From an uncultured Prevotellaceae bacterium (GTDB lineage Bacteria > Bacteroidota > Bacteroidia > Bacteroidales > Bacteroidaceae): a DNA stretch of 64,000 nucleotides. Shown piece after piece: positions 1 through 64,000 of this stretch; positions within the stretch are counted from its first letter, which is position 1; each line of letters starts with the position of its first letter. A program made the translations under genes and the position numbers. The notes beneath the pieces were generated by a model. The model was given only the letters and a program-made list of their open reading frames with translations. It was not told the DNA's origin and made no database searches. The DNA is taken from positions 1-64,000 of the forward strand of contig CACXIP010000027.1 in assembly GCA_902767775.1 (NCBI GenBank), in the 5' to 3' direction.

Positions 1-1247
1 TGGTCAGTTTCGCCTGTCCTGATAGCCACATTTAAGTCGATAATCCAGTCCTCCAGTTGCATTTTGAAACAGAACTTTGCCTCCTCGAATCCGATGCCGT
101 TCTGTCGCTTGTATATCATGATGAGCATGGCTGTGATGAGCGTCATGTAGAGTATGACCTTGATGCCGTTCTCGCTTGTGGAGAGGAAGTGGGAGAAAGA
201 GAGATTCTGTTTGAGGAAACGGTAAAAAACTTCAATATCCCATCTCCTCCTGTATGCCTCGGCTATCTCCTGCGGCGTTAGTTGCAGTTGGCCAGGCTCA
301 TTGGTTACATTGGTGATGAAGAAAACCTCGTCTTCCACCTTTTTCCGGTTGCTGCCGCTTGGGGATTTCCTGGTTGTGTCCTTGGGCACCTTGAACTTAG
401 CCTTCACCACACGAAACTCCTGGATGTCCTCCTCATGCTTGTTGTTGTAGAGATGGACAATGACATCATCCATGAGTTCCAGGTTGCCGAGGTCCCTGTC
501 CGTGTCCTTGGTCATCAGGCTTCTCACCACTTTCATTTTCCTGTTGGTATTGATACGGCCAATGAATACGGCCTCGCTTTGGGCTACCTTCTTGTAGTTG
601 TCCAAGGCCGTAAGTCCACGGTCGAGTACATAGAGGTTCCTGTGGGCCTTGTCCTTTTTGATGAGCCTTTCCAGCAAAGCCGGCATTGCCTTGTCCTCAC
701 TAAGATAGGTGGGCTTGGAGAACACCTCCGCCAATTTGGCCGCAAAACCGTCGTATGCCATTGTGTATTTGATCTGCTTACGGTCGGCCTTCCCCTCGCC
801 CTTGCGACCTACTGTGAATCCCTCCTTCAGCTTGTTGCAGGTTTCGGCAACCATCGAGCTGTCAACCCGGATGAGGTTCAGGTTCCGCACCTCCTTCTCC
901 GTATAGAGCGCGGAGAACTTGCCGTATATCAACTCGTATGCCTGCTCGAAGAAATCCAGGTTGATGGCCGACAGACGGGTGGATATGGAACTGCGGGAGA
1001 CCTTCATGTCCACGGAATAGTTGAAAAGGGACTTGAATTGCTGGCTGGAAAACACCGTCTCAAGCTTCCGCTGGCTAAGGCGGTCTGCACATAGGAATGC
1101 ATACACCAAAAGATAAAAAAGGCGCTCTCCTTTCAGCACCTTGGCGCAATAGTCCACTTTCGTGTCGGATGCTATCTTGGCCAGCAAGTCGTCCGGTATC
1201 ATGCGGAGAACCGACGGAGCGCTTACTTTAAGCTTGTCTAACTGCAT
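1..1247 (-). CDS. IS4-family DDE transposase (C-terminus beyond window)
   Basis: I translated the minus strand from ATG at 1245-1247; the frame stays open for about 415 codons to the window edge, so the C-terminus and one IS end are missing. The protein has the IS4 DDE layout: a first Asp in VDSSM (about residue 129), a second in YVLDRG (about 209), and the IS4 signature Y-x2-R-x3-E-x6-K as YRRRWDIEVFYRFLK (about residues 335-350). It should cut and paste its own element. A TATCTTTG -7 box on the minus strand at 1278-1285 sits about 30 bp upstream of the start. The reading frame looks intact where visible. The exact IS name and inverted repeats cannot be given. Confidence 0.88.
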   Translation of the reverse strand, partial: MQLDKLKVSAPSVLRMIPDDLLAKIASDTKVDYCAKVLKGERLFYLLVYAFLCADRLSQRKLETVFSSQQFKSLFNYSVDMKVSRSSISTRLSAINLDFFEQAYELIYGKFSALYTEKEVRNLNLIRVDSSMVAETCNKLKEGFTVGRKGEGKADRKQIKYTMAYDGFAAKLAEVFSKPTYLSEDKAMPALLERLIKKDKAHRNLYVLDRGLTALDNYKKVAQSEAVFIGRINTNRKMKVVRSLMTKDTDRDLGNLELMDDVIVHLYNNKHEEDIQEFRVVKAKFKVPKDTTRKSPSGSNRKKVEDEVFFITNVTNEPGQLQLTPQEIAEAYRRRWDIEVFYRFLKQNLSFSHFLSTSENGIKVILYMTLITAMLIMIYKRQNGIGFEEAKFCFKMQLEDWIIDLNVAIRTGETD

Positions 1248-1590
1248 AACTCTTTGCCTTACGTTTCCAAACAATTGCAAAGATATGCAATGATGGAAGG
1301 ACGCGCAATAGTCATTAATCTTGTTTAACACGGAAATCCCAACTTACGGAATCGGACGTAAGCTTAATGTGCGTTTTTGGGGGGCTCGCTGTACAACCAT
1401 ATGTCCTTGCTGGGAAACAAACCGTCAGAGACCGTCAAATTAGTTCCTCGAAGAAAAATGACGGCCTTGAACAGATGGTAGCGTCAGGATTCGTGAATGA
1501 TGAAATAACGCGAGTAGAACCATGTCGATTTTTTTCATTATGATTATTTAACGATTTGTTTGGCTTGCAAATCTTTCGACCACCCATGAT

Positions 1591-1650
1591 TGCAAATCCG
1601 GCAGAACATTCTTGACGTTTTTTCTTCACTGCAAATCCGGCAGAACATTC
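1591..1650. repeat. 21-bp direct repeat pair
   Basis: TGCAAATCCGGCAGAACATT plus C occurs at 1591-1611 and again at 1630-1650, 39 bp apart, identical in both copies. A shorter related start (TGCAAATC) lies just upstream near 1566. Function unknown; it could be a regulator-binding direct repeat upstream of the GH28 promoter or a leftover of an insertion. Confidence 0.7.
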
Positions 1651-1681
1651 GGCGCTCTCTTTATCTCTCTTTAATATCATC

Positions 1682-1797
1682 ATCTCTCTGTATCTCTGTG
1701 CCTCTGTGTTGGAAAAATACAAAGGCTTCGGCTCGGAAGAGCAAAATCAAAAAAATGCTTTTTTGTTTTGCTTTTCACTCGCCTTGCACTATCTTTG
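1682..1797 (+). promoter_or_regulatory. Family A promoter cassette upstream of GH28
   Basis: This segment runs from CTCTCTGTATCTCTGTG through GCTCGGAAGAGC, an inverted repeat GCAAAATC-AAAAAA-atgc-TTTTTT-GTTTTGC and TCACTCGCCTTG to the -7 box TATCTTTG at 1790-1797. A TTTTG at 1766-1770 is 19 bp upstream of the -7 box and overlaps the right hairpin arm. From about 1725 on it is nearly identical to the array upstream of the GH3 gene at 51240-51419. Confidence 0.8.
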
Positions 1798-1829
1798 TAG
1801 GCGAAACACAACAAATCAAAAAACAAACA

Positions 1830-3299
1830 ATGAGAAGACTAATCTGTATCGCGCTGGTGATGATGGCTATGGCCGCCCAGGCGCAAGTTAATCCTTACAA
1901 GAAGTACACTCAGAACCTGCCTTTCAAGATGCAGGAAGTGAAGGCACCCGTGATACCCGACCGCCAGGTGAACCTGAAGGATTTCGGGGCAGTGGGCGAC
2001 GGCACGACACTATGCACCGATGCCTTTGCCAAGGCCATCCAAAAGCTCAGCGCACAGGGTGGCGGACGCCTTTTGGTGCCCAGCGGTGTGTGGCTGACAG
2101 GACCTATCGTGCTCAAGTCGAACATCGACCTGCATCTGGAGATGGGAGCCGTCATCCAGTTCTCGGGCGACGAGGCGCTCTATCCCGTGATTAAGACCTC
2201 GTTTGAGGGACTGGACACTCGTAGATGCCAGTCGCCGCTCTATGCCAACGGAGCGGAGAACATCGCCATCACCGGGCAAGGTGTCATCGACGGCAACGGA
2301 CAGTTCTGGCGTCCTGTGAAGAAATCGAAGATGACCGAGAGCCAGTGGAAAGAGGTGCTGGCACGTCCGGGTGGCGTGGCGGTGAGAAGTGACCTGTGGG
2401 TGCCCAACCAAGCCTATGCCGATGCGCAGAAAAATGCCGACATGAACGTGCCGAAGGCACAGACCGACGAGGAGTGGAACGCCATCAAACGGTTTCTGCG
2501 CCCCGTGATGATCAGTTTGGTGAACTGCAAGAATGTGCTGCTGAAAGACGTGATTTTCCAAAACTCCCCGGCGTGGAACATCCATCCGCTGATGTGTGAG
2601 AACATCATCATCGACGGGGTGCTCGCCCGCAACCCGGCATATGCCCAGAATGGCGATGCCCTCGACCTGGAGTCGTGCAAGAACGCCCTCATTGTCAACT
2701 CGAAGTTTGATGCGGGCGACGACGGCATCTGCATCAAGAGCGGTAAGGACAAGGATGGCAGGATGCGCGGCCGTCCGTGTGAGAATGTGGTGGTCGACGG
2801 TTGCACGGTGTTCGCCGGACACGGAGGCTTCGTGGTGGGTTCGGAGATGAGCGGCGGCGTGCGCAACATCCTCGTCAACCACTGCCAGTTCCTCGGCACT
2901 GACGTGGGACTGCGTTTCAAGTCCACCCGTGGACGTGGCGGCATCGTGGAGAAGATTTTCATCCGCGACATCTCCATGACCGACATCAAGACGGATGCCA
3001 TCACCTTCAATATGTACTATGGCGGCAAGTCGGTGGCTGAGATGCTGGCCGACGGCGACAACCCCGACAATGTCAGCAAGATGCCCGTCACGGAGGAGAC
3101 GCCTATCTTCCGCCATATCGACATCCGCAACATCGTATGCAACGGTGCCGGAAGGGCAATGGAGTTCAACGGACTGCCTGAGATGCCCATCGAGGACATC
3201 ACGCTGGAGAATGTGCGCATCGTTGCCAAGAAAGATGCCGTGTTCACCAACTATAAGGATGTCAAGAAAAACAACGTGAACATCACGGTGGTGCCGTAA
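1830..3299 (+). CDS. Secreted GH28 polygalacturonase-type glycosidase
   Basis: The 489-residue protein has a signal peptide (residues 1-19, ending ...MAMAAQAQ), an N-terminal pectate-lyase-3 type segment (LKDFGAVGDGTTLCTDA), and a right-handed beta-helix. GH28 motifs are in order: NGDALDLES (D276), AGDDGI (D297/D298, general acid pair), GHGGFV (H331), and RFK (R362/K364). It probably hydrolyses galacturonan or related pectic glycosides in the periplasm or at the surface; substrate is not decided by sequence. ATG at 1830 is chosen because it starts the signal peptide and lies 33 bp after the -7 box; an in-frame extension to 1590 would run through the promoter. It is followed after 43 bp by the GH43 gene, likely one transcript. 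Confidence 0.9.
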   Translation: MRRLICIALVMMAMAAQAQVNPYKKYTQNLPFKMQEVKAPVIPDRQVNLKDFGAVGDGTTLCTDAFAKAIQKLSAQGGGRLLVPSGVWLTGPIVLKSNIDLHLEMGAVIQFSGDEALYPVIKTSFEGLDTRRCQSPLYANGAENIAITGQGVIDGNGQFWRPVKKSKMTESQWKEVLARPGGVAVRSDLWVPNQAYADAQKNADMNVPKAQTDEEWNAIKRFLRPVMISLVNCKNVLLKDVIFQNSPAWNIHPLMCENIIIDGVLARNPAYAQNGDALDLESCKNALIVNSKFDAGDDGICIKSGKDKDGRMRGRPCENVVVDGCTVFAGHGGFVVGSEMSGGVRNILVNHCQFLGTDVGLRFKSTRGRGGIVEKIFIRDISMTDIKTDAITFNMYYGGKSVAEMLADGDNPDNVSKMPVTEETPIFRHIDIRNIVCNGAGRAMEFNGLPEMPIEDITLENVRIVAKKDAVFTNYKDVKKNNVNITVVP

Positions 3300-3342
3300 A
3301 GGGAAGTAGTTAAGAAGTAAGTAGCTAAAGAAGTTAAGCCAT

Positions 3343-5121
3343 ATGACTCGTTTGTCAACATCTGTATTAGTTGAACATTATCTCCATACAGCCATCACCC
3401 TCGCCATCATGTTGACGGCATCGCTGACGGTTGGGGCACAGGCGCCATCGCAGACATGGAACCCCAACCTCAAGAACGGCATGTATCAAAACCCGATTAT
3501 CGATGCCGACTACTCCGACCCTGACGTGTGCCGTGTGGGCAACGACTACTACATGACCTCGTCGTCGTTTCAGTGCTTCCCGGGACTGCAGGTGCTCCAC
3601 AGCACCGACCTGGTGAACTGGGAACTCATCGGGGCGGCTCTTTTGGACGACTATCCTGTCCTGCCAGAATATCAGGGTACGGACCTCGACTGGCACAAGA
3701 AAGCACAGCACGGCAACTATGTGTGGGCACCGTCCATCCGCTATCACGACGGGTGGTTCTATATCTACTGCGGCGACCCCGACCAGGGACTGTTCATGAC
3801 CAAGGCGAAGGACCCGCGCGGACCATGGGAACCTGTCGTATGGGTGATGAAAGGCAAGGGGTTCATCGACTGCTGCCCCCTGTGGGACGAGGATGGCAAG
3901 GCATACCTCAGCCATGGCTGTGCCGGTTCGCGTGCCGGTGTCAAGAGCGTGCTGTTTGTCGCACCCATGTCACCCGACGGCACAAGGGTGATTGGTCCGT
4001 CGCGCATCGTCTATGACGGGCATGAGAATCAACCGACCATCGAGGGCACCAAGTTCTACAAGCGCAACGGATACTACTACATCATGAGTCCAGCTGGAGG
4101 TGTGAAATACGGATGGCAGGTGGAGCTGCGTTCAAAGAATCCCTACGGACCCTATGAGGAATATGTGGGTTTGGCTCAGGGAAAGAACAAATATGTGAAC
4201 GGGCCTCATCAGGGAGCGTGGGTGGACACACAAAATGGGGAGGACTGGTTTATCCATTTCCAGGACAAGCATGCCTACGGGCGCGTCGTCCATCTGCAGC
4301 CTGCCAAGTGGAAAGACGACTGGTTGATTATCGGTGATGACAAGGATGGCGACGGTTGCGGCGACCCTGTGATGAAGTGGAAAAAGCCCAACCTGCCCTC
4401 AAGCGGCAACTTCCAGCCAGCGGAGTCGGATGATTTCAACGGCACCCAACTCGGTCTGCAGTGGCAGTGGCATGGTCCATACAGTCCCTATTGGTGTTTC
4501 TGCGACGCTGCGAACTCAAAACTCCGTCTTTATGGCGTGCAGCAGATGGAGAGTGCGAAAAACCTCTACGACCTGCCCCATCTCCTGCTTCAGAAACTCC
4601 CCACGGAGCGTTTCACCGCCACCGCCAAGGTCAGGTTCATCCCCAATCCCGGTTACAAGCCAAAGGGTGAGAATGCCGGCATGACGCTGATGGGCATGGA
4701 CTACTCTGCTCTGAAGTTTGTTGATACGAAGGAGGGCATGGTGCTGCAGTATGTCACCTGCGAAAAGGCAGACAAGGGAAGTGCGGAGAAGGTGCATCAG
4801 GAAATCTCCTTGAAGAGCGAGAAACTGCCTGAGCCTTATACCGTGAAGTATGCGGTGGACGACATCCCGTCGGCTCGTGTCGCATCGCAGGATGTCTGGT
4901 TACGTGTCAAGGTGCATAGCGAGGGCATCGCCAACGGCATCAAGGGCATCGCGGAGTGGAGCTACAGTCTTGACGGCAAGAAGTTCCAGCGCATCGGCGA
5001 ACCCTTCACCCTGAGGGAGGGTAAATGGATTGGCTCAAAAATCGGCTTCTTCAACACCCGTGCAGGACAGAGCAACGACGGTGCCTTCCTCGATGTCGAT
5101 TACATCCATTTCGGAGAGTAA
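3343..5121 (+). CDS. Secreted GH43 beta-xylosidase / alpha-L-arabinofuranosidase
   Basis: The 592-residue protein has an N-terminal signal peptide (about residues 1-32, hydrophobic TAITLAIMLTASLTVGAQA), a five-bladed GH43 catalytic domain, and a C-terminal concanavalin-like domain (about 370-590; starts near DDFNGTQLGLQWQW) typical of the GH43 beta-xylosidase C2 family. The catalytic triad is visible: base D59 in YSDPDV, pKa modulator D176 in FIDCCPLWDEDG, acid E234 in PTIEGTKFYK. It should remove xylose or arabinose from hemicellulose oligomers. It lies 43 bp after GH28 on the same strand, consistent with a small plant-cell-wall operon without SusC/SusD genes in the window. Confidence 0.9.
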   Translation: MTRLSTSVLVEHYLHTAITLAIMLTASLTVGAQAPSQTWNPNLKNGMYQNPIIDADYSDPDVCRVGNDYYMTSSSFQCFPGLQVLHSTDLVNWELIGAALLDDYPVLPEYQGTDLDWHKKAQHGNYVWAPSIRYHDGWFYIYCGDPDQGLFMTKAKDPRGPWEPVVWVMKGKGFIDCCPLWDEDGKAYLSHGCAGSRAGVKSVLFVAPMSPDGTRVIGPSRIVYDGHENQPTIEGTKFYKRNGYYYIMSPAGGVKYGWQVELRSKNPYGPYEEYVGLAQGKNKYVNGPHQGAWVDTQNGEDWFIHFQDKHAYGRVVHLQPAKWKDDWLIIGDDKDGDGCGDPVMKWKKPNLPSSGNFQPAESDDFNGTQLGLQWQWHGPYSPYWCFCDAANSKLRLYGVQQMESAKNLYDLPHLLLQKLPTERFTATAKVRFIPNPGYKPKGENAGMTLMGMDYSALKFVDTKEGMVLQYVTCEKADKGSAEKVHQEISLKSEKLPEPYTVKYAVDDIPSARVASQDVWLRVKVHSEGIANGIKGIAEWSYSLDGKKFQRIGEPFTLREGKWIGSKIGFFNTRAGQSNDGAFLDVDYIHFGE

Positions 5122-5145
5122 GCATCTGGATTTATCGTATTTGTC

Positions 5146-5173
5146 GTCCCGAATTAACGAATTGAAGAATTTG
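5146..5173 (+). repeat. CGAATTAACGAATTGAAGAATTT intergenic repeat, short copy
   Basis: GTCCCGAATTAACGAATTGA-AGAATTTGC is a short copy of the AT-rich intergenic repeat that recurs at 6.3-6.8, 19.4, 38.1 and 45.5-45.9 kb. Confidence 0.7.
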
Positions 5174-5227
5174 CATGCAATAGAATCATTTATTTTTTGA
5201 TTTTATGGCTATATGGAAAAGATTGAT

Positions 5228-5235
5228 TAATTTTG
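5228..5235 (+). promoter_or_regulatory. -7 box TAATTTTG of lipoprotein gene
   Basis: TAATTTTG fits TAnnTTTG and ends 23 bp before ATG 5259. It lies inside the longer in-frame ORF beginning at 5205, which argues that the protein starts at 5259 or 5262. Confidence 0.6.
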
Positions 5236-5258
5236 TACCATATCAACCAAATATCACA

Positions 5259-6164
5259 ATGATGAAAACATTCAATTACAGATTTTTTGTTGTGCTGTCC
5301 GGGATGCTTCTTACCTTGATGACAACGAACTGCAGTGATAAGAAAACAGCAGGAAAAACAGAATCGGCTGATACAACTGCCAAGACCGAGAGCGTAATCC
5401 AACAGTCTGCCCCGCCTTTTCAAAAATTCGTGGTGGTGACTGTCGAAGAAGAGAGTCTATACAAACAAGCTGACGCCGACAGCCCCAACTTGATGAGATG
5501 GGTTGAGTCTGACTGCGAGAGTGACTTTTGCGAGAACATCTACCAATGGTCGGACCAGCCAGGAAAGCCGGGGTTCGAAGTCAGCACGGATATCATGGCT
5601 TGCGAAGGTGTGATTTATCCGGTTCTCGGTGAGGAAGGCGATTTCTACAAGGTATGCACCCTTAGCGAATGGTGCTCTATCGAGAGTGCCTACATCCCCA
5701 AAGCCAGTGTCGGGGACATCGAGTGCGCCCCCATCAAGGCCGACATGCTGGAAGCGGAAGAAGATTACTTCAAGTGCCGTGTGTTGAAAGAGGACAAATA
5801 CAAAGACATTGTCCTTATCGACAATTATGAAGAACTTGAAGGAGAGAAGCTCCAAGTGGGTGTGCTGACTGACGGTATCGTGGCCATCCCGTTGGATTAC
5901 CACATCTTCTGCAATCTGAACAATGACCAGAAAGAAGACATCGTCATCGACGATTCTGAAGACGAGATCTTCCTCAAGTTTACCAAGAGCGTGGCCATGA
6001 CAGTCGATGACTCTGATATCTTTCAGCTCGACCTGAAGAAACTCAGTGCAGAACAGACAGCTAAGATTGTCGACACAGTGATAAAGAAGAAACCCCAGTA
6101 TGTGGAGTATATGTATCATTTCCCAGCACAGGGGCTGCGGTCTTTCATTTACATCGCAAAGTAA
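5259..6164 (+). CDS. Putative lipoprotein of unknown function
   Basis: The 301-residue protein begins MMKTFNYRFF followed by a hydrophobic segment and a Cys in TTNCSDKK (about residue 27), which looks like a lipoprotein signal although the lipobox is weak. The next 25 residues are Thr/Ser/Lys/Glu-rich, as in surface-lipoprotein linkers. The rest is acidic and soluble, with repeated short D/E stretches (DDSEDEIFL) and several Cys. I recognise no domain family. Start 5259 (or 5262) is preferred because the -7 box lies at 5228-5235. It has its own promoter and is followed by a repeat-rich spacer. Confidence 0.7.
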   Translation: MMKTFNYRFFVVLSGMLLTLMTTNCSDKKTAGKTESADTTAKTESVIQQSAPPFQKFVVVTVEEESLYKQADADSPNLMRWVESDCESDFCENIYQWSDQPGKPGFEVSTDIMACEGVIYPVLGEEGDFYKVCTLSEWCSIESAYIPKASVGDIECAPIKADMLEAEEDYFKCRVLKEDKYKDIVLIDNYEELEGEKLQVGVLTDGIVAIPLDYHIFCNLNNDQKEDIVIDDSEDEIFLKFTKSVAMTVDDSDIFQLDLKKLSAEQTAKIVDTVIKKKPQYVEYMYHFPAQGLRSFIYIAK

Positions 6165-6232
6165 TTCACTGATTAGGAGTTTAGGGGTCTAGGAGTTTAG
6201 ACGATACCCCTACAAGAATGGTTATGCTATCT

Positions 6233-6256
6233 GTAGGGACGCGATGTATCGCGTCC
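6233..6256 (+). repeat. REP palindrome with GTAG foot (copy 1)
   Basis: GTAG is followed by GGACGCGAT-gt-ATCGCGTCC, a hairpin with 9-bp arms. It is preceded by TACAAGAATG at 6211, as in copies 2, 5 and 6. A second, decayed palindrome lies about 45 bp downstream (6285-6310), like the paired arrangement after rprY. Confidence 0.8.
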
Positions 6257-6929
6257 GCTTGAGATGCCTGTCTTGTGCATCGTAATAGAGACGGCCATTC
6301 ATGGCATCTATATGTTTTTCTTTTCACACGAATGCCCATTAATCGCTCACGAATTTTTCAAAAAATTTAATGTCCCGAATTAGCGAATTGAAGAATTTGG
6401 ATAATGTCCAATTCTCTAATTCTCTAATTCGGGATAATGATAAGTTGGAGTGAGCCACGATATGAAGCAATTCTTGCTAAATTATATGGTAATTATATGT
6501 TTTATTTTCACACGAATGCCCATTAATCGCTCACGAATTTTTCAAAAATTAATTTGTCCCGAATTAGCGAATTGAAGAATTTGGATAATGACCAATTCTC
6601 TAATTCGGGATAATGATAAGTTGGAGTAAGCCGTTATGTAAGGCAATTTATGCAAAATTATATGGTAATTATATGTTTTATTTTCACACGAATGACCACG
6701 ATTGAATTCTCTAATTCGAAAATTCGTGACAGTGAAAAGTTGAAATGAATTCTTGTTTTAATGTCCCGAATTATCGAATTGAAGAATTAAGATAATGATT
6801 GATTCTCTAATTCGAAAATTCGGGATCTTATAATTAATAATTATCAACTAATATTATTCAATATAGTTAACGAATCTTTAATTCGCTTATTTTTTTAACT
6901 TAATTGTGTTAATCAATTAAGAATTCTAC

Positions 6930-6937
6930 TATCTTTG
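6930..6937 (+). promoter_or_regulatory. -7 box TATCTTTG of rprX
   Basis: TATCTTTG ends only 5 bp before the rprX ATG at 6943, so the transcript would have almost no leader. A TTGTG at 6904-6908 is a possible -33 element. Confidence 0.65.
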
Positions 6938-6942
6938 CTCCC

Positions 6943-8466
6943 ATGAAGAAAAAGACGATATGGACTATCGCGACCATCATGGGTCTGTCCTTTCTTGCAC
7001 TGCTCTTCCTGCAGCTAAAATATATCAGCGAGATGGTGGACCTGAAGAAAGAGCAGTTTGATGAATCCATCAACCGCTCGCTCAACCAGGTGTCGCGAAA
7101 CCTGGAGCTCAACGAGACGCTGCGCTACCTTGAGCAGGATGTGAGCGCCGCGGCAAGGAAGAGACTGACAAGCGACACGGCTGTGGTCAGTGCCCTCGAC
7201 CCCTATATGCCCCATGGGCAGGGCTACACCTCGTTTGAGATGAAGACCAACCAGGTGAACCCCGGGTCGGTGCCCAAACTCCTCATCGTCACCAACGACA
7301 GGAGTTCGCTGCCCCAGACCAGCAAGTCGATGAAAGACGTGGTGCGCAACCGGTATGTCTATCAGAAGGCACTGCTCGACCAGGTGGTGATGAGCCTGCT
7401 CTACTCCGCATCGGACAAGCCCCTTGAGGAGCGGGTGAACTTCAAACTGCTCGACCGCGACCTGAAGGTGGAACTGCTCAACAACGGCGTGAGCATCCCC
7501 TACCACTTCACCGTCTCGACACAGGAGGGCAGGGAGGTATATCGCTGTCCCGACTACGATGAGGAGGGTGAGGAATACACCTACGAGCAGGTGCTCTTCC
7601 GCAACGACCCGTCGAACAAGACCGGCGTCGTGAGGATTCACTTCCCGCAGATGAACAAGTACATCTTCTCGAGCATCCGCTTCATGATACCCGCCATCGT
7701 CTTCACCGTCATCCTGCTCATCACCTTCATCTTCACCATCTTCGTGGTGTTCAGACAGAAGCGTTACTCGGAAATCAAGAATGACTTCATCAACAACATG
7801 ACGCATGAGCTGAAGACCCCCATCTCGAGCATCTCGCTCGCCGCACAGATGCTCAACGACCCGGCGCTCACCAAGAGTCCGGACATGCTCAAGCGCATGG
7901 CGAATGCCATACAGGAGGAGTCGAAGCGACTGCGCTTCCTCGTGGAGAAGGTGCTGCAGATGTCGATGTTCGACAAGCACGACGCCATCCTGAAGAAGAA
8001 GGAACTCGACATCAACGAACTGATGGAGAATGTGGCCAAGAGCTTCATCCTCAGGGTGGAGCACACCGGAGGAAAGATACAGACGGAGGTGGGAGCCGTA
8101 GACTCCACCATCTATGTCGACGAGATGCACTTCACCAATGTGCTGTTCAACCTGATTGACAATGCGGTGAAATACCGCAAGCCCGACAAACCGCTCAACC
8201 TCCACCTCGCCACCTGGAACGAGGGCGACAACGTGCTCCTCTCCATCAAGGACGACGGACTGGGCATCAAGAAGGAGAACCTGAAGAAGATTTTTGAGAA
8301 GTTCTACCGCGTACACACCGGAAACAAGCACGACGTGAAGGGCTTCGGACTGGGACTCGCCTATGTGAAGAATATCGTCAACCTGCACAAGGGCGAGGTC
8401 AAGGTAGAGAGCGAACTCGGAAAAGGAACAAAATTCATTATATCATTACCATTTATTAAAGATTAA
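6943..8466 (+). CDS. rprX: Sensor histidine kinase, RprX-like
   Basis: The 507-residue membrane kinase has TM1 at about residues 8-27, a periplasmic sensor of about 210 residues, TM2 at about 245-268 (FMIPAIVFTVILLITFIFTI), a HisKA domain with phospho-acceptor H288 in THELKTPISS, and a HATPase_c domain with N box (NLIDNAVKYR), G1 (DDGLGI) and G2 (GFGLGLAYV). It matches the RprX sensor described in Bacteroides fragilis. Together with the response regulator 5 bp downstream it forms a two-component system. The signal is not known from sequence. The -7 box is 5 bp from the ATG, so the mRNA may be leaderless. Confidence 0.93.
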   Translation: MKKKTIWTIATIMGLSFLALLFLQLKYISEMVDLKKEQFDESINRSLNQVSRNLELNETLRYLEQDVSAAARKRLTSDTAVVSALDPYMPHGQGYTSFEMKTNQVNPGSVPKLLIVTNDRSSLPQTSKSMKDVVRNRYVYQKALLDQVVMSLLYSASDKPLEERVNFKLLDRDLKVELLNNGVSIPYHFTVSTQEGREVYRCPDYDEEGEEYTYEQVLFRNDPSNKTGVVRIHFPQMNKYIFSSIRFMIPAIVFTVILLITFIFTIFVVFRQKRYSEIKNDFINNMTHELKTPISSISLAAQMLNDPALTKSPDMLKRMANAIQEESKRLRFLVEKVLQMSMFDKHDAILKKKELDINELMENVAKSFILRVEHTGGKIQTEVGAVDSTIYVDEMHFTNVLFNLIDNAVKYRKPDKPLNLHLATWNEGDNVLLSIKDDGLGIKKENLKKIFEKFYRVHTGNKHDVKGFGLGLAYVKNIVNLHKGEVKVESELGKGTKFIISLPFIKD

Positions 8467-8471
8467 GCTTT

Positions 8472-9170
8472 ATGGAAGAAAAACTGAAAATTCTGTTGTG
8501 CGAAGACGAGGAGAACCTCGGTATGCTGCTTCGCGAGTACCTGCAGGCTAAGAACTTTGTCGCCGAGCTCTGTCTCGACGGCGAGGAAGGATATAAGGAG
8601 TTTCTCAAGACCAAGTATGATATCTGTGTGCTCGACGTGATGATGCCGAAGAAAGACGGCTTCACCCTGGCGCAGGAAATCAGGCAGATCAACGCTGAGA
8701 TTCCCATCATCTTCCTCACTGCCAAGCAACTCAAGGACGATATCCTCGAAGGATTCAAAATCGGTGCCGACGACTACATCACCAAACCGTTCTCCATGGA
8801 GGAGCTGGTGATGCGCATCGAGGCCATCCTCAGGCGTGTGAAGGGAAAGAAGACCAAGGAGTCGACCGTCTATCATATCGGACGCTTCGTCTTCGACACC
8901 CAGAAGCAACTGCTCACCATCGGTGAGAAACAGACTAAACTCACCACGAAGGAGAACGAGCTGCTCGCGCTGCTCTGCGCCCATGCCAACGAAATCCTCC
9001 AGCGTGACTTCGCCCTGAAGACCATCTGGATCGACGACAACTATTTCAACGCCCGCTCAATGGATGTCTACATCACCAAACTGCGCAAGCACCTCAAGGA
9101 TGACGAGCAGATTGAGATTATCAACATCCACGGCAAAGGCTACAAACTCATCACTCCGGAAGAGGAGTAA
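8472..9170 (+). CDS. rprY: OmpR-family response regulator, RprY-like
   Basis: The 232-residue protein has a receiver domain (about 6-122) with acidic pocket CEDEE, phospho-acceptor D55 in VLDVMMPKKDG, T in FLTAKQ and K in TKPFS, followed by a winged-helix OmpR/PhoB domain (about 130-228) ending HGKGYKLITPEEE. It is the expected partner of the upstream kinase (gap 5 bp) and should bind DNA after phosphorylation. RprY homologues are nearly universal in Bacteroidales, which supports the name. Confidence 0.94.
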   Translation: MEEKLKILLCEDEENLGMLLREYLQAKNFVAELCLDGEEGYKEFLKTKYDICVLDVMMPKKDGFTLAQEIRQINAEIPIIFLTAKQLKDDILEGFKIGADDYITKPFSMEELVMRIEAILRRVKGKKTKESTVYHIGRFVFDTQKQLLTIGEKQTKLTTKENELLALLCAHANEILQRDFALKTIWIDDNYFNARSMDVYITKLRKHLKDDEQIEIINIHGKGYKLITPEEE

Positions 9171-9208
9171 GAATCTCTCTCAGCCCTCCCCAAGCGGGAG
9201 GGATTTTT

Positions 9209-9292
9209 TTTGGTCGTTTGGTGGTTTGGTGGTTTGGTCGTTTGGTTGTTTGGTGGTTTAGTGGTTTGGTCGTTTGGTTGTTTAGGTTTTGG
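9209..9292 (+). repeat. Octamer array TTTGGTCG / TTTGGTGG
   Basis: About ten imperfect tandem octamers (TTTGGTCG, TTTGGTGG, TTTGGTTG, TTTAGTGG) start about 38 bp after the rprY stop codon. The same octamer family occurs after rny (38046-38126), between the partial HAD gene and mnmA (63730-63822), and in reverse complement at 9724-9772. Confidence 0.85.
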
Positions 9293-9340
9293 GAGTTTAG
9301 GAGTTTAGACGATAGTCCTACAAGAATGCCGGTGCAACCT

Positions 9341-9364
9341 GTGGGGACGCGATGTATCGCGTCC
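9341..9364 (+). repeat. REP palindrome with GTGG foot (copy 2)
   Basis: GTGG is followed by GGACGCGAT-gt-ATCGCGTCC, the same hairpin as at 6233. GTGG is the known alternative foot tetranucleotide of RAYT-linked REPs. Confidence 0.8.
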
Positions 9365-9392
9365 GCTTGAGATGCCTGTCGTGTGCAGCGTG

Positions 9393-9418
9393 GTAGAGAC
9401 GTCCATATATGGCGTCTC
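9393..9418 (+). repeat. REP-like palindrome with GTAG foot (copy 3)
   Basis: GTAG is followed by AGACGTCCATATATGGCGTC-TC, an imperfect palindrome around CCATATATGG. It lies 29 bp after copy 2 in the same orientation, forming a two-REP unit. Confidence 0.7.
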
Positions 9419-9723
9419 CCAGCCAAAAATGCCGTTACCCGCATGGCAATTTATGCTTAATTACATGATAATTATATGTTTTTCTTTTCACACGAATGTC
9501 CATAAATCGCTCACGAATTTTTCATCCTTTTTGCGAGTGCCTTGGCACTTTTTCAAGTTTTCCTATACGCTAAGGTTTTTTCAGATTTTTTATTCTTTTT
9601 CCTAAGCGGAGCGTTTTTTTATTTTCTCTTCTTTCACCACCGCTAATACTTTCTAACTTGTCGGACTACAGTCTAAACTCCTATACTCCTTACAAAAAAG
9701 TCATGTGTCTAAACTCCTAAACT

Positions 9724-9772
9724 CCCAAAAAACCAAACCACCAAACGACTAAACGACCAAACGACCAACCTA
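9724..9772 (-). repeat. Octamer array, reverse complement
   Basis: CCAAACCACCAAACGACTAA and the following CGACCAAACGACCAACC are the octamer array on the minus strand. It lies directly after the stop codon of the small membrane-protein gene read on that strand. Confidence 0.8.
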
Positions 9773-9976
9773 ATACTTGCTCCTTCTTCGGTAGGCGGCG
9801 ACGATGATGGCGGCACCCGCAAGGATGATCAGCAGGGAGAACAGCAGCCAGATGTTGCTGTCGTTGAGATGGGTGGGGTATCCCACGACGAGCATCAGAC
9901 AGCCCAGGGCGAGCCATCCACAACCTGCTGTGACCGAGGCGAAGAGACGCCGGAATGATGCCGACAAACGATTCAT
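9770..9976 (-). CDS. Small two-helix membrane protein
   Basis: The 68-residue protein has two hydrophobic helices (about residues 16-32 and 42-61) and a basic C-terminus (YRRRSKY). It matches no family I can name. It is likely real because the minus strand carries a -7 box TAATTTTG (complement at 10049-10056) about 73 bp upstream and because it is separate from both neighbours. It is convergent with rprY and divergent from rpsF. Function unknown. Confidence 0.55.
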   Translation of the reverse strand: MNRLSASFRRLFASVTAGCGWLALGCLMLVVGYPTHLNDSNIWLLFSLLIILAGAAIIVAAYRRRSKY

Positions 9977-10048
9977 ATGGCTTAACTTCTTTAACTTCTA
10001 TAACGACTTATCTACTCAATTTCCATTGAATAAGCTTGGATTTTGGGG

Positions 10049-10056
10049 CAAAATTA
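10049..10056 (-). promoter_or_regulatory. -7 box TAATTTTG of small membrane protein
   Basis: CAAAATTA on the plus strand reads TAATTTTG on the minus strand, upstream of the gene starting at 9976. Confidence 0.5.
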
Positions 10057-10106
10057 CGAAATAGAAGGGGTAAAATGGTCTATTTGAGGCAAAAAAACAA
10101 AAAATA

Positions 10107-10138
10107 TTTTGTGGGATGGGGAAAAAGCAGTACCTTTG
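10107..10138 (+). promoter_or_regulatory. Promoter of rpsF-rpsR-rplI
   Basis: TTTTG at 10107-10111 and TACCTTTG at 10131-10138 are separated by 19 bp, a good -33/-7 pair. It places the rpsF start at 10184 rather than the upstream in-frame 10109, which lies within the promoter. Confidence 0.7.
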
Positions 10139-10183
10139 CACCGCATTTTTGCAAAACAACATTTTTTAATCATTATTTTCTTT

Positions 10184-10531
10184 ATGAATCAATACGAAAC
10201 CGTTTTCATTTTGACTCCCGTTTTGTCTGATGAACAGATGAAGGAAACGGTCGCTAAGTTCAAGAAAATCCTCACCGACAAAGGTGCTGAGATTGTGAAT
10301 GAAGAGGCCTGGGGAAGACTGAAACTGGCTTATCCTATCCAGAAGAAATCGTCGGGCTTCTATGTCCTGCTCGAGTTCAAGGCTGAGCCAGAAGTGATCA
10401 AAACTCTTGAGACCGGCTACCGCCGTGATGAGAAAGTCATTCGTTTCATGACTGTCAAGCTCGAAAAGTATGCTGCACAGTATGCTGAGAAGAGACGTAA
10501 CAAATTAGGTAAAAAAGCAGAGGAGGCATAA
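10184..10531 (+). CDS. rpsF: 30S ribosomal protein bS6
   Basis: The 115-residue protein begins [18 protein letters not shown], the usual bS6 opening, and has the RRM-like beta-alpha fold pattern with [16 protein letters not shown]. bS6 binds bS18 and 16S rRNA in the small-subunit platform. ATG 10184 is fixed by homology and by the promoter. rpsR follows after 2 bp and rplI after 18 bp, the conserved rpsF-rpsR-rplI operon. Confidence 0.97.
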
Positions 10532-10533
10532 CC

Positions 10534-10803
10534 ATGGCAGAGAAAGATACTGAGATCCGTTACCTGACCCCGCCGTCAGTCGACACCAAGAAGAAGAAGT
10601 ATTGCCGTTTCAAGAAGAGCGGCATCAAGTACATCGACTACAAAGATCCCGAGTTCCTGAAGAAGTTCCTCAACGAGCAGGGTAAGATTCTTCCCCGCCG
10701 CATCACCGGAACCTCGCTGAAGTACCAGCGCCGCGTGGCCACCGCCATCAAGCGTGCCCGCCAGATCGCTCTGCTTCCTTATGTAACTGATTTGATGAAA
10801 TAA
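10534..10803 (+). CDS. rpsR: 30S ribosomal protein bS18
   Basis: The 89-residue protein contains the bS18 core [20 protein letters not shown] and [20 protein letters not shown]. The N-terminus ([20 protein letters not shown]) is longer than in E. coli, as in other Bacteroidetes. It pairs with bS6 on the ribosome and is encoded 2 bp after rpsF. Confidence 0.97.
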
Positions 10804-10821
10804 AGTAGAGGAGGAAACAGA

Positions 10822-11373
10822 ATGAAGATTATACTGAAAGAAGATATTATCGGTCTGGGTTACAAGAACGACGTGGTGGTGGTAAAGGATGGCTACGGCC
10901 GCAACTACCTCATCCCCACAGGAAAAGGCGTTATCGCTTCTCCCTCAGCACTCAAGGTGCTGGCTGAGAACCTTCGCCAGCAGGCACACAAAATCGAGGC
11001 TCAGAAGGCAGCTGCTGAAAAGCGTGCCGCACAGCTCGAGGGTGTTGCTCTGGAGATTCCCGCAAAGGTGAGCGCCACAGGACAGCTCTACGGTTCTGTC
11101 AACACCAACATCGTTTCCCAGGAGCTTGCTAAGAAAGGCATCGAGGTCGACCGCAAAATCATCACCATGCGCGACATCAAGACCGTGGGCGATTATGAGG
11201 CTCTTATCCACTTCTTCAAGGACGTGGAGGTGAGAGTGCCCGTCAAGGTCGTTGCTGAGGGTGTGAAGGAAGAGGCTCCCGCCGTGGACGCAGAAGAGGC
11301 CGCTCCCATCGTGGAGGTTGAGGAGACTTACGATCCCGAAGACGAGGACGAGGACATCCCCGCAGCTGAGTAA
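10822..11373 (+). CDS. rplI: 50S ribosomal protein bL9 with acidic tail
   Basis: The 183-residue protein starts MKIILKEDIIGLGYKNDVVV and has the bL9 signature GYGRNYLIPTGKG (about residues 24-36), a long connecting helix and the C-terminal rRNA-binding domain. Residues about 148-183 add a strongly acidic extension (EEAPAVDAEEAAP ... DPEDEDEDIPAAE), making it about 35 residues longer than the usual ~149. It ends the rpsF operon and is followed by a strong terminator. Confidence 0.96.
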   Translation: MKIILKEDIIGLGYKNDVVVVKDGYGRNYLIPTGKGVIASPSALKVLAENLRQQAHKIEAQKAAAEKRAAQLEGVALEIPAKVSATGQLYGSVNTNIVSQELAKKGIEVDRKIITMRDIKTVGDYEALIHFFKDVEVRVPVKVVAEGVKEEAPAVDAEEAAPIVEVEETYDPEDEDEDIPAAE

Positions 11374-11400
11374 ACATACAATCCCTTCGGGGGAAAAGAT

Positions 11401-11439
11401 AAAAAGACAGAAGCATGGTTTTGTGCTTCTGTCTTTTTT
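11401..11439 (+). terminator. Rho-independent terminator after rplI
   Basis: AAAAAGACAGAAGCA (11401-11415), loop, TGCTTCTGTCTTTTTT (11424-11439): a 15-bp stem with A and T tails, so it may work in both directions and also stop the convergent giant gene. Confidence 0.88.
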
Positions 11440-11455
11440 GTATGCCTTTTGAAAA

Positions 11456-14400
11456 CTATGCCTGAGGTAGGTTGTCAATCAGTCTGTCTATATCCAAGAG
11501 CCTTTTTTGTATGATTCCCGCGCGTTTGCCGTAACGTTCAACCAGCATAGATAAGGTATCGTAGTGTTGCCGGACTTCAGAGACATTCTTATGGGCAGAG
11601 TGGTGCCGGATGAAAGCCAACTCCACCATAATCATGTTGAACAAATAAGACTCCTTGCAGACCTCCTCTTGGGGCAAGGCTGACAACTGTCTCATGGCAT
11701 CTTGAATATTGCCTTGTTCGATATAGCAGAATACGCGCACCAAATTGTTGTGAGTCATGGCTTCTTTGTCACCTTTGGCAACCATCATGTCTTTCTCCAA
11801 ATATTGCAGGGCTTCTGCATGCCGCCCCGACTCAGCCATGATGTATGCAGCCCAGTAATAGAATAAATCAAAACTCTCAACCTTGAGTTGACTTTTTCTC
11901 TGTTCGGCCTCGCATTTTTGAAGAATAGTACGAGCCTTGTCTGTATAGCCCGCGCGGAACAAATCCTCAATGTATGCTATCATAAATCCAACTCTGTCAA
12001 GCTGATTGCCCTCTTTCAGCAATTGATGATATTGATTGATGGCTTCATCATAACGGCTGAGATAAAAGAGTGCTTGGGCAAGTTGAAGTTGAAACGCTTT
12101 TGTTTGCTCCAATCCAGATTCTTTGACTTCATCCCAGATGTTCAGTATGTCCTGCCAGTCACAATGTTTTTGGTGATGTAGCATGAGGAATAGATAGCAG
12201 TTGCCGTCAACATTCTCTCCTAAAAAGCAAAATGCGTCGATGGCTTGCCGAACTAAGGCAACCTGATTGTCGTCTCCTTTCCAAAACTCTTCATTGTCAT
12301 ACAATTGGCGTACAGCCGAGATGGTATGTTCGGCATTCCTGAATTTTGCATATCCGGAATCGGCATCGTTCATCAGTCGCAGCATTGTTTCGTCATCCAC
12401 AGGTTGATGCTCATCACCAGATGACAACAACTCCAATGCCAACAACAGGGTGTAAGTTTCTTTATCGCCCAGCATATCTTCATCAATCAACCTTTGTGCT
12501 TCATCACGCATGGCGTTTAGTTTTTCTGACTCTTCCATAATATGATAATGTATCATGAGCGAGGCCATTACTTGAGCGCGGATGGGAGATTCCTTGTCAT
12601 CCGCCATCTGCTCCATGCGGGGAATCATGAAATCCTCATATTGAGGATGCTCCCATTGTACTACGTCATACAAGGTAAGCGGCAGACTGCGTTCCAGTTT
12701 ATCCTGGTTCCAACATTCCATATACTTTGAAATCTGATAGTAGAAATAACTATTGATGGGTTCTTCCGATTCAGACGTGTGAATATAGTAAAGGTTCTTC
12801 AAATCTATGGATAGGTGGCTTAAATACGGCTCCATCTCTTCATAACGGCCAGTGGCAGCCAAGCACATGCATAACGGCTCTTTAACGTCGCCCAAAACGG
12901 CATCCACCTCTTGATTGTCTTCCGCAATCTGCTTAAGCTCCATCATGTCTTCCGCAATCTGTTGCACCTGTGCAGCATCATTCACCCTATAGCCTTTAAA
13001 TACGATGCTGTGGGCTATATTGTAGTTCCTGTTGTAACGGCGTATATAGTATGAAACGCCACTTTGTTCCAAAGAGTCTTGTTGGCATACTTCTTCGTAT
13101 AGTGCAAATCCCTGCTCGTAAAGTTGGTTGGCTTCGCGGCGGATAATTGTTTTCCTCGCTTCTTCAATGAAGGAATAGGCAATCCGACCTATAGCCCATA
13201 GCCGGTTTCCATTTTCTTGCCGTTGTTCATAAACCTGTTTCAATTGTTGAAGGACTTGGCGTTGTCGACGATAATCTCCCACTTCTTGATAAATAGCCTG
13301 CAGGTCGTCATAATAGGTGGCGCTTGGTTTTGCTTCTCCATGTTCCACCATCTCTTTGTGGAGTGATAAGGCTTGGATGCCAGCCTGGATGGCTTCATTC
13401 GGCATGGAAGCCTTCTTATATGCGTCGCAAGCCAGACTGTAATACTCGATGTGTTTTTGTTTCGGCAATGAAGGCAGGGTTACGGCAACTTCGCAGATGC
13501 GGGCTGCATGCCTGTAATGTTTCAATCCAATCAGCCAACAGGCACCGTTGTTCATGGAGGCATGTTGAAGATCATCCCGGTCGGGCATATTGGTCTGTTC
13601 ATCGTAGAGATGAGCCAGCTGATGGAGCAGACTTTCGAAACGCTGCTCTTTCCCATCGTCGCAAGCCAAGGCCATCTGCATGAGAAGTGCTTCGCGCCTC
13701 GCATTGATGGTGGCTTTCAGGTAGTCTCCGTTGGTGTTTAATGCTCGTTGGATGCAGTCATTGCAGCGATTCCAGTCACCTAAAGCATTGGCAATGAGGA
13801 AATTGGGTAGGAAAATGTATTGAGAGATAGCTGCCAAATGCTGTAAGGCTTGGCTGTACAAATCGTCTGCTTCTTTGATGTCGCCCAAACGACATAGGCA
13901 TAAGGCTTTGATGCATTGGAATATGGCTATTATACCTTTATTAATGTCTTCATCGTTGTCTTCAGCTATTTTCATGCGATTCAACATGAGGTCGGCTTTT
14001 TCTGCGATATGTCTGATGCGTGTCTCAGATATGATGAATGGTAAGTTGAAGGTGAGAAATTCGGAGGCTTTCCCGATATTTAGTTTTTCAAGGCTGATGC
14101 TTTCCCAAGTATCTTCCATGGGGGTTTCATCCTCACTGGTGCCCACCGCATTGTCAATGGCCTCAATCATTCCCTTCTTGACTTTCTTTGGAAGCAGCCA
14201 CATGCTCCTGATTCTTTTTTTCACGATGTTCATGCTTTCTTTGTCGTTTCCAAGCAATGCGAAAATAGCATTCATCATTTCGCTTGATGTGCCTGTCAGG
14301 TAAATCGTGAGAATGGTAGTATAACCAATGCTTCTCGCTGCTCTTTGAGAGTCGTATGCATCAAGGGCAAAAAGCACTTCCCTGGCATTGTCTCCAGACA

Positions 14401-16324
14401 TCATAAAGCAGAGTCTTAAGATGGAGTAATGTTTTTGAACATAATCATTTTGGCTGTCCAATAGCCTTTGAAGAAATATTTCTGCCTCGATGTTTTGATA
14501 GGGTCTTTCAAGAGTATGGTCAAGAGATATGGCTTTTGAAAATCCTGCCAGCCAACATATTGGATCATATAATAATGCTTCCCCCCACTTTCGGGTGGAA
14601 AGAAACCGGCGGAGTGTTTTTTGATAAGATGAGATAAGGTTGCCACGCCATCTGTGTACTTGTTTCTCGTCGCTAAGGTAGCGCTCTGAGGCTATAGTGT
14701 GTAATTCTTGTTCATCGAGGCGCACCAAACCGTCGATTGGTGTGACAAATTGCTCTACTGAGCTGTAAAAGGCTGCCCAATCGATATTGTTGAGGTCCGT
14801 CTGCCGTTGCAGCATTTCTTCCGGTACGCCCAGTTTTGTTGTACACAGCATACCGAAGAATTGCCGCACGACATTTTCTCCATAGTCGTTTTCCAATCTG
14901 TCAAGAACTCTTTCCAGCATTTCTGTCGCATTGTTGACTTGCAGATAGCTGTTCATGAAGGCGTCAAGTTGTTCATAGACACCAAATTGTATCACCTCGT
15001 CCAAAAAAATACGCAGCAATTTGATGTTGGCAAACAATTGCTGGTTGGCTATGTGCAGGAATTGTTTTTCCGACAATCCTTTGGCAAATTGTTTCAGATA
15101 TTGTTTGCTGATGCCGATGATTTCTGAAGTGGTGGGAGCGACCATGTGAACTTTGGCGTATTGTCTTCCGCTATGTTTTGCCATGGACGATGCGCAGTGT
15201 TCAAATAAGCCATTATTGGTGCTGACAATCAGGTTGGCATCGATGTTTTCCATCCACTCAAGTGTCCTTTCCTCTTCTGAAGCCAGATGCTCCAAACCAT
15301 CGATTATCCATATGAGTCCGCTTCTGGATTTGATACCACTTGCCTTCTTTGAGGCGTTCAAGTGTTCCAGGGCCAGGGCGGCCGTGTTGACCTTGTTGTC
15401 GAGGAAAGTACGTATCACGTTAGGTTGCCCTTTTCGCCAATTGGCCAGCAAGGCGCTTTTGCCAAAGCCCTTCGCCTCGTTGATTATCAGGCACCATTTC
15501 CCCTTTTTTGTTTTTCTCGCTTTGCCTTTATGGGTGTCCTCCGACTGGCACGACTCCAAGTCCATTACTTGCGCTTCCAGCATGTCCAGCATTCCTTTGT
15601 TCTGGTAAACCTTTTGAAAGTTGAGCATTCGTGCTTGTTGTGTCTCCAGCATGACGGCAACAGGGTCAACCTCTTTCTCGGGGTATAATTCATTGATAAG
15701 GGTTGCGAACTGTTGGTACACCTTTTTTGCCAAGTCTTTGGGAGACCCATATCTTGACAATTGGCATCGTCCTTGTTCGGCATGTTCGTGCAAGGTCTGT
15801 TTCAGCTGGTTGAGTTTCTGGGCTCTGAGGCTGTCTTTCTGTTCTTGGTGTTGGGCGGGAGTTTTTTTGTCTTGTCGTATGAAAAACTGGGCATGTATGG
15901 GTTGCTCGCTTTTCAGCACACCGTATTGTATCTCCATCTCAGTGATGCTCATTTGCTGGGCAACACAGTTTTTCACCCAAGGGTAGCGGTTGACAAGTCT
16001 CGGGTTCAATTCCAAGTCATTCGCCGTTGGTGTCCACCCGTATCTGCCGCCGATAAGACCGATGAAAAAGGGGCGTGTGCGTTCTATCTCGTCCAAGCAA
16101 ATCTCAATGACTCTGCCTGTTTGGGCTTCTTCTTCTGTTACGCCCCAGCGCAAATCGACAACAGAGAAATCTACATTCCGGCGTTGGCAGAGACGCTTGA
16201 GGGCTGGGAACGTCTTTTTCACAAGCATGTCACGTTCTGCCTGCATGTCGGCAAAAGTGGAAGAGAGAAACACGCGTATGTGGCGATTCCTATAAAAATC
16301 TGTATTGCTGTTTTTCTGTTTCAT
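11456..16324 (-). CDS. DUF4062-STAND NTPase-TPR protein (NLR-like, candidate defence)
   Basis: This 1622-residue protein has an N-terminal DUF4062 domain (about residues 16-110: RHIRVFLSSTFADMQAERD, then DFSVVDLRWGVTEEEAQ), a STAND/NACHT-type NTPase with Walker A GFGKSALLANW (about 284-294) and Walker B GLIWIIDGLEHLA (about 338-345), a helical middle, and a long alpha-solenoid (about 830-1610) whose helices resemble TPR repeats. The layout resembles eukaryotic NPHP3/TEP1-like and bacterial NLR-like proteins, in which ligand binding on the repeats triggers oligomerisation and the N-terminal domain acts as effector; anti-phage function is inference. The longer frame to 16411 starts inside REP repeats, so ATG 16324 is preferred. 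It is a single-gene island between rplI and fabD. Confidence 0.85.
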   Translation of the reverse strand: MKQKNSNTDFYRNRHIRVFLSSTFADMQAERDMLVKKTFPALKRLCQRRNVDFSVVDLRWGVTEEEAQTGRVIEICLDEIERTRPFFIGLIGGRYGWTPTANDLELNPRLVNRYPWVKNCVAQQMSITEMEIQYGVLKSEQPIHAQFFIRQDKKTPAQHQEQKDSLRAQKLNQLKQTLHEHAEQGRCQLSRYGSPKDLAKKVYQQFATLINELYPEKEVDPVAVMLETQQARMLNFQKVYQNKGMLDMLEAQVMDLESCQSEDTHKGKARKTKKGKWCLIINEAKGFGKSALLANWRKGQPNVIRTFLDNKVNTAALALEHLNASKKASGIKSRSGLIWIIDGLEHLASEEERTLEWMENIDANLIVSTNNGLFEHCASSMAKHSGRQYAKVHMVAPTTSEIIGISKQYLKQFAKGLSEKQFLHIANQQLFANIKLLRIFLDEVIQFGVYEQLDAFMNSYLQVNNATEMLERVLDRLENDYGENVVRQFFGMLCTTKLGVPEEMLQRQTDLNNIDWAAFYSSVEQFVTPIDGLVRLDEQELHTIASERYLSDEKQVHRWRGNLISSYQKTLRRFLSTRKWGEALLYDPICWLAGFSKAISLDHTLERPYQNIEAEIFLQRLLDSQNDYVQKHYSILRLCFMMSGDNAREVLFALDAYDSQRAARSIGYTTILTIYLTGTSSEMMNAIFALLGNDKESMNIVKKRIRSMWLLPKKVKKGMIEAIDNAVGTSEDETPMEDTWESISLEKLNIGKASEFLTFNLPFIISETRIRHIAEKADLMLNRMKIAEDNDEDINKGIIAIFQCIKALCLCRLGDIKEADDLYSQALQHLAAISQYIFLPNFLIANALGDWNRCNDCIQRALNTNGDYLKATINARREALLMQMALACDDGKEQRFESLLHQLAHLYDEQTNMPDRDDLQHASMNNGACWLIGLKHYRHAARICEVAVTLPSLPKQKHIEYYSLACDAYKKASMPNEAIQAGIQALSLHKEMVEHGEAKPSATYYDDLQAIYQEVGDYRRQRQVLQQLKQVYEQRQENGNRLWAIGRIAYSFIEEARKTIIRREANQLYEQGFALYEEVCQQDSLEQSGVSYYIRRYNRNYNIAHSIVFKGYRVNDAAQVQQIAEDMMELKQIAEDNQEVDAVLGDVKEPLCMCLAATGRYEEMEPYLSHLSIDLKNLYYIHTSESEEPINSYFYYQISKYMECWNQDKLERSLPLTLYDVVQWEHPQYEDFMIPRMEQMADDKESPIRAQVMASLMIHYHIMEESEKLNAMRDEAQRLIDEDMLGDKETYTLLLALELLSSGDEHQPVDDETMLRLMNDADSGYAKFRNAEHTISAVRQLYDNEEFWKGDDNQVALVRQAIDAFCFLGENVDGNCYLFLMLHHQKHCDWQDILNIWDEVKESGLEQTKAFQLQLAQALFYLSRYDEAINQYHQLLKEGNQLDRVGFMIAYIEDLFRAGYTDKARTILQKCEAEQRKSQLKVESFDLFYYWAAYIMAESGRHAEALQYLEKDMMVAKGDKEAMTHNNLVRVFCYIEQGNIQDAMRQLSALPQEEVCKESYLFNMIMVELAFIRHHSAHKNVSEVRQHYDTLSMLVERYGKRAGIIQKRLLDIDRLIDNLPQA

Positions 16325-16351
16325 ATCATTACAAAAAGGCTGTTCAGCATC

Positions 16352-16375
16352 GTAGGGACGTGATACATCACGTCT
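16352..16375 (+). repeat. REP palindrome with GTAG foot (copy 4)
   Basis: GTAG then GGACGTGAT-ac-ATCACGTCTCC. It is in the transcribed leader of the STAND gene and faces copy 5 in inverted orientation, the arrangement called BIME in enterobacteria. Confidence 0.8.
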
Positions 16376-16413
16376 CCCACCAAAAATGTCATGAAAATCC
16401 GTATATGTCACTT

Positions 16414-16437
16414 AGACGCAATATATTGCGTCTCTAC
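16414..16437 (-). repeat. REP palindrome with GTAG foot (copy 5)
   Basis: AGACGCAATATATTGCGTCT (16414-16433) is a perfect 20-bp palindrome, followed by CTAC at 16434-16437, which is GTAG on the minus strand. The flank CAGACTGAGCAC is the reverse complement of GTGCTCAGTCTG seen beside other copies. Confidence 0.85.
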
Positions 16438-16510
16438 AGACTGAGCACGGACATGCTTGATCATGGTGGAAAACGCCGTTAAGTGTGCCAGATGGAGTCC
16501 TTCATTATTG

Positions 16511-16518
16511 CAAAGGTA
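16511..16518 (-). promoter_or_regulatory. -7 box TACCTTTG of the STAND gene
   Basis: CAAAGGTA on the plus strand reads TACCTTTG on the minus strand, about 187 bp upstream of the start codon. Confidence 0.55.
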
Positions 16519-16540
16519 CATTTTTTTTGTTGTAATACAG

Positions 16541-16613
16541 CGAAGTTAACCTTGTCTCGGCATAAAAAATATGCCCGCACATTTTGTTCTGCTCTCGACT
16601 TTATGTAACTTTG
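16541..16613 (+). promoter_or_regulatory. Family B promoter cassette upstream of fabD
   Basis: CGAAGTTAACCTTGTCTCGG, then CATAAAAAAT, GCACATTTTGTTCTGCTCTC and GAC, ending in the -7 box TAACTTTG (16606-16613). TTTTG near 16583-16587 is a plausible -33. The same cassette occurs twice in tandem before hsdM (19494-19642) with only a few changes. Confidence 0.8.
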
Positions 16614-16703
16614 CAGTCTCAATTGGAAACATCCCTTGGGGATGTGTTTATGTTAAGGCTGTCGGCGTTAGCCGGCAGACAGTTTTATGCAAATTTTTTA
16701 AAG

Positions 16704-17594
16704 ATGAAAGCATTTGTTTTTCCCGGACAGGGAGCACAGTTTGTAGGCATGGGAAAGGACCTCTATGAGACCAACGACCTCGCCAAGCAACTTTTTGAGA
16801 AGGCCAACGACATCCTTGGCTACAGAATCACCGACATCATGTTTGACGGCACCGACGAGGAACTCCGCCAGACCAAGGTGACACAACCCGCAGTGTTTCT
16901 CCACAGCGTCATCAGGGCATTGTGCCTCGGCGATGAATTCAAGCCCGCAATGACCGCAGGTCACTCACTGGGTGAGTTCTCTGCCCTTGTGGCAGCCGGC
17001 GCACTGAGTTTCGAGGACGGTCTGCGACTGGTCTACGCCCGTGCTATGGCGATGCAGAAAGCCTGTGAGGCAGCACCCTCTACCATGGCAGCCATCATCG
17101 GTATCGACGACGAGAAAGTGATAGAAATCTGCGCCGAGGTGAGCAAGGAAGACAAGGGTGTGGTCGTGGCAGCCAACTTCAACTGCCCGGGCCAGCTGGT
17201 CATCTCCGGCAATGTGGAGGCCATCAACGAGGCATGTGCCCGCATCAAGGCAGCCGGCGCCAAGCGTGCCCTCCCGCTGAAGGTGGGCGGTGCTTTCCAC
17301 TCACCGCTGATGCAGCCTGCCAAGGAAGAACTGCAGCAGGCCATTGAGAAGACAGAGGTGAAGACTCCTTCATGCCCGGTCTATCAGAACGTGGACGGCA
17401 AGCCCCATACCGACCCCGCTGAAATCAAGGCCAACCTCATCGCACAGCTCACCAGCAGCGTGAGATGGACACAGTGCGTGCAGAACATGATTGCCGACGG
17501 TGCCGACGACTTCACGGAGTGCGGTCCTGGAAAAGCGCTGCAGGGCATGATTTCGCGCATCAGCAAAGAGGTGACAATACAGGGCATCCAATAA
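16704..17594 (+). CDS. fabD: Malonyl-CoA:ACP transacylase
   Basis: The 296-residue protein opens MKAFVFPGQGAQFVGMGKDL and carries the nucleophile Ser in AGHSLGEFSAL (about residue 90) and the later His in GGAFHSPLM (about 199). It loads malonyl groups onto acyl carrier protein for fatty-acid synthesis in the cytoplasm. ATG 16704 is fixed by homology; an upstream in-frame start at 16584 lies inside the promoter cassette. The GH13 gene follows after 22 bp. Confidence 0.96.
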   Translation: MKAFVFPGQGAQFVGMGKDLYETNDLAKQLFEKANDILGYRITDIMFDGTDEELRQTKVTQPAVFLHSVIRALCLGDEFKPAMTAGHSLGEFSALVAAGALSFEDGLRLVYARAMAMQKACEAAPSTMAAIIGIDDEKVIEICAEVSKEDKGVVVAANFNCPGQLVISGNVEAINEACARIKAAGAKRALPLKVGGAFHSPLMQPAKEELQQAIEKTEVKTPSCPVYQNVDGKPHTDPAEIKANLIAQLTSSVRWTQCVQNMIADGADDFTECGPGKALQGMISRISKEVTIQGIQ

Positions 17595-17616
17595 AAAACA
17601 TCCAGGTGGAGGAATT

Positions 17617-19281
17617 ATGAGCGAGAAACCCGTCATATACCAGATTTTCACAAGACTCTTTGGCAACCGCCATGAGCATCCTGTCGTCAACGGAGGCATC
17701 GGTGAGAACGGATGCGGAAAGATGAACGACATCGATGGCGCCGTGCTTGCCCGTATCCGTCAGATGGGTGTCACCCATATCTGGCTGACGGGTGTCATAC
17801 GCCATGCCACTGCCACCGACTATTCGGAGGCTGGCATCCCAAGGCAGACGCCGATGGTGGTGAAGGGAAAGGCGGGCTCGCCATACGCCATCACCGACTA
17901 TTATGACGTGGACCCCGACCTGGCGGAGGACGTGGAGCGGAGGATGGATGAGTTCACCGCTCTCGTCGCCCGCATCCATCAGGCAGGGATGAAGGTGGTC
18001 ATCGACTTCGTGCCCAACCATGTGGCAAGGGAGTATCGCTCAGTGTGCAAGCCCGATAATGTGAGGGACCTGGGACAGGACGATGACACCTTCCTACATT
18101 TCTCCACCCGAAACAATTTCTACTATTGCTGGGGACATGACCTCGACGTGAGCCAGTTGCCTGACAACGACGGCCCCGCCTACCAAGAGCATCCCGCCAG
18201 GGCCACCGGCAACGACCAGTTTGGCTGGTGCCCGTGCGCCAACGACTGGTATGAGACGGTGAAACTCAACTACGGCATCGACTACTGCGATGCCGGGGGA
18301 AGGTCGGAGCACTTCCATCCCATACCCGACACATGGGGCAAGATGACCGACATCCTCCTGTTCTGGGCTGCCAAGGGCATCGACGCCTTCCGCTGCGACA
18401 TGGCGGAGATGGTGCCTGCCGCCTTCTGGCACTGGGCTACCGACAAGGTGAAGTTCGCCCACCAGAACGTGAGGTTCATTGGCGAGGTCTATGACCCTGC
18501 GCAATATAGAAACTACATCGCCGCTGGTTTTGACTACCTCTACGACAAGGTGGGGATGTATGACTGTCTGAGAGACGTCATCTGCGGCAGACGGCCCACA
18601 GCTGACATCACACGGCAGTGGCAGGTGAACGACGACATCCTCAGCCATATGCTCTATTTCCTCGAGAACCACGACGAGCAGCGTGTGGCAAGCGATTTCT
18701 TCGCTGCCGACGCACGCAAGGGCATCCCGGGAATGATGGTGTGCGCATGGCTCAACAGTTCGCCTGTGATGGTGTATGCCGGACAGGAGTTTGGCGAGCG
18801 CGGCATGGACCACGAGGGATTCAGCGGCTGCGACGGCAGGACCACTATCTTTGACTACTGGACGGTGGACACCCTCAGAAGAGGATATTATGACCGAAGG
18901 AGGCTGAGGAAGGCAGAGAAAGACCTTTGCGAGGCATATGCCAGGATGCTCAACCTTGCCAACAGCGAGGAAGCGCTCCGCGAGGGGGCGTTCTACGACC
19001 TGATGTACGTCAACCCGCAGTTGGCGGAGAGGCAGTTCGCCTTCCTCCGCAAGAGCGGCAACCAGTTGATGCTCGTTGTGGTGAACTTCGACGAGAGAGA
19101 GGCAGAATGTCAGGTGAGCATCCCCGAGCATGTGTTCGGGTGGTGGCAGTTGGCAGAAGGACTCTTCCCCGCCACCGACCTGCTCTCCGGGACAAAGAGC
19201 ATCGTGGAGCTGCGACCCAACCAGTCGGTCACTGTCAAGGTGCCGGCCTTGGGAGGCTGCCTTGTCAAAATCCAATTATGA
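17617..19281 (+). CDS. Cytoplasmic GH13 alpha-amylase-family enzyme
   Basis: The 554-residue protein has no signal peptide. GH13 regions are visible: VVIDFVPNHV (region I), GIDAFRCDMAEM with nucleophile D261 (II), RFIGEVYD with acid E290 (III) and FLENHDEQR with D353 (IV), followed by a C-terminal beta domain. It probably acts on intracellular alpha-glucan or malto-oligosaccharides; hydrolase versus transferase activity cannot be told. It starts 22 bp after fabD with GGAGG upstream, so co-transcription is likely although the pathways differ. Confidence 0.9.
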   Translation: MSEKPVIYQIFTRLFGNRHEHPVVNGGIGENGCGKMNDIDGAVLARIRQMGVTHIWLTGVIRHATATDYSEAGIPRQTPMVVKGKAGSPYAITDYYDVDPDLAEDVERRMDEFTALVARIHQAGMKVVIDFVPNHVAREYRSVCKPDNVRDLGQDDDTFLHFSTRNNFYYCWGHDLDVSQLPDNDGPAYQEHPARATGNDQFGWCPCANDWYETVKLNYGIDYCDAGGRSEHFHPIPDTWGKMTDILLFWAAKGIDAFRCDMAEMVPAAFWHWATDKVKFAHQNVRFIGEVYDPAQYRNYIAAGFDYLYDKVGMYDCLRDVICGRRPTADITRQWQVNDDILSHMLYFLENHDEQRVASDFFAADARKGIPGMMVCAWLNSSPVMVYAGQEFGERGMDHEGFSGCDGRTTIFDYWTVDTLRRGYYDRRRLRKAEKDLCEAYARMLNLANSEEALREGAFYDLMYVNPQLAERQFAFLRKSGNQLMLVVVNFDEREAECQVSIPEHVFGWWQLAEGLFPATDLLSGTKSIVELRPNQSVTVKVPALGGCLVKIQL

Positions 19282-19347
19282 TGCTTTAACTTCCTCAAGT
19301 TGGAAGAAGTTGAAGCATCATAATACAAGAATGTCTGTACTCAGTCT

Positions 19348-19371
19348 GTAGAGACGCAATATATTGCGTCT
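19348..19371 (+). repeat. REP palindrome with GTAG foot (copy 6)
   Basis: GTAG then AGACGCAATATATTGCGTCT, a perfect palindrome, preceded by TACAAGAATG and CTCAGTCT as at 45.7 kb. Confidence 0.85.
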
Positions 19372-19493
19372 TAAAGGCTATTTATGCTCAATTGCATGCT
19401 CAATTATATGTTTAATATCCACACGAATGACCATGAATAGCTCACGAATTTTTCATCAATTTTATTGTCCCGAATTAGCGAATTGAAGAATTT

Positions 19494-19642
19494 ACTCTGT
19501 CTCGGCATAAAAAAATGTGTAAGCACATTTTGTTCTGCTCTCGACTTTTCGTAACTTTGCCATAAATGGCGAAGTTAACTCTGTCTCGGCATAAAAAATG
19601 TGTAAGCACATTTTGTTCTGCTCTCGACTTTTCGTAACTTTG
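19494..19642 (+). promoter_or_regulatory. Tandem family B promoter cassettes (two copies) before hsdM
   Basis: ACTCTGTCTCGGCATAAAAA through GCACATTTTGTTCTGCTCTC and GACTTTTCG to TAACTTTG occurs at 19494-19559 and 19578-19642, period about 83 bp, nearly identical. Each has an inverted repeat AAAAATGTG-taag-CACATTTT and its own -7 box (19552-19559 and 19635-19642). The second box is 28 bp from the hsdM start. Confidence 0.85.
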
Positions 19643-19670
19643 TCCTGTCAACTTAAATCTTGGGGAAAAT

Positions 19671-21164
19671 ATGGTTACTGGCGAGATAAAAAACCGAATA
19701 GACAGCATATGGGACACCTTTTGGACTGGAGGCGTCACCAACTCCATCACCATCCTTGAACAGATGACATACCTGTTCTTCATGAAGATGCTCGATGACG
19801 CCCAGCGTACCAAGGAGGCTAATGCCAATGCCTTTGGCGTGGCTGTCAAAGACCCCACCTTCAAGCAGGGGTTGTGGCACAATCCAGAGACTGACAGGGA
19901 CGTGGACTACAACGACCTGCGTTGGAGCGTGTTCAAGAACAAAGACCCTGAGACCATGTTCCGTACTGTCAGCAAGGATGCCTTCATCTTCATCAAGACG
20001 CTCAACGAGGGTAAGGAATCGGCATACAGCCGCTTCATGGAGAATGCCACCTTCCTCATCCAGAGTCCACGCACACTGACAAAAATCGTGGAGGGGATTG
20101 ACCACCTCGACATGAACAACCGTGACACCATGGGCGACACCTACGAGTACATCCTTGGCAAAATGGCTGCGTCAGGCAACAACGGGCAGTTCCGCACCCC
20201 ACGGCATATCATCCGCATGATGGTGGAGATGATGCAACCCACCTTGAAGGACACCATCTGTGACCCCGCTATGGGCAGTGCTGGCTTCATCGTGGAGAGC
20301 GCCAAATACATCAAGGAGCACTATCAAAAGGAACTGTTGAAGCGTGAGAACGCTGACCACTATAAGAACGGCATGTTCCATGGTTTCGATACCGACTTCA
20401 CCATGCTGCGTATCGGTGCGATGAACCTCATGTTGCACGGCGCTGACAACCCCGACATCCAGTACCGTGACAGCCTTTCGACCGACAACGCTGACGCCGA
20501 CAGATACACCCTCTGTCTTGCCAATCCCCCATTCACAGGCAGCCTCGACTATGAGGCGGTGAGCAAGTCATTACTTGCCATCACCAAGACCAAGAAGACC
20601 GAACTGCTGTTCGTCAGCCTGTTCATACGTATGCTTCAGATGGGTGGCCGCTGTGCCAGCATCGTGCCCGACGGCGTGCTCTTCGGCAACAGTACGGCAC
20701 ACAAGGCATTGCGCAAAGAACTGATAGACAACCAACGGCTGCAAGCGGTTATCTCCATGCCCTCGGGTGTGTTCCAGCCATATTCGGGTGTCTCCACCGC
20801 TGTATTGGTTTTCACCAAGACCAACGCGGGCGGCACGGACAAGGTGTGGTTCTACGACATGAAAGCCGATGGCTACACCCTCGACCAGAAGCGGATGGAA
20901 TGCCAAGAGAACGACATCCCCGATGTCATTGCTCGCTTCAAGAACTTGGATGGTGAGGCTGGCCGCACACGTAAGGAGCAGTCATTCCTCGTCCCAGTCG
21001 ATGAAATCCGTGACAACGACTACGACCTCTCCATCAACAAATACAAGGAGGTGGAGCGTGTCAAAGTGGAATACGATGCCCCCGAAGTCATCTTCGACAG
21101 GATTGCTTCTCTGCAAGAGGAAATCAACAAGGCAATGCAAGAATTTAAGGAGAAGTATCTATGA
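19671..21164 (+). CDS. hsdM: Type I restriction-modification DNA methyltransferase subunit
   Basis: The 497-residue protein has the N-terminal HsdM helical domain and an N6-adenine methyltransferase domain with the SAM motif DPAMGSAGF (about 198-206) and catalytic NPPF (N285-F288). It methylates adenines in the target selected by HsdS and is part of the restriction complex. It overlaps hsdS by 4 bp (ATGA). Two tandem promoter cassettes lie just upstream, an unusual arrangement for an RM operon. Confidence 0.95.
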   Translation: MVTGEIKNRIDSIWDTFWTGGVTNSITILEQMTYLFFMKMLDDAQRTKEANANAFGVAVKDPTFKQGLWHNPETDRDVDYNDLRWSVFKNKDPETMFRTVSKDAFIFIKTLNEGKESAYSRFMENATFLIQSPRTLTKIVEGIDHLDMNNRDTMGDTYEYILGKMAASGNNGQFRTPRHIIRMMVEMMQPTLKDTICDPAMGSAGFIVESAKYIKEHYQKELLKRENADHYKNGMFHGFDTDFTMLRIGAMNLMLHGADNPDIQYRDSLSTDNADADRYTLCLANPPFTGSLDYEAVSKSLLAITKTKKTELLFVSLFIRMLQMGGRCASIVPDGVLFGNSTAHKALRKELIDNQRLQAVISMPSGVFQPYSGVSTAVLVFTKTNAGGTDKVWFYDMKADGYTLDQKRMECQENDIPDVIARFKNLDGEAGRTRKEQSFLVPVDEIRDNDYDLSINKYKEVERVKVEYDAPEVIFDRIASLQEEINKAMQEFKEKYL

Positions 21165-22261
21165 GAGAGGGATGGACATATAAGAAATTGGGGGAGATAT
21201 GTGAAATCATATGTGGGCAAGACTACAAAAAAGTAGAATCCCCTGATGGTAAATATCCTATCTATGGTACAGGTGGAATAATGGGCTATGCAAATGACTT
21301 CAAATGCCCTGCTTATAGCGTTATTGTTGGAAGAAAAGGAAATATAAATAATCCCATTTACGTTGAAGAGAATTTTTGGAATGTTGATACTGCATTTGGT
21401 ATTGTACCTTCAAAGGCATGCCTTGCTTCAAAATTCTTCTTTTATTTCTGCCAAAATTATGACTTTTCAAAGCATAATGTTGCTGTAACCATCCCAAGTT
21501 TACGAAGAATAGACCTTTTGAAAATCCCCATCCCTGTTCCACCCCTCTCAGAGCAGCAGCGTATCGTTAATGAACTTGACCTTCTGTCGAGCATCATCGA
21601 GAAGAAAAAGGCACAACTGAAAGAAAATGACGCCCTCGCCCAATCCATCTTCTATGATATGTTCGGCGACCCTGTGAAAGGAACGAAATTTAAAAGAAGT
21701 ACTATTGGATGTGTTATAACTAATATCAAATATGGAACAGGAACTCCTCCTACTTTTTCTGATACAGGTTATTGCTTTATTAGAGCCACAAACATTAAGA
21801 ATGGTCATATTGATAATAATGATATGCGATTCATTAATTCGAATGAGGCTTTAAAAATAGAAAAATGCAAACTGTCCCTTAACGATTTAATAATTGTAAG
21901 AAGTGGTGTCAACGCAGGGGATGCTTGCAATATTTCTTCTGATTATGTTGGTCATTACGCAGGATATGATATCATCATTACAGCAAATACAGATTTAATA
22001 GATACAATATTCCTCAATGGAATACTAAACAACGATAATTATGTTAAGATGGTTATTAAACCATTGACAAGACGTGCTGCGCAACCACATTTAAATGCTC
22101 AACAAGTTCAAGGAATGAATATCCCACTCCCCCCTCTCTCCCTCCAACATTCCTTTGCCTCAAAGATAGAAGCCATAGAGCGCCAAAAGGCTCTCATTCA
22201 GCAATCCATCATAGAGGCAGAGACTCTGTTCAACAGCCGTATGGACTATTGGTTTTCATAA
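21161..22261 (+). CDS. hsdS: Type I RM specificity subunit
   Basis: The 366-residue protein has two target-recognition domains, each followed by a conserved spacer helix: PIPVPPLSEQQRIVNELDLL (about 125-145) with a coiled-coil to FYDMFGDP, and IPLPPLSLQHSFASKIEAIE (about 322-342). It sets the DNA sequence recognised by the enzyme. The TRD coding parts (about 21170-21540 and 21680-22130) are much more AT-rich than hsdM and hsdR, as expected for exchanged recognition modules. The gene is intact. Confidence 0.94.
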   Translation: MREGWTYKKLGEICEIICGQDYKKVESPDGKYPIYGTGGIMGYANDFKCPAYSVIVGRKGNINNPIYVEENFWNVDTAFGIVPSKACLASKFFFYFCQNYDFSKHNVAVTIPSLRRIDLLKIPIPVPPLSEQQRIVNELDLLSSIIEKKKAQLKENDALAQSIFYDMFGDPVKGTKFKRSTIGCVITNIKYGTGTPPTFSDTGYCFIRATNIKNGHIDNNDMRFINSNEALKIEKCKLSLNDLIIVRSGVNAGDACNISSDYVGHYAGYDIIITANTDLIDTIFLNGILNNDNYVKMVIKPLTRRAAQPHLNAQQVQGMNIPLPPLSLQHSFASKIEAIERQKALIQQSIIEAETLFNSRMDYWFS

Positions 22262-22284
22262 AGGTGGTGGGGAAAGCAATACCA

Positions 22285-23430
22285 ATGGTGAAGAGAAAAA
22301 GCGTAACGACCGTGACAGAAGAGAAGCGAATAGCAAGACTGAAATTTGCCGGAGCGAAAAAGGCTTCGATGAAACGCCGTGATGCCCATCACGACTACAC
22401 GGAACGGCGTATGTATATGGTTACGCTGGAAGTGGAGGGGCGTCGCCCCGTCTTCGGTCACCTTGTCGGCGATGCCTTTGCCGAGCGAGGCAGCCTTCAC
22501 GAACCGCGAATCGAACTGTCGGAATTGGGCAAGGCCGTGCAGAGCGAATGGCTGGGCATTCATCGCCATTACCCGCAAATCGAGGTGAAGGCCGTTCAAA
22601 TGATGCCCGACCACATGCATGGCATTCTCTTTGTAAGGGAGAAACTGCCCGTGCACATGGGGCAAGTCATCTCGGGCTTTAAAGCTGGGTGCCGCAAAGC
22701 ACAGCGGGCCTTGGCGGCTGCGGCGGCTGCCAAGCGGGCTGAGGGGACTGCGACGAAGCCGCAGTTTACGGAGAAGGGCGAGACACAGAAGGGCGAGATG
22801 CAAAAAAGCGCACCACAGAAGGACGCACCGGCTTCTCAGTACATGACGGCTTCGCCGTCGTCAGCACCAGCCCCCGTCCCCCAGCTCTTTGCAAGGGGCT
22901 ATAACGACTTGATCCTTCGCACTTATGATGAGCTGTCTGTTTGGCAGAACTACCTTCGTGACAACCCTCGTCGCCTGATGATGAAACGGGCCCGCCCTGA
23001 CTGGCTGAGGCCTTTCTTTGGCCTGCGCATAGGCTCCCATAGTTATAGCGGCATAGGCAACTGCAGTCTGCTCGCCGCTCCCAAGCGGATTGCCGTGCGT
23101 GTGTCAAGGCGAAGAAAAGACAGCGAGATAGACGAAGAGATTGCCCGTTATCTGGATGATGCCAAACAAGGCGCCGTTCTCGTCTCGCCTTCCATCTCTC
23201 CTGGAGAGAAAAGGGTGATGCGGGCTGCCTTCGATGCAGGATTGCCCATCATAGTCATCATGGAAAACGGCTTCACATCGATGTCCAAACCTCATGGAGA
23301 GCAGTTTGATGCCTGTGCAAGAGGTCTGTTGCTGATGCTTTCTCCGTGGGAGCACCATAATGAGAAAAAGAAAATCACCGCAGAACAATGCCAGCAGTTG
23401 AACCTGATGGCATTGGAAATATGTCGATAA
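22285..23430 (+). CDS. REP-associated tyrosine transposase (RAYT/Y1) with extra C-terminal domain, inside RM operon
   Basis: The 381-residue protein has a Y1/HUH transposase domain: HUH motif PDHMHGILFV (H110, H112) and the RAYT-type tyrosine motif NYLRDNPRR (Y223). An Ala/Lys/Pro-rich linker (about 148-205) splits the two. Residues about 245-381 form a second domain, with GAVLVSPSISPGEK, GLPIIVIMENGF and a long terminal helix, that looks Rossmann-like (DprA/SLOG-like by pattern; not proven). It sits 23 bp after hsdS and 7 bp before hsdR on the same strand. A longer start at 22249 overlaps hsdS; 22285 has AAGGTGGTGGGG upstream. Transposition of the REPs in this window is an inference. Confidence 0.82.
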   Translation: MVKRKSVTTVTEEKRIARLKFAGAKKASMKRRDAHHDYTERRMYMVTLEVEGRRPVFGHLVGDAFAERGSLHEPRIELSELGKAVQSEWLGIHRHYPQIEVKAVQMMPDHMHGILFVREKLPVHMGQVISGFKAGCRKAQRALAAAAAAKRAEGTATKPQFTEKGETQKGEMQKSAPQKDAPASQYMTASPSSAPAPVPQLFARGYNDLILRTYDELSVWQNYLRDNPRRLMMKRARPDWLRPFFGLRIGSHSYSGIGNCSLLAAPKRIAVRVSRRRKDSEIDEEIARYLDDAKQGAVLVSPSISPGEKRVMRAAFDAGLPIIVIMENGFTSMSKPHGEQFDACARGLLLMLSPWEHHNEKKKITAEQCQQLNLMALEICR

Positions 23431-23437
23431 CAACAAT

Positions 23438-26400
23438 ATGACGATGAGAAACTTCGACTACCTCCAAGACTTGGGTCTTGACGACCTCCATCAGTACTGT
23501 GCTGCCGCTGAGGAGTTGCAGTCCAGCAACCCCGACCTCAGTGCCATCAGCGCACGGAAGGCACTGGAGTATGTCGTAAGGTCACTCTATATGATGAAGA
23601 ACATCGAGATACCCGAGAGGGCATCCCTGTTCGAGTTGGTTGACGGCGAACCCTTCCGTGAGTTCATCGGCGATGAGCGAGTGATGATGGCGGTGCATTA
23701 CGTCCGCAAGGTGGGCAACGACGGCGCCCATGACAACAAGGTGACCAAGCGGGAGGCTTTCTTCTGCCTCCTCAATATATATAATGTGGTAGCCGCCATT
23801 CTCCACAAACTGACACTCATCAAAGAGGTCGTACCCTTTGACGAGAAACTGCTCCCCAAGAAACCACAGGCTCCAAGTCTGACACCAACCACGGTAGTCA
23901 TCACACCACAGTCAACCATTGTACAGGCAGCCGACAAAAAGGCGGTGGAAGACAAGACTCCAGTGGAGGAAGTGGTGTCGCCTGACATCACAGAGGCTGA
24001 GACCCGCAAACTGTACATCGACCTCATGCTGAAAGAGGCAGGGTGGGATGTGCTTGACACCGAGGGCGCAATCCAGCCCTCAAAAGCCTGTATAGAGGTG
24101 GAGGTGCAGGGAATGCCCAACAGTGGGGGCGTAGGCTATTGCGACTATGTGCTCTTTGGCAGCAACGGTCTGCCTCTTGCCGTTGTGGAAGCCAAGCGGT
24201 CGAGCGTGTCGCCCGTCAAGGGCAAGCACCAAGCCGAACTGTATGCCGACTGCTTGGAGAAGAGATATGGGGTGAGACCTGTCATCTACTACACCAACGG
24301 CTTTGAGACCCACATCATCGATGGCTTGGGCTATCCACCACGGCGATTGTATGCCTTCCACACCGAGAGCGACCTCGAACTGCTGCTGCAGAAGCGGAGG
24401 CGTCATGACATCACGGACTTCAGCGTGAAGGACAACATCACCGACCGCCACTATCAGAAGATGGCGATTAAGGCTGTATGCGAGCATTTCAACACCAAGC
24501 ACCGCAGGGGACTGTTGGTGATGGCCACTGGAACAGGAAAAACCCGTGTCTCCATCTCGTTGGTCGACGTGCTCACCCGCAACGGATGGGTGAAGAACGT
24601 GCTGTTCCTTGCTGACCGCATACCATTGGTGTCACAGGCGCACAAGAACTTCGTCAAGTTGCTGCCGCACATGACCACCTCAATACTTAGCGAGGATAAA
24701 GACCCCGACACCACGGCACGCATCACGTTCTCGACCTATCAGACGATGATTAACTACATTGACACCGACGACAAAGCGTTCTCCGTGGGGCGGTTCGACT
24801 TAATCATCATCGACGAGGCTCACCGAAGCATCTTTGGCAAGTACTCCGCCATCTTCAACTACTTCGACAGCTTGTTGGTGGGACTGACCGCCACACCGAG
24901 GGATGAGGTAGACCGCAGCACCTACGAGACGTTCCAGATGGAGCAGGGGCAGCCCAACTATGCCTACGAGTTGGAGGATGCTGTGGCTGATGGCTATCTC
25001 GTCAACTACAAGGGCTTCCAGCGTGGCTCGCTGATACTGAAGGACGGCATAAAGTACAACAACCTCAGTGAGGAGGAGAGGGAGCAACTCGAGAAGGTGT
25101 GGGCATACGAGCAGGGCATGCAAGTCATCGAAGAAGTGGAGAACGAGAGCGTAGGTATGGTGGCAGACCCGCTCCCAGCCTATGGCAGTCAACGGGACAT
25201 CGACAGCCATGAGATTTTCACGTATATCTTCAACATCAACACCATCGACCATGTGCTTCAGGACTTGATGGAGAACGGACTGAAGGTGCAGAGCGGGGAA
25301 CGTATCGGTAAGACCATCATCTTCGCCTACAACCACCGCCACGCAGAGATGATAGTGGAGCGGTTCAACACCCTCTATCCCGAGTATGGTGCTGAGTTCT
25401 GCGCCCTTATCGACAACTATGTGACCTACTCCAAAGACCTCATCGACAAATTTGAGATACGTGATGGGAATCCGCAGATAGCCGTATCGGTGGACATGCT
25501 CGACACGGGCATCGACGTGCCCGACATACTGAATTTGGTGTTCTTCAAGGTGGTGAAGAGCAAAATCAAGTTCATGCAGATGATAGGGCGGGGCACACGT
25601 CTGTCGAAGGACATCTTCGGAGCGGGAAAGGACAAGGAGTTCTTCTATATCTTCGACTGGTGTCGTAACTTCGAGTACTTCGACCAGAATCCCGACGGCA
25701 GCAAAGGAACAACAGTCCAGTCGCTCACGGAGAAGATATTCTCGCTGAGGGCGAAGATAGCCTTCCACCTGCAGCACCAGCAGTACCAAGAGGATGCGTT
25801 CGCCAAAGGCTTGCACGATGAGATAAAGAGCGTCATGCGGGAACAGGTTGCCCTGCTGTCCGACAGCCACATCTCCGTAAGGGAAAATTGGGCGGATGTC
25901 AGCCACTTCAAGGAGGAGCAGTCATGGACATACCTGTCGGAAGTGGATGTGACCACCTTGACCACAGTCATCTCGCCCTTGCTCCCACGCAACACGTTGG
26001 ACGAGGGAGCGAAGAAGTTTGACGTACTGGTGCTTGCCATCGAGTTGTCGCTGATTGACGACGGTGAGACCAAGGCCGTAAATGCAGTCCGTTCAGTACA
26101 GAATATCGCCGAGAAACTGCAGGAGAAAGCCACGCTGCCACAGGTGCAGGAGAAAATGGACACCATCAAGGAGGTGCTCTCCGATGTGGCATGGCAGAAT
26201 GTGTCGCTGAATTGGCTGGAGAAGGTGCGGGAAGACCTCAGGGATTTGGTCAAGTTCCTCATGGGTTCGGGCAATCAGTCATTCACGGTCGATATCGAGG
26301 ATGTCATCACCGACGACGGAACGATAGACGGCATCCTGCCGAGGGTGTCCTACAAGCAGAGCGTACTGGAGTTCCTCGCCAATAACCGCCAACTCCCCGT

Positions 26401-26809
26401 GCTGCAGAAAATCTACAACATGGAGCAACTGACCGAGGCAGACATCGCCGAACTGGAGCGCATCCTGTGGAAAGAGTTGGGCAGCAAGGATGACTACAAC
26501 CGCTACACCAAGGGGATGACGTGTGGCAGCAATGTCGCCATCTTCATCCGTTCGATGGTGGGAGTTGACCGCAAGAACGCCGTCAGACGGTTCTCTGACT
26601 TCATCTCGGGTCATGAACTGAATGCGGAGCAGGAGGACTTCCTGATGACTATTATAGCGTATGTCTGCGAGAACGGTGACATCACGAAGGAGACCGTCGT
26701 CAATGAGCCGCCGTTTGATGAGCGGCTGTCGGTCTTCACCCCCTTCATGCTCCCCCTCGCCAAATATATCGACACCATCCACGCTGTCATCACACCGCAT
26801 ACGGCGTAA
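23438..26809 (+). CDS. hsdR: Type I restriction enzyme, DNA-translocating endonuclease subunit
   Basis: The 1123-residue protein carries an N-terminal DUF4145-like helical domain (about 15-125), a PD-(D/E)xK nuclease segment (D236 in GYCDYVLF, E251/K253 in VVEAKRS), a superfamily 2 motor with Walker A ATGTGKTR (K368) and DEAH IIDEAHRS (D459), a second RecA domain with QMIGRGTRL, and an EcoEI-type C-terminal region. It restricts unmethylated DNA after ATP-driven translocation, in complex with HsdM and HsdS. The N-terminal DUF4145 part is typical of this HsdR subgroup. Confidence 0.95.
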   Translation: MTMRNFDYLQDLGLDDLHQYCAAAEELQSSNPDLSAISARKALEYVVRSLYMMKNIEIPERASLFELVDGEPFREFIGDERVMMAVHYVRKVGNDGAHDNKVTKREAFFCLLNIYNVVAAILHKLTLIKEVVPFDEKLLPKKPQAPSLTPTTVVITPQSTIVQAADKKAVEDKTPVEEVVSPDITEAETRKLYIDLMLKEAGWDVLDTEGAIQPSKACIEVEVQGMPNSGGVGYCDYVLFGSNGLPLAVVEAKRSSVSPVKGKHQAELYADCLEKRYGVRPVIYYTNGFETHIIDGLGYPPRRLYAFHTESDLELLLQKRRRHDITDFSVKDNITDRHYQKMAIKAVCEHFNTKHRRGLLVMATGTGKTRVSISLVDVLTRNGWVKNVLFLADRIPLVSQAHKNFVKLLPHMTTSILSEDKDPDTTARITFSTYQTMINYIDTDDKAFSVGRFDLIIIDEAHRSIFGKYSAIFNYFDSLLVGLTATPRDEVDRSTYETFQMEQGQPNYAYELEDAVADGYLVNYKGFQRGSLILKDGIKYNNLSEEEREQLEKVWAYEQGMQVIEEVENESVGMVADPLPAYGSQRDIDSHEIFTYIFNINTIDHVLQDLMENGLKVQSGERIGKTIIFAYNHRHAEMIVERFNTLYPEYGAEFCALIDNYVTYSKDLIDKFEIRDGNPQIAVSVDMLDTGIDVPDILNLVFFKVVKSKIKFMQMIGRGTRLSKDIFGAGKDKEFFYIFDWCRNFEYFDQNPDGSKGTTVQSLTEKIFSLRAKIAFHLQHQQYQEDAFAKGLHDEIKSVMREQVALLSDSHISVRENWADVSHFKEEQSWTYLSEVDVTTLTTVISPLLPRNTLDEGAKKFDVLVLAIELSLIDDGETKAVNAVRSVQNIAEKLQEKATLPQVQEKMDTIKEVLSDVAWQNVSLNWLEKVREDLRDLVKFLMGSGNQSFTVDIEDVITDDGTIDGILPRVSYKQSVLEFLANNRQLPVLQKIYNMEQLTEADIAELERILWKELGSKDDYNRYTKGMTCGSNVAIFIRSMVGVDRKNAVRRFSDFISGHELNAEQEDFLMTIIAYVCENGDITKETVVNEPPFDERLSVFTPFMLPLAKYIDTIHAVITPHTA

Positions 26810-26886
26810 ACCTTAAATTGTCGGTCTGTGGCATGCAAAGCAGCGGAAACTCAATAATATATTGTTGTTTTTTCGCTCATTTTATT

Positions 26887-26894
26887 TATCTTTG
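26887..26894 (+). promoter_or_regulatory. -7 box TATCTTTG of the alaX-like gene
   Basis: TATCTTTG lies 35 bp before the start at 26930, so this gene and the protease behind it are a transcription unit separate from hsdR. Confidence 0.65.
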
Positions 26895-26929
26895 CACCCA
26901 AATTAACATATAAGTCTCCTAATCATATC

Positions 26930-27403
26930 ATGAGCCAAGACGACTATATCCTCAACGACCACAACAAGGACGAATTCCCGCCCGCACATACGGCAGAGCA
27001 TCTGCTCAACCAGACCATGGTGAGAATGTTTGGCTGTGAGCGCTCCTCCAATGCCCATGTGGAGCGCAAGAAAAGCAAAATCACCTATGTGCTGGAGCGC
27101 AAGCCCGACCGCAAGCAGGAAAGGGAGATAGAGCGGGTGATGAACGAGTTGATAGCCGCCGACCTCCCCGTCACCTATGAGTTCGTGGACCGCGACAACC
27201 TGCCCGAGAGTATCGACCCGTCGAGGTTGCCCGAGGATGCCTCACAGACCATCCGCCTGGTGAGGATTGGCGACTACGACGTGTGTCCCTGCATAGGGAA
27301 GCATGTGCGCTCCACCTCACAGATAGGGCGCTTCGAACTGCTGGGCACCAATTGGGATGAGCACCAGCATACCTTCCGCGTCCGTTTCAAGGTAATCGTA
27401 TAG
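26930..27403 (+). CDS. Stand-alone alanyl-tRNA-editing-type (AlaX/SAD) protein
   Basis: The 157-residue protein is a single second-additional-domain module like the editing domain of AlaRS and ThrRS. The zinc-binding residues are visible: HTAEHLL (H20, H24) near the N-terminus and CPCIGKH (C121, H125) near the C-terminus. Such proteins hydrolyse mischarged tRNA(Ala) in trans, though some homologues act on other substrates. It is shorter than typical AlaX proteins of over 200 residues. The protease gene starts 3 bp after its stop, so the pair is co-transcribed. Confidence 0.8.
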   Translation: MSQDDYILNDHNKDEFPPAHTAEHLLNQTMVRMFGCERSSNAHVERKKSKITYVLERKPDRKQEREIERVMNELIAADLPVTYEFVDRDNLPESIDPSRLPEDASQTIRLVRIGDYDVCPCIGKHVRSTSQIGRFELLGTNWDEHQHTFRVRFKVIV

Positions 27404-27406
27404 AAA

Positions 27407-29401
27407 ATGGGCAGGAGGTGCGTGTTGATGCTCGCCGCCTTCATGACGCTCGCCGCTTGGGCTGAGCCACGAAGCAGGCAGGAGATGCACAGGGCTGCCG
27501 CCCGTGTGTTGAGTCCCAACATATCCTTTGACGGCAAGACATGCGACATCCGTTTGGTGAAGACACTAAGCGGACTGACTGTCATGGGCAATGACAGCGC
27601 CTTTGCCGTCATCGCCACCGATGATGCCTTTCCTGATGTGCTGGGCTATTCCACCTCTTCTTTTGAGACCGCTGTCGCCAACCCCCATTTCAACTGGTGG
27701 CTCAGGGCGGCGGAGCAGATGATGGCTGACCCGTCGGCCGTCCATCACATGGTGGCGCCAGACACTGAGAAATATGCCGACCATGTGGACCCTCTGATAC
27801 AGACGCATTGGGGACAAGAGTCTCCCTACAACATGTACTGTCCCAACCGTTTCCCGACCGGATGTGTCGCCACTGCCACCGCGCAGGTGCTGAGATACAA
27901 CGAATGGCCGGAGAGCGGGCAGGGCACGGTGTTCACCTATGTGCCTTTTGGTGACTATGACGGCACTCGTTATGAGGAGACACTGGGTGAGAGGTATGAG
28001 TACAGCAAAATGGCCAACCGCTATGCGGATTTGAGGATGAGGGACAACGGCAGTGAGGTGGCTAAGCTCATGTATCATATCGGCCTGTCAATCAAGTCGA
28101 TTTATGAGTATGGAGGAACAGGCGCATACAGCGAGACGCTGTGCCACGGACTGCGCAACAACATGGGCTATCCCTATGCTGTGTCGCTCGACCGTGACCG
28201 TTATACGGAGGAGGAGTGGATGGACATGATTTTCGCCAGCCTCAATGCGGGAATCCCCATCATCTACGGAGGCAGCGACGAGAGTTACACGGGACATGAG
28301 TTTGTGCTTGACGGCTACGACAGCAACGGAAAGATACATATCAACTGGGGATGGAGCGGCGATGCCGACGGATTCTTCGACATGACGCCGCTCATGGTCT
28401 ATCATTTCTATGATTTCTCCATGTATCAGGATATGGTGGTGAGATGCTCCACAGACTGGCTGAGGGCTGACACCGTCGTGGTGGATGTGGCAGCGCCGGG
28501 AACCCTCGGTGAGCAACCTGGGGTGACACCTGATGTGGTGTGCCTGAAGGTGCGTGGCGCCATCAACGGCACCGACCTGAAGGTGCTGCGCGCATTGGCG
28601 GGATGTGACGCCGATGGGCATGGCACGCATGGGCAACTCTCCGTCCTCGACCTGAGTGAGGCTGCAATCGTAGCGGGAGGGGAACCCTATCTGAAAGAAG
28701 ATGGAGCGGAACTGACCACAAATGATGGTGAGATGCCCTACAAGGCATTCAGCCAATGCTCCATGCTCATCGATGTGGTGCTGCCCGAGGGACTGAGGTC
28801 GTATGGGGGAGCGGTGTTCGCCGCTTGCAACAATCTCGACCGTGTGGTGCTCCGTCCGGGCAGTGACAGTGACTTTATCGTGGAGAACGGTTTTGTGCTC
28901 TCTGCCGACCGTCAGCGGCTGATAGAATGCTTGCCCGACGGTTTGGCTGCCATCCAATATGTCATCCCTGATGGGGTGAGCGAGGTGGGTGACTATGCTT
29001 TCAGTGGCAGGTTCCTCTATGAGCGGCTCACCATCCCGGAGAGCGTAAAACATATCGGCGCATATGCCTTCAACCGTTGCTTCAACTTGGCGCGCACCTA
29101 TGTCCTCAACAACGTACCTCCGGCCATCGTCCCCTCTGCTGTCGACGAGCTCGATATCTCGCTGCGCAAGCTTTATGTGCCCAAAGGCGCCTTGTTCAAA
29201 TATCTTACTGCCGACGGATGGGAGAAATACAAGCGCAACATCATGGAGTTTGACAAGACAGACGTCAGGGCTCCAGAGTGGGCGACCACGGCACCGTCTG
29301 CCATCTACGACCTGCAGGGCAGAGTGGTGGGGTGGGGCACAGACTGCCGCCACCTCTCTCCTGGCATCTATGTCGTCAATGGGAGAAAGGTCATTCAATG
29401 A
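27407..29401 (+). CDS. Secreted C10 (streptopain-like) cysteine protease with BspA-type LRR domain
   Basis: The 664-residue protein has a signal peptide (MGRRCVLMLAAFMTLAAWAE), a pro-domain (FDGKTCDIRLVKTLSGLTVM; FAVIATDDAFPDVLGYS), and a peptidase C10 domain with catalytic Cys153 in PTGCVATATAQ and His297 in GHEFVLDGYD, followed by INWGWSG. Residues about 440-620 carry LRR_5 units (IPDGVSEVGDYAFSG; IPESVKHIGAYAFNR) as in BspA surface proteins. The C-terminus YDLQGRVV...LSPGIYVVNGRKV resembles the short C-terminal module common on secreted Prevotella proteins. It is a likely secreted proteinase; a terminator follows. Confidence 0.9.
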   Translation: MGRRCVLMLAAFMTLAAWAEPRSRQEMHRAAARVLSPNISFDGKTCDIRLVKTLSGLTVMGNDSAFAVIATDDAFPDVLGYSTSSFETAVANPHFNWWLRAAEQMMADPSAVHHMVAPDTEKYADHVDPLIQTHWGQESPYNMYCPNRFPTGCVATATAQVLRYNEWPESGQGTVFTYVPFGDYDGTRYEETLGERYEYSKMANRYADLRMRDNGSEVAKLMYHIGLSIKSIYEYGGTGAYSETLCHGLRNNMGYPYAVSLDRDRYTEEEWMDMIFASLNAGIPIIYGGSDESYTGHEFVLDGYDSNGKIHINWGWSGDADGFFDMTPLMVYHFYDFSMYQDMVVRCSTDWLRADTVVVDVAAPGTLGEQPGVTPDVVCLKVRGAINGTDLKVLRALAGCDADGHGTHGQLSVLDLSEAAIVAGGEPYLKEDGAELTTNDGEMPYKAFSQCSMLIDVVLPEGLRSYGGAVFAACNNLDRVVLRPGSDSDFIVENGFVLSADRQRLIECLPDGLAAIQYVIPDGVSEVGDYAFSGRFLYERLTIPESVKHIGAYAFNRCFNLARTYVLNNVPPAIVPSAVDELDISLRKLYVPKGALFKYLTADGWEKYKRNIMEFDKTDVRAPEWATTAPSAIYDLQGRVVGWGTDCRHLSPGIYVVNGRKVIQ

Positions 29402-29430
29402 ATGATACCCTTTATTGGTGTATAAAAATC

Positions 29431-29462
29431 AAAAGAAGCATCCCGCCGGGGATGCTTCTTTT
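29431..29462. terminator. Bidirectional terminator between protease gene and rng
   Basis: AAAAGAAGCATCCC / GGGATGCTTCTTTT with a 4-nt loop, flanked by A and T runs; it lies between two convergent genes and can serve both. Confidence 0.9.
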
Positions 29463-29464
29463 GA

Positions 29465-31039
29465 TTACTTGGTCTCGATTTCCTCTTTCATGTCGATGAA
29501 CTGCTTTTGTGCATCATAGAACTCGTATTGCAGAAAAGCCATCTTCTGAGAGGATATCACATGCACGCCAAAACCATATTTGAATTGCCATTTGCGCTTC
29601 AGGGAAATCAAACCCTGGTTGATGTAGGCAGCCACATAGGGATGTACGTGCAAGTAGAAGGTCTTGACACCAATCTTGTTGACTAAGTGGTCAATCTTAC
29701 TCTCCAGTTGGTCGGTGAACAGGATGCTCGACTTGATTTTCCCCCTTCCGAAACAGGTGGGGCAAGTCTCCTCAACGCTGACGTCCATTGCTGGGCGCAC
29801 CCGCTGTCGGGTAATCTGCATCAGGCCAAATTTGCTCAAGGGCAGGATGTTGTGGCGGGCACGGTCTTTCTGCATGTTCTTGCACATCCGCTCATACAGC
29901 ATCTGACGGTCTTCGGCGAGGTTCATGTCGATAAAGTCGACAATGATGATGCCTCCCATGTCGCGCAGGCGCAGTTGGCGGGCCAGTTCGTCGGCAGCGC
30001 CGAGGTTCACGTCCAGTGCATTGGCCTCCTGTCCGTTGGCCGCCCGTGTGCGGTTGCCGCTGTTCACGTCTACCACATGCATCGCCTCAGTGTGCTCGAT
30101 GATGAGGTAGGCGCCATGCTTGTAGTTCACCGTCTTGCCAAAGCCCGACTTAATCTGCTTGGTGATGTTGAAGTTGTCGAAGATAGGCACCTGGCCTGTG
30201 TAGTGCTTCACTATGCCCGCCTTTTCAGGGGCTATTAGAGTGACATAGTGTTTCACCTCCTGAAACACCTCCTCGTCGTTGACATAGATGTTCTCGTACG
30301 AGGGGTTGAAGAGGTCGCGAAGCAATGCTACTGCTCTTCCTGTTTCCTCAAACACCATCTGCGGCCTGTGCTGTGTCTTCTGCACTTTGGAGATGGCGTC
30401 CTCCCATCTCTGGAGCAGCACTTTCAGCTCTGTGTCCAGTTCTGCTACTCTCTTGCCCTCGGCCACCGTGCGTACGATGACGCCGAAGCCTTTGGGTTTG
30501 ATGCTCTGGATGAGTTGCTTGAGTCTGGCGCGCTCCTCGCCGCTTTTGATTTTTGTCGAGACAGAAACTTTATCGTTGAAAGGCATGAGCACCAGGTATC
30601 TTCCTGCAAAGCTCAGTTCGCCCGTAAGTCGTGGACCTTTTGTGGAAATAGGTTCTTTTACAATCTGTACCAGCACTTCCTGACCTGCTGTCAATGTTGT
30701 GGCGATGCTGCCGTCTTTCTTGAGGTCGGGCAGCCGGCTGGCTTTTGAAATGGGATAAAGTTTCTTCCTGTCGCTTTGTACCTGCTTGAGGTATTTGGCG
30801 TAAGAGTTGAATTGGCTTCCTAAGTCAAGATAATGGAGAAAGGCGTCGCGTTCAAATCCCACATCCACAAAACAGGCGTTGAGGCCTGGCATTAGTTTTC
30901 TTACCTTTGCTATGTAGATGTTTCCTACTGAAAATGATGCCGAGCGGGCTTCAGATTGATACTCTACGAGTTTTTTGTCCTCCAGCAGAGCTATCGATAT
31001 CTCCTTCGCGCGGACATCAATCACTACTTCGCTGGTCAT
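29465..31039 (-). CDS. rng: Ribonuclease E/G family endoribonuclease
   Basis: The 524-residue protein opens MTSEVVIDVRAKEISIALLE, has an S1 domain (about 38-130: VGNIYIAKVRKLMPGLNACF), an RNase-H-like/DNase-I-like core with GGIIIVDFIDM (catalytic Asp) and VDVNSGNRT, and the Zn-link CPTCFGRG. It lacks the long C-terminal scaffold of RNase E, so RNase G is the better name. It processes rRNA and mRNA 5' ends. It lies downstream of the HU-like and basic-protein genes on the same strand. Confidence 0.94.
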   Translation of the reverse strand: MTSEVVIDVRAKEISIALLEDKKLVEYQSEARSASFSVGNIYIAKVRKLMPGLNACFVDVGFERDAFLHYLDLGSQFNSYAKYLKQVQSDRKKLYPISKASRLPDLKKDGSIATTLTAGQEVLVQIVKEPISTKGPRLTGELSFAGRYLVLMPFNDKVSVSTKIKSGEERARLKQLIQSIKPKGFGVIVRTVAEGKRVAELDTELKVLLQRWEDAISKVQKTQHRPQMVFEETGRAVALLRDLFNPSYENIYVNDEEVFQEVKHYVTLIAPEKAGIVKHYTGQVPIFDNFNITKQIKSGFGKTVNYKHGAYLIIEHTEAMHVVDVNSGNRTRAANGQEANALDVNLGAADELARQLRLRDMGGIIIVDFIDMNLAEDRQMLYERMCKNMQKDRARHNILPLSKFGLMQITRQRVRPAMDVSVEETCPTCFGRGKIKSSILFTDQLESKIDHLVNKIGVKTFYLHVHPYVAAYINQGLISLKRKWQFKYGFGVHVISSQKMAFLQYEFYDAQKQFIDMKEEIETK

Positions 31040-31141
31040 TTCTTCAAAATCTTACTTGACAAAATGGCATGTCAATCAATTCCTATGGAATCTGTTGACA
31101 CGCCATCCAGCCGAATAGACTGTGGAGTGTTCGGCACCGGC

Positions 31142-31231
31142 CTACTTGCTCTTATGTCTGTTCTTTCTCAGTCTCTTCTTGCGCTTGTGTGTGGCCATCT
31201 TGTGGCCCTTTTTCTTTTTTCCGTTTGGCAT
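31142..31231 (-). CDS. 29-residue basic protein, bS22/mS38-like (AURKAIP1/COX24 type)
   Basis: The minus strand encodes MPNGKKKKGHKMATHKRKKR followed by LRKNRHKSK and a stop. The MATHKRKKRLRKNRHK core matches the short AURKAIP1/COX24-type peptides of Bacteroidetes, related to mitochondrial mS38 and mycobacterial bS22, which bind the small ribosomal subunit. Of 29 residues about half are Lys or Arg. It lies between the HU-like gene (33 bp) and rng, too short for usual gene finders. Ribosome association is inferred from the family. Confidence 0.82.
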   Translation of the reverse strand: MPNGKKKKGHKMATHKRKKRLRKNRHKSK

Positions 31232-31264
31232 AACTAAAAAATTGTTTATTGATATGATGTGTGA

Positions 31265-31561
31265 TTAGTCCTCATCCTCTACATCCTCACCCTTCATCTT
31301 GCCGACAAAGCTCTTGGCGGGCTTGAAGCTGGGGAAGTCGTGTGCGGCAATGGTGATGGTGGTGTTCTTGGAGATATTGCGGGCGGTCTTCTCTGCTCTG
31401 TGCTTCACGATGAAGCTGCCGAAACCTCTGAGGTAAACGTTCTCCTTATTGAGAAGACTGTTCTTGATTACGTCCATGAATGCCTCCACGCTGAGTGCTA
31501 CGTCTTTCTTTGCCAATCCTGTGGATGCTGAAATCTGGTTGATGATATCTGCTTTGGTCAT
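31265..31561 (-). CDS. HU/IHF-family DNA-binding protein
   Basis: The 98-residue protein has the HU fold: MTKADIINQISASTGLAKKD, then VYLRGFGSFIVKHRAEKTAR and the beta-arm region FKPAKSFVG. It bends and compacts DNA. The end KGEDVEDED is an acidic extension not found in canonical HU. A minus-strand TATATTTG box (31620-31627) is about 59 bp upstream. It appears to lead a unit with the bS22-like gene and rng. Confidence 0.92.
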   Translation of the reverse strand: MTKADIINQISASTGLAKKDVALSVEAFMDVIKNSLLNKENVYLRGFGSFIVKHRAEKTARNISKNTTITIAAHDFPSFKPAKSFVGKMKGEDVEDED

Positions 31562-31619
31562 TGTATTGATATTTATTAAAATTTGTATAATATTTTTACT
31601 CGCATTTCATTTGGGAGTG

Positions 31620-31627
31620 CAAATATA
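31620..31627 (-). promoter_or_regulatory. -7 box TATATTTG of the HU-like gene
   Basis: CAAATATA on the plus strand; fits TAnnTTTG on the minus strand upstream of the start at 31561. Confidence 0.5.
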
Positions 31628-31760
31628 CGAGTTTTTGTTGTGATACGGAAATTTATTTTTGTATTTTTTCTCTTTTTGTGTTGAAAAAGCAATTTTAAGC
31701 CTAATTCGCACTATTTAAAGTAGTTAAGAAGATAAGAAGTCGTGTGCTGGAGTGGTTGAA

Positions 31761-31789
31761 AAAAGCAGGCTGCTCGCAGCCTGCTTTTT
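31761..31789 (-). terminator. Terminator after the wzc-HAD operon
   Basis: AAAAGCAGGCTGC-tc-GCAGCCTGCTTTTT is a strong stem with T run on either strand; it lies 8 bp beyond the stop of the minus-strand HAD gene. Confidence 0.88.
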
Positions 31790-31796
31790 ATCTGTC

Positions 31797-32228
31797 TTAG
31801 AAATTCCACCAATGTTTTTTCTTTGGTGCTTCGTGGTCGGCCAGACTTGTCTTGCGTGCTTCGGAAATCATGTCGCTGAAAGACTTTCGCTCTTTGATCA
31901 TGTTGTAGATTTCGCCCCAGTCGGGCATGCCGCCCACATTGCGGTCGTCAATCCACACCTCTGCTTTGATTTTCCGCGAGAAGTGGTTGTTGTACTCCTG
32001 TCTCTCCTCGGGGTAGTCTTTGTTGACGGCATAGAATTCCACGCCTCTCTGCCTGCACCATTCCACGGCATCCTCGAGCAGCTTGTCTTCCCTGGTGGTC
32101 CAGAGGATGACCTTGTGCCTGTCCCTGATGAGCATCTTGAGCGTCTCGGTGGCAAATGGCACCTCGGGACCGATTTCCGGGTATCTGTGCTCGACGATGG
32201 TTCCGTCGAAGTCGACTGCTATGGTCAT
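31797..32228 (-). CDS. Small HAD-like phosphatase-type protein
   Basis: The 143-residue protein starts MTIAVDFDGTIVEHRYPEIG with HAD motif I DFDGT, has motif II-like WTTRED (Thr), and an acidic C-terminal motif VWIDDRNVGGMPDW. There is no obvious cap domain. It belongs to the small Bacteroidetes HAD proteins whose substrates are unknown. Its start lies 3 bp after the stop of the Wzc-like kinase gene, so it is co-transcribed and may act with it. Confidence 0.85.
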   Translation of the reverse strand: MTIAVDFDGTIVEHRYPEIGPEVPFATETLKMLIRDRHKVILWTTREDKLLEDAVEWCRQRGVEFYAVNKDYPEERQEYNNHFSRKIKAEVWIDDRNVGGMPDWGEIYNMIKERKSFSDMISEARKTSLADHEAPKKKHWWNF

Positions 32229-32231
32229 GGA

Positions 32232-34766
32232 TTACAGTTTGATGGAAGTGTCGTTCTTGTTGCCGTAGTGGCTGTTGCTGTAGTTGCCGTAAGAGCCATA
32301 AGTGCTGCCGTAGCCTCCGTATGAGCCATAATTGCCGTAGCGGCCATAGGTGCCGTAGCTGGTGTAGCGGCTGTACTTGCCATACTTGCCGTAGCCATAG
32401 TAGTAGCCGTACTTCTTCTTCGACATATCGATACCGTTGATGACGATGGCCATGTTGGGCAGTTTCTTCTCCTGTGCCAGCGAGTTGACCAGGTCGAAGC
32501 TTGACTTCGGTGTGTAGTCGGCACGGCACATGTAGATGGTAGCGTCGATGACGCGGCCCACCTGGAGGGTATCGGTAACCAGACCCACAGGAGCGGTATC
32601 GATGAGCACGTAGTCGTAGTTGGCCTTGAGGATGTCGATGACGATGTCGAGCGACTGGCGTGAGATAAGCTCCGAGGGGTTGGGCGGCACGGGACCGGCG
32701 AGGAGCAGGTCGAGGTTGCCGTTGACGCCTGACGGAAGAATCTGTGCGCGCACGTCGGCCTCGCTGGGATTCTCCTGTGCGAGCAGCGGGGTGATGCCGT
32801 GCTTGTGGTCGTCAATCTCGAAGAGTTCGGCCAGACGGGGCTTACGGATGTCAAGACCCACGAGGATGACCTTCTTGCCGAGCAAGGCGAAGCTCACTGC
32901 CAGGTTGGCGCAGTTGAACGTCTTGCCCTCACCAGACGTGGTGGAGGTAAACATGATGACCTTTTGTCCCTCACGCAGCATGAACTGTACGTTGGTACGC
33001 ATGGCGCGGAAGATTTCCTCCATCTGGTTGTTTTTGTTCTCGTGCACCACGATGTCGGCCTTGGTCTTGGCGGTCTCGCTTGCCACAGCCACATCGGCGA
33101 TGATGGGCAGTTGGGTGAGGCGTGCCACGTCGTCATGGCCTTCAATCTTGTATCTGAAGAATTTCAGCAGGAAGAGGACGAGGCCCGGGATGAGCAGTCC
33201 GACAACCAAAGCGATGGGAATCACCACGTTGGGCACCGGGGTCACCTGACCCTGAGGCTCGGGGAGCTCGATAATCTTTCCCTTGTCGGCTGTGGAGGCG
33301 AGAGAAATGGAGTTCTCCTCACGTTTCTGGAGCAGCATCAGGTAAAGGCCTGAGCGCACCTCCTGCTGGCGGCCAATCTGTGTCAGCATACGCTCCTGCT
33401 CGGGGGTAGCCGAGATTTGTCCGGAGTATTTGCTGAACTGTTGGTTGATGGTGTTGCGCTGAATCTCCATGTTCTTGCGGCTCTGTGCCATGGCGCGGCG
33501 GATGCTGTTGCCAAGGTCGTCGAGCTGCGAGGTGAGCGGGAGCACAGAGGGGCTTTCCTCGGATGCTGTGCGGAGCAGCCTGTTGCGCTGGAGCACAATT
33601 TCGTTGTACTTGTTGATCAAGCTGGTAGAGGTACCGTCGTTCAGACCTACGTTAGACGGGATGGTCTGATATTTGTTCTCTGGCTTGTCCATATAGTCGG
33701 AGATGCTGTTGAGCAGTGCCACCTGGGTGTTGGCATCAGCCAACTTGTGGTCGTACTCGCTGGCACCGCCCATGGCTGCGTTGGCGTTCATGCGGAGCTC
33801 AGTCATGTGCTGGCTCTTCTTGTAAGCCTCCAACTGTCCCTCGGTCTCACCCAGTTCGGCGTTGATTTTCTCAAGACGGCCGTTGATGAACTCCTCGGTG
33901 CGGTATGCCACCTCGTTCTTATCCTCATTGGCTTGGCGGTTGTAGCAGATGGCCAATTGGTTGAGGTAGTCGAGCGAGCGGTTGGGTATCTCGTCGATGA
34001 GGCTCATCCTCACGATGGTGGTGTTTTTTGAGGTAGGTGATACGCTGAATGACCTCTTGTATTTCTTGGCGGCCACATCGGGTGCCACAATAGAAACGTA
34101 CAAGGTGCTTCCGTCGCTGAGGTGCGAGTTGCCGTTGGAAGTGAACGACAGGTTGCCGGCGTGGGTCTTGATGGTCTGGGGAAGGGTGGTAAAGGTCTTC
34201 TCTATGCTGTACGGGCCTTTGGAGTATCCGTCCTCGGTGGCCACCCAGTAGTAGCCTTCCACCTTGTAACTGCCCTTCTCGGCGGTGATAGAGAGCGAGA
34301 TGGGGTTCCTGACGTTGTCGAGGTGGGCGGCATCGATGTCTACATTGATGGGCTGACGTTTGTATACAAGCACATTCTTGACACGTCCCTTCATTTGGTA
34401 ACTCACATAAAGTTTGAGGTCTCTCACGACATCGGTGGCGAGGGCATGGGAGGAAAGGATTTCCATCTCATTGTCGATACCCTCAGTGTTGGAGATGATA
34501 CCCAGGTTGGCGGCACTCATCAGGGTCGACCTGCTTCTGGGGTTGTCCTCATCCTTGATGAGCATTTTGGCCACTGCAGAATATCTCGGTGTGGTATACC
34601 TTAGATAAATTGCGGTGATGCCAAGGCAGATGATCAGTGACAGTGCAAACCATTGCCAGTTGAGAATGAATGTCTGGAGAAGCGAGCGAAAATTGAAAAA
34701 TGACAACTCGTCATTGTTCTGTTGTTGCACGTTCTCCGCATTGATAGCGTTGTTGTTCTCTTCCAT
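32232..34766 (-). CDS. Wzc-like polysaccharide co-polymerase / tyrosine autokinase
   Basis: The 844-residue protein has a Wzz domain with TM1 (about 33-52: FILNWQWFALSLIICLGITA), a GNVR-type periplasmic coiled-coil region, TM2 (about 508-530: VVIPIALVVGLLIPGLVLFL), and a BY-kinase domain with Walker A TSGEGKTF (K615), Walker A' VILVGLDIRKPRL and Walker B DYVLIDTAP. The tail from about residue 786 has 18 Tyr among roughly 50 residues in YG-rich units, the autophosphorylation cluster. It should control export and chain length of a surface polysaccharide, but no Wza or glycosyltransferase gene is nearby. A minus-strand TAACTTTG box is at 34864-34871. Confidence 0.93.
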   Translation of the reverse strand: MEENNNAINAENVQQQNNDELSFFNFRSLLQTFILNWQWFALSLIICLGITAIYLRYTTPRYSAVAKMLIKDEDNPRSRSTLMSAANLGIISNTEGIDNEMEILSSHALATDVVRDLKLYVSYQMKGRVKNVLVYKRQPINVDIDAAHLDNVRNPISLSITAEKGSYKVEGYYWVATEDGYSKGPYSIEKTFTTLPQTIKTHAGNLSFTSNGNSHLSDGSTLYVSIVAPDVAAKKYKRSFSVSPTSKNTTIVRMSLIDEIPNRSLDYLNQLAICYNRQANEDKNEVAYRTEEFINGRLEKINAELGETEGQLEAYKKSQHMTELRMNANAAMGGASEYDHKLADANTQVALLNSISDYMDKPENKYQTIPSNVGLNDGTSTSLINKYNEIVLQRNRLLRTASEESPSVLPLTSQLDDLGNSIRRAMAQSRKNMEIQRNTINQQFSKYSGQISATPEQERMLTQIGRQQEVRSGLYLMLLQKREENSISLASTADKGKIIELPEPQGQVTPVPNVVIPIALVVGLLIPGLVLFLLKFFRYKIEGHDDVARLTQLPIIADVAVASETAKTKADIVVHENKNNQMEEIFRAMRTNVQFMLREGQKVIMFTSTTSGEGKTFNCANLAVSFALLGKKVILVGLDIRKPRLAELFEIDDHKHGITPLLAQENPSEADVRAQILPSGVNGNLDLLLAGPVPPNPSELISRQSLDIVIDILKANYDYVLIDTAPVGLVTDTLQVGRVIDATIYMCRADYTPKSSFDLVNSLAQEKKLPNMAIVINGIDMSKKKYGYYYGYGKYGKYSRYTSYGTYGRYGNYGSYGGYGSTYGSYGNYSNSHYGNKNDTSIKL

Positions 34767-35078
34767 TTTTTGTTCTATTAATTTTTTCCTGTTTTTGTCT
34801 TCCGTTGGCTTCGGGGAAACCCTATCCCCTCTTATAATTGTTTGTCCTACGCCATTTTGGCCGCAAAGTTACAAATAAAAGTTTAATAAGGAAACATATT
34901 GATAGAATTTTATTGTTTTTTTTGATTATCCCGCCAGCCTATATTGCTTGTATGGCTTGTTTTGGATGGCTTTCAGACAAAAACTTTGTTTTTTATTTTG
35001 CATTGCATCCGTTTTTGAGTAATTTTGCAGCCATTATCGACATTATTAACAACCACTCAATAACAGTTATCACATAAT
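34767..35078. promoter_or_regulatory. Divergent promoter region of wzc-like gene and 35079 gene
   Basis: The minus strand has TAACTTTG (complement at 34864-34871) about 100 bp before the kinase start; the plus strand has TAATTTTG at 35020-35027, 51 bp before 35079. The rest is AT-rich and shows no gene. Confidence 0.6.
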
Positions 35079-35708
35079 ATGGGATTCTTTTCAAGGATTT
35101 TCGGAAAGAAAGAGAAAGAGGAAAAAGTAGGAGGCATCGAGGACTATATGACCTTGGTGCGGGTATATATGCAGGCTGCCATTGCCGAGAGGCTGGGCAT
35201 CACCAACCTGGCGATGCTGCCCGACCTCCGTACGTTCAAGACCACCCTCAAGGTGCCGACGCTCAACAACAAGTTGGGACCGGGCGAGAAGGTCAAGTGC
35301 AAGAAGATGATGAAGGAACTTTACAAAACCGATGATTTGTTCTTCAACGAATTGGATGCAACGGTAAGGAAAAACTGCAAGAAATTGCAGGATTTGCAGC
35401 CCTTTATGTATCAGTTCCAGGGCTTCACGCAGGATTTGATGATGCTGATGGGCAACCTGATGAAATTCAAGCTGCGCCTGCCTTCCTTCTTTAAGAAAGC
35501 TCTTTACACCATGACAGAGAAGACGGTGAGCGATATCTTCAACAAGAATGATTTCAAGGATGCCGGTGTGGTGAAGACCGTGTATGGCATCCGGCAGTAT
35601 AACAACCGTCTGGGATTCAGTCAGAAATGGGTGACCGATTTCGTCTATCAGGTAGTGATGCTGGCGAAGAAGGAACCCAGGAAGAAAGAAGACGACAACA
35701 AGAAATAA
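35079..35708 (+). CDS. Conserved hypothetical protein
   Basis: The 209-residue protein starts MGFFSRIFGKKEKEEKVGGI and is Lys/Met/Phe-rich and mostly helical with no signal peptide or TM segment. The GFFSRIFGKKEKE opening resembles an amphipathic membrane-contact helix, but that is a guess. I recognise no domain. It has its own -7 box (35020-35027) and is followed by the zapB-like/zapA/rny cluster with a separate promoter. Confidence 0.75.
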   Translation: MGFFSRIFGKKEKEEKVGGIEDYMTLVRVYMQAAIAERLGITNLAMLPDLRTFKTTLKVPTLNNKLGPGEKVKCKKMMKELYKTDDLFFNELDATVRKNCKKLQDLQPFMYQFQGFTQDLMMLMGNLMKFKLRLPSFFKKALYTMTEKTVSDIFNKNDFKDAGVVKTVYGIRQYNNRLGFSQKWVTDFVYQVVMLAKKEPRKKEDDNKK

Positions 35709-35786
35709 CCTCCCGCCCACATCGGTATGAGACGGCCTGTAAGGCAAAAAAATCACATTATTTTTGGATATTCTGATTTTATGCAG

Positions 35787-35794
35787 TACTTTTG
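35787..35794 (+). promoter_or_regulatory. -7 box TACTTTTG of the zapB-like gene
   Basis: TACTTTTG ends 18 bp before ATG 35813. Confidence 0.55.
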
Positions 35795-35812
35795 TGGGCA
35801 AATTGACAGATT

Positions 35813-36106
35813 ATGACTGCAGACGACAAGACGATTGCGCTGTTCACCACGAGGCTCCGCCAGATGCTCATCCAGTATGAGCAGCTCAAGGAGGAGAACA
35901 AAAGGCTGCGTGAGGAATTGGACAAGCGCGATGAAACCATCAATGAGATGGAGTCGAAGTTGAGTTCGACGCAGGATGACTATCATAGCCTGATGACGGC
36001 AAAGATGCTCGAGATCACTGATGGCGACATGGAGGCAGCTAAAGCCCGCCTGGCCAGGTTGATCAGAAGCGTCAACAAGTGTATCACACTCCTTAGTGAG
36101 CAATGA
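35813..36106 (+). CDS. ZapB-like coiled-coil protein
   Basis: The 97-residue protein is a single long coiled coil (about residues 12-60: RLRQMLIQYEQLKEENKRLR with heptads) and a helical C-terminus ending RLIRSVNKCITLLSEQ. Its place 8 bp before zapA suggests a cell-division partner of ZapA at the Z-ring, as for ZapB, but sequence identity alone would not prove this. Confidence 0.72.
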   Translation: MTADDKTIALFTTRLRQMLIQYEQLKEENKRLREELDKRDETINEMESKLSSTQDDYHSLMTAKMLEITDGDMEAAKARLARLIRSVNKCITLLSEQ

Positions 36107-36114
36107 TGTGAGCC

Positions 36115-36426
36115 ATGTCTGAGGAAAGAACTGACAAACTACATATTCGGCTGAACGTTGGCGATACGACCATCCCCATGAGGATTTTCCCTGAGGAAGA
36201 GGAGAAGTATCGCAGGGCTGCCAAACTCATCCGCAGTACGGTAACCCATTATACTTCGCGTGCCCAAGGAAAAAAGAGCGCTACAGACATTTTGTATATG
36301 GCGCTCATTGATATTGCGCTGAAGTATGAGGATGAGGTGGAGCGCAACGACACAGCCCCTTTCACAGATATGCTCACACGACTGACCTCGGAGATTGAGG
36401 ATGCCCTTGGCGCTTCCAAGGCATGA
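36115..36426 (+). CDS. zapA: Cell-division protein ZapA
   Basis: The 103-residue protein matches ZapA: N-terminal beta part KLHIRLNVGDTTIPMRI, then EEEEKYRRAAKLIRSTVTHY and a dimerisation helix with DILYMALIDIALKYE. It promotes FtsZ bundling. In Bacteroidetes it commonly precedes rny, as here (74 bp). Confidence 0.88.
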   Translation: MSEERTDKLHIRLNVGDTTIPMRIFPEEEEKYRRAAKLIRSTVTHYTSRAQGKKSATDILYMALIDIALKYEDEVERNDTAPFTDMLTRLTSEIEDALGASKA

Positions 36427-36500
36427 ATGATGCCCTGCCATGACCATGGCCGCATGGGTGCAAATGTGTGACGTATCAACAACCATATATATATATTATA

Positions 36501-38042
36501 ATGAACTTAGTAACAACCATTATCATTGCAGCAGTCTGCCTCATCGTGGGCTGCGCCATGGGCTATATGCTCTTTCTCCGTGTCATCAGGGGAAAATACA
36601 ATGAGATGATCGCGGCTGCCAACCATGAGTCGGAGGTCATCAAAGAGAAAAAACTGCTTGAGGTGAAGGAGAAATTCATCAACAAGAAGGCAGAACTCGA
36701 AAAAGAGGTGCAGGCACGCAACCAGAAGCTGCAGCAGAGCGAGAGCCGTCTGAAGCAGCGTGAGGTGTCGCTCAACCAAAAGCAGGAAGAACTGGGCCGC
36801 AGACGCCAGGAGGTGGAGCAGGCACAGAAACGCATAGAAAATGAGAAGAAGCTGCTCGTCATCAAGCAGGATGAACTGGAGAAGATGCAGAACCAGGAGC
36901 GTGAGAAACTGGAGGAACTCTCCGGACTGAGCGCCGAGGAGGCAAAGCACCGCCTGGTGGAGAGCCTCAAGGACGAGGCACGCACCGATGCTGCCAGCTA
37001 TGTCAATGAAATCATGGATGAGGCTAAACTCAACGCCAACGCACAGGCAAAGAAAATCGTCATCCAGACCATCCAGCGTGTGGCCACTGAGACTGCCATC
37101 GAGAACTCCGTCAGTGTGTTCCATATCGACAACGACGAGGTGAAGGGCAGAATCATTGGACGTGAGGGTCGCAATATCCGTGCCCTCGAGGCTGCCACCG
37201 GTGTCGAGATTGTAGTCGACGACACCCCCGAGGCCATCGTTATCTCCGCTTTCGACCCCATCCGCCGCGAGGTGTGCCGACTGGCGCTCCACCAACTGGT
37301 AGCCGACGGCCGCATCCATCCCGCACGCATCGAGGAGGTCGTGGCAAAAGTGAAGAAGCAACTCGACAACGAGGTGATAGAGACGGGCAAGCGCACCGCC
37401 ATCGACTTGGGTGTTCACGGACTGCATCCTGAACTGGTGCGTATCATCGGCAAGATGAAGTACCGCTCATCATATGGTCAGAACCTGCTGCAGCACGCCC
37501 GCGAGACAGCTAACCTCTGCGCCGTGATGGCATCCGAACTTGGCCTTAACCCCAAGAAGGCAAAGCGTGCCGGACTGCTCCACGATATCGGCAAGGTGCC
37601 TGATGAGGAGAGCGACCTGCCCCACGCACTCTATGGAGCCAAGATTGCAGAGAAATATAAGGAGAAACCCGACATCTGCAATGCTATCGGTGCTCACCAC
37701 GATGAGTTGGAGATGAACACCCTGCTGGCACCTATCGTGCAGATTTGCGACGCCATCTCTGGCGCCCGTCCCGGTGCCCGCCGTGAGATTGTGGAGGCTT
37801 ACATCAAACGACTCAACGACCTGGAGGCCATCGCCATGAGCTATCCTGGAGTGACCAAGACCTACGCTATCCAGGCTGGACGTGAGCTTCGCGTCATCGT
37901 TGGAGCCGACAAGATGGACGACAAGGAGACTGAGGCTCTCTCCGGTGAGATTGCCAACAAGATTCAGAACGAGATGACCTATCCCGGACAGGTGAAAATC
38001 ACCGTCATCCGCGAGACCCGCTCCGTGGCTTATGCCAAGTAG
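36501..38042 (+). CDS. rny: Ribonuclease Y
   Basis: The 513-residue protein has an N-terminal TM helix (about 3-25), a long charged coiled coil (about 30-200), a KH domain with [15 protein letters not shown] (about 220-234) and an HD domain with [12 protein letters not shown] (about 360-371) and AIGAHHDE. It is a membrane-bound endoribonuclease of mRNA turnover. ATG 36501 is chosen because it leads directly into the TM helix; an in-frame upstream start at 36468 is a TTG-like extension. An octamer repeat array begins 3 bp after the stop. Confidence 0.95.
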
Positions 38043-38045
38043 GGG

Positions 38046-38126
38046 TTGGTTGTTTGGTCGTTTGGTCGTTTGGTCGTTTGGTCGTTTAGGCGTTTAGGCG
38101 TTTGGGCGTTTGGGTGTTTAGGCGTT
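38046..38126 (+). repeat. Octamer array TTTGGTCG / TTTAGGCG after rny
   Basis: Ten tandem octamers: TTTGGTCG units grade into TTTAGGCG and TTTGGGCG. The array begins immediately after the rny stop codon. Confidence 0.88.
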
Positions 38127-38255
38127 TAGGCCTGAATTCTTCAATTCGCTAATTCGGGATAATATAATCAGAAGTTTGCAAAGCGTCTGGGGGATTAGAT
38201 AAAACCTGGAGATTCCTAAATCATCTGGACAATCCCCAAATACTATAAAAAAGGA

Positions 38256-38320
38256 GTTAAGCCTGATGTTCTGCAGCCCGAGTTGTGAAGGGGCAACAGA
38301 ATGTCAGGCTTAATTCTTTT
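38256..38320 (+). terminator. Long-stem hairpin upstream of nrdD
   Basis: GTTAAGCCTGATGTTCTG (38256-38273) pairs with CAGAATGTCAGGCTTAAT (38297-38314) around a 23-nt loop, followed by TCTTTT. It may terminate rny transcription; a structured RNA or regulatory hairpin is possible. Confidence 0.6.
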
Positions 38321-38564
38321 ATTCATGTTGAGCATGCTCAACTTTCTCTACCTTCAACTACTACCATCCGTCTATGCCATGGATGATGATTTTGTGGATT
38401 GCCTTGAAGAACGGCTGTAAAAAATGCGTAAAGGATTAATAGCCAATAAGTATACTTGGAACACTCAATTTTTGCTAAGAGTTTTGTAAACAAAAAATCA
38501 TTAAAATACCTTAAAGAAATGCTTTTTCCTCATCAAAAAGGAATAACGTAACGGATAATTATAT

Positions 38565-38572
38565 TAACTTTG
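38565..38572 (+). promoter_or_regulatory. -7 box TAACTTTG of nrdD
   Basis: TAACTTTG at 38565-38572 gives a leader of about 120 nt before ATG 38696; no known riboswitch recognised. Confidence 0.6.
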
Positions 38573-38695
38573 TAAGCGAAATAAAAAATCTATTTCTGCA
38601 ACTTACGAAGAAGAATTTTTTTAAAAGTTGACCAAAACGGAAAACTTTTTTTGAAATTTGAGAGGAAATGTTCTCCAAAACCTATAACAAAGACA

Positions 38696-40789
38696 ATGAG
38701 GGATTATACTATTTTGAAGCGTGACGGCAAGCGCGACCGCTTCTCGCTCGACAAGATTATGACGGCCATTATCAAGGCCTTCCAGTCTGTTGGAGAGTCA
38801 GCCGATTTGGGCTCTATCTCCAAGATTATCAGTCATTTGAATATCACCGACAACATCACCGTCGAGGATATCCAGAACGAGGTGGAAGAGGCTCTGATGC
38901 GAGAGGGTCACTACAAAGTGGCTAAGTCGTTTATGCTCTATCGGCAGAAGCATACCGAGGACCGCGAGACGATGGAGCGGTTGAAATTTTTGGCAGACTA
39001 TGTGGATGCTGCCAACGCAGCCACTGGTTCGAAATATGATGCCAATGCCAATGTGGAGCACAAAAATATTGCAACACTCATCGGCGAATTGCCCAAGGCA
39101 AGTTTCATCCGGCTCAACCGCCGGTTGCTCACCGACCGTATCAAGAAAATGTATGGTAAGGAACTGGCTGATGAGTACATCGACAAGCTGACCAAACACT
39201 TCATCTATAAGAACGACGAGACTTCGCTCGCCAACTACTGTGCTTCCATCACGATGTACCCATGGCTCATCGGCGGCACCATGTCGATTGGCGGCAACTC
39301 CACCGCACCCACCAACCTCAAGTCGTTCTGCGGAGGTTTCGTCAATATGGTCTTCATGGTGTCGAGCATGCTCAGCGGCGCCTGCGCCACTCCAGAGTTC
39401 CTCATGTATCTCAACTATTTCATCGGACTGGAGTATGGCAAGGACTACTGGAAGGAGCCCGACCGCGTTGTCGACCTTTCCGTCAAGCAACGCTCCATCG
39501 ACAAGATGATTACCGACTGCTTCGAGCAGATTGTGTATTCCATCAACCAGCCCACCGGCGCCCGCAACTACCAGGCCGTGTTCTGGAACATCGCCTATTA
39601 CGACAAATATTATTTCGAGAGCCTTTTCGGCAACTTCTATTTCCCCGACGGGTCACAGCCTGACTGGGAAGGACTGTCATGGTTGCAGAAACGCTTCATG
39701 AAGTGGTTCAACAAGGAGCGCACAAAGGCAGTGCTCACCTTCCCCGTTGAGACCATGGCATTGCTCACCTCCGACGGCGACGTCATCGACAAGGAGTGGG
39801 GCGACTTCACCGCTGAGATGTATGCTGAGGGGCACTCGTTCTTCACCTATATGAGCGACAACGCCGACTCACTGAGTTCATGCTGCCGCTTGCGCAACGA
39901 GATACAGGACAATGGTTTCAGCTACACCCTCGGTGCTGGTGGCGTGTCGACAGGCTCGAAGAGCGTGCTCACCATCAACCTCAACCGCTGCATCCAGTAT
40001 GCCGTCAACAACGGGATGGACTACAAGGAGTATCTCTCGCACGTCATCGACCTCTGCCACAAGGTGCAGCTGGCATACAACGAGAACCTGAAGGACCTGA
40101 AGGAGCACGGCATGCTGCCGCTCTTCGACGCAGGCTACATCAATATCGGCAGACAGTATCTCACCATCGGTGTCAACGGCTTGGTGGAGGCTGCTGAGTT
40201 CATGGGGCTGAAGATTGACGACAACCCCCAATACCTTGCATTCGTGCAGGAGGTGCTCGGCCTGGTGGAGAAGTACAACAAACAGTACCGCACCAAGGAT
40301 GTCCTCTTCAACTGTGAGATGATACCTGCGGAGAACGTGGGTGTGAAACATGCCAAGTGGGACCGCGAGGACGGCTATTTCGTGCCACGTGACTGCTACA
40401 ACAGCTACTTCTACATTGTGGAGGACGACTCGCTGAACATCATCGACAAGTTCAAACTCCATGGCGCACCCTATATTGAGCACCTCACAGGCGGTTCGGC
40501 GCTGCATATGAACCTTGAGGAGCACCTCTCGAAGCAACAGTACAGGCAGTTGCTGCGTGTGGCTGCCAAGGAGGGATGCAACTACTTCACTTTCAACATC
40601 CCCAACACCATCTGCAACGACTGTGGATATATCGACAAGCGCTATCTGAAGGAGTGCCCGCACTGCCACTCGAAGAACATCGACTATATGACCCGTATCA
40701 TCGGCTATCTCAAGAGAGTGAGCAACTTCTCACAGCCACGTCAGGAGGAAGCTCAGCGCCGGTTCTATGCAGGTCAGGAGAAACTGTAA
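38696..40789 (+). CDS. nrdD: Anaerobic (class III) ribonucleoside-triphosphate reductase
   Basis: The 697-residue protein has an N-terminal ATP-cone (MRDYTILKRDGKRDRFSLDK), the NrdD barrel (SIGGNSTAPTNLKSFCGGFV), a C-terminal Zn site CNDCGY...CPHCHSK and the glycyl-radical site in RIIGYLKRVSNFS near the end. It makes deoxynucleotides without oxygen and needs the activase NrdG, encoded 21 bp downstream. ATG 38696 is used; an upstream in-frame codon at 38651 is TTG. This fits a strict anaerobe. Confidence 0.96.
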   Translation: MRDYTILKRDGKRDRFSLDKIMTAIIKAFQSVGESADLGSISKIISHLNITDNITVEDIQNEVEEALMREGHYKVAKSFMLYRQKHTEDRETMERLKFLADYVDAANAATGSKYDANANVEHKNIATLIGELPKASFIRLNRRLLTDRIKKMYGKELADEYIDKLTKHFIYKNDETSLANYCASITMYPWLIGGTMSIGGNSTAPTNLKSFCGGFVNMVFMVSSMLSGACATPEFLMYLNYFIGLEYGKDYWKEPDRVVDLSVKQRSIDKMITDCFEQIVYSINQPTGARNYQAVFWNIAYYDKYYFESLFGNFYFPDGSQPDWEGLSWLQKRFMKWFNKERTKAVLTFPVETMALLTSDGDVIDKEWGDFTAEMYAEGHSFFTYMSDNADSLSSCCRLRNEIQDNGFSYTLGAGGVSTGSKSVLTINLNRCIQYAVNNGMDYKEYLSHVIDLCHKVQLAYNENLKDLKEHGMLPLFDAGYINIGRQYLTIGVNGLVEAAEFMGLKIDDNPQYLAFVQEVLGLVEKYNKQYRTKDVLFNCEMIPAENVGVKHAKWDREDGYFVPRDCYNSYFYIVEDDSLNIIDKFKLHGAPYIEHLTGGSALHMNLEEHLSKQQYRQLLRVAAKEGCNYFTFNIPNTICNDCGYIDKRYLKECPHCHSKNIDYMTRIIGYLKRVSNFSQPRQEEAQRRFYAGQEKL

Positions 40790-40810
40790 AGTCTTTACCA
40801 CCCCAAAGCC

Positions 40811-41275
40811 ATGCTGAAATACGTCAATACTTCCGTTGTGTTTCAGGAGATACCCGACGAGGTGACCCTCGCCATCAACATCTCCAACTGTCCGTGCCGC
40901 TGCCCGGGTTGTCACAGCCAATACCTGTGGGAGAACATCGGCAATCCGCTGACCCCCATGGTCATTGATATGCTGTTGGACCAATATGGAAAAGACATCA
41001 CCTGCGTCGCCTTTATGGGAGGTGATGCCGAACCCGCCTATGTCAACATGCTGGCACGCCACATCCACCGTGAGCATGCCCAGACGAAGGTGGCATGGTA
41101 CAGTGGACGGCAGCGTGTGCCGTCGACGGTGAGGAAATCAGATTTCGACTATATTAAAGTAGGTCCGTATATCGCCCATCTGGGGTGCCTCAAGGACCGC
41201 ACCACCAACCAAAGATTATACAAGCGCGCCTCTGGCGACGACTTCACTGATGTGACCCCGTTTTTTTGGAAATGA
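40811..41275 (+). CDS. nrdG: Anaerobic ribonucleotide reductase activating protein
   Basis: The 154-residue radical-SAM protein has the 4Fe-4S motif CPCRCPGC (CxxxCxxC, about residues 27-34) and FMGGDAEP for SAM binding. It installs the glycyl radical on NrdD. The following luxR-type gene starts within its stop codon. Confidence 0.95.
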   Translation: MLKYVNTSVVFQEIPDEVTLAINISNCPCRCPGCHSQYLWENIGNPLTPMVIDMLLDQYGKDITCVAFMGGDAEPAYVNMLARHIHREHAQTKVAWYSGRQRVPSTVRKSDFDYIKVGPYIAHLGCLKDRTTNQRLYKRASGDDFTDVTPFFWK

Positions 41276-41862
41276 CCGACGTAAGACCCCTTGTGGCGAT
41301 TGTATGCGCCAACTCACTCACGGTAGTGGGTTTGAAACAGCTGCTCCAGAGCGTAATGCCTACCATTGAGGTGGAGGCATTCGCTTCTGCCAGCGAACTG
41401 CAAGAGGGTCAGCCCGAACGGTTTTTCCATTATTTTGTAGATATCAGCATCTTTCTTACCGACCGTTCTTTTTTTTCAGCACACAGGCACCGCACCATTG
41501 TGCTGACCACAGCCCCTGAGCATGCCGCACAGTTGGCTGATTTCCATTGTGTCTGTGTCACAGGTGGTGAGAAGGCTTTTGTGAAATCGTTGCTGCAGAT
41601 GATGCGGCGCGGTCATCCCCAAGGTGAGCACATCTCGCATGGTGCACAGCAGCGACCGCAGCTGTCGCCAAGGGAGGTGGAGGTCCTCTCCTTGTTGGCG
41701 AGGGGCTTCATCAACAAGGAGATAGCCGACCGTCTCTGCATCAGCCTCACCACCGTCATCACCCATCGCAAGAACATTGTCGAGAAGCTGGGAATGCGCA
41801 GCGTCTCGGCTCTTACCATCTATGCCGTCATGAACGGCTATGTCGATTTGGAACAGATTTAG
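41272..41862 (+). CDS. LuxR-family transcription factor with degenerate receiver
   Basis: The 196-residue protein has an N-terminal receiver-like fold (about 6-115) and a C-terminal LuxR HTH (about 128-190: LSPREVEVLSLLARGFINKE, IADRLCISLTTVITHRKNIV). The receiver lacks the usual acidic pair after beta-1 (AIVCANS), though an Asp in YFVDISIF and Thr in IVLTTA remain, so phosphorylation is doubtful. It overlaps nrdG by 4 bp (ATGA), implying translational coupling with anaerobic dNTP synthesis. ATG 41272 is chosen over TTG at 41266. Confidence 0.85.
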   Translation: MTDVRPLVAIVCANSLTVVGLKQLLQSVMPTIEVEAFASASELQEGQPERFFHYFVDISIFLTDRSFFSAHRHRTIVLTTAPEHAAQLADFHCVCVTGGEKAFVKSLLQMMRRGHPQGEHISHGAQQRPQLSPREVEVLSLLARGFINKEIADRLCISLTTVITHRKNIVEKLGMRSVSALTIYAVMNGYVDLEQI

Positions 41863-41864
41863 GG

Positions 41865-43154
41865 TTACAGCCAGGGGGCGAGCAGGTGGGCAAACCATCC
41901 CACGGTTTTCTGCCAGCGCGTGCGGAAACGGTTCCATGATTCGGGTGTCAGCAGAAAACTTTTGCTCTTGTCGTTGTCAAAGATGTGGTCGAGTTGGCGT
42001 GTCACGCATGAGTCGACGATGACCGCATTGGCCTCATAGTCGAAGCGCAGGCTTCTCGCATTGAGGTTGGCGCTTCCCACGGTGCAGAATTTCCCGTCTA
42101 CGGTGATGATTTTGGTGTGGTGGAATCCCGGTTCGTAAATCCACACGTTGACGCCGTGTTTCATCAGTTTGTGGGCATTGTAGAATCCGCAGTCGGGCGT
42201 GAGTGGGATATCGCTTTTGGCAGATACCATCACCTCCACTTTCACACCTCTTTTGGCAGCATTTCTCAGTGCTTTCTTCAGTTTCCCGTTCAGTGTGAAG
42301 TAGGGATTGATGAGTTTGATGCTGTCTTGTGCGTCGTTGATGGCATTGACATAGAAATCCCTGATGATGCTGCTGCTTATGTGAGGCTCACGGTTGATGA
42401 TGCCCACGGTCTGATGGTTCTTGGACGCGGTAGTGTCGGGCTTCAGTCCTTTGGGCTCTTCGGCGGGAGCGGTGAGTCGGAAGTATTTGGGGTCGCCGGC
42501 GAGATTCTCACCCGTCACCTTCTTCCACATCTTCATAAAGATGCGCTGCAGTGTGTTCACCTCCTCGCCCTCGATGCGGCAGTGCATGTCGCGCCATTCG
42601 CCCACCACCTCCGTACCGTTGATGTAGTAGTCGGCGACGTTCATCCCGCCGGTGTATGCCACCCTCCCGTCGATGACCACAATCTTGCGGTGGTCGCGGC
42701 TCCACACATGGTTGATCCACGGGAAGCGTAAGGGGTCGAACTCGTATATCTGGATGCCGTTGGCACGAATTGCCTTCAGGTGGCGCTTGCGCAGCGGCTT
42801 GTTGTTGGAGTCGTTGCCGAAGCCGTCGAAGAGCGCACGCACCTCCACGCCCTCCTTTGCTTTGTCCTCGAGCAGGTGGAACAGCAGGCGGGCGATGGAG
42901 TCGTTGCGGAAGTTGAAGTATTCCAGGTGTATGCTGCTGCGTGCCTGGCGGATGGCCTCGAACATATCGTCGAATTTCTCCTGTCCGCTGGTGAGCAGCG
43001 TCACGCTGTTGTCATGAGAGAATGTCACACCTTCATCCCTCATCTGGCTGATGATCAGCGAGTCGCTTGCCTGTGAATAGGCAGCGGCAGCCGACACCCA
43101 CATTATGAGCAACAGTGGGATTATTCTCATTGATTTGCTTTGTTTGGACAGCAT
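41865..43154 (-). CDS. Secreted phospholipase D / cardiolipin-synthase-like protein
   Basis: The 429-residue protein has a signal peptide (MRIIPLLLIMWVSAAAAYSQ after a short basic start) and two PLD HKD motifs: RDHRKIVVIDG (about 175) and FHHTKIITVDGKFCTVGSANL (second half). It lacks the N-terminal TM pair of typical Cls and is probably periplasmic. It may make cardiolipin or hydrolyse phosphodiesters. A minus-strand TACCTTTG box at 43192-43199 lies inside the longer frame that starts at 43202, which excludes that start; 43154 or 43130 remain possible. Confidence 0.87.
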   Translation of the reverse strand: MLSKQSKSMRIIPLLLIMWVSAAAAYSQASDSLIISQMRDEGVTFSHDNSVTLLTSGQEKFDDMFEAIRQARSSIHLEYFNFRNDSIARLLFHLLEDKAKEGVEVRALFDGFGNDSNNKPLRKRHLKAIRANGIQIYEFDPLRFPWINHVWSRDHRKIVVIDGRVAYTGGMNVADYYINGTEVVGEWRDMHCRIEGEEVNTLQRIFMKMWKKVTGENLAGDPKYFRLTAPAEEPKGLKPDTTASKNHQTVGIINREPHISSSIIRDFYVNAINDAQDSIKLINPYFTLNGKLKKALRNAAKRGVKVEVMVSAKSDIPLTPDCGFYNAHKLMKHGVNVWIYEPGFHHTKIITVDGKFCTVGSANLNARSLRFDYEANAVIVDSCVTRQLDHIFDNDKSKSFLLTPESWNRFRTRWQKTVGWFAHLLAPWL

Positions 43155-43191
43155 AATTCTCACATCTCTACAGGGATGTCTTTTTGCGCGG

Positions 43192-43199
43192 CAAAGGTA
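43192..43199 (-). promoter_or_regulatory. -7 box TACCTTTG of the PLD gene
   Basis: CAAAGGTA on the plus strand; 37 bp upstream of ATG 43154 on the minus strand. Confidence 0.6.
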
Positions 43200-43274
43200 C
43201 ATCTTTATTCTGAAAGGGCAAAATAAAGTGGAGAATAATGCACAAACAGTAGGTTTGGGATGAAGACAAGTTGG

Positions 43275-44231
43275 TCAGAGCATGCAGCGGTAGTGGTCGA
43301 CGACCCCGAGGAGATGCCGCTCCTGGTCGACGACCAATACGGAGTGTACCTTGTGCTGGTTCATCATCCGCTGGATTTCCGTCACTTTCGTCTCTGGTGT
43401 CACGCATTTGGGTTGGCGTGTCATGATGTCGCCCACCGTCCTGTTGAAGAATTCCGACTGCCATCGCTCCATGGCACGGCGGATGTCGCCATCGGTGATG
43501 ATGCCTTCCACGCGTCCGTCGAGCAGTGCCACGCCAAGTCCCAGCTTTCCCTTGCTCACGAGGATGATGGCCTCGCCCAGGTGCATGTCGGCGGGGACGA
43601 TGGGCAGGTCGTCGCTCTTCATCACGTCGCGGGCGGTGGTGAGCAGGCGCTTGCCCAGTTCGCCGCCAGGGTGGAACTGTGCGAAGTCTTTGGGACGGAA
43701 ATGGCGCACCTCCATCAGTGCTACTGCCAGTGCGTCGCCCATGGCGAGAGCGGCGGTGGTGCTGCTTGTGGGGGCAAGGTTGAGCGGGCATGCCTCCTTC
43801 TCCACTCTGACGAGAATGTGTACTGTGGAGTATTTCGCAAGCAGTGACTGCGGGTTGCCCGTCATGGCGATGATGGGGATGCCGTTGTGGAGTACGATGG
43901 GGATGAAACGCAGCAGTTCGTCGGTCTGTCCTGAGTTGCTGAGGGCAAGCACCACGTCATCGGGTGTCATCACCCCCAGGTCGCCATGGAAGACGTCCAA
44001 CGGGTTGATGTAGAATGCTGGTGTTCCTGTGCTCGATAGGGTGGCTGCGATTTTTGCGCCCACGTTGCCGCTCTTGCCCACTCCTGTGACAATTACCTTG
44101 CCGTGGCAGTGGTAAATCATGTCGACGGCGCGGTCGAACTGTTCGTCGAGTTGGCTGATGAGGTCGGTGAGTGCTTTTGCCTCGTCTCTGAGGCATTGGG
44201 CTGCATATTCTCTGGGAAGATGATTGTTCAT
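43275..44231 (-). CDS. kdsD: Arabinose-5-phosphate isomerase
   Basis: The 318-residue protein has a SIS domain (about 40-175: GVGKSGNVGAKIAATLSSTG; SNSGQTDELL) and two CBS domains (about 205-318). It converts ribulose-5-phosphate to arabinose-5-phosphate, the first step to Kdo for lipopolysaccharide. kdsA lies directly upstream on the same strand (31 bp), so the two Kdo steps are co-expressed. Confidence 0.94.
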   Translation of the reverse strand: MNNHLPREYAAQCLRDEAKALTDLISQLDEQFDRAVDMIYHCHGKVIVTGVGKSGNVGAKIAATLSSTGTPAFYINPLDVFHGDLGVMTPDDVVLALSNSGQTDELLRFIPIVLHNGIPIIAMTGNPQSLLAKYSTVHILVRVEKEACPLNLAPTSSTTAALAMGDALAVALMEVRHFRPKDFAQFHPGGELGKRLLTTARDVMKSDDLPIVPADMHLGEAIILVSKGKLGLGVALLDGRVEGIITDGDIRRAMERWQSEFFNRTVGDIMTRQPKCVTPETKVTEIQRMMNQHKVHSVLVVDQERHLLGVVDHYRCML

Positions 44232-44262
44232 TGTTGTTGGTTGATAATTGGGGCTGTCCCCT

Positions 44263-45057
44263 CTAATTCCTTGTTGGCATGCTCAAGATGTCCTTGATTA
44301 CTGTCTCCAGTTGTTCCAACGGCAGCATATTGGGACCATCGCTAAGGGCGTGGTCGGGGTCGGGATGGGTTTCGAAGAAGAACCCTGTGGCGCCGAATGC
44401 TTTGGCAGCGAGAGCCATGCTGGGCACGAAGCGCCGGTCACCGGTGGTGTGTCCTCCGCCACCTCCTGGTCGCTGCACGCTGTGGGTGCAGTCCATCACC
44501 ACTGTGGGTACAATATCGAGCATGTCGGGGATGTTGCGGAAATCCACCACGAGGTTGTTGTAGCCAAAGCTGCTGCCTCGCTCGGTGAGCCATACCTCGT
44601 TGGCTCCGGCGTCGAGAGCCTTCTCCACGGGATAGCGCATGTCGCGCCCGCTGAGGAACTGCGCCTTCTTGATGTTCACGGTGCGCCCCGTGCGGGCGGC
44701 GGCCGTCAGCAGGTCGGTCTGGCGACAGAGGAAGGCGGGTATCTGCAGCACGTCGGCCACCTCGCTGGCGGGCTTCGCCTGCCATGACTCATGGATGTCG
44801 GTGAGGATGCGCAGTCCGTAGCGTGACTTGATGTCGGCGAGCATCTGCAGTCCGCGCTCGATGCCTGGACCGCGGTAGGAGGCTACTGAGGTGCGGTTGG
44901 CCTTGTCGAAAGATGACTTGAAGATGATGTCGATGCCCAGATGGGCATTGATGGCTGTAATCTCCTCTGCCACTTGGCAAAGAACCTGTTCCGACTCGAT
45001 GACGCAGGGGCCCGCGATAAAGATGGGTGCGGTGCCCGTAAACGATGTCTTCTTCAT
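44263..45057 (-). CDS. kdsA: 3-deoxy-8-phosphooctulonate (Kdo-8-P) synthase
   Basis: The 264-residue TIM-barrel protein opens MKKTSFTGTAPIFIAGPCVI and has IIFKSSFDKANRTS, ILTDIHE and MDCTHSVQRPGG. It condenses arabinose-5-phosphate with phosphoenolpyruvate. The frame is open to 45396, but the extra part covers the promoter and repeats, so ATG 45057 is the start. Promoter: a family A-like cassette on the minus strand with TACCTTTG at 45089-45096. Confidence 0.95.
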   Translation of the reverse strand: MKKTSFTGTAPIFIAGPCVIESEQVLCQVAEEITAINAHLGIDIIFKSSFDKANRTSVASYRGPGIERGLQMLADIKSRYGLRILTDIHESWQAKPASEVADVLQIPAFLCRQTDLLTAAARTGRTVNIKKAQFLSGRDMRYPVEKALDAGANEVWLTERGSSFGYNNLVVDFRNIPDMLDIVPTVVMDCTHSVQRPGGGGGHTTGDRRFVPSMALAAKAFGATGFFFETHPDPDHALSDGPNMLPLEQLETVIKDILSMPTRN

Positions 45058-45088
45058 ATTATAAAATGTATAAGTTAGAAAACCTCCA

Positions 45089-45170
45089 CAAAGGTAGTGA
45101 AAGCAAAAAGCAATACAAAACAAAAAGGCTTTTTTTTGTTTTTCAACACGGAGGTACAGAGACACAGAGT
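45089..45170 (-). promoter_or_regulatory. Family A-like promoter cassette of kdsA
   Basis: Read on the minus strand: CTCTGTGTCTCTGTACCTCC, GTGTTGAAAAAC, an inverted repeat AAAACAAAAA/TTTTTGTTTT, GCTTTCAC and the -7 box TACCTTTG (plus-strand CAAAGGTA at 45089-45096). The CTCTGT-rich head matches the head of the GH28 cassette and the A/T hairpin sits at the same distance from the -7 box. Confidence 0.7.
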
Positions 45171-45247
45171 TTTTATGAATTTCCAAGTTTTTGCTTTGCC
45201 TCAAACAAATCACTTCTGATAATATTGTCCTGTGCTCAGTCTGTAGA

Positions 45248-45437
45248 GGGTGTGTCAAAAAGGAAAAACCTTGCGCGCCAGCAACTCCCCTCCCATGAAG
45301 GGGAGGGGCAGGGGTGGGGTATGTAACTTCTTGTTTTTCAGAAAAATAATTCCCCACCCCAACCCCTCCCCACGAGGGGAGCTCCATTCGGCTCACGGCG
45401 TTCTTTTCTCAAGTCGTTCATTATGTTTGACACACCC
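45248..45437 (+). mobile_element. MITE-like element with GGGTGTGTCAAA ends (copy 1)
   Basis: The 190-bp element begins GGGTGTGTCAAA (45248-45259) and ends TTTGACACACCC (45426-45437), perfect 12-bp terminal inverted repeats. It encodes nothing. Inside are GGGGAGGGGCAGGGGTGGGG (45300-45319) and CCCCACCCCAACCCCTCCCC (45352-45371), perfect G-quadruplex motifs on opposite strands. A second copy lies inverted at 55988-56171. Confidence 0.82.
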
Positions 45438-45734
45438 CCAAGGCAATTTGTGTTCAATTACATGATAATTATATGTTATATCTTCACACGAATGCCCATG
45501 AATCGCTCACGAATTTTTCAAAAATTATTATGTCCCGAATTGGCGAATTAAAGAATTTAGATAGCATTGAAGTCAATTTGTGTTCAATTACATGATAATT
45601 ATATGTTTTATCTTCACACGAATGCCCATGAATTGCTCAATTTTTCAAAAATTATTATGTCCCGAATTAGCGAATTAGAGAATTTAGATAATTGAAGTTT
45701 CTCTCCACAATACAAGAATGTCTGAGGTCAGTCT

Positions 45735-45758
45735 GTAGAGACGCAATATATTGCGTCT
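45735..45758 (+). repeat. REP palindrome with GTAG foot (copy 7)
   Basis: GTAG then AGACGCAATATATTGCGTCT, preceded by TACAAGAATGTCTGAGGTCA; almost identical to the copy at 19348. Confidence 0.85.
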
Positions 45759-46078
45759 CAGTGATATACATGGATTTCAATGGTATTTTTAATGGGAGAC
45801 GTTATCGTCCCGAATTATCGAATTGAAGAATTTGGATAATATTAATTCTCTAATTCTTAAATTCGTGATAGTGATAAGTTGGAATGAGCTTTATTCCATG
45901 CAATCAGGGATAATGGCTTAACTTCAGAGTGAAGCGATAACTACTTAACTACTTCTATTTCTATCTGCTGCGACAAAAAGAGAAGCACCCGATGCCACTT
46001 GTCGCATTTCCATGTTTTTGTCGCAACGAAAAGATAAAAAACGAGGGAAAAAAGAACCTGTGTGAGCAAAAACCATAT

Positions 46079-46086
46079 TATCTTTG
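46079..46086 (+). promoter_or_regulatory. -7 box TATCTTTG of the DUF4468 gene
   Basis: TATCTTTG lies 54 bp before ATG 46141 and overlaps the start of a longer in-frame ORF (46084), supporting the later start. Confidence 0.65.
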
Positions 46087-46140
46087 CAATGTCAAACGAC
46101 AAAAAGTGAAAACAAAAGTAAAACAAAAAAAGATACAACA

Positions 46141-46881
46141 ATGAAAAAGATTACAACAATTTGGATGATAGCCGCCGCTCTTTTCCTCGGCGCAGTAAAT
46201 GTTCAGGCACAGGTGATGAAGTCAGCCGACCTCGAGAAATATGCCAAGCAACGCTATGGTGACAGATGGCTCGATGCAGCGAAAAATCTTTCTGCTGAGC
46301 TCAGCCTCGACAAGAATGAGTCGCTGACCTATCAAGAAATCATCAATGCTCCGGGCAAGACAAAACAGCAACTTTATGTCGCACTCAACTACTGGGTGAC
46401 CGCCACTTTCAAGGACCGTCAGGCCATCACCCTCAACGACAAGGATGCCGGTTGCATCATCGTCACCTCGACCATCAAGAATATTGCCGAGCACATGGGT
46501 ACTTTGAAGAAATACTCCGTGAATATCACCCCCATCATCCGTCTCGACATCAAGGACGAGAAAGTACGCGTCACCTTTACCGTGCAGAACTACGACATCC
46601 TGTCCGACCTCAACTCTGGATGGCTGACTTTAGCCCTTGCCGATGATGATAAAGCAGTTTTTGGCGACTCGAAGCGTAAGGCTGACGACAAGACCAACTA
46701 TTTTCTCTACGACGAGCAGTGGGAGATTGCAAGGCACTATCCGTTTGTGGAGAAGGATGCCCAGAAACGCACCTGTGCCAAGGCACTGGTGATGACTCAC
46801 GCCTACTCCAACGCCATCATCGACAAGGTGGAGGAAGCCATAAAGAATGGTCTCGTGGGCAACGATGACAGCGATTGGTGA
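46141..46881 (+). CDS. Secreted DUF4468-domain protein
   Basis: The 246-residue protein has a signal peptide (MKKITTIWMIAAALFLGAVN VQAQ) and a domain (about 55-150) matching DUF4468, which has a TBP-like fold: LYVALNYWVTATFKDRQAIT, then RLDIKDEKVRVTFTVQNYDI. Function is unknown; the domain is frequent on secreted Bacteroidetes proteins. It has its own promoter (46079-46086) and a terminator hairpin (46906-46943). Confidence 0.85.
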   Translation: MKKITTIWMIAAALFLGAVNVQAQVMKSADLEKYAKQRYGDRWLDAAKNLSAELSLDKNESLTYQEIINAPGKTKQQLYVALNYWVTATFKDRQAITLNDKDAGCIIVTSTIKNIAEHMGTLKKYSVNITPIIRLDIKDEKVRVTFTVQNYDILSDLNSGWLTLALADDDKAVFGDSKRKADDKTNYFLYDEQWEIARHYPFVEKDAQKRTCAKALVMTHAYSNAIIDKVEEAIKNGLVGNDDSDW

Positions 46882-46905
46882 TGAACAATTCAACACAGAG
46901 AACCG

Positions 46906-46943
46906 GAGGTACAGAGTTTTTCTTTGTACCTCTGTTTCTTTTT
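46906..46943 (+). terminator. Terminator after the DUF4468 gene
   Basis: GAGGTACAGAG (46906-46916) pairs with CTTTGTACCTC (46922-46932) with one mismatch, followed by TGTTTCTTTTTG. Confidence 0.65.
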
Positions 46944-46944
46944 G

Positions 46945-47064
46945 TGGAAATACTATGTGAGCAATGGGTTTACTCCCCAACAAGTAGCAGGATTTGTGGG
47001 AGGATTTGTTAGAGAGAGCAATCTTAATCCAAGTGCATTAAATAAGGTAATTACAGACTATTAG
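46945..47064 (+). pseudogene. Phage tail-lysozyme fragment
   Basis: In the frame from TGG 46945 the sequence reads WKYYVSNGFTPQQVAGFVGG, FVRESNLNPSALNK, then a stop (TAG 47062-47064). The pattern 'GFTPQQVAGFVGGFVRESNL-NPSA' is the start of phage lysozyme 2 (tail-lysozyme) domains. There is no start codon, the frame runs out of a terminator hairpin, and the rest of the domain is missing, so this is a scrap of a phage gene. The 23-bp inverted repeat begins within its last codons. Confidence 0.6.
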
Positions 47065-47071
47065 ACCCCAA
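47049..47071 (+). repeat. Left 23-bp inverted repeat of a ~1.5-kb segment
   Basis: AATTACAGACTATTAGACCC-CAA matches the reverse complement of 48533-48555 at 22 of 23 positions. The two repeats bracket 1507 bp that contain three small unrelated ORFs. No target-site duplication is visible. Confidence 0.7.
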
Positions 47072-47105
47072 GTGGCAAAATGAATATCTATACAGTAATG
47101 AGCAG

Positions 47106-47519
47106 TCATTGGTTTGGGTGCTCATTATCGTGGTAGTACATCCTTTTCAAATCAATATAGTAGCGATTAGTTCCTTGGATTCTGCTCACAGTATACAACA
47201 TATCTGCAAGTTCTAACAGTCTGTTGTTTCTCGTCTCAAACCAAAAATACCTTACCCCTAATTCGTACAGACTATTATAGAAAAACCGCTGTAGGCGAAA
47301 CATAATCTCAAGGTTATTAACAGCAGAAATACTTTTTACCTCATAACAACGTCTATCATTAAGTATATTAAGATTGTGAACAACAGAAACAATTGATGCT
47401 ATTTCTATATCACCATTATATGCAATTGCAGATATTTGCCTACCATCATATTCCACAGATAACCTCATAACTACATAATCTACGTTATAAACTGCTCTTG
47501 TATTCTTCTTGTAATCCAT
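47106..47519 (-). CDS. Hypothetical protein inside the inverted-repeat segment
   Basis: The 137-residue protein starts MDYKKNTRAVYNVDYVVMRL, is rich in Tyr, Asn and Arg, and has no signal or TM segment. I recognise no domain. It is AT-rich compared with the core genes. A minus-strand TACCTTTG box (complement at 47536-47543) lies 17 bp upstream of ATG 47519, which supports a real gene. A TTG start at 47528 is less likely. Confidence 0.6.
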   Translation of the reverse strand: MDYKKNTRAVYNVDYVVMRLSVEYDGRQISAIAYNGDIEIASIVSVVHNLNILNDRRCYEVKSISAVNNLEIMFRLQRFFYNSLYELGVRYFWFETRNNRLLELADMLYTVSRIQGTNRYYIDLKRMYYHDNEHPNQ

Positions 47520-47535
47520 ATTAGACAATTTTTGG

Positions 47536-47543
47536 CAAAGGTA
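47536..47543 (-). promoter_or_regulatory. -7 box TACCTTTG of the 47106-47519 gene
   Basis: CAAAGGTA on the plus strand, 17 bp upstream of ATG 47519 on the minus strand. Confidence 0.55.
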
Positions 47544-47591
47544 GGCTTTTTATCTATGATGGAGATATTTATTTTTAAAAAGTTTGTTAAT

Positions 47592-47927
47592 ATGAACAGA
47601 AGAATAGAAAGGGTTGTTTCGCAAACAATAAAAGAGTTCATCAATGAAAACTGTACAAGGCCATCTATCATAAAAGAGAACGATGGAGATGATATGAGCA
47701 TCTATAAAGAACTTGATGATAAGGTGTATGATATTTGTTATCGTCACGGTTTCAATGTTCAAACGAGGGTAGGCAACGATAAAGCATATTACGCATTCTT
47801 TGTTGCAGATGATAGATTACCTAAAGTACAAGAAGCAATTCAAATGTTAGAGGAACTTGGACTTAGAAGAATTAGTAATGGGTCATTAAGCGGACAAATA
47901 CATTATTATACTATAGATTTTCACTAA
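47592..47927 (+). CDS. Hypothetical protein with short basic N-terminal helix
   Basis: The 111-residue protein starts MNRRIERVVSQTIKEFINEN, an amphipathic helix, followed by a soluble alpha/beta domain (VYDICYRHGFNVQTRVGNDK; YAFFVADDRLPKVQEAIQML). The helix resembles the one in the next gene (RIV..AVKRVLRES). In-frame starts at 47556 and 47559 are possible. I recognise no family. Confidence 0.5.
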   Translation: MNRRIERVVSQTIKEFINENCTRPSIIKENDGDDMSIYKELDDKVYDICYRHGFNVQTRVGNDKAYYAFFVADDRLPKVQEAIQMLEELGLRRISNGSLSGQIHYYTIDFH

Positions 47928-47954
47928 ATAATGAATTAAAATACATAATGTTAC

Positions 47955-48374
47955 ATAAAAAGAAAGATAAGACTGACGGAATCAGACCTCCACAGAATCG
48001 TGAGAGGTGCAGTGAAAAGAGTATTGAGAGAATCAGACGAAATGTGGCAAGGAGGCCCGCCTCGCTCTTATTATGACGGCCTTGCCGATATGAATGATTA
48101 CGGCACTATAAGTACTTTGAAGCGTTTGGCTGCATGGTTTAATCGTAATGGAACACCAAGCGAAGGCGTGTTTCCCAAGGACTTACCTCCATATATGAAA
48201 GAGGTGAGTGTGTTAAACGACAGTGTCTTTTACGGGGCATTTACAGGTGATATGATTATCATTAGCGATAAAGAGCCAAACAAATATCTATATTTTGAAG
48301 ACGACGGATATGGCGCAGGTTATGCAGATGTTAGAACGGCAAACTTTACTGACAAAGATTATAAACCTTGGTAA
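47955..48374 (+). pseudogene. Phage-type small protein with LTESDLHRIV N-terminal motif, no clear start
   Basis: The open frame reads KRKIRLTESDLHRIVRGAVK, RVLRESDE, then a 100-residue domain (STLKRLAAWFNRNGTPSEGV; YLYFEDDGYGAGYADV). The motif LTESDLHRI(V/I)xxxVxRVLxE recurs, from memory, at the N-termini of gut Bacteroidetes phage and mobile-element proteins. No ATG precedes the motif in frame (GTG 48000 would cut it); ATG 47948 is one frame off. It therefore looks frameshifted or uses an unusual start. Confidence 0.5.
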
Positions 48375-48532
48375 TTAAGCAGATTCACACATCTTTAATT
48401 CACCCCACGTGACAAACAATCCAATCGACTTCTCGAACATATGGGCGAATCTCTCCGATTCGCTCATTTTTTTCGTGTTCCAGCGATATGACGCCTCGTA
48501 GATATTTCGTATTTATATTTAGTTTTGTTCGT

Positions 48533-48555
48533 TTGGGGTCTAATTGTCTGTAATT
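48533..48555 (-). repeat. Right 23-bp inverted repeat of a ~1.5-kb segment
   Basis: TTGGGGTCTAATTGTCTGTA-ATT, the partner of 47049-47071. Confidence 0.7.
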
Positions 48556-48604
48556 TCCAAAAGAATATACTAATCCTTAAACATTCTATAGCAATCCTGA
48601 GCAG

Positions 48605-50434
48605 ATGGGTGTTATAGAGCAACTGGCACAGCAGAACGCACAGATGCGGGCTGCTTTTGAGAAGCAGGAAGCAGACAGACTGTTGGCTGCTCAACAACAG
48701 GCAAAGGCAGAGGAAAGAGCATTACAAAGGAATAGGACAAATCTTGCCCTTCAGATGGTAGGCATGATGGGAGGGGATGACAGCGATAATTCCTATTATG
48801 ATATGTGGAAGCCTTTGATTAACATGGGTGCTTATGGTGGACATCTGTATGATGGATGGACTGAGCCTACTGGACTGATGAATAGAAAGAGGCTTGATGA
48901 TATTCAAAACTTAAATAATGATATTCTTGATTTTGAGAAAAATGCCAGCAGCAACAATGAATTTTCTACCATAACAGATGCTGAAACAGGAGAAGTTGGT
49001 CAAATAATGGGTATAACTCCAGATGGCACTTATAGGACAGTTTATCCAAGTGGTACTTACAACATGACTTTGGATCTTCCCAATACTGATGTTTTGGGAA
49101 GCAAGGCTCGCATGAAAGCAGCGAGAGGCTTGGAGGCTCCTTTGCTTGGTGGAGAACTGAAGGATAATCAATACAGGACAATGCCCACCAACAGTGAGGC
49201 CAATGCTTTTGCTGATGCTTGGACTGAGCAGACTGCTCCTACTGTAGGACACTTGATATCTGCTGGCCTTAAGCCTCTTGACCTTATAACACCAAGCAGA
49301 TATGTAGGTTTGCTTGACAGTGACAACAAGAATGGTTTCCTGCATCTATTTGATGAGGATAACAGGGGATTCTTCATAGGCAATGACCCTACAAAACCTT
49401 TCAATAAGCATTTCCATGATGAGCATCCTATATTGGCAGGTATTGGGAATACTGCCCTTGATATTCCTGCAGGCATGGCTGCTGGCTGGGCTATTGGAAA
49501 GGGTTATAATGCTGCAGCACCTTATGTTGAAAATGCATACAATACAGGGAAAAATGTTGCTACTACTTTTGAGGAGATTATGCCAGAAATAGGTAATTGG
49601 GCTGCTGATAAAATGCATTTTCCTGAATTAAAGGGTTTTGTCAATAAAAATGGTCAATACTATGAAGCACGGTTTAATCCTTTTCAAAATAAAACACTTC
49701 AAGAAAAAATACTTGAAGATGGATATTCTCCAAATTTAAGACGTGGAGAACCTCGACTTATTGAAAACGGAGGTATCCCAAGATATTATTATAATAAAAT
49801 AGATTCAAATACAGGAGTTAAAGAAACTGTAGGTATCAATCCTTATGCAGGTGGTAGGATCTTTGAATATAATGTTACTTCATCTACTCCAGATGGCATG
49901 GATTTGGGTATATCCAGTATAAAGAGATCATCTTATGGATATAAGTCTCCAGGTCCGTACAAAATGGGAAACCAATTTGATTTGGCACTAACAGCAGGAA
50001 CTGTGCCAACGGTAGATAAAAATGTATTGAAGTCATTCGGTGCAGGAATACAGAGGTTTGCCCCAAAGGGAGCGAGGATAACTGGTGATGGGGCCCCTTC
50101 TATAGCTGATAGAGTTTTAAATAATTTGGAGAGCAAACATTACTGGGATGCTCTGAAATTGGCAGCAAGAAGACCAATGCTACCAACCAATAATGCTTTA
50201 AGTACTGATTCCTATAGGTACCTAGTAGGTTATGGAACTAAGTATCCTAAATTCTCTACTTTCTATGATGGATACGACACCAGTTTTAACAATGCTGGTG
50301 TAAAATATGTGGATGACATAAATCTTCTAAAAACTTCACCAGAAACTTTGAATGACATTTATCTTGGTTTGGATGAAAACTACCCTGAAATTATCAATGA
50401 TAGATTGCCACATCCTTGGATAAAAAAGAAATAA
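48605..50434 (+). CDS. Large phage- or toxin-like protein of unknown function
   Basis: The 609-residue protein has an N-terminal coiled coil rich in Gln and Ala (VIEQLAQQNAQMRAAFEKQE to about residue 42), a Gly/Met segment, a hydrophobic stretch (about 285-305: NTALDIPAGMAAGWAIGKGY), and a Tyr/Asn/Gly-rich C-terminal half. I recognise no domain. The open frame extends upstream without ATG (YSNPEQ before MGVIEQ), so it may be the 3' part of a longer phage gene. AT-rich composition and the adjacent phage fragments suggest a virion or cargo protein; a polymorphic-toxin-like origin is the alternative. Confidence 0.55.
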   Translation: MGVIEQLAQQNAQMRAAFEKQEADRLLAAQQQAKAEERALQRNRTNLALQMVGMMGGDDSDNSYYDMWKPLINMGAYGGHLYDGWTEPTGLMNRKRLDDIQNLNNDILDFEKNASSNNEFSTITDAETGEVGQIMGITPDGTYRTVYPSGTYNMTLDLPNTDVLGSKARMKAARGLEAPLLGGELKDNQYRTMPTNSEANAFADAWTEQTAPTVGHLISAGLKPLDLITPSRYVGLLDSDNKNGFLHLFDEDNRGFFIGNDPTKPFNKHFHDEHPILAGIGNTALDIPAGMAAGWAIGKGYNAAAPYVENAYNTGKNVATTFEEIMPEIGNWAADKMHFPELKGFVNKNGQYYEARFNPFQNKTLQEKILEDGYSPNLRRGEPRLIENGGIPRYYYNKIDSNTGVKETVGINPYAGGRIFEYNVTSSTPDGMDLGISSIKRSSYGYKSPGPYKMGNQFDLALTAGTVPTVDKNVLKSFGAGIQRFAPKGARITGDGAPSIADRVLNNLESKHYWDALKLAARRPMLPTNNALSTDSYRYLVGYGTKYPKFSTFYDGYDTSFNNAGVKYVDDINLLKTSPETLNDIYLGLDENYPEIINDRLPHPWIKKK

Positions 50435-50469
50435 CTATCTTAGAAATTTGGTAATAAATATGATTTCAT

Positions 50470-50477
50470 TATTTTTG
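50470..50477 (+). promoter_or_regulatory. -7 box TATTTTTG of the small membrane-protein gene
   Basis: TATTTTTG lies 29 bp before ATG 50507. Confidence 0.45.
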
Positions 50478-50506
50478 CAAATAATTCCAAATCAAAACTA
50501 CAATAT

Positions 50507-50701
50507 ATGACAAGGTATCGGAAATTAAGAATACTAGTAAAAATTCGTCATGCATATAGAGGTGTAATGACTATATTCGTTGTATGTTTTATGTTTTTAA
50601 TATATATTCTTTTTTATCCTATCACCTATTTTAAAAGAAATGATACAAGCCATTTTTGGGACAATGCTGTAGATAAAAACGGCAATCCATTAAAGCAATA
50701 G
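50507..50701 (+). CDS. Small single-pass membrane protein
   Basis: The 64-residue protein has a basic N-terminus (MTRYRKLRILVKIRHAYRG), one TM helix (about 20-41: MTIFVVCFMFLIYILFYPIT) and a short polar tail. It follows the 48605 gene by 72 bp with its own -7 box. A possible immunity-type partner of that protein is speculation only. Confidence 0.5.
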   Translation: MTRYRKLRILVKIRHAYRGVMTIFVVCFMFLIYILFYPITYFKRNDTSHFWDNAVDKNGNPLKQ

Positions 50702-50754
50702 TTCTTACAGACAACCTCCACATCATAGAGAATGGCAAACTTGTGAAGCAGTAA
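50702..50754 (+). pseudogene. C-terminal scrap of a phage-like protein
   Basis: A frame reads LTDNLHIIENGKLVKQ and stop (TAA about 50752-50754). It has no start codon and looks like the tail of a lost gene. The assignment rests on its protein-like composition only. Confidence 0.3.
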
Positions 50755-50764
50755 CCCCATCATC

Positions 50765-50790
50765 AAAGGCAGGCATCCCTGCCTTTTTTC
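50765..50790 (+). terminator. Terminator AAAGGCAGG/CCTGCCTTTTTT
   Basis: AAAGGCAGG-catc-CCTGCCTTTTTTC is a compact stem with T run after the phage-like scrap. Confidence 0.8.
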
Positions 50791-50881
50791 ATTTTGTAAA
50801 ATAATGTACCCAGAAATATTCAGTAAATTTATTCCACATTAGCACTTTTATTAGACATTTTGCCAAATTTACTTTCCTTTA

Positions 50882-50889
50882 TATCTTTG
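50882..50889 (+). promoter_or_regulatory. -7 box TATCTTTG before the portal fragment
   Basis: TATCTTTG lies 27 bp before ATG 50917, so the truncated portal gene still has a promoter. Confidence 0.5.
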
Positions 50890-50916
50890 TCTCCAAAGTA
50901 ATAAAAGATTGTTTTC

Positions 50917-51240
50917 ATGGCGTATAATGCAATAGGAGGCTTTCCTCCGCAACAGTTATCTTTCAGCAGGAAAAATAAAGCATGGAGGCGTAAGTGTGTG
51001 GATTTTGAGGATGACCACAGCCTTCTCCATTATCATCTGACAAGGAAATCTGTATTTGCAATGAGGGTTAATTATGATCTTCTGAATGGCAAGATACACA
51101 TGGCTGACTTGAAGATGCTGCTTAATCCCTACTCATTGGATGCATCATTTATTCCTGATGCCATACAGCATTATCCAATTCTGAACTCTAAGCTTGAGGT
51201 GCTTAGAGGTGAGGAAAGTGAGAGGTTGTGTTATCTTTGA
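50917..51240 (+). pseudogene. Truncated crAss-like phage portal protein (N-terminus only)
   Basis: The 107-residue ORF reads MAYNAIGGFPPQQLSFSRKN, KAWRRKCVDFEDDHSLL, then RKSVFAMRVNYDLLNGKIHM and AIQHYPILNSKLEVLRGEES. From memory this is the conserved opening of portal proteins of crAss-like (Crassvirales) phages, which are about 700-800 residues long. The similarity stops at ...RGEESER exactly where the family A promoter array begins (about 51226), leaving four junction residues. It is a broken phage gene joined to host DNA. Confidence 0.65.
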
Positions 51241-51419
51241 CTATCGTCGAAGATAGGCTGCGGCTCGGAAGAGCAAAACCAAAAAAATGCTTTTTTGTTT
51301 TGCTTTTCACTCGCCTTGTGTTAACTTTGACTGTCGTCGAAGATAGGCTGCGGCTCGGAAGAGCAAAACTAAAAAAATGCTTTTTTGTTTTGCTTTTCAC
51401 TCGCCTTGCACTATCTTTG
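51226..51419 (+). promoter_or_regulatory. Family A tandem promoter array upstream of GH3
   Basis: Three -7 boxes are spaced exactly 90 bp apart: TATCTTTG 51232-51239, TAACTTTG 51322-51329, TATCTTTG 51412-51419. Each 90-bp unit contains CTATCgtcgaaGATAG (CTGTC with a G-U pair in unit 2), GCTCggaaGAGC and the hairpin GCAAAAC(C/T)AAAAAAATGC-TTTTTTGTTTTGC, then TCACTCGCCTTG. The last unit is nearly identical to the GH28 cassette. Confidence 0.88.
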
Positions 51420-51427
51420 CATAATAC

Positions 51428-53809
51428 ATGATTATGAAGATGAAAAACCGCTGCATGTTGGAAAAACGAATACTTCTCATCTTGCTGGTGCTTCTTTCTG
51501 TCTCAATGTCTTGGGGCAAGGAGGAAGAACCCAATCTGCCTGCTTACAAGGACAGCAGACTTGCACCAGCACAGCGGGTGGCAGACCTGCTGCCACGGAT
51601 GACGCTCGAGGAGAAGGTGGGGCAGACGCTCTGCCTGCTCGGTTGGAACTGCCATGCACGGTTGGAAGATAAGACAAGGCTGACCGATGAGTTTTATACC
51701 GACATCGACAGCCTCCACTGCGGTATGTTTTGGGGTGTCTTCCGTGCCGATCCCTGGACACAGAAAACCCTTGTCACAGGTCTTAATCCCCGTCTGGCAG
51801 CAGAAACAGCCAACGCCATGCAGCGCTATGCGATGGAGCACACACGGTTGGGCATCCCGCTGTTCTTCGCCGAGGAAGCCCCCCATGGACATATGGCGAT
51901 AGGCACCACGGTATTCCCCACAGGTCTTGGCATGTCCGCCACGTTCGACACCTGTCTCATGGCAAAAGTAGGGAAAGCCATCGCCTCAGAGATACGCCTC
52001 CAGGGCGGTCATGTCAGTTATGGACCGGTGCTCGACCTCGTGCGCGACCCACGGTGGTCTCGTGTGGAGGAGACGATGGGAGAGGACCATGTACTGACAG
52101 GCGAGATGGGAGCCGCCCTGATACATGGCATGGGAGGCGGACATTTGGAACTGTCTGACGCCACACTCGTCACACCGAAACATTTCATCGCCTATGGAGC
52201 ATCTGAAGGAGGACTCAACGGCAGTCCTGCCTCAATTGGAACACGAGCTCTCCATGCCAACTTCTTACCGCCGTTCCGAAAAGCGGTGGAGGCTGGCGCA
52301 CGCTCCGTGATGACCGCCTACAACTCCGTCGATGGCGTGCCCTGCACGTCGAATCCCTATCTCCTCCGCGATGTGCTCTGCGGACAGTGGGATTTCCGTG
52401 GTTTTGTCGTCTCCGACCTCTATAGCATCAACACCCTGTCGAGCGACCATCATGTGGCGGAATCATGGGATGAAGCGGCTGTGCTGGCAGCAAGGGCAGG
52501 CGTACATGTTGACCTCGGCGGACTGGCGTTTGCCCAACTGGTGAAGGCGGTGCGTGAGGGTAGGGTGGAGGAACGCCTTGTCGATGAGGCAGCCTCGCGC
52601 GTGCTTCTGGCGAAGTTTGAGATGGGCCTTTTCGACCATCCCTATGTCACCCCCAAGGCTGCTGAAAAAGGTGTGAGGACCGCCGACCACCTTGCTCTTT
52701 CCCGACGGGTGGCACAGGAGAGCATCACCCTGCTCAAGAATAAAAACCACATATTGCCGCTCTCGCGCGACATCCGCGTGGCAGTGGTGGGACCCAATGC
52801 TGACAGCCGCTACAATCTGTTGGGCGACTACACCGCGCCTCAGTCCGACGACCAGGTGGTGACAGTGCTCGAGGGTATAAGAGGCAAGGTGTCTGCATCG
52901 CAGGTGGAATACGTCAGGGGATGTGCCATCCGCGACACCACATTCAACGAAATAGCGCAGGCGACAGCCGCCGCACGACGCGCCGATGTGGTGGTGGCGG
53001 TGGTGGGCGGTTCCAGTGCCCGTGATTTCCGTACCTCTTACGAGAAGACGGGAGCCGCCTCGGAGGCCAACACCGTGAGCGACATGGAGTGCGGCGAGGG
53101 GTTTGACAGGGCATCGCTGTCGCTTATGGGAAGGCAGGAACAGCTGCTCCATGCCCTGCGGCAGACGGGCAAACCGCTGGTTGTGGTCTATGTGGAGGGG
53201 CGTCCTCTCGACAAGACATGGGCTGCTGGTGAGGCTGATGCACTGCTCACCGCCTATTATCCTGGACAGCAGGGAGGGGCAGCCATCGCCGACGTGCTGT
53301 TTGGCGACTGCAACCCGGCTGGTCGACTCAGCGTCTCCGTCCCGCGTGGTGTCGGGCAACTTCCTGTGTACTACAACCGTTTGCGTTCCGCCACCCACGA
53401 ATATATTGATATGACCACCAAACCCCTCTTTGCTTTCGGCTACGGACTGAGCTACACGAAGTTTGAGTACTCCGACCTCCGTGTGAGGGATATGGGTGAC
53501 GGACGTTTTGAGGTGTCGTTTGATGTGGCCAACGTGAGCGGTATGGATGGCGACGAGGTGCCGCAACTCTATTTGACCGACGAAGTGGCATCCGTGGTCA
53601 TGCCGGTGATGCAGTTGCGCCACTTCTGCCGCATCCACCTCAAAGCAGGGGAGCGCAGTAGGGTATCGTTCTTGGTTGGGGGCGAGGACTTTGAAGTGGT
53701 CACCCCCGATTTGCGGCATATGGCAGAGCCAGGCACATTCGAGGTGATGGTGGGTGCTGCATCCGATGACATCCGCCTGAGAGAAAAAATAGTATTTAAA
53801 CCAAACTGA
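51428..53809 (+). CDS. Secreted GH3 beta-glycosidase
   Basis: The 793-residue protein has a signal peptide (MLEKRILLILLVLLSVSMSW after up to nine extra residues), the GH3 TIM-barrel domain with nucleophile Asp in GFVVSDLYSI (about 330), PKHFIAYGASEGG (Lys-His), a GH3 C-terminal domain (VAVVGPNADSRYNLLGDYT) and a C-terminal fibronectin-III-like domain. It removes beta-glucose or beta-xylose residues in the periplasm. The nearest -7 box ends 8 bp before ATG 51428, so a start at 51440 or 51455 is plausible. The GH92 gene begins 2 bp after its stop. Confidence 0.92.
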   Translation: MIMKMKNRCMLEKRILLILLVLLSVSMSWGKEEEPNLPAYKDSRLAPAQRVADLLPRMTLEEKVGQTLCLLGWNCHARLEDKTRLTDEFYTDIDSLHCGMFWGVFRADPWTQKTLVTGLNPRLAAETANAMQRYAMEHTRLGIPLFFAEEAPHGHMAIGTTVFPTGLGMSATFDTCLMAKVGKAIASEIRLQGGHVSYGPVLDLVRDPRWSRVEETMGEDHVLTGEMGAALIHGMGGGHLELSDATLVTPKHFIAYGASEGGLNGSPASIGTRALHANFLPPFRKAVEAGARSVMTAYNSVDGVPCTSNPYLLRDVLCGQWDFRGFVVSDLYSINTLSSDHHVAESWDEAAVLAARAGVHVDLGGLAFAQLVKAVREGRVEERLVDEAASRVLLAKFEMGLFDHPYVTPKAAEKGVRTADHLALSRRVAQESITLLKNKNHILPLSRDIRVAVVGPNADSRYNLLGDYTAPQSDDQVVTVLEGIRGKVSASQVEYVRGCAIRDTTFNEIAQATAAARRADVVVAVVGGSSARDFRTSYEKTGAASEANTVSDMECGEGFDRASLSLMGRQEQLLHALRQTGKPLVVVYVEGRPLDKTWAAGEADALLTAYYPGQQGGAAIADVLFGDCNPAGRLSVSVPRGVGQLPVYYNRLRSATHEYIDMTTKPLFAFGYGLSYTKFEYSDLRVRDMGDGRFEVSFDVANVSGMDGDEVPQLYLTDEVASVVMPVMQLRHFCRIHLKAGERSRVSFLVGGEDFEVVTPDLRHMAEPGTFEVMVGAASDDIRLREKIVFKPN

Positions 53810-53811
53810 AT

Positions 53812-55983
53812 ATGAAAAATCTGACAATCATCGCCTTCGTCTTGATGGCATTCCTTTCCCCCATGGTGGGACAGGCAGCCGACAGACTCACCGACTATGT
53901 CGACCCTTATATCGGGACAGGGGGGCACGGCCATGTGTTTCTTGGAGCCAATGTTCCCTTCGGCCTGGTTCAACTCGGTCCCACCGAACCGTGCCGTGGA
54001 TGGGACTGGTGCTCCGGTTACCACTACAGCGACTCCGTACTGATAGGGTTCGGACACATGCATCTGAGTGGAACGGGCATAGGCGATTTGGGCGATATCG
54101 CTTTCATGCCCGTCGCTGATGCCTCGAAGCGCAGCACGCTCTTCTCGCATGATGATGAGCGTGTCAGACCAGGCTATTACTCCCTGTCGCTCAGGGAAAG
54201 CGGCATAAAGGCGGAACTCACCGCCACGGCACGCTGCGGCATGCACCGCTATACCTTCCCTGAAAGTCAAAAACAGGCGATGATGCTCATCGACCTCGAC
54301 CAAGGCATTGGATGGGACGGCACCGCGGCATGCGGCATACAGACGAAAGGCGACCGCATGGTGGTGGGCTACCGCCGCTCCAAGGGATGGGCGCGCGACC
54401 AGCATGTGTTCTTCGCCGCTGAGTTCTCTCGTCCCGTCACTGTCACTCCGCTGAATGGCGACACCCTCATCATGGTGAGCACGCCCAACGACCGCCAGCC
54501 ACTGCTCGTCAGGGTGGGCATATCTGCGGTGAGCACCGAGGGAGCATTGCGCAACCTGCAGGCAGAGATGCCGACATGGGACTTCGATGCTGTGGCGGCA
54601 GCTGCCGACAAGGCATGGGAGGAGCAGTTGGCGAAGATGACCATCACTACCAGTGATGCCCGTGCCCGCCGCATCTTCTACACCGCACTCTACCATACCA
54701 TGGTGGCGCCTTCGGTCTTCGGTGATGTCGACGGACACTACAGGGGTGCCGACGGACAGGTGCATCAAAGCGACTTCGTCTGCCACACCACCTTCTCGCT
54801 GTGGGACACCTACCGCGCCGCCCATCCCCTGATGACCCTCATCCATCCGGAGCGGCAGCGTGACATTGCCCAGACCATGCTGCATATCTGCAGGGAACAG
54901 GGGAAGTTGCCCGTGTGGCATCTCATGGGAAACGAGACCGACTGTATGGTGGGCAACCCAGGTATTCCTGTCGTGGCGGATATCGCCATCAAGGGTTATG
55001 ATGTGGATGTCAGGGAGGTGTTGGAGGCTGCCAGAAAGTCGGCTATGCGCGATGAGCGTGGACTGCGCCTGCTGCGCGAGTATGGTTACCTGCCCTTCGA
55101 CCTCGATTCGGAGAATGAGACGGTGGCGAAGTGCATGGAATATGCGCTGGCTGACTATTGCGTGGCGTTGGTGGCCACCCTGCCGGGCAGCGGCGACACC
55201 GACGGTTCTGTCTATAGGTATTTCAAGGAGCGGAGTCAGGCATACCGCCACTATTTCGACCCGGTGACGCGCTTTATGCGTGCCTGCGACAGCAAGAATC
55301 GATGGCGTGAGCCCTTTGATCCTTTCAAGGCTGAGGGAGAGGTAAAGGACTACACGGAGGGCAACGCATGGCAATATCTGTGGCTGGTGCCGCACGACGT
55401 GCCGGAACTGGTTGGTCTGCTTGGTGGCGACAAGCGCTTTGCCCAAAAGCTTGACTCACTGTTTGTCGTGGAGGGCAACCTCGGTGAGGAGGCACCGCCC
55501 GATATCTCCGGACTCATCGGACAGTATGCCCATGGCAACGAGCCCAGTCATCACATCATCTATCTCTACAACTATGTGGGGATGCCGTGGAAGGCGGCAC
55601 CATTGCTGCGCAAGGTGTTTGGCGAGATGTATCACGACCAACCCGACGGATTGTGCGGCAACGAGGATGTGGGACAGATGTCGGCATGGCATCTCCTCTC
55701 ATCGATGGGACTTTATCAGGTGACGCCGGCCGGAGGAAGGTTTGTTATCGGTTCGCCGCTGTTCGACAGGGTGGACATGCGGGTGCGCGACGGCAAGACC
55801 TTCAGCGTGGTGGCGCACAACAACAGCAAGGACAACATCTATGTGCAGTCGGCACGTCTCAACGGGCGCAAGTACACCAAGTCGTATGTCGACTTCCCCG
55901 ATATCGTGGCTGGTGGCACCCTCGAACTCTTCATGGGAAGCAAACCCTCCAAATTTGGAACGTCGAAGAAAGACAGACCGTAA
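53812..55983 (+). CDS. Secreted GH92 alpha-mannosidase
   Basis: The 723-residue protein has a signal peptide (residues 1-22) and GH92 hallmarks: TDYVDPYIGTGGHGHVFLGA, VPFGLVQLGPTEPCRGWDWC, SGTGIGDLGD, and C-terminal FSLWDTYRAAHP, NEPSHHIIYLYN and GNEDVGQMSAWHLLSSMG with the likely catalytic Glu/Asp. GH92 enzymes are calcium-dependent exo-alpha-mannosidases of N-glycans or yeast mannan. Overlap-close arrangement with GH3 (2 bp) indicates one operon expressed from the promoter array. Confidence 0.93.
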   Translation: MKNLTIIAFVLMAFLSPMVGQAADRLTDYVDPYIGTGGHGHVFLGANVPFGLVQLGPTEPCRGWDWCSGYHYSDSVLIGFGHMHLSGTGIGDLGDIAFMPVADASKRSTLFSHDDERVRPGYYSLSLRESGIKAELTATARCGMHRYTFPESQKQAMMLIDLDQGIGWDGTAACGIQTKGDRMVVGYRRSKGWARDQHVFFAAEFSRPVTVTPLNGDTLIMVSTPNDRQPLLVRVGISAVSTEGALRNLQAEMPTWDFDAVAAAADKAWEEQLAKMTITTSDARARRIFYTALYHTMVAPSVFGDVDGHYRGADGQVHQSDFVCHTTFSLWDTYRAAHPLMTLIHPERQRDIAQTMLHICREQGKLPVWHLMGNETDCMVGNPGIPVVADIAIKGYDVDVREVLEAARKSAMRDERGLRLLREYGYLPFDLDSENETVAKCMEYALADYCVALVATLPGSGDTDGSVYRYFKERSQAYRHYFDPVTRFMRACDSKNRWREPFDPFKAEGEVKDYTEGNAWQYLWLVPHDVPELVGLLGGDKRFAQKLDSLFVVEGNLGEEAPPDISGLIGQYAHGNEPSHHIIYLYNYVGMPWKAAPLLRKVFGEMYHDQPDGLCGNEDVGQMSAWHLLSSMGLYQVTPAGGRFVIGSPLFDRVDMRVRDGKTFSVVAHNNSKDNIYVQSARLNGRKYTKSYVDFPDIVAGGTLELFMGSKPSKFGTSKKDRP

Positions 55984-55987
55984 GAAT

Positions 55988-56171
55988 GGGGGCACTTCAA
56001 ATATAATGAACGGCTTGAGAGAAGAATGCCGTGAGCCGAATGGAGCTCCCTTCCCCACGCGTGGGGAGGGGTTGGGGTGGGGAATTATTTTTCTGAAAAA
56101 CAAGAAGTTACATACCCCACCCCAGCCCCTCCCCTTCATGGGAGGGGAGTTGCTGGCGCACTGACACACCC
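55988..56171 (-). mobile_element. MITE-like element (copy 2, inverted)
   Basis: Reverse complement of the 45248-45437 element. The right end TGACACACCC (56162-56171) matches the terminal repeat; the left end (GGGGGCACTTCAAA) is decayed. It carries GGGGAGGGGTTGGGGTGGGG at 56063-56082 and CCCCACCCCAGCCCCTCCCC at 56115-56134, and lacks about 17 bp next to the terminal repeat. Confidence 0.8.
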
Positions 56172-56403
56172 TGTTTTTTTGATTGTTCAACGACAAGATA
56201 ACATATGGTCATCCCATCAATGACTCACAAAACTTTTGTATGCATATTATTTAGGTTCTTGGATTGTTTACATAATCACCAATTGGGTATTAAGGAGTAA
56301 AATACATAGCATTAAAGTGATAGAAAAAGGGGCATTTTGCACTCTATGATAACAAACACATTTTTTAATCATCAATATTTCTCACTCAAAGATAGACTAA
56401 GTA

Positions 56404-57102
56404 ATGGAAAAGAAAGAAAAAACACAAATCTACAACCTTGTGGTGCTCGACAAGAGCGGTTCAATGGGATGTATCCGCAGGGCTGCTATGGAAGGCTTCA
56501 ATGAGACTCTCGCAGGTATCAAAAAAGCACAACAGGAATATGCTGAGACACAGCAACACTACATCTCTCTCGTCACCTTCTGCAGTTGTTCAAGAGACGC
56601 TGTATACGACAAGGTGCCCGTCGCCGAGGCCGTGCCGCTCACATTGAATCAGTATGAGCCTTGCTGCTGCACTCCGCTTTATGATGCCATGGGGTTTGCG
56701 TTGACCTCACTGAGGGCACATGTGAAGGACATCGATGACGTGGCTGTGGTGGTGACAATCATTACCGATGGCTTGGAGAATGCATCTAAGGAATATAACA
56801 GAAACAGCATCCGTGCTCTCGTGGACAGCCTCAAGAACGAGGGATGGTCGTTCACCTTCATGGGCGCCAATCAGAACTCCTCTGAGGTGGCTCAGTCACT
56901 CGCCATCCGCAATTCCCAGGACTTCGATTACTCAGACGAAGGCATCGAAAGGGCTTATAGGAGAGACCGGTCATCAAAGATGTCATTCTTCGACAAGTTG
57001 AACTTCTCCTATTTTCAGCGTAACTGTATGTCAAAAGAGGAGCGCAGACATAAAAACACTGAGTTGGCCGACGAGGCTTTCGATGAGACCATTGACGTGT
57101 AA
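56404..57102 (+). CDS. Cytoplasmic von Willebrand factor A domain protein
   Basis: The 232-residue protein is essentially one VWA domain with an intact MIDAS: DKSGSMG (about 16-22), later Thr in CTPLYDAMG and Asp in IITDGLEN. It contains an unusual run of Cys (FCSCSRD, CCCT). It has no signal peptide. Such stand-alone VWA proteins resemble TerY; partner unknown. It is flanked by the MITE and a strong terminator. Confidence 0.85.
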   Translation: MEKKEKTQIYNLVVLDKSGSMGCIRRAAMEGFNETLAGIKKAQQEYAETQQHYISLVTFCSCSRDAVYDKVPVAEAVPLTLNQYEPCCCTPLYDAMGFALTSLRAHVKDIDDVAVVVTIITDGLENASKEYNRNSIRALVDSLKNEGWSFTFMGANQNSSEVAQSLAIRNSQDFDYSDEGIERAYRRDRSSKMSFFDKLNFSYFQRNCMSKEERRHKNTELADEAFDETIDV

Positions 57103-57172
57103 TATTTTAGGCATATAACTCATTTTCATGGCGTTTTTGAGTTATAGACATTAGGTGTACTAATGAAAGAAC

Positions 57173-57212
57173 GAAACAGGCTTCACTTTGTGTGTCGCCT
57201 GTTTCTTTTTTC
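57173..57212 (+). terminator. Terminator after the VWA gene
   Basis: GAAACAGGC (57173-57181) pairs with GCCTGTTTC (57197-57205), followed by TTTTTTC. An additional ATAACTCA/TGAGTTAT stem lies at 57113-57144. Confidence 0.85.
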
Positions 57213-57298
57213 TTTACTGTTGTTCCTGCAAGCAATACCTTTTTGAGGATTTTTTTTCATTTGTTCCAAATAAATAATGGAAAAGTTGGATTTTTTCC

Positions 57299-57306
57299 TA
57301 ACTTTG
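57299..57306 (+). promoter_or_regulatory. -7 box TAACTTTG of rsmA
   Basis: TAACTTTG ends 18 bp before ATG 57325 and lies within the longer frame starting at 57277, excluding that start. Confidence 0.7.
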
Positions 57307-57324
57307 TACATCCATTATTTGAAT

Positions 57325-58119
57325 ATGAAGAATGTAAAACCTAAAAAGAACCTTGGGCAGCATTTCCTCATCGACTTGAATGTGGCAAAGGCCATTGCCG
57401 ACACGGTGGATGCTTGTCCCGATATTCCCGTCCTTGAGGTGGGACCCGGCATGGGTGTCCTCACACAGTATCTGACGGAGAAACCCCGCGAACTGCGTGT
57501 CGTGGAGATTGACCGAGAGTCGGTGGCATATCTCCATGAGCATTTCCCACAACTTGATGGCAAGGTGGTCGGCGGCGACTTCCTCCGCATGGACCTTAAC
57601 GCACTGTTTGAGGGCAGGCAGTTTGTGCTCACGGGCAACTATCCCTACGACATTTCTACCCAGATTTTTTTCAAGATGCTCGACAACAAGGACCTCATCC
57701 CATGTTGCACGGGAATGATTCAGCGTGAGGTGGCGCTGCGCATCGCCTCAGAGCCTGGTACAAAGGCATACGGCATCCTCAGCGTGCTTATCCAGGCATG
57801 GTACAGCGTGGAATACCTCTTCACTGTCGATGAGCATGTGTTCAACCCGCCACCAAAGGTGAAGAGTGCCGTCATCCGGATGACTCGCAACGAGGTTACC
57901 GACCTGGGGTGCGACGAGCAACTGTTCCGCAGGGTGGTCAAGACGGTGTTCAACCAACGACGCAAGATGCTGCGCGTGAGCCTGAAGCAACTCTTCGGAC
58001 AGAATAGCAACACAGACGAGCTCTTCGCCAGCCCGATGATGACCATGCGTCCCGAGCAACTCACCATCCCGCAGTTTGTAGAACTCACCAACCTCGTGGC
58101 GAAGGCAATGGAAAGCTAA
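57325..58119 (+). CDS. rsmA: 16S rRNA (A1518/A1519) dimethyltransferase
   Basis: The 264-residue protein opens MKNVKPKKNLGQHFLIDLNV (the KsgA signature), has SAM motif LEVGPGMGVLTQYL (about 38-51), catalytic NYPYDIS (NLPY-type, about 110) and FNPPPKVKSAV. It dimethylates two adenines in helix 45 of 16S rRNA (also called ksgA). The start at 57325 follows from the promoter position and from homology. Confidence 0.95.
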   Translation: MKNVKPKKNLGQHFLIDLNVAKAIADTVDACPDIPVLEVGPGMGVLTQYLTEKPRELRVVEIDRESVAYLHEHFPQLDGKVVGGDFLRMDLNALFEGRQFVLTGNYPYDISTQIFFKMLDNKDLIPCCTGMIQREVALRIASEPGTKAYGILSVLIQAWYSVEYLFTVDEHVFNPPPKVKSAVIRMTRNEVTDLGCDEQLFRRVVKTVFNQRRKMLRVSLKQLFGQNSNTDELFASPMMTMRPEQLTIPQFVELTNLVAKAMES

Positions 58120-58207
58120 TTCTTAATGATGTATTCCTCTCTCGGAAATCTTGTTTTAATTATAACCAACCACCGATGGCGGTAGTACAAAAAGGCAGTG
58201 CAACGTT

Positions 58208-58231
58208 GTAGAGATGCAATACATTGCGTCT
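58208..58231 (+). repeat. REP palindrome with GTAG foot (copy 8)
   Basis: GTAG then AGATGCAATACATTGCGTCT, a slightly decayed version of the AGACGCAATATATTGCGTCT palindrome. Confidence 0.8.
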
Positions 58232-58292
58232 TCCACCAAGAATTCCATCAGAGGAATGAGAAAGATAGAATGACAATATACGACATAATGAT

Positions 58293-58511
58293 ATGAAAAC
58301 AATCATCTTATCTATCATGCTATTATTCGGTGGTTCATACACCACCGAAGTGTCAGAGACATATGTCTATATCTGCACCGGTCCTCAGTCAAAGAAATAC
58401 CATAGCTCAAAGGACTGCAATGGTCTTCGCAACTGCTCTGTGGAAATAAAGAAGGTGACCCTCAGCAAGGCAAAATCCATGAAAAGAACACCTTGCAAAA
58501 TCTGCTATTAA
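58293..58511 (+). CDS. Small secreted Cys-rich protein
   Basis: The 72-residue protein has a signal peptide (MKTIILSIMLLFGGSYT) and a compact Cys/His domain: YICTGPQSKKYHSSKDCNGL, then C, and CKICY at the end (C...H..C...C...C.C). The pattern 'YH...C..L......CKIC' is typical of small zinc-ribbon-like modules of Bacteroidetes. Function unknown. Confidence 0.75.
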   Translation: MKTIILSIMLLFGGSYTTEVSETYVYICTGPQSKKYHSSKDCNGLRNCSVEIKKVTLSKAKSMKRTPCKICY

Positions 58512-58610
58512 CTACTACTAACCAAGACCAGTGAGGCCCTTATTATAAGGGGATAATCTCATTGTTTCCACATTTTTTGATGATTGTTTTGTTCATTAAA
58601 TGGAAATGTT

Positions 58611-58618
58611 TAAATTTG
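58611..58618 (+). promoter_or_regulatory. -7 box TAAATTTG of frr-rsgA
   Basis: TAAATTTG lies about 105 bp before frr ATG 58724; a moderately good match to TAnnTTTG. Confidence 0.5.
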
Positions 58619-58723
58619 CAGAAGAAAGTCCATTGCAAGACCTTAAATGGTTGATTTTGTTACTTGTTTAGCAGGAGCGGTGGTTTTATGATTTGATTTT
58701 CAATTAGTTATATAATTACTTGT

Positions 58724-59284
58724 ATGATAGACGTAAAAGCAACATTGAGTGAGGCGGAGGAACGCATGGAGATGGCCGCCATGTTCCTTGAGGAAGCCTT
58801 GGCCAAAATACGCGCCGGACGTGCCAATATCGCCATTGTCAGCGGCGTGAGGGTGGAGTCGTATGGAAGCATGGTGCCACTCAACCAGGTGGCCAATGTG
58901 TCCACACCCGACCCACGCACCATCGCCATCCGTCCCTGGGACAAGAAGATGATTCGTACGATTGAGAAAGCCATCATGGACTCGGATGTCGGCATCACGC
59001 CGGAGAACAACGGTGAGATAATCCGACTCAACATCCCGCAGCCCACAGAGGAGCGCCGCCGTGACCTGACCAAGCAGTGCAACAAGATTGCGGAGAAGGC
59101 TAAGGTGGAGGTGCGCAACGTGAGAGGCGACATCAAGGACAAACTGAAGAAGGCCATCAAGGACGGACTCTCTGAGGACAATGAGAAAGATGCCGAACTG
59201 GAGCTCCAGAAAATCCACGACAAGTTTATCAAGAAAATTGATGAGATCCTTGCTGCCAAGAACAAGGAAATCATGACCGTGTAG
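58724..59284 (+). CDS. frr: Ribosome-recycling factor
   Basis: The 186-residue protein has the RRF layout: coiled helical bundle with AEERMEMAAMFLEEALAKIR, GRANIAIVSGVRVESYGS, and C-terminal RRDLTKQCNKIAEKAKVEVR. It releases ribosomes from mRNA after termination together with EF-G. rsgA follows 6 bp downstream. Confidence 0.97.
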   Translation: MIDVKATLSEAEERMEMAAMFLEEALAKIRAGRANIAIVSGVRVESYGSMVPLNQVANVSTPDPRTIAIRPWDKKMIRTIEKAIMDSDVGITPENNGEIIRLNIPQPTEERRRDLTKQCNKIAEKAKVEVRNVRGDIKDKLKKAIKDGLSEDNEKDAELELQKIHDKFIKKIDEILAAKNKEIMTV

Positions 59285-59290
59285 ACCGGC

Positions 59291-60223
59291 GTGAAGGGAC
59301 TCGTCATCAGAAATACCGGAAGCTGGTACACCGTGCTCACCGATGACGGTGACATGGTGGAGAGCAAAATCAAAGGCAACTTCAGGCTCAAAGGCATAAG
59401 AAGCACCAACCCTGTCGCTGTGGGCGACAGGGTGGGGTTGGTGCGCAATCAAGAGGGAACGGCGTTCATCAATGAGATAGAGGACCGCCGCAATTACATC
59501 ATACGCAAGTCGCCCAACCTCTCCAAGCAGAGCCATATCATCGCCGCCAATGTCGACCAGGCGGTGCTTATCGTCACGGTCAACTACCCCGTCACCTCAA
59601 CCACGTTCATCGACCGCTTTTTGGCTTCGGCAGAGGCATACAGGGTGCCGGTGCTGCTGGTGTTCAACAAGACCGACCTGCTCGACGAGGACGACCTGCG
59701 CCTCCAGCAGATGATGTGCGACCTCTATGAGGGCATCGACTACACCTGCCTACAGGTGTCGGCAGCCACAGGACAGGGCATCGATGAGCTGAAGGCACTC
59801 CTCCACGACAAAATCTCCGTCTTCAGCGGCAACAGCGGGGTGGGGAAGTCCACACTGCTCAACCAACTGATACCTGGCGTCTGCCTGCGCACAGCGGAAA
59901 TTTCCGAGGCACACAACACCGGCATGCATACCACGACATTCAGTGAGATGCTCAGACTGCCGGAAGGGGGATGGGCAATCGACACACCGGGCATCAAAGG
60001 CTTTGGCACCTTTGATATGGAGCCGCAGGAGATATGCGGCTATTTCCGTGAGATTTTCCGCTTCTCCAAAGACTGCCGTTTCGGCAACTGCACCCATACC
60101 CACGAACCGGGCTGTGCCGTACTGCGTGCCGTCGAGGACCACTATATTGCCCTGAGCCGCTACAATAGTTACGTCGGCATGCTCGACGACAAGGAGGAGA
60201 GCAAATACAGGGAGGCGTTTTGA
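59291..60223 (+). CDS. rsgA: Ribosome small-subunit GTPase RsgA (GTG start)
   Basis: The 310-residue protein has an OB domain, then the circularly permuted GTPase order G4-G1-G3: NKTD (about 120), [12 protein letters not shown] (about 178-189) and DTPG (about 230), followed by a Zn motif [14 protein letters not shown]. It assists 30S maturation. The start is GTG at 59291, immediately before [14 protein letters not shown]. It is translationally close to frr. Confidence 0.95.
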
Positions 60224-60297
60224 GATTGAGGAATGCCTTTCTGAAGTAGATGTAATCATAATTCTTAATTCATAATTCTTAACTCTTAATTCAATAA

Positions 60298-61785
60298 ATG
60301 TTCCGACATTTGATTTTGACTATTGCCGTAACGGCAGCATGTTTGACAACATCGGCACAGAGTGCCATCCATCCGTCGGTGGGCACCCAGAGCAAAGGCG
60401 AGGGGGTCAACCTGACCATCGTCAACAAGCATATCAACTACAGCGGGAGCACCGGGCAATACCGTGATGCCTATATCAACTCTCCGAAGTCCGCCAATAT
60501 CCATCCCGACGGACAGAAATATTATGTCAACTCCCTTGAGGGATGCGCCACAGTGGTCTACGACATGAAGACACACAAGCGCCTCAAGGTGATTGAGTAT
60601 AAGTTTGAGGACGAGAAGGATGCCGCTCTGTGGAGCAAACCCAGCAAGTTCTATCCCTTCACCCACTATACGGAGCGCCTCAACACCTTTATGGGAAAGC
60701 CTGTGGAGAGCACCTTCTCCCACGGCGGACGTTATCTGTGGATTCCCTTCTACCGCCGTACCTACGACCTCAACGCACAGGACCCGTCGGCAGTGGCAGT
60801 CATCGACACCCGCACCGACAGCATCGTGCGCCTCATGGAGACCGGACCGCTGCCCAAGATGGTGGCATGTTCGCACGACGGGCGCCATGTGGCCATCACC
60901 CACTGGGGCAACAACACCGTGGGACTTGTCAATGTGGCAAGCCTCAATCCGGAGGAGTGGTTTCATGAGGCATTGCTCGTCGTCGACTATGTGCTGCCGC
61001 TCAACTACAGCCTTACCGAACCAGTTGACCGCGACAACAAGAGCGGCTACTGCCTGAGGGGAACGGTGTTCACTCCCGATGACAAATACTTGCTCGTGGG
61101 GTGCATGGGCGGCAACGGCGGCATTGCCGTCATCGACATGGAGACACAGAAATATCTGGGACGCGTGCTGGGCATGATGGCCAACGTGCGCCACCTCGTC
61201 ATCCGCGACGGATATCTCTACCTCAGTGTCAACAAGGCGGGCTATGTGCAGCGCATCAAACTCGACACGTTTCTCAAGACTGCCAAGAGCCTGACAGGCA
61301 AGACCGCCACACTCGGCGGATGGCAGAACTGCAAGGTGGGTGATGGCGCGCGCACCATCGAACTCTCCCCAAGCGGGCACTTTGTGTTTGCTGCCTGCAA
61401 CCTCGCCAGCAAACTCTATGTGGTTGACTCACGCACCATGACGGTGGCGGCAAGCATCGATGTGGACTCCTATCCCGTTGGACTCGACATCTCCAACGAC
61501 GGACGCTACATCATCGTCACCTCGCAGGGAAGGGGCAACCAGGGCGGCAATGCCGTCAATATCTATGAGGTGGAATATGCCGAACCCGAACCCGTGCTCA
61601 ACAATACAGATGGTGCTGCCGTCATGGAATTGCTGGAGGGGAAGGGTGACACACTGAATACGAACAACACAGCCGCCACCGTGGAAGACCACGATGGCGG
61701 CTCGTTTTTTGCCTATGCAGCGGCAGGTGTCGCAGTGGCGGCTCTCGCCCTTCTGCTGCTTTTCAGAAAAAGGAAGAAAGACTAA
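60298..61785 (+). CDS. Exported beta-propeller protein with C-terminal anchor
   Basis: The 495-residue protein has a signal peptide (MFRHLILTIAVTAACLTTSA), then YVTN/NHL-type propeller blades with repeated units such as SPKSANIHPDGQKYYVNSLE, PSAVAVIDTRTDSIVRLMET and PSGHFVFAACNLASKLYVVD. A linker (about 440-465) is followed by a TM helix (FFAYAAAGVAVAALALLLLF) and RKRKKD, so the propeller faces the periplasm with the C-terminus inside. Ligand unknown. Confidence 0.85.
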   Translation: MFRHLILTIAVTAACLTTSAQSAIHPSVGTQSKGEGVNLTIVNKHINYSGSTGQYRDAYINSPKSANIHPDGQKYYVNSLEGCATVVYDMKTHKRLKVIEYKFEDEKDAALWSKPSKFYPFTHYTERLNTFMGKPVESTFSHGGRYLWIPFYRRTYDLNAQDPSAVAVIDTRTDSIVRLMETGPLPKMVACSHDGRHVAITHWGNNTVGLVNVASLNPEEWFHEALLVVDYVLPLNYSLTEPVDRDNKSGYCLRGTVFTPDDKYLLVGCMGGNGGIAVIDMETQKYLGRVLGMMANVRHLVIRDGYLYLSVNKAGYVQRIKLDTFLKTAKSLTGKTATLGGWQNCKVGDGARTIELSPSGHFVFAACNLASKLYVVDSRTMTVAASIDVDSYPVGLDISNDGRYIIVTSQGRGNQGGNAVNIYEVEYAEPEPVLNNTDGAAVMELLEGKGDTLNTNNTAATVEDHDGGSFFAYAAAGVAVAALALLLLFRKRKKD

Positions 61786-61823
61786 TCTTCATTTTTCATT
61801 TTTCAATCTTTTAGAAGTTCAAT

Positions 61824-62519
61824 TTAGAAATTCAATCCGATATTAAGGAACAGCGCTCCGTTGTGGGTGTCGTCGAAATCGTTGTCGCCGATGTTGGTGA
61901 GACCGAAGTCATAACCCATTTCGGCATAGAGCATCTCGTATGCGAAACCGCAACCGACACGGATGCCACCATCGAAACGCTTGAAGTTGGCGCCTTTGTT
62001 GCTGAACGAACTATATGCGTCGTGCTCACGGTAGTCTTTTACCTTGCCGCTGATGCCGCCAGCCAAATATCCGCCAAGGAATGGCTCTACTGCGGTGGCG
62101 GGAGCAACGTATGCCGAGTATTTCAGCACCAAGGGAACTTCAATGTAGTTGAGTCCGTAGGAGAACTTGTTGCCATCAAACTTGCCCTTGCCGCCTTTCT
62201 CGGTATAGAACAGGCCTGTCTCAAAGAACAGCGGCATCTGAGGCGTCATCTGGATGCCCATCACAGCACCGACATCGAGACCGGTCTTGCTGCTGTTGGA
62301 ACTCAGGTCGGGTGCGTCGCTGCTGACGTGTGAGGCAGAGAGACCGAATCTCAGACCGTAGTATGTGTTGGGAGCATAGCCGTAGCTCCTGCCTATTGAA
62401 CCGCGATGAGAGGAGAAGGTGCCTCTGTGGGAGCCATATCCGCCTCTGGGGCGCTGTGCGCTTGCCGGGATGGCAGCGAGGATGCAGAGCAGAACTGCTA
62501 TGAATGTCATCTTTTTCAT
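61824..62519 (-). CDS. Outer-membrane beta-barrel protein (PF13568 type)
   Basis: The 231-residue protein has a signal peptide (MKKMTFIAVLLCILAAIPAS AQ), a Gly/Arg/Ser-rich segment (PRGGYGSHRGTFSSHRGSIG) and a barrel of alternating strands (YYGLRFGLSAS; FFETGLFYTEKGG; LNYIEVPLVLKYSAY; YAEMGYDFGLTNIG) ending with an aromatic Phe. It resembles PorT-like small barrels. A minus-strand TATCTTTG box lies at 62570-62577. Confidence 0.87.
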   Translation of the reverse strand: MKKMTFIAVLLCILAAIPASAQRPRGGYGSHRGTFSSHRGSIGRSYGYAPNTYYGLRFGLSASHVSSDAPDLSSNSSKTGLDVGAVMGIQMTPQMPLFFETGLFYTEKGGKGKFDGNKFSYGLNYIEVPLVLKYSAYVAPATAVEPFLGGYLAGGISGKVKDYREHDAYSSFSNKGANFKRFDGGIRVGCGFAYEMLYAEMGYDFGLTNIGDNDFDDTHNGALFLNIGLNF

Positions 62520-62569
62520 AATGTGTCGTCTTTTGATGTGAAAAAACAGGTTGATACTCTCTTATGGTG

Positions 62570-62577
62570 CAAAGATA
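62570..62577 (-). promoter_or_regulatory. -7 box TATCTTTG of the barrel gene
   Basis: CAAAGATA on the plus strand, about 50 bp upstream of ATG 62519 on the minus strand. Confidence 0.6.
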
Positions 62578-62631
62578 AGCAGCATTTTCACATCCTCCGC
62601 TTGCATTTCCCTATCTTTCAGGGGAAAAACC

Positions 62632-63729
62632 CTATTTCTGTTGGGGGCATTCCTCATGGGCAATCTCTCCCGAACCATAGCAGCGGTGGTGCTGGCGGTC
62701 GTAGACCACGCAGAACTGTCCCGGTGCCACGCCGTGGAGCATCTCGTCGGAATAGACGATGTAACACCCGTCGCCCGTCTTCTCCATCCTGGCGGTATGG
62801 AACTCAGGGGTGTGCCTTATCTTGAAGGTCACCTCAGTCATCTCCACCTCCTCGGTGAGGAAATGGAAGGCTTGGACGGCGAATGTGTCACGGTAGGCGG
62901 TGCGGGGCTCATAGCCCTTGCTCACGTAGAGCACGTTGGCAGCGATGTCCTTGCGCACGACAAACCAGGGGCCGCCACCGAACCCCAGACCATGGCGCTG
63001 ACCGATGGTGTGGAACCACAGTCCGCGGTGCTGACCGATGAGTTTGCCTGTCTCCAACTCCACCACGTCGCCGGGGTTGTCGCCCAGATAGCGGCGTATG
63101 TATTCGTTGTAGTTGATTTTACCCAGGAAACAGATGCCCTGTGAGTCCTTGCGGCGGGCATTGATGAGATGCTCGCGCTCGGCTATCTGCCTCACCTCCT
63201 CTTTCATATAATGGCCGATGGGGAAGAGTGCCTTTTGCAACTGCCATCCCTCTATCTGTGCGAGAAAGTCGGTCTGGTCCTTCACGGGGTCGGGACTGGT
63301 ACACAGCCATTTCTTGCCGTCCTCTATCTCGGTCTGCGCATAGTGGCCTGTGGCGATGAGGTCATACTCATGGCCTCGCTTCTCGTCGAAGGCACCGAAT
63401 TTGATGAGGCGGTTGCACATCACGTCGGGGTTGGGTGTCAGTCCGGCTCGCACCTTCTCCATGGTGTAGCGCGTTACCTTGTCCCAATATTCATGGTGGC
63501 AGTCCACCACGCTGAGCCGACAGCCATAGCGGGCCGCCAGGGCAGTGGCCATCTCCATATCCTCTTCGGAGGAGCAGTCCCATTCCTCGTCTTCCTCTGG
63601 TCCTATCTTGATGTAGAAACAGTCGGGTTGAAGCCCATGTGAGCTGAGTTCATGGAGCACCACGGCACTGTCCACTCCTCCCGACAGCAGGAGGGCGATT
63701 TTCTTGTCTCTTAGCAGGTCGTAGTTCAT
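62632..63729 (-). CDS. mnmA: tRNA-uridine 2-sulfurtransferase MnmA
   Basis: The 365-residue protein has the ATP-pyrophosphatase PP-loop SGGVDSAVVLHEL (about 16-28), the catalytic Cys in NPDVMCNRLIKFG (about 110) and the second Cys in DSQGICFLGKI (about 210). It makes 2-thiouridine at the wobble position of Lys/Glu/Gln tRNAs. ATG 63729 is chosen; the upstream in-frame extension is made of octamer repeats (NPPNDQTT units) and is not part of the protein family. The octamer array separates it from the HAD gene. Confidence 0.94.
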   Translation of the reverse strand: MNYDLLRDKKIALLLSGGVDSAVVLHELSSHGLQPDCFYIKIGPEEDEEWDCSSEEDMEMATALAARYGCRLSVVDCHHEYWDKVTRYTMEKVRAGLTPNPDVMCNRLIKFGAFDEKRGHEYDLIATGHYAQTEIEDGKKWLCTSPDPVKDQTDFLAQIEGWQLQKALFPIGHYMKEEVRQIAEREHLINARRKDSQGICFLGKINYNEYIRRYLGDNPGDVVELETGKLIGQHRGLWFHTIGQRHGLGFGGGPWFVVRKDIAANVLYVSKGYEPRTAYRDTFAVQAFHFLTEEVEMTEVTFKIRHTPEFHTARMEKTGDGCYIVYSDEMLHGVAPGQFCVVYDRQHHRCYGSGEIAHEECPQQK

Positions 63730-63822
63730 TAATTGGTCGTTTGGGGGATTGGTCGTTTGGTCGTTTGGGGGATTGGTCGTTTGGTCGTTTGGGGGGTTGG
63801 TCGTTTGGTCGTTTGGGGGATT
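63730..63822 (-). repeat. 24-bp tandem array between HAD gene and mnmA
   Basis: Plus strand: TTGGTCGTTTGGTCGTTTGG plus GGGA, repeated about 3.5 times (3 octamers each). The unit is a multiple of three, so a frame crossing it reads NPPNDQTT repeatedly. It fills the whole gap between the two minus-strand genes. Confidence 0.88.
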
Positions 63823-63823
63823 A

Positions 63824-64000
63824 CTATTCTTTCCACGCCAGAAGATGCTGACGCAATTCATCCATGCTGTGCTCGACGATGCTGGCACCCGCTTCCCAAA
63901 GCATGCTGTCGGGCAGAGGACCCGTGTTTACTGCCGCGGTGAAGATGCGGGCTGCATCGGCTGCCCGCACTCCCATGGGCGCGTTCTCCACGACGATGGC
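63824..64000 (-). CDS. HAD-superfamily phosphatase, C-terminal part
   Basis: The minus strand encodes AIVVENAPMGVRAADAARIF, then TGPLPDSMLWEAGASIVEHS, and ends QHLLAWKE with stop at 63824-63826. 'VVENAPMGVRAA' is motif III/IV of beta-phosphoglucomutase-like HAD enzymes. The N-terminus lies beyond the window. It precedes mnmA on the same strand. Confidence 0.85.
   Translation of the reverse strand, partial: AIVVENAPMGVRAADAARIFTAAVNTGPLPDSMLWEAGASIVEHSMDELRQHLLAWKE

Follow-up and report, generated by a model that had tools for sequence, protein, structure and literature searches.

The 90-bp tandem repeat in front of the GH3-GH92 operon probably consists of two tandem units of a dispersed Bacteroidales promoter element that is palindromic and non-coding (probability about 0.72). 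It was found in a stretch of 64,000 nucleotides from an uncultured Prevotellaceae bacterium, here called the window. On this reading, RNA polymerase with the primary sigma factor would start transcription at the gene-proximal unit, which is box 3 in this array. The tandem units would come from duplication, and the palindrome would matter at the DNA level, when the element arises or spreads, and not in a leader of the mRNA.

The array in front of the GH3-GH92 operon

A repeat search detected a 90-bp direct repeat pair (51226-51315 and 51316-51405; 97% identity), and Tandem Repeats Finder reported 51226-51408 with a period of 90, 2.0 copies and a score of 345. A preliminary description of this DNA had claimed three repeat units, each with a TAnnTTTG box. 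The three boxes (51232, 51322 and 51412) are indeed spaced exactly 90 bp apart, but only two units are present, and box 1, at the left edge, is not preceded by one. TTG is found at 51226, 51316 and 51406, the ends of the duplication, and this is what slippage could leave. Repeat copy 2 stops 22 bp upstream of the first GH3 ATG. The features are as follows.

50917-51240, + strand: 107-aa ORF, similar in sequence to the N-terminal part of portal proteins from crAss-like phages
51226-51315, + strand: repeat copy 1 (90 bp), from repeat searches
51232-51239, + strand: box 1, TATCTTTG then A; overlaps the stop of the upstream ORF (from the sequence)
51232-51255, + strand: junction hairpin 1, formed by box 1 and CGAAGATA around a 4-nt loop (from folding)
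51248-51329, + strand: palindromic unit 1, 87.6 bits with model R1; left arm not fully matched by box 2
51299-51302, + strand: TTTG before box 2, gap 19, putative -33 element
51316-51405, + strand: repeat copy 2 (90 bp), 97% identical to copy 1, from repeat searches
51322-51329, + strand: box 2, TAACTTTG then A; core consensus only (from the sequence)
51338-51419, + strand: palindromic unit 2, 94.9 bits with model R1; left arm pairs with box 3
51389-51392, + strand: TTTG before box 3, gap 19, putative -33 element
51412-51420, + strand: box 3, TATCTTTG at 51412-51419, TATCTTTGC with the next base; putative operon promoter
51428-53809, + strand: GH3 gene; a later ATG is possible at 51434 or 51440 (sister sequence)
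53812-55983, + strand: GH92 gene, directly after GH3
1720-1797, + strand: single unit copy upstream of a GH28-domain gene in the same window (DNA search and model R1)

The junction at box 2 (TTGTGTTAACTTTGACTGTC) is a copy of the junction at box 1 (TTGTGTTATCTTTGACTATC) and not of that at box 3 (TTGCACTATCTTTGCA). If the tandem units arose by duplication, the internal junction here would be a copy of the left junction (TTGTGTTA.CTTTGACT.TC) and not of the final box, and the internal box would therefore be off consensus.

The 107-aa ORF is 61.5% identical to bajarodcaudo virus 1 over residues 1-104. Its similarity to portal proteins stops at residue 103-104, at the left edge of the array, suggesting that phage DNA or a phage remnant abuts the promoter repeat. 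Elsewhere in the window, three arrays (9209-9283, 38052-38131 and 63733-63822) consist of 8-bp units near TTTGGTCG/TTTGGTGG.

Anatomy and distribution of the palindromic unit

The array unit is not private to this array but a member of a dispersed palindromic element of ~80 bp. A BLAST search hit 41 places in the same genome, a draft of 73 contigs. From 27 units we derived a consensus palindrome with co-varying pairs and, from it, the covariance model R1. Scoring of the best 150 of 2799 first-look candidates yielded 122 R1 matches at E<=0.1, corresponding to 114 distinct places in 82 loci (58 single, 16 double and 8 triple). A start codon follows the unit within 100 nt in 74 of these loci and within 400 nt in 80 (longest-ORF rule). 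When the first-ATG rule was applied, a start was found within 100 nt in 78/82 loci rightward vs 25/82 leftward, and in 32/80 at a control point 400 nt upstream on the same strand. Because the units that went into R1 carry a box, the link to the box is partly built in, while the link to the start codon is not. The downstream genes mostly differ and, judged by eye from translations, include metG-, thrS-, dnaB- and greA-like genes. In 21 of the 82 loci (L063, L078, L090, L095 etc.), a second dispersed repeat, AACACAGAGA...TCTCTGTGTT (CTCTGTG/CACAGAG), lies no more than 260 nt upstream, and at some loci it seems to sit inside a unit; at C10:141293 it appears, by eye, to split the left arm of a unit.

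Two main unit types, A and B, both have CTCG in each arm and the right end TTTTG-19-TAnnTTTG, and an A/T-rich stem-loop lies within the unit. The -7 box is one arm of the palindrome: the left end of the unit is its complement, with one constant G.T pair, and co-varies with it, including at nn of TAnnTTTG. The pairing analysis covered 49 distinct units of type A and 31 of type B, taken from this genome and from the sister species. The unit finder required TAnnTTTG, GAA/AAA plus TA/CA at the left side, and CTC and TC within the left and right arms, respectively; these constrained columns were excluded from the pair statistics, the exception being the partner of L20 (A) or L18 (B), which was limited to C or T. 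Watson-Crick pairs made up 628/686 stem cells in type A and 313/341 in type B. In 2000 column shuffles the mean fraction was 0.64 (A) and 0.73 (B), with maxima of 0.70 and 0.77, and slid partners gave at most 0.38. With redundancy cut at 85%, Watson-Crick pairs made up 265/294 (A) and 156/176 (B) cells.

Between matched sister units (17 units, 345 cells), paired positions showed 35 single changes vs 1 double change, which indicates no strong current constraint on pairing. Such an excess of single changes would be expected of a palindrome that is well-paired when formed and decays later. Fast repair of the palindrome by template switching was also considered and found to be unsupported by the same counts.

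As in MITEs, the unit is short, non-coding, multicopy and adjoins genes, and it has terminal inverted repeats, its ends pairing over 8-9 bp and co-varying. With respect to a target-site duplication, TTTG/A is present in the left flank of 72/84 units, an arrangement that tandem duplication also explains.

The element is widespread within the order. R1 matched at E<=0.01 in 22/24 genomes of the same genus (own genome included) and in 2/16 others; at E<=1e-5 and with stricter filters, it matched in 9 of 149 genomes of the order, again including our own. Furthermore, a strict two-part pattern recovered at least 118 stretches from GTDB genomes. Among the matches listed, the pattern-bearing stretches belonged to Bacteroidales taxa, to candidate genera or, by title, to an 'uncultured bacterium', and included Paraprevotella, Barnesiella, Alistipes, Muribaculaceae and Mediterranea. 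Paraprevotella clara YIT 11840, P. xylaniphila YIT 11841, Mediterranea massiliensis and Prevotellamassilia timonensis are carriers that have been cultured. The 128 order-wide matches listed comprised 14 followed by another unit, 2 without sequence and 112 testable copies. Among these listed matches, a start was found within 150 nt in 103/112 testable copies (median, 26), compared to 55/113 in the leftward control. Searches of open-access papers yielded no description of the palindromic element.

Turnover and routes of spread

Copies at different loci of the genome are similar to each other up to the promoter box. In 29 locus pairs with at least 88% identity over at least 70 bp, the similarity extends to both final boxes; it ends 0-2 nt after the box in 20 of the pairs and 3-13 nt after it in the rest. 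The highest identities were 96.7% (150 bp) and 94.5% (164 bp). As in mobile promoters, like promoters precede different genes in all 29 pairs, with no common coding sequence.

Orthologues of GH3 were detected at E<=1e-250 in 31 of 299 genus genomes. At the GH3 promoter, covered in 30 of these 31, R1 found two units here and one in the sister species (G255); one further locus, L124, has two R1 units elsewhere in its GH3 locus. The difference in copy number that the preliminary description had predicted for relatives was thus observed between species, with two units here vs one at the 92%-identical sister orthologue. The 90-bp pair is probably later than the split of the two species, or one copy was lost in the sister. 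By eye, copy number also varies between close species at other loci, with one genome compared per species.

By downstream gene, 47 of the 82 loci were matched to G255 loci picked for carrying units, and 41 of these 47 were measured. The median identity was 0.93 downstream of the box, 0.97 in the right half and 0.90 in the left half of the last unit, and upstream of it 0.73 in the first 60 bp and 0.60 in the following 60 bp (chance, 0.57). The last unit is mostly kept, and the sequence upstream of it changes. It was conserved in 38/41 comparisons, the loci having been chosen because both species carry units, and this indicates slow unit turnover at the sister-species distance. At C2:94318, C31:43816 and C5:192916, the unit differs from that in G255 and the downstream sequence matches; a further such case was seen by eye at C10:141293. 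Queries with pieces of 14 unmatched loci yielded 8 matches in G255, and 6 of these were aligned: by eye, two of them have half-units and four have no full unit at the gene. One of these four is the counterpart of C1:138051, where the sister has a plain TTATCTTTGCA. Upstream of metG, R1 units were present in 5/29 genomes (3, 3, 1, 1 and 1 matches) and marginal in a sixth, and many unit-less metG loci have, by eye, a -7 box at a similar place. At metG of one genome (G018; L222:1331-1461), a unit-like match with marginal scores lies inverted beside the box of the gene. The number of units thus varies from species to species, and in some cases a unit is missing or has been exchanged and a -7 box is retained.

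Ectopic gene conversion together with replication slippage, acting alone on old promoter repeats with no dedicated mobility, is a possible though rather doubtful explanation of these data. The loci have ~80 bp of homology in common, TTG stands at the ends of the duplication, and the last units are conserved as described. In line with this, the window copy at 1720 closely resembles, by eye, the GH3 unit of the sister. However, these processes alone leave presence vs absence of the unit at metG and at C1:138051 without explanation.

A single-strand DNA transposon of the IS200/IS605 or REP type is another candidate explanation, which we judge unlikely. The comparison is based on the layout of IS608. 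In the unit, the same order of box, linker, complementary arm, hairpin and box is found: the upstream box would be the target, the left arm CGAAGATA the pairing guide, the stem-loop the recognised hairpin and the right box a second cleavage site. The co-variation of arm and box at nn of TAnnTTTG, the similarity between loci that mostly ends at the box, and the unit-free site in the sister at C1:138051 are consistent with such a transposon. So are the TTTG/A within 24 nt before the unit in 72/84 cases and a second small hairpin before the unit, which has a net stem of at least 8 in 47/84 cases vs 15/420 with shuffled flanks. However, tandem duplication would explain the upstream box just as well, and the transposase data argue against a Y1/HUH enzyme as the driver. 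Two Y1_Tnp genes were found in the genome, L210 (G000:C12:51197-54568) and L209 (G000:C35:235-3573); the palindromes near them (TAGAGACGCAATATATTGCGTCTC and CGCCCTGAAAGGGC) differ from the unit, and neither locus contains the R1 match, even at E<=10, that a REP/RAYT pair would have. These loci are possibly REP-type systems of this genome in their own right. Co-occurrence was negative as well: a homologue of one Y1_Tnp was present in 2/9 unit-bearing vs 73/140 other genomes of the order. Furthermore, 8/22 unit-bearing genomes of the genus showed no Y1_Tnp (G003, G005, G008, G012, G017, G019, G020 and G023), and six of these eight are at least 90% complete. A search of the Y1_Tnp family found no parent transposase with the ends of the unit. 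Carriage by phages was likewise looked for: viral contigs contained no exact match to the junctions when searched with one exact pattern.

A more far-reaching proposal, which we consider improbable, is that the element is an order-wide, self-spreading Bacteroidales promoter that homes to -7 boxes. Its left arm would be a DNA guide complementary to the target box, and each insertion would replace the upstream promoter half, restore the -7 box and the start site, and so rewire many housekeeping and metabolic genes. If the main reading, a dispersed promoter element, is right, many Bacteroidales genes, including metG of this species, would be driven by a dispersed palindromic element, in contrast to promoters evolved in place, and promoter differences among gut species could be explained in part. 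The co-variation of arm and box would then suggest an as yet unknown mechanism that places DNA at promoters.

Promoter boxes, stems and known systems

The right end of the unit is a predicted Bacteroidales -33/-7 promoter. TTTG is, as we assume, the -33 motif and 19 nt its spacing. In the array, TTTG is found at a 19-nt gap before boxes 2 and 3, but not in the 40 nt before box 1. The published -7 consensus of Bacteroidales is given as TANNTTTGY (PMC12632263). The window contains 36 matches to it vs 12.9 expected. Two of them are in the array: box 3 on the + strand and a match on the minus strand at 51363. Boxes 1 and 2 are followed by A and so lack the Y, and only box 3 fits. An E. coli-type promoter scan gave one match vs 0.5 in shuffles.

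Box 3 is typical of gene-proximal boxes. In multi-unit arrays, the full TANNTTTGY was present in 21/23 gene-proximal vs 3/31 internal boxes (Fisher, 8e-10), and the core TANNTTTG in 22/23 final vs 15/31 internal boxes; in single units, 47/58 boxes fit the full consensus. One mixed-strand locus, C13:73471, is excluded from these counts. The preliminary description had assumed that each copy adds a promoter, so that three working tandem promoters, changing in number, would tune glycosidase expression. We regard this as quite improbable. The three boxes at 90-bp distances, the copy number of 2 here vs 1 in the sister and the TTTG before boxes 2 and 3 are consistent with it. However, TTTG is missing within 40 nt before box 1, neither box 1 nor box 2 has the Y, and 28/31 internal boxes in this genome deviate from the full consensus. 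With box 3 as the only full match here, three working promoters are unlikely, and only this box looks functional. Box 2 keeps the core plus TTTG and might still fire. On the preferred reading, tandem promoter-like boxes should be taken for tandem promoters only with caution.

The inverted repeats described earlier in the array are real, but the stems are larger than had been described. In the stem at junction 1, which is 10 bp long, GT plus CGAAGATA is the partner of box 1 plus AC (DNA z, -4.7); the hairpin at junction 2 is weaker (z, -1.95). Unit 2 folds end to end (DNA z, -4.6; RNA z, -6.4), and unit 1 folds more poorly (-1.9 and -2.9). A G-U change in CTATC had been taken as kept pairing. 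It is no evidence of this, because 4/5 of the CTATC bases fall in the loop of the stronger junction hairpin.

The stems show no preference for pairing in + strand RNA, and the 'structured leader segments' proposed earlier are not a likely constraint. Stem mismatches (G.T:A.C) were 17:17 in type A and 4:15 in type B; in a wider pair set without the constant pair, the ratios were 44:31 (A) and 8:17 (B). Nothing in these ratios points consistently to the + strand RNA as the form under selection, type B leaning the opposite way, and the frequencies favour a palindrome in DNA over an RNA leader. Rfam gave no match at the gathering score within 45000-57000, and no terminator-like site was found within 51100-51500. 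Sixteen sub-gathering Rfam matches in 50900-51500, the best to a microRNA family (E, 1.8e-5), were taken as chance matches to A/T-rich hairpins. In five other unit loci, Rfam gave one sRNA family match, ~290 nt beyond the nearest unit. In a Barnesiella-like genome, the FopS paralogous sRNA (RF04319; L244:1570-1638) lies close to a unit array. A structured leader or attenuator working in mRNA read through the array is therefore very improbable despite the RNA fold of the last unit, given these mismatches, the position of the hairpin upstream of the final promoter, and the Rfam and terminator results.

The preferred reading, a doubled member of a dispersed promoter element, can be compared with four known systems. 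REP/RAYT repeats are likewise described as short dispersed palindromes (PMC6006769, PMC3733652), but no Y1 transposase flanked by the present unit was found in this genome. The invertible promoters described in Bacteroides are similar in that a Bacteroidales promoter lies between inverted repeats (PMC12632263, PMC8748976); here, in contrast, an ORF lies downstream of the box end in 80/82 loci, and the one inverted match, at L222, is marginal. BrickBuilt MITEs of Porphyromonas gingivalis are reported as intergenic Bacteroidales repeats that have small inverted ends, contain tandem repeats and show promoter activity (PMC4596501). According to the same source, their leader and tail are separated by a 23-nt minisatellite, ATCC 33277 has 19 copies, and the promoters are bidirectional in E. 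coli (PMC4596501). By that description, the present element is set apart by self-palindromic units of ~80 bp with one full predicted promoter end. Putative mobile promoters (Matus-Garcia et al. 2012; van Passel et al. 2014) are among the closest known systems. Compared to them, the present element has a defined palindromic unit in which the -7 box forms one arm; its stems co-vary, its units occur in tandem arrays, and its spread is order-wide.
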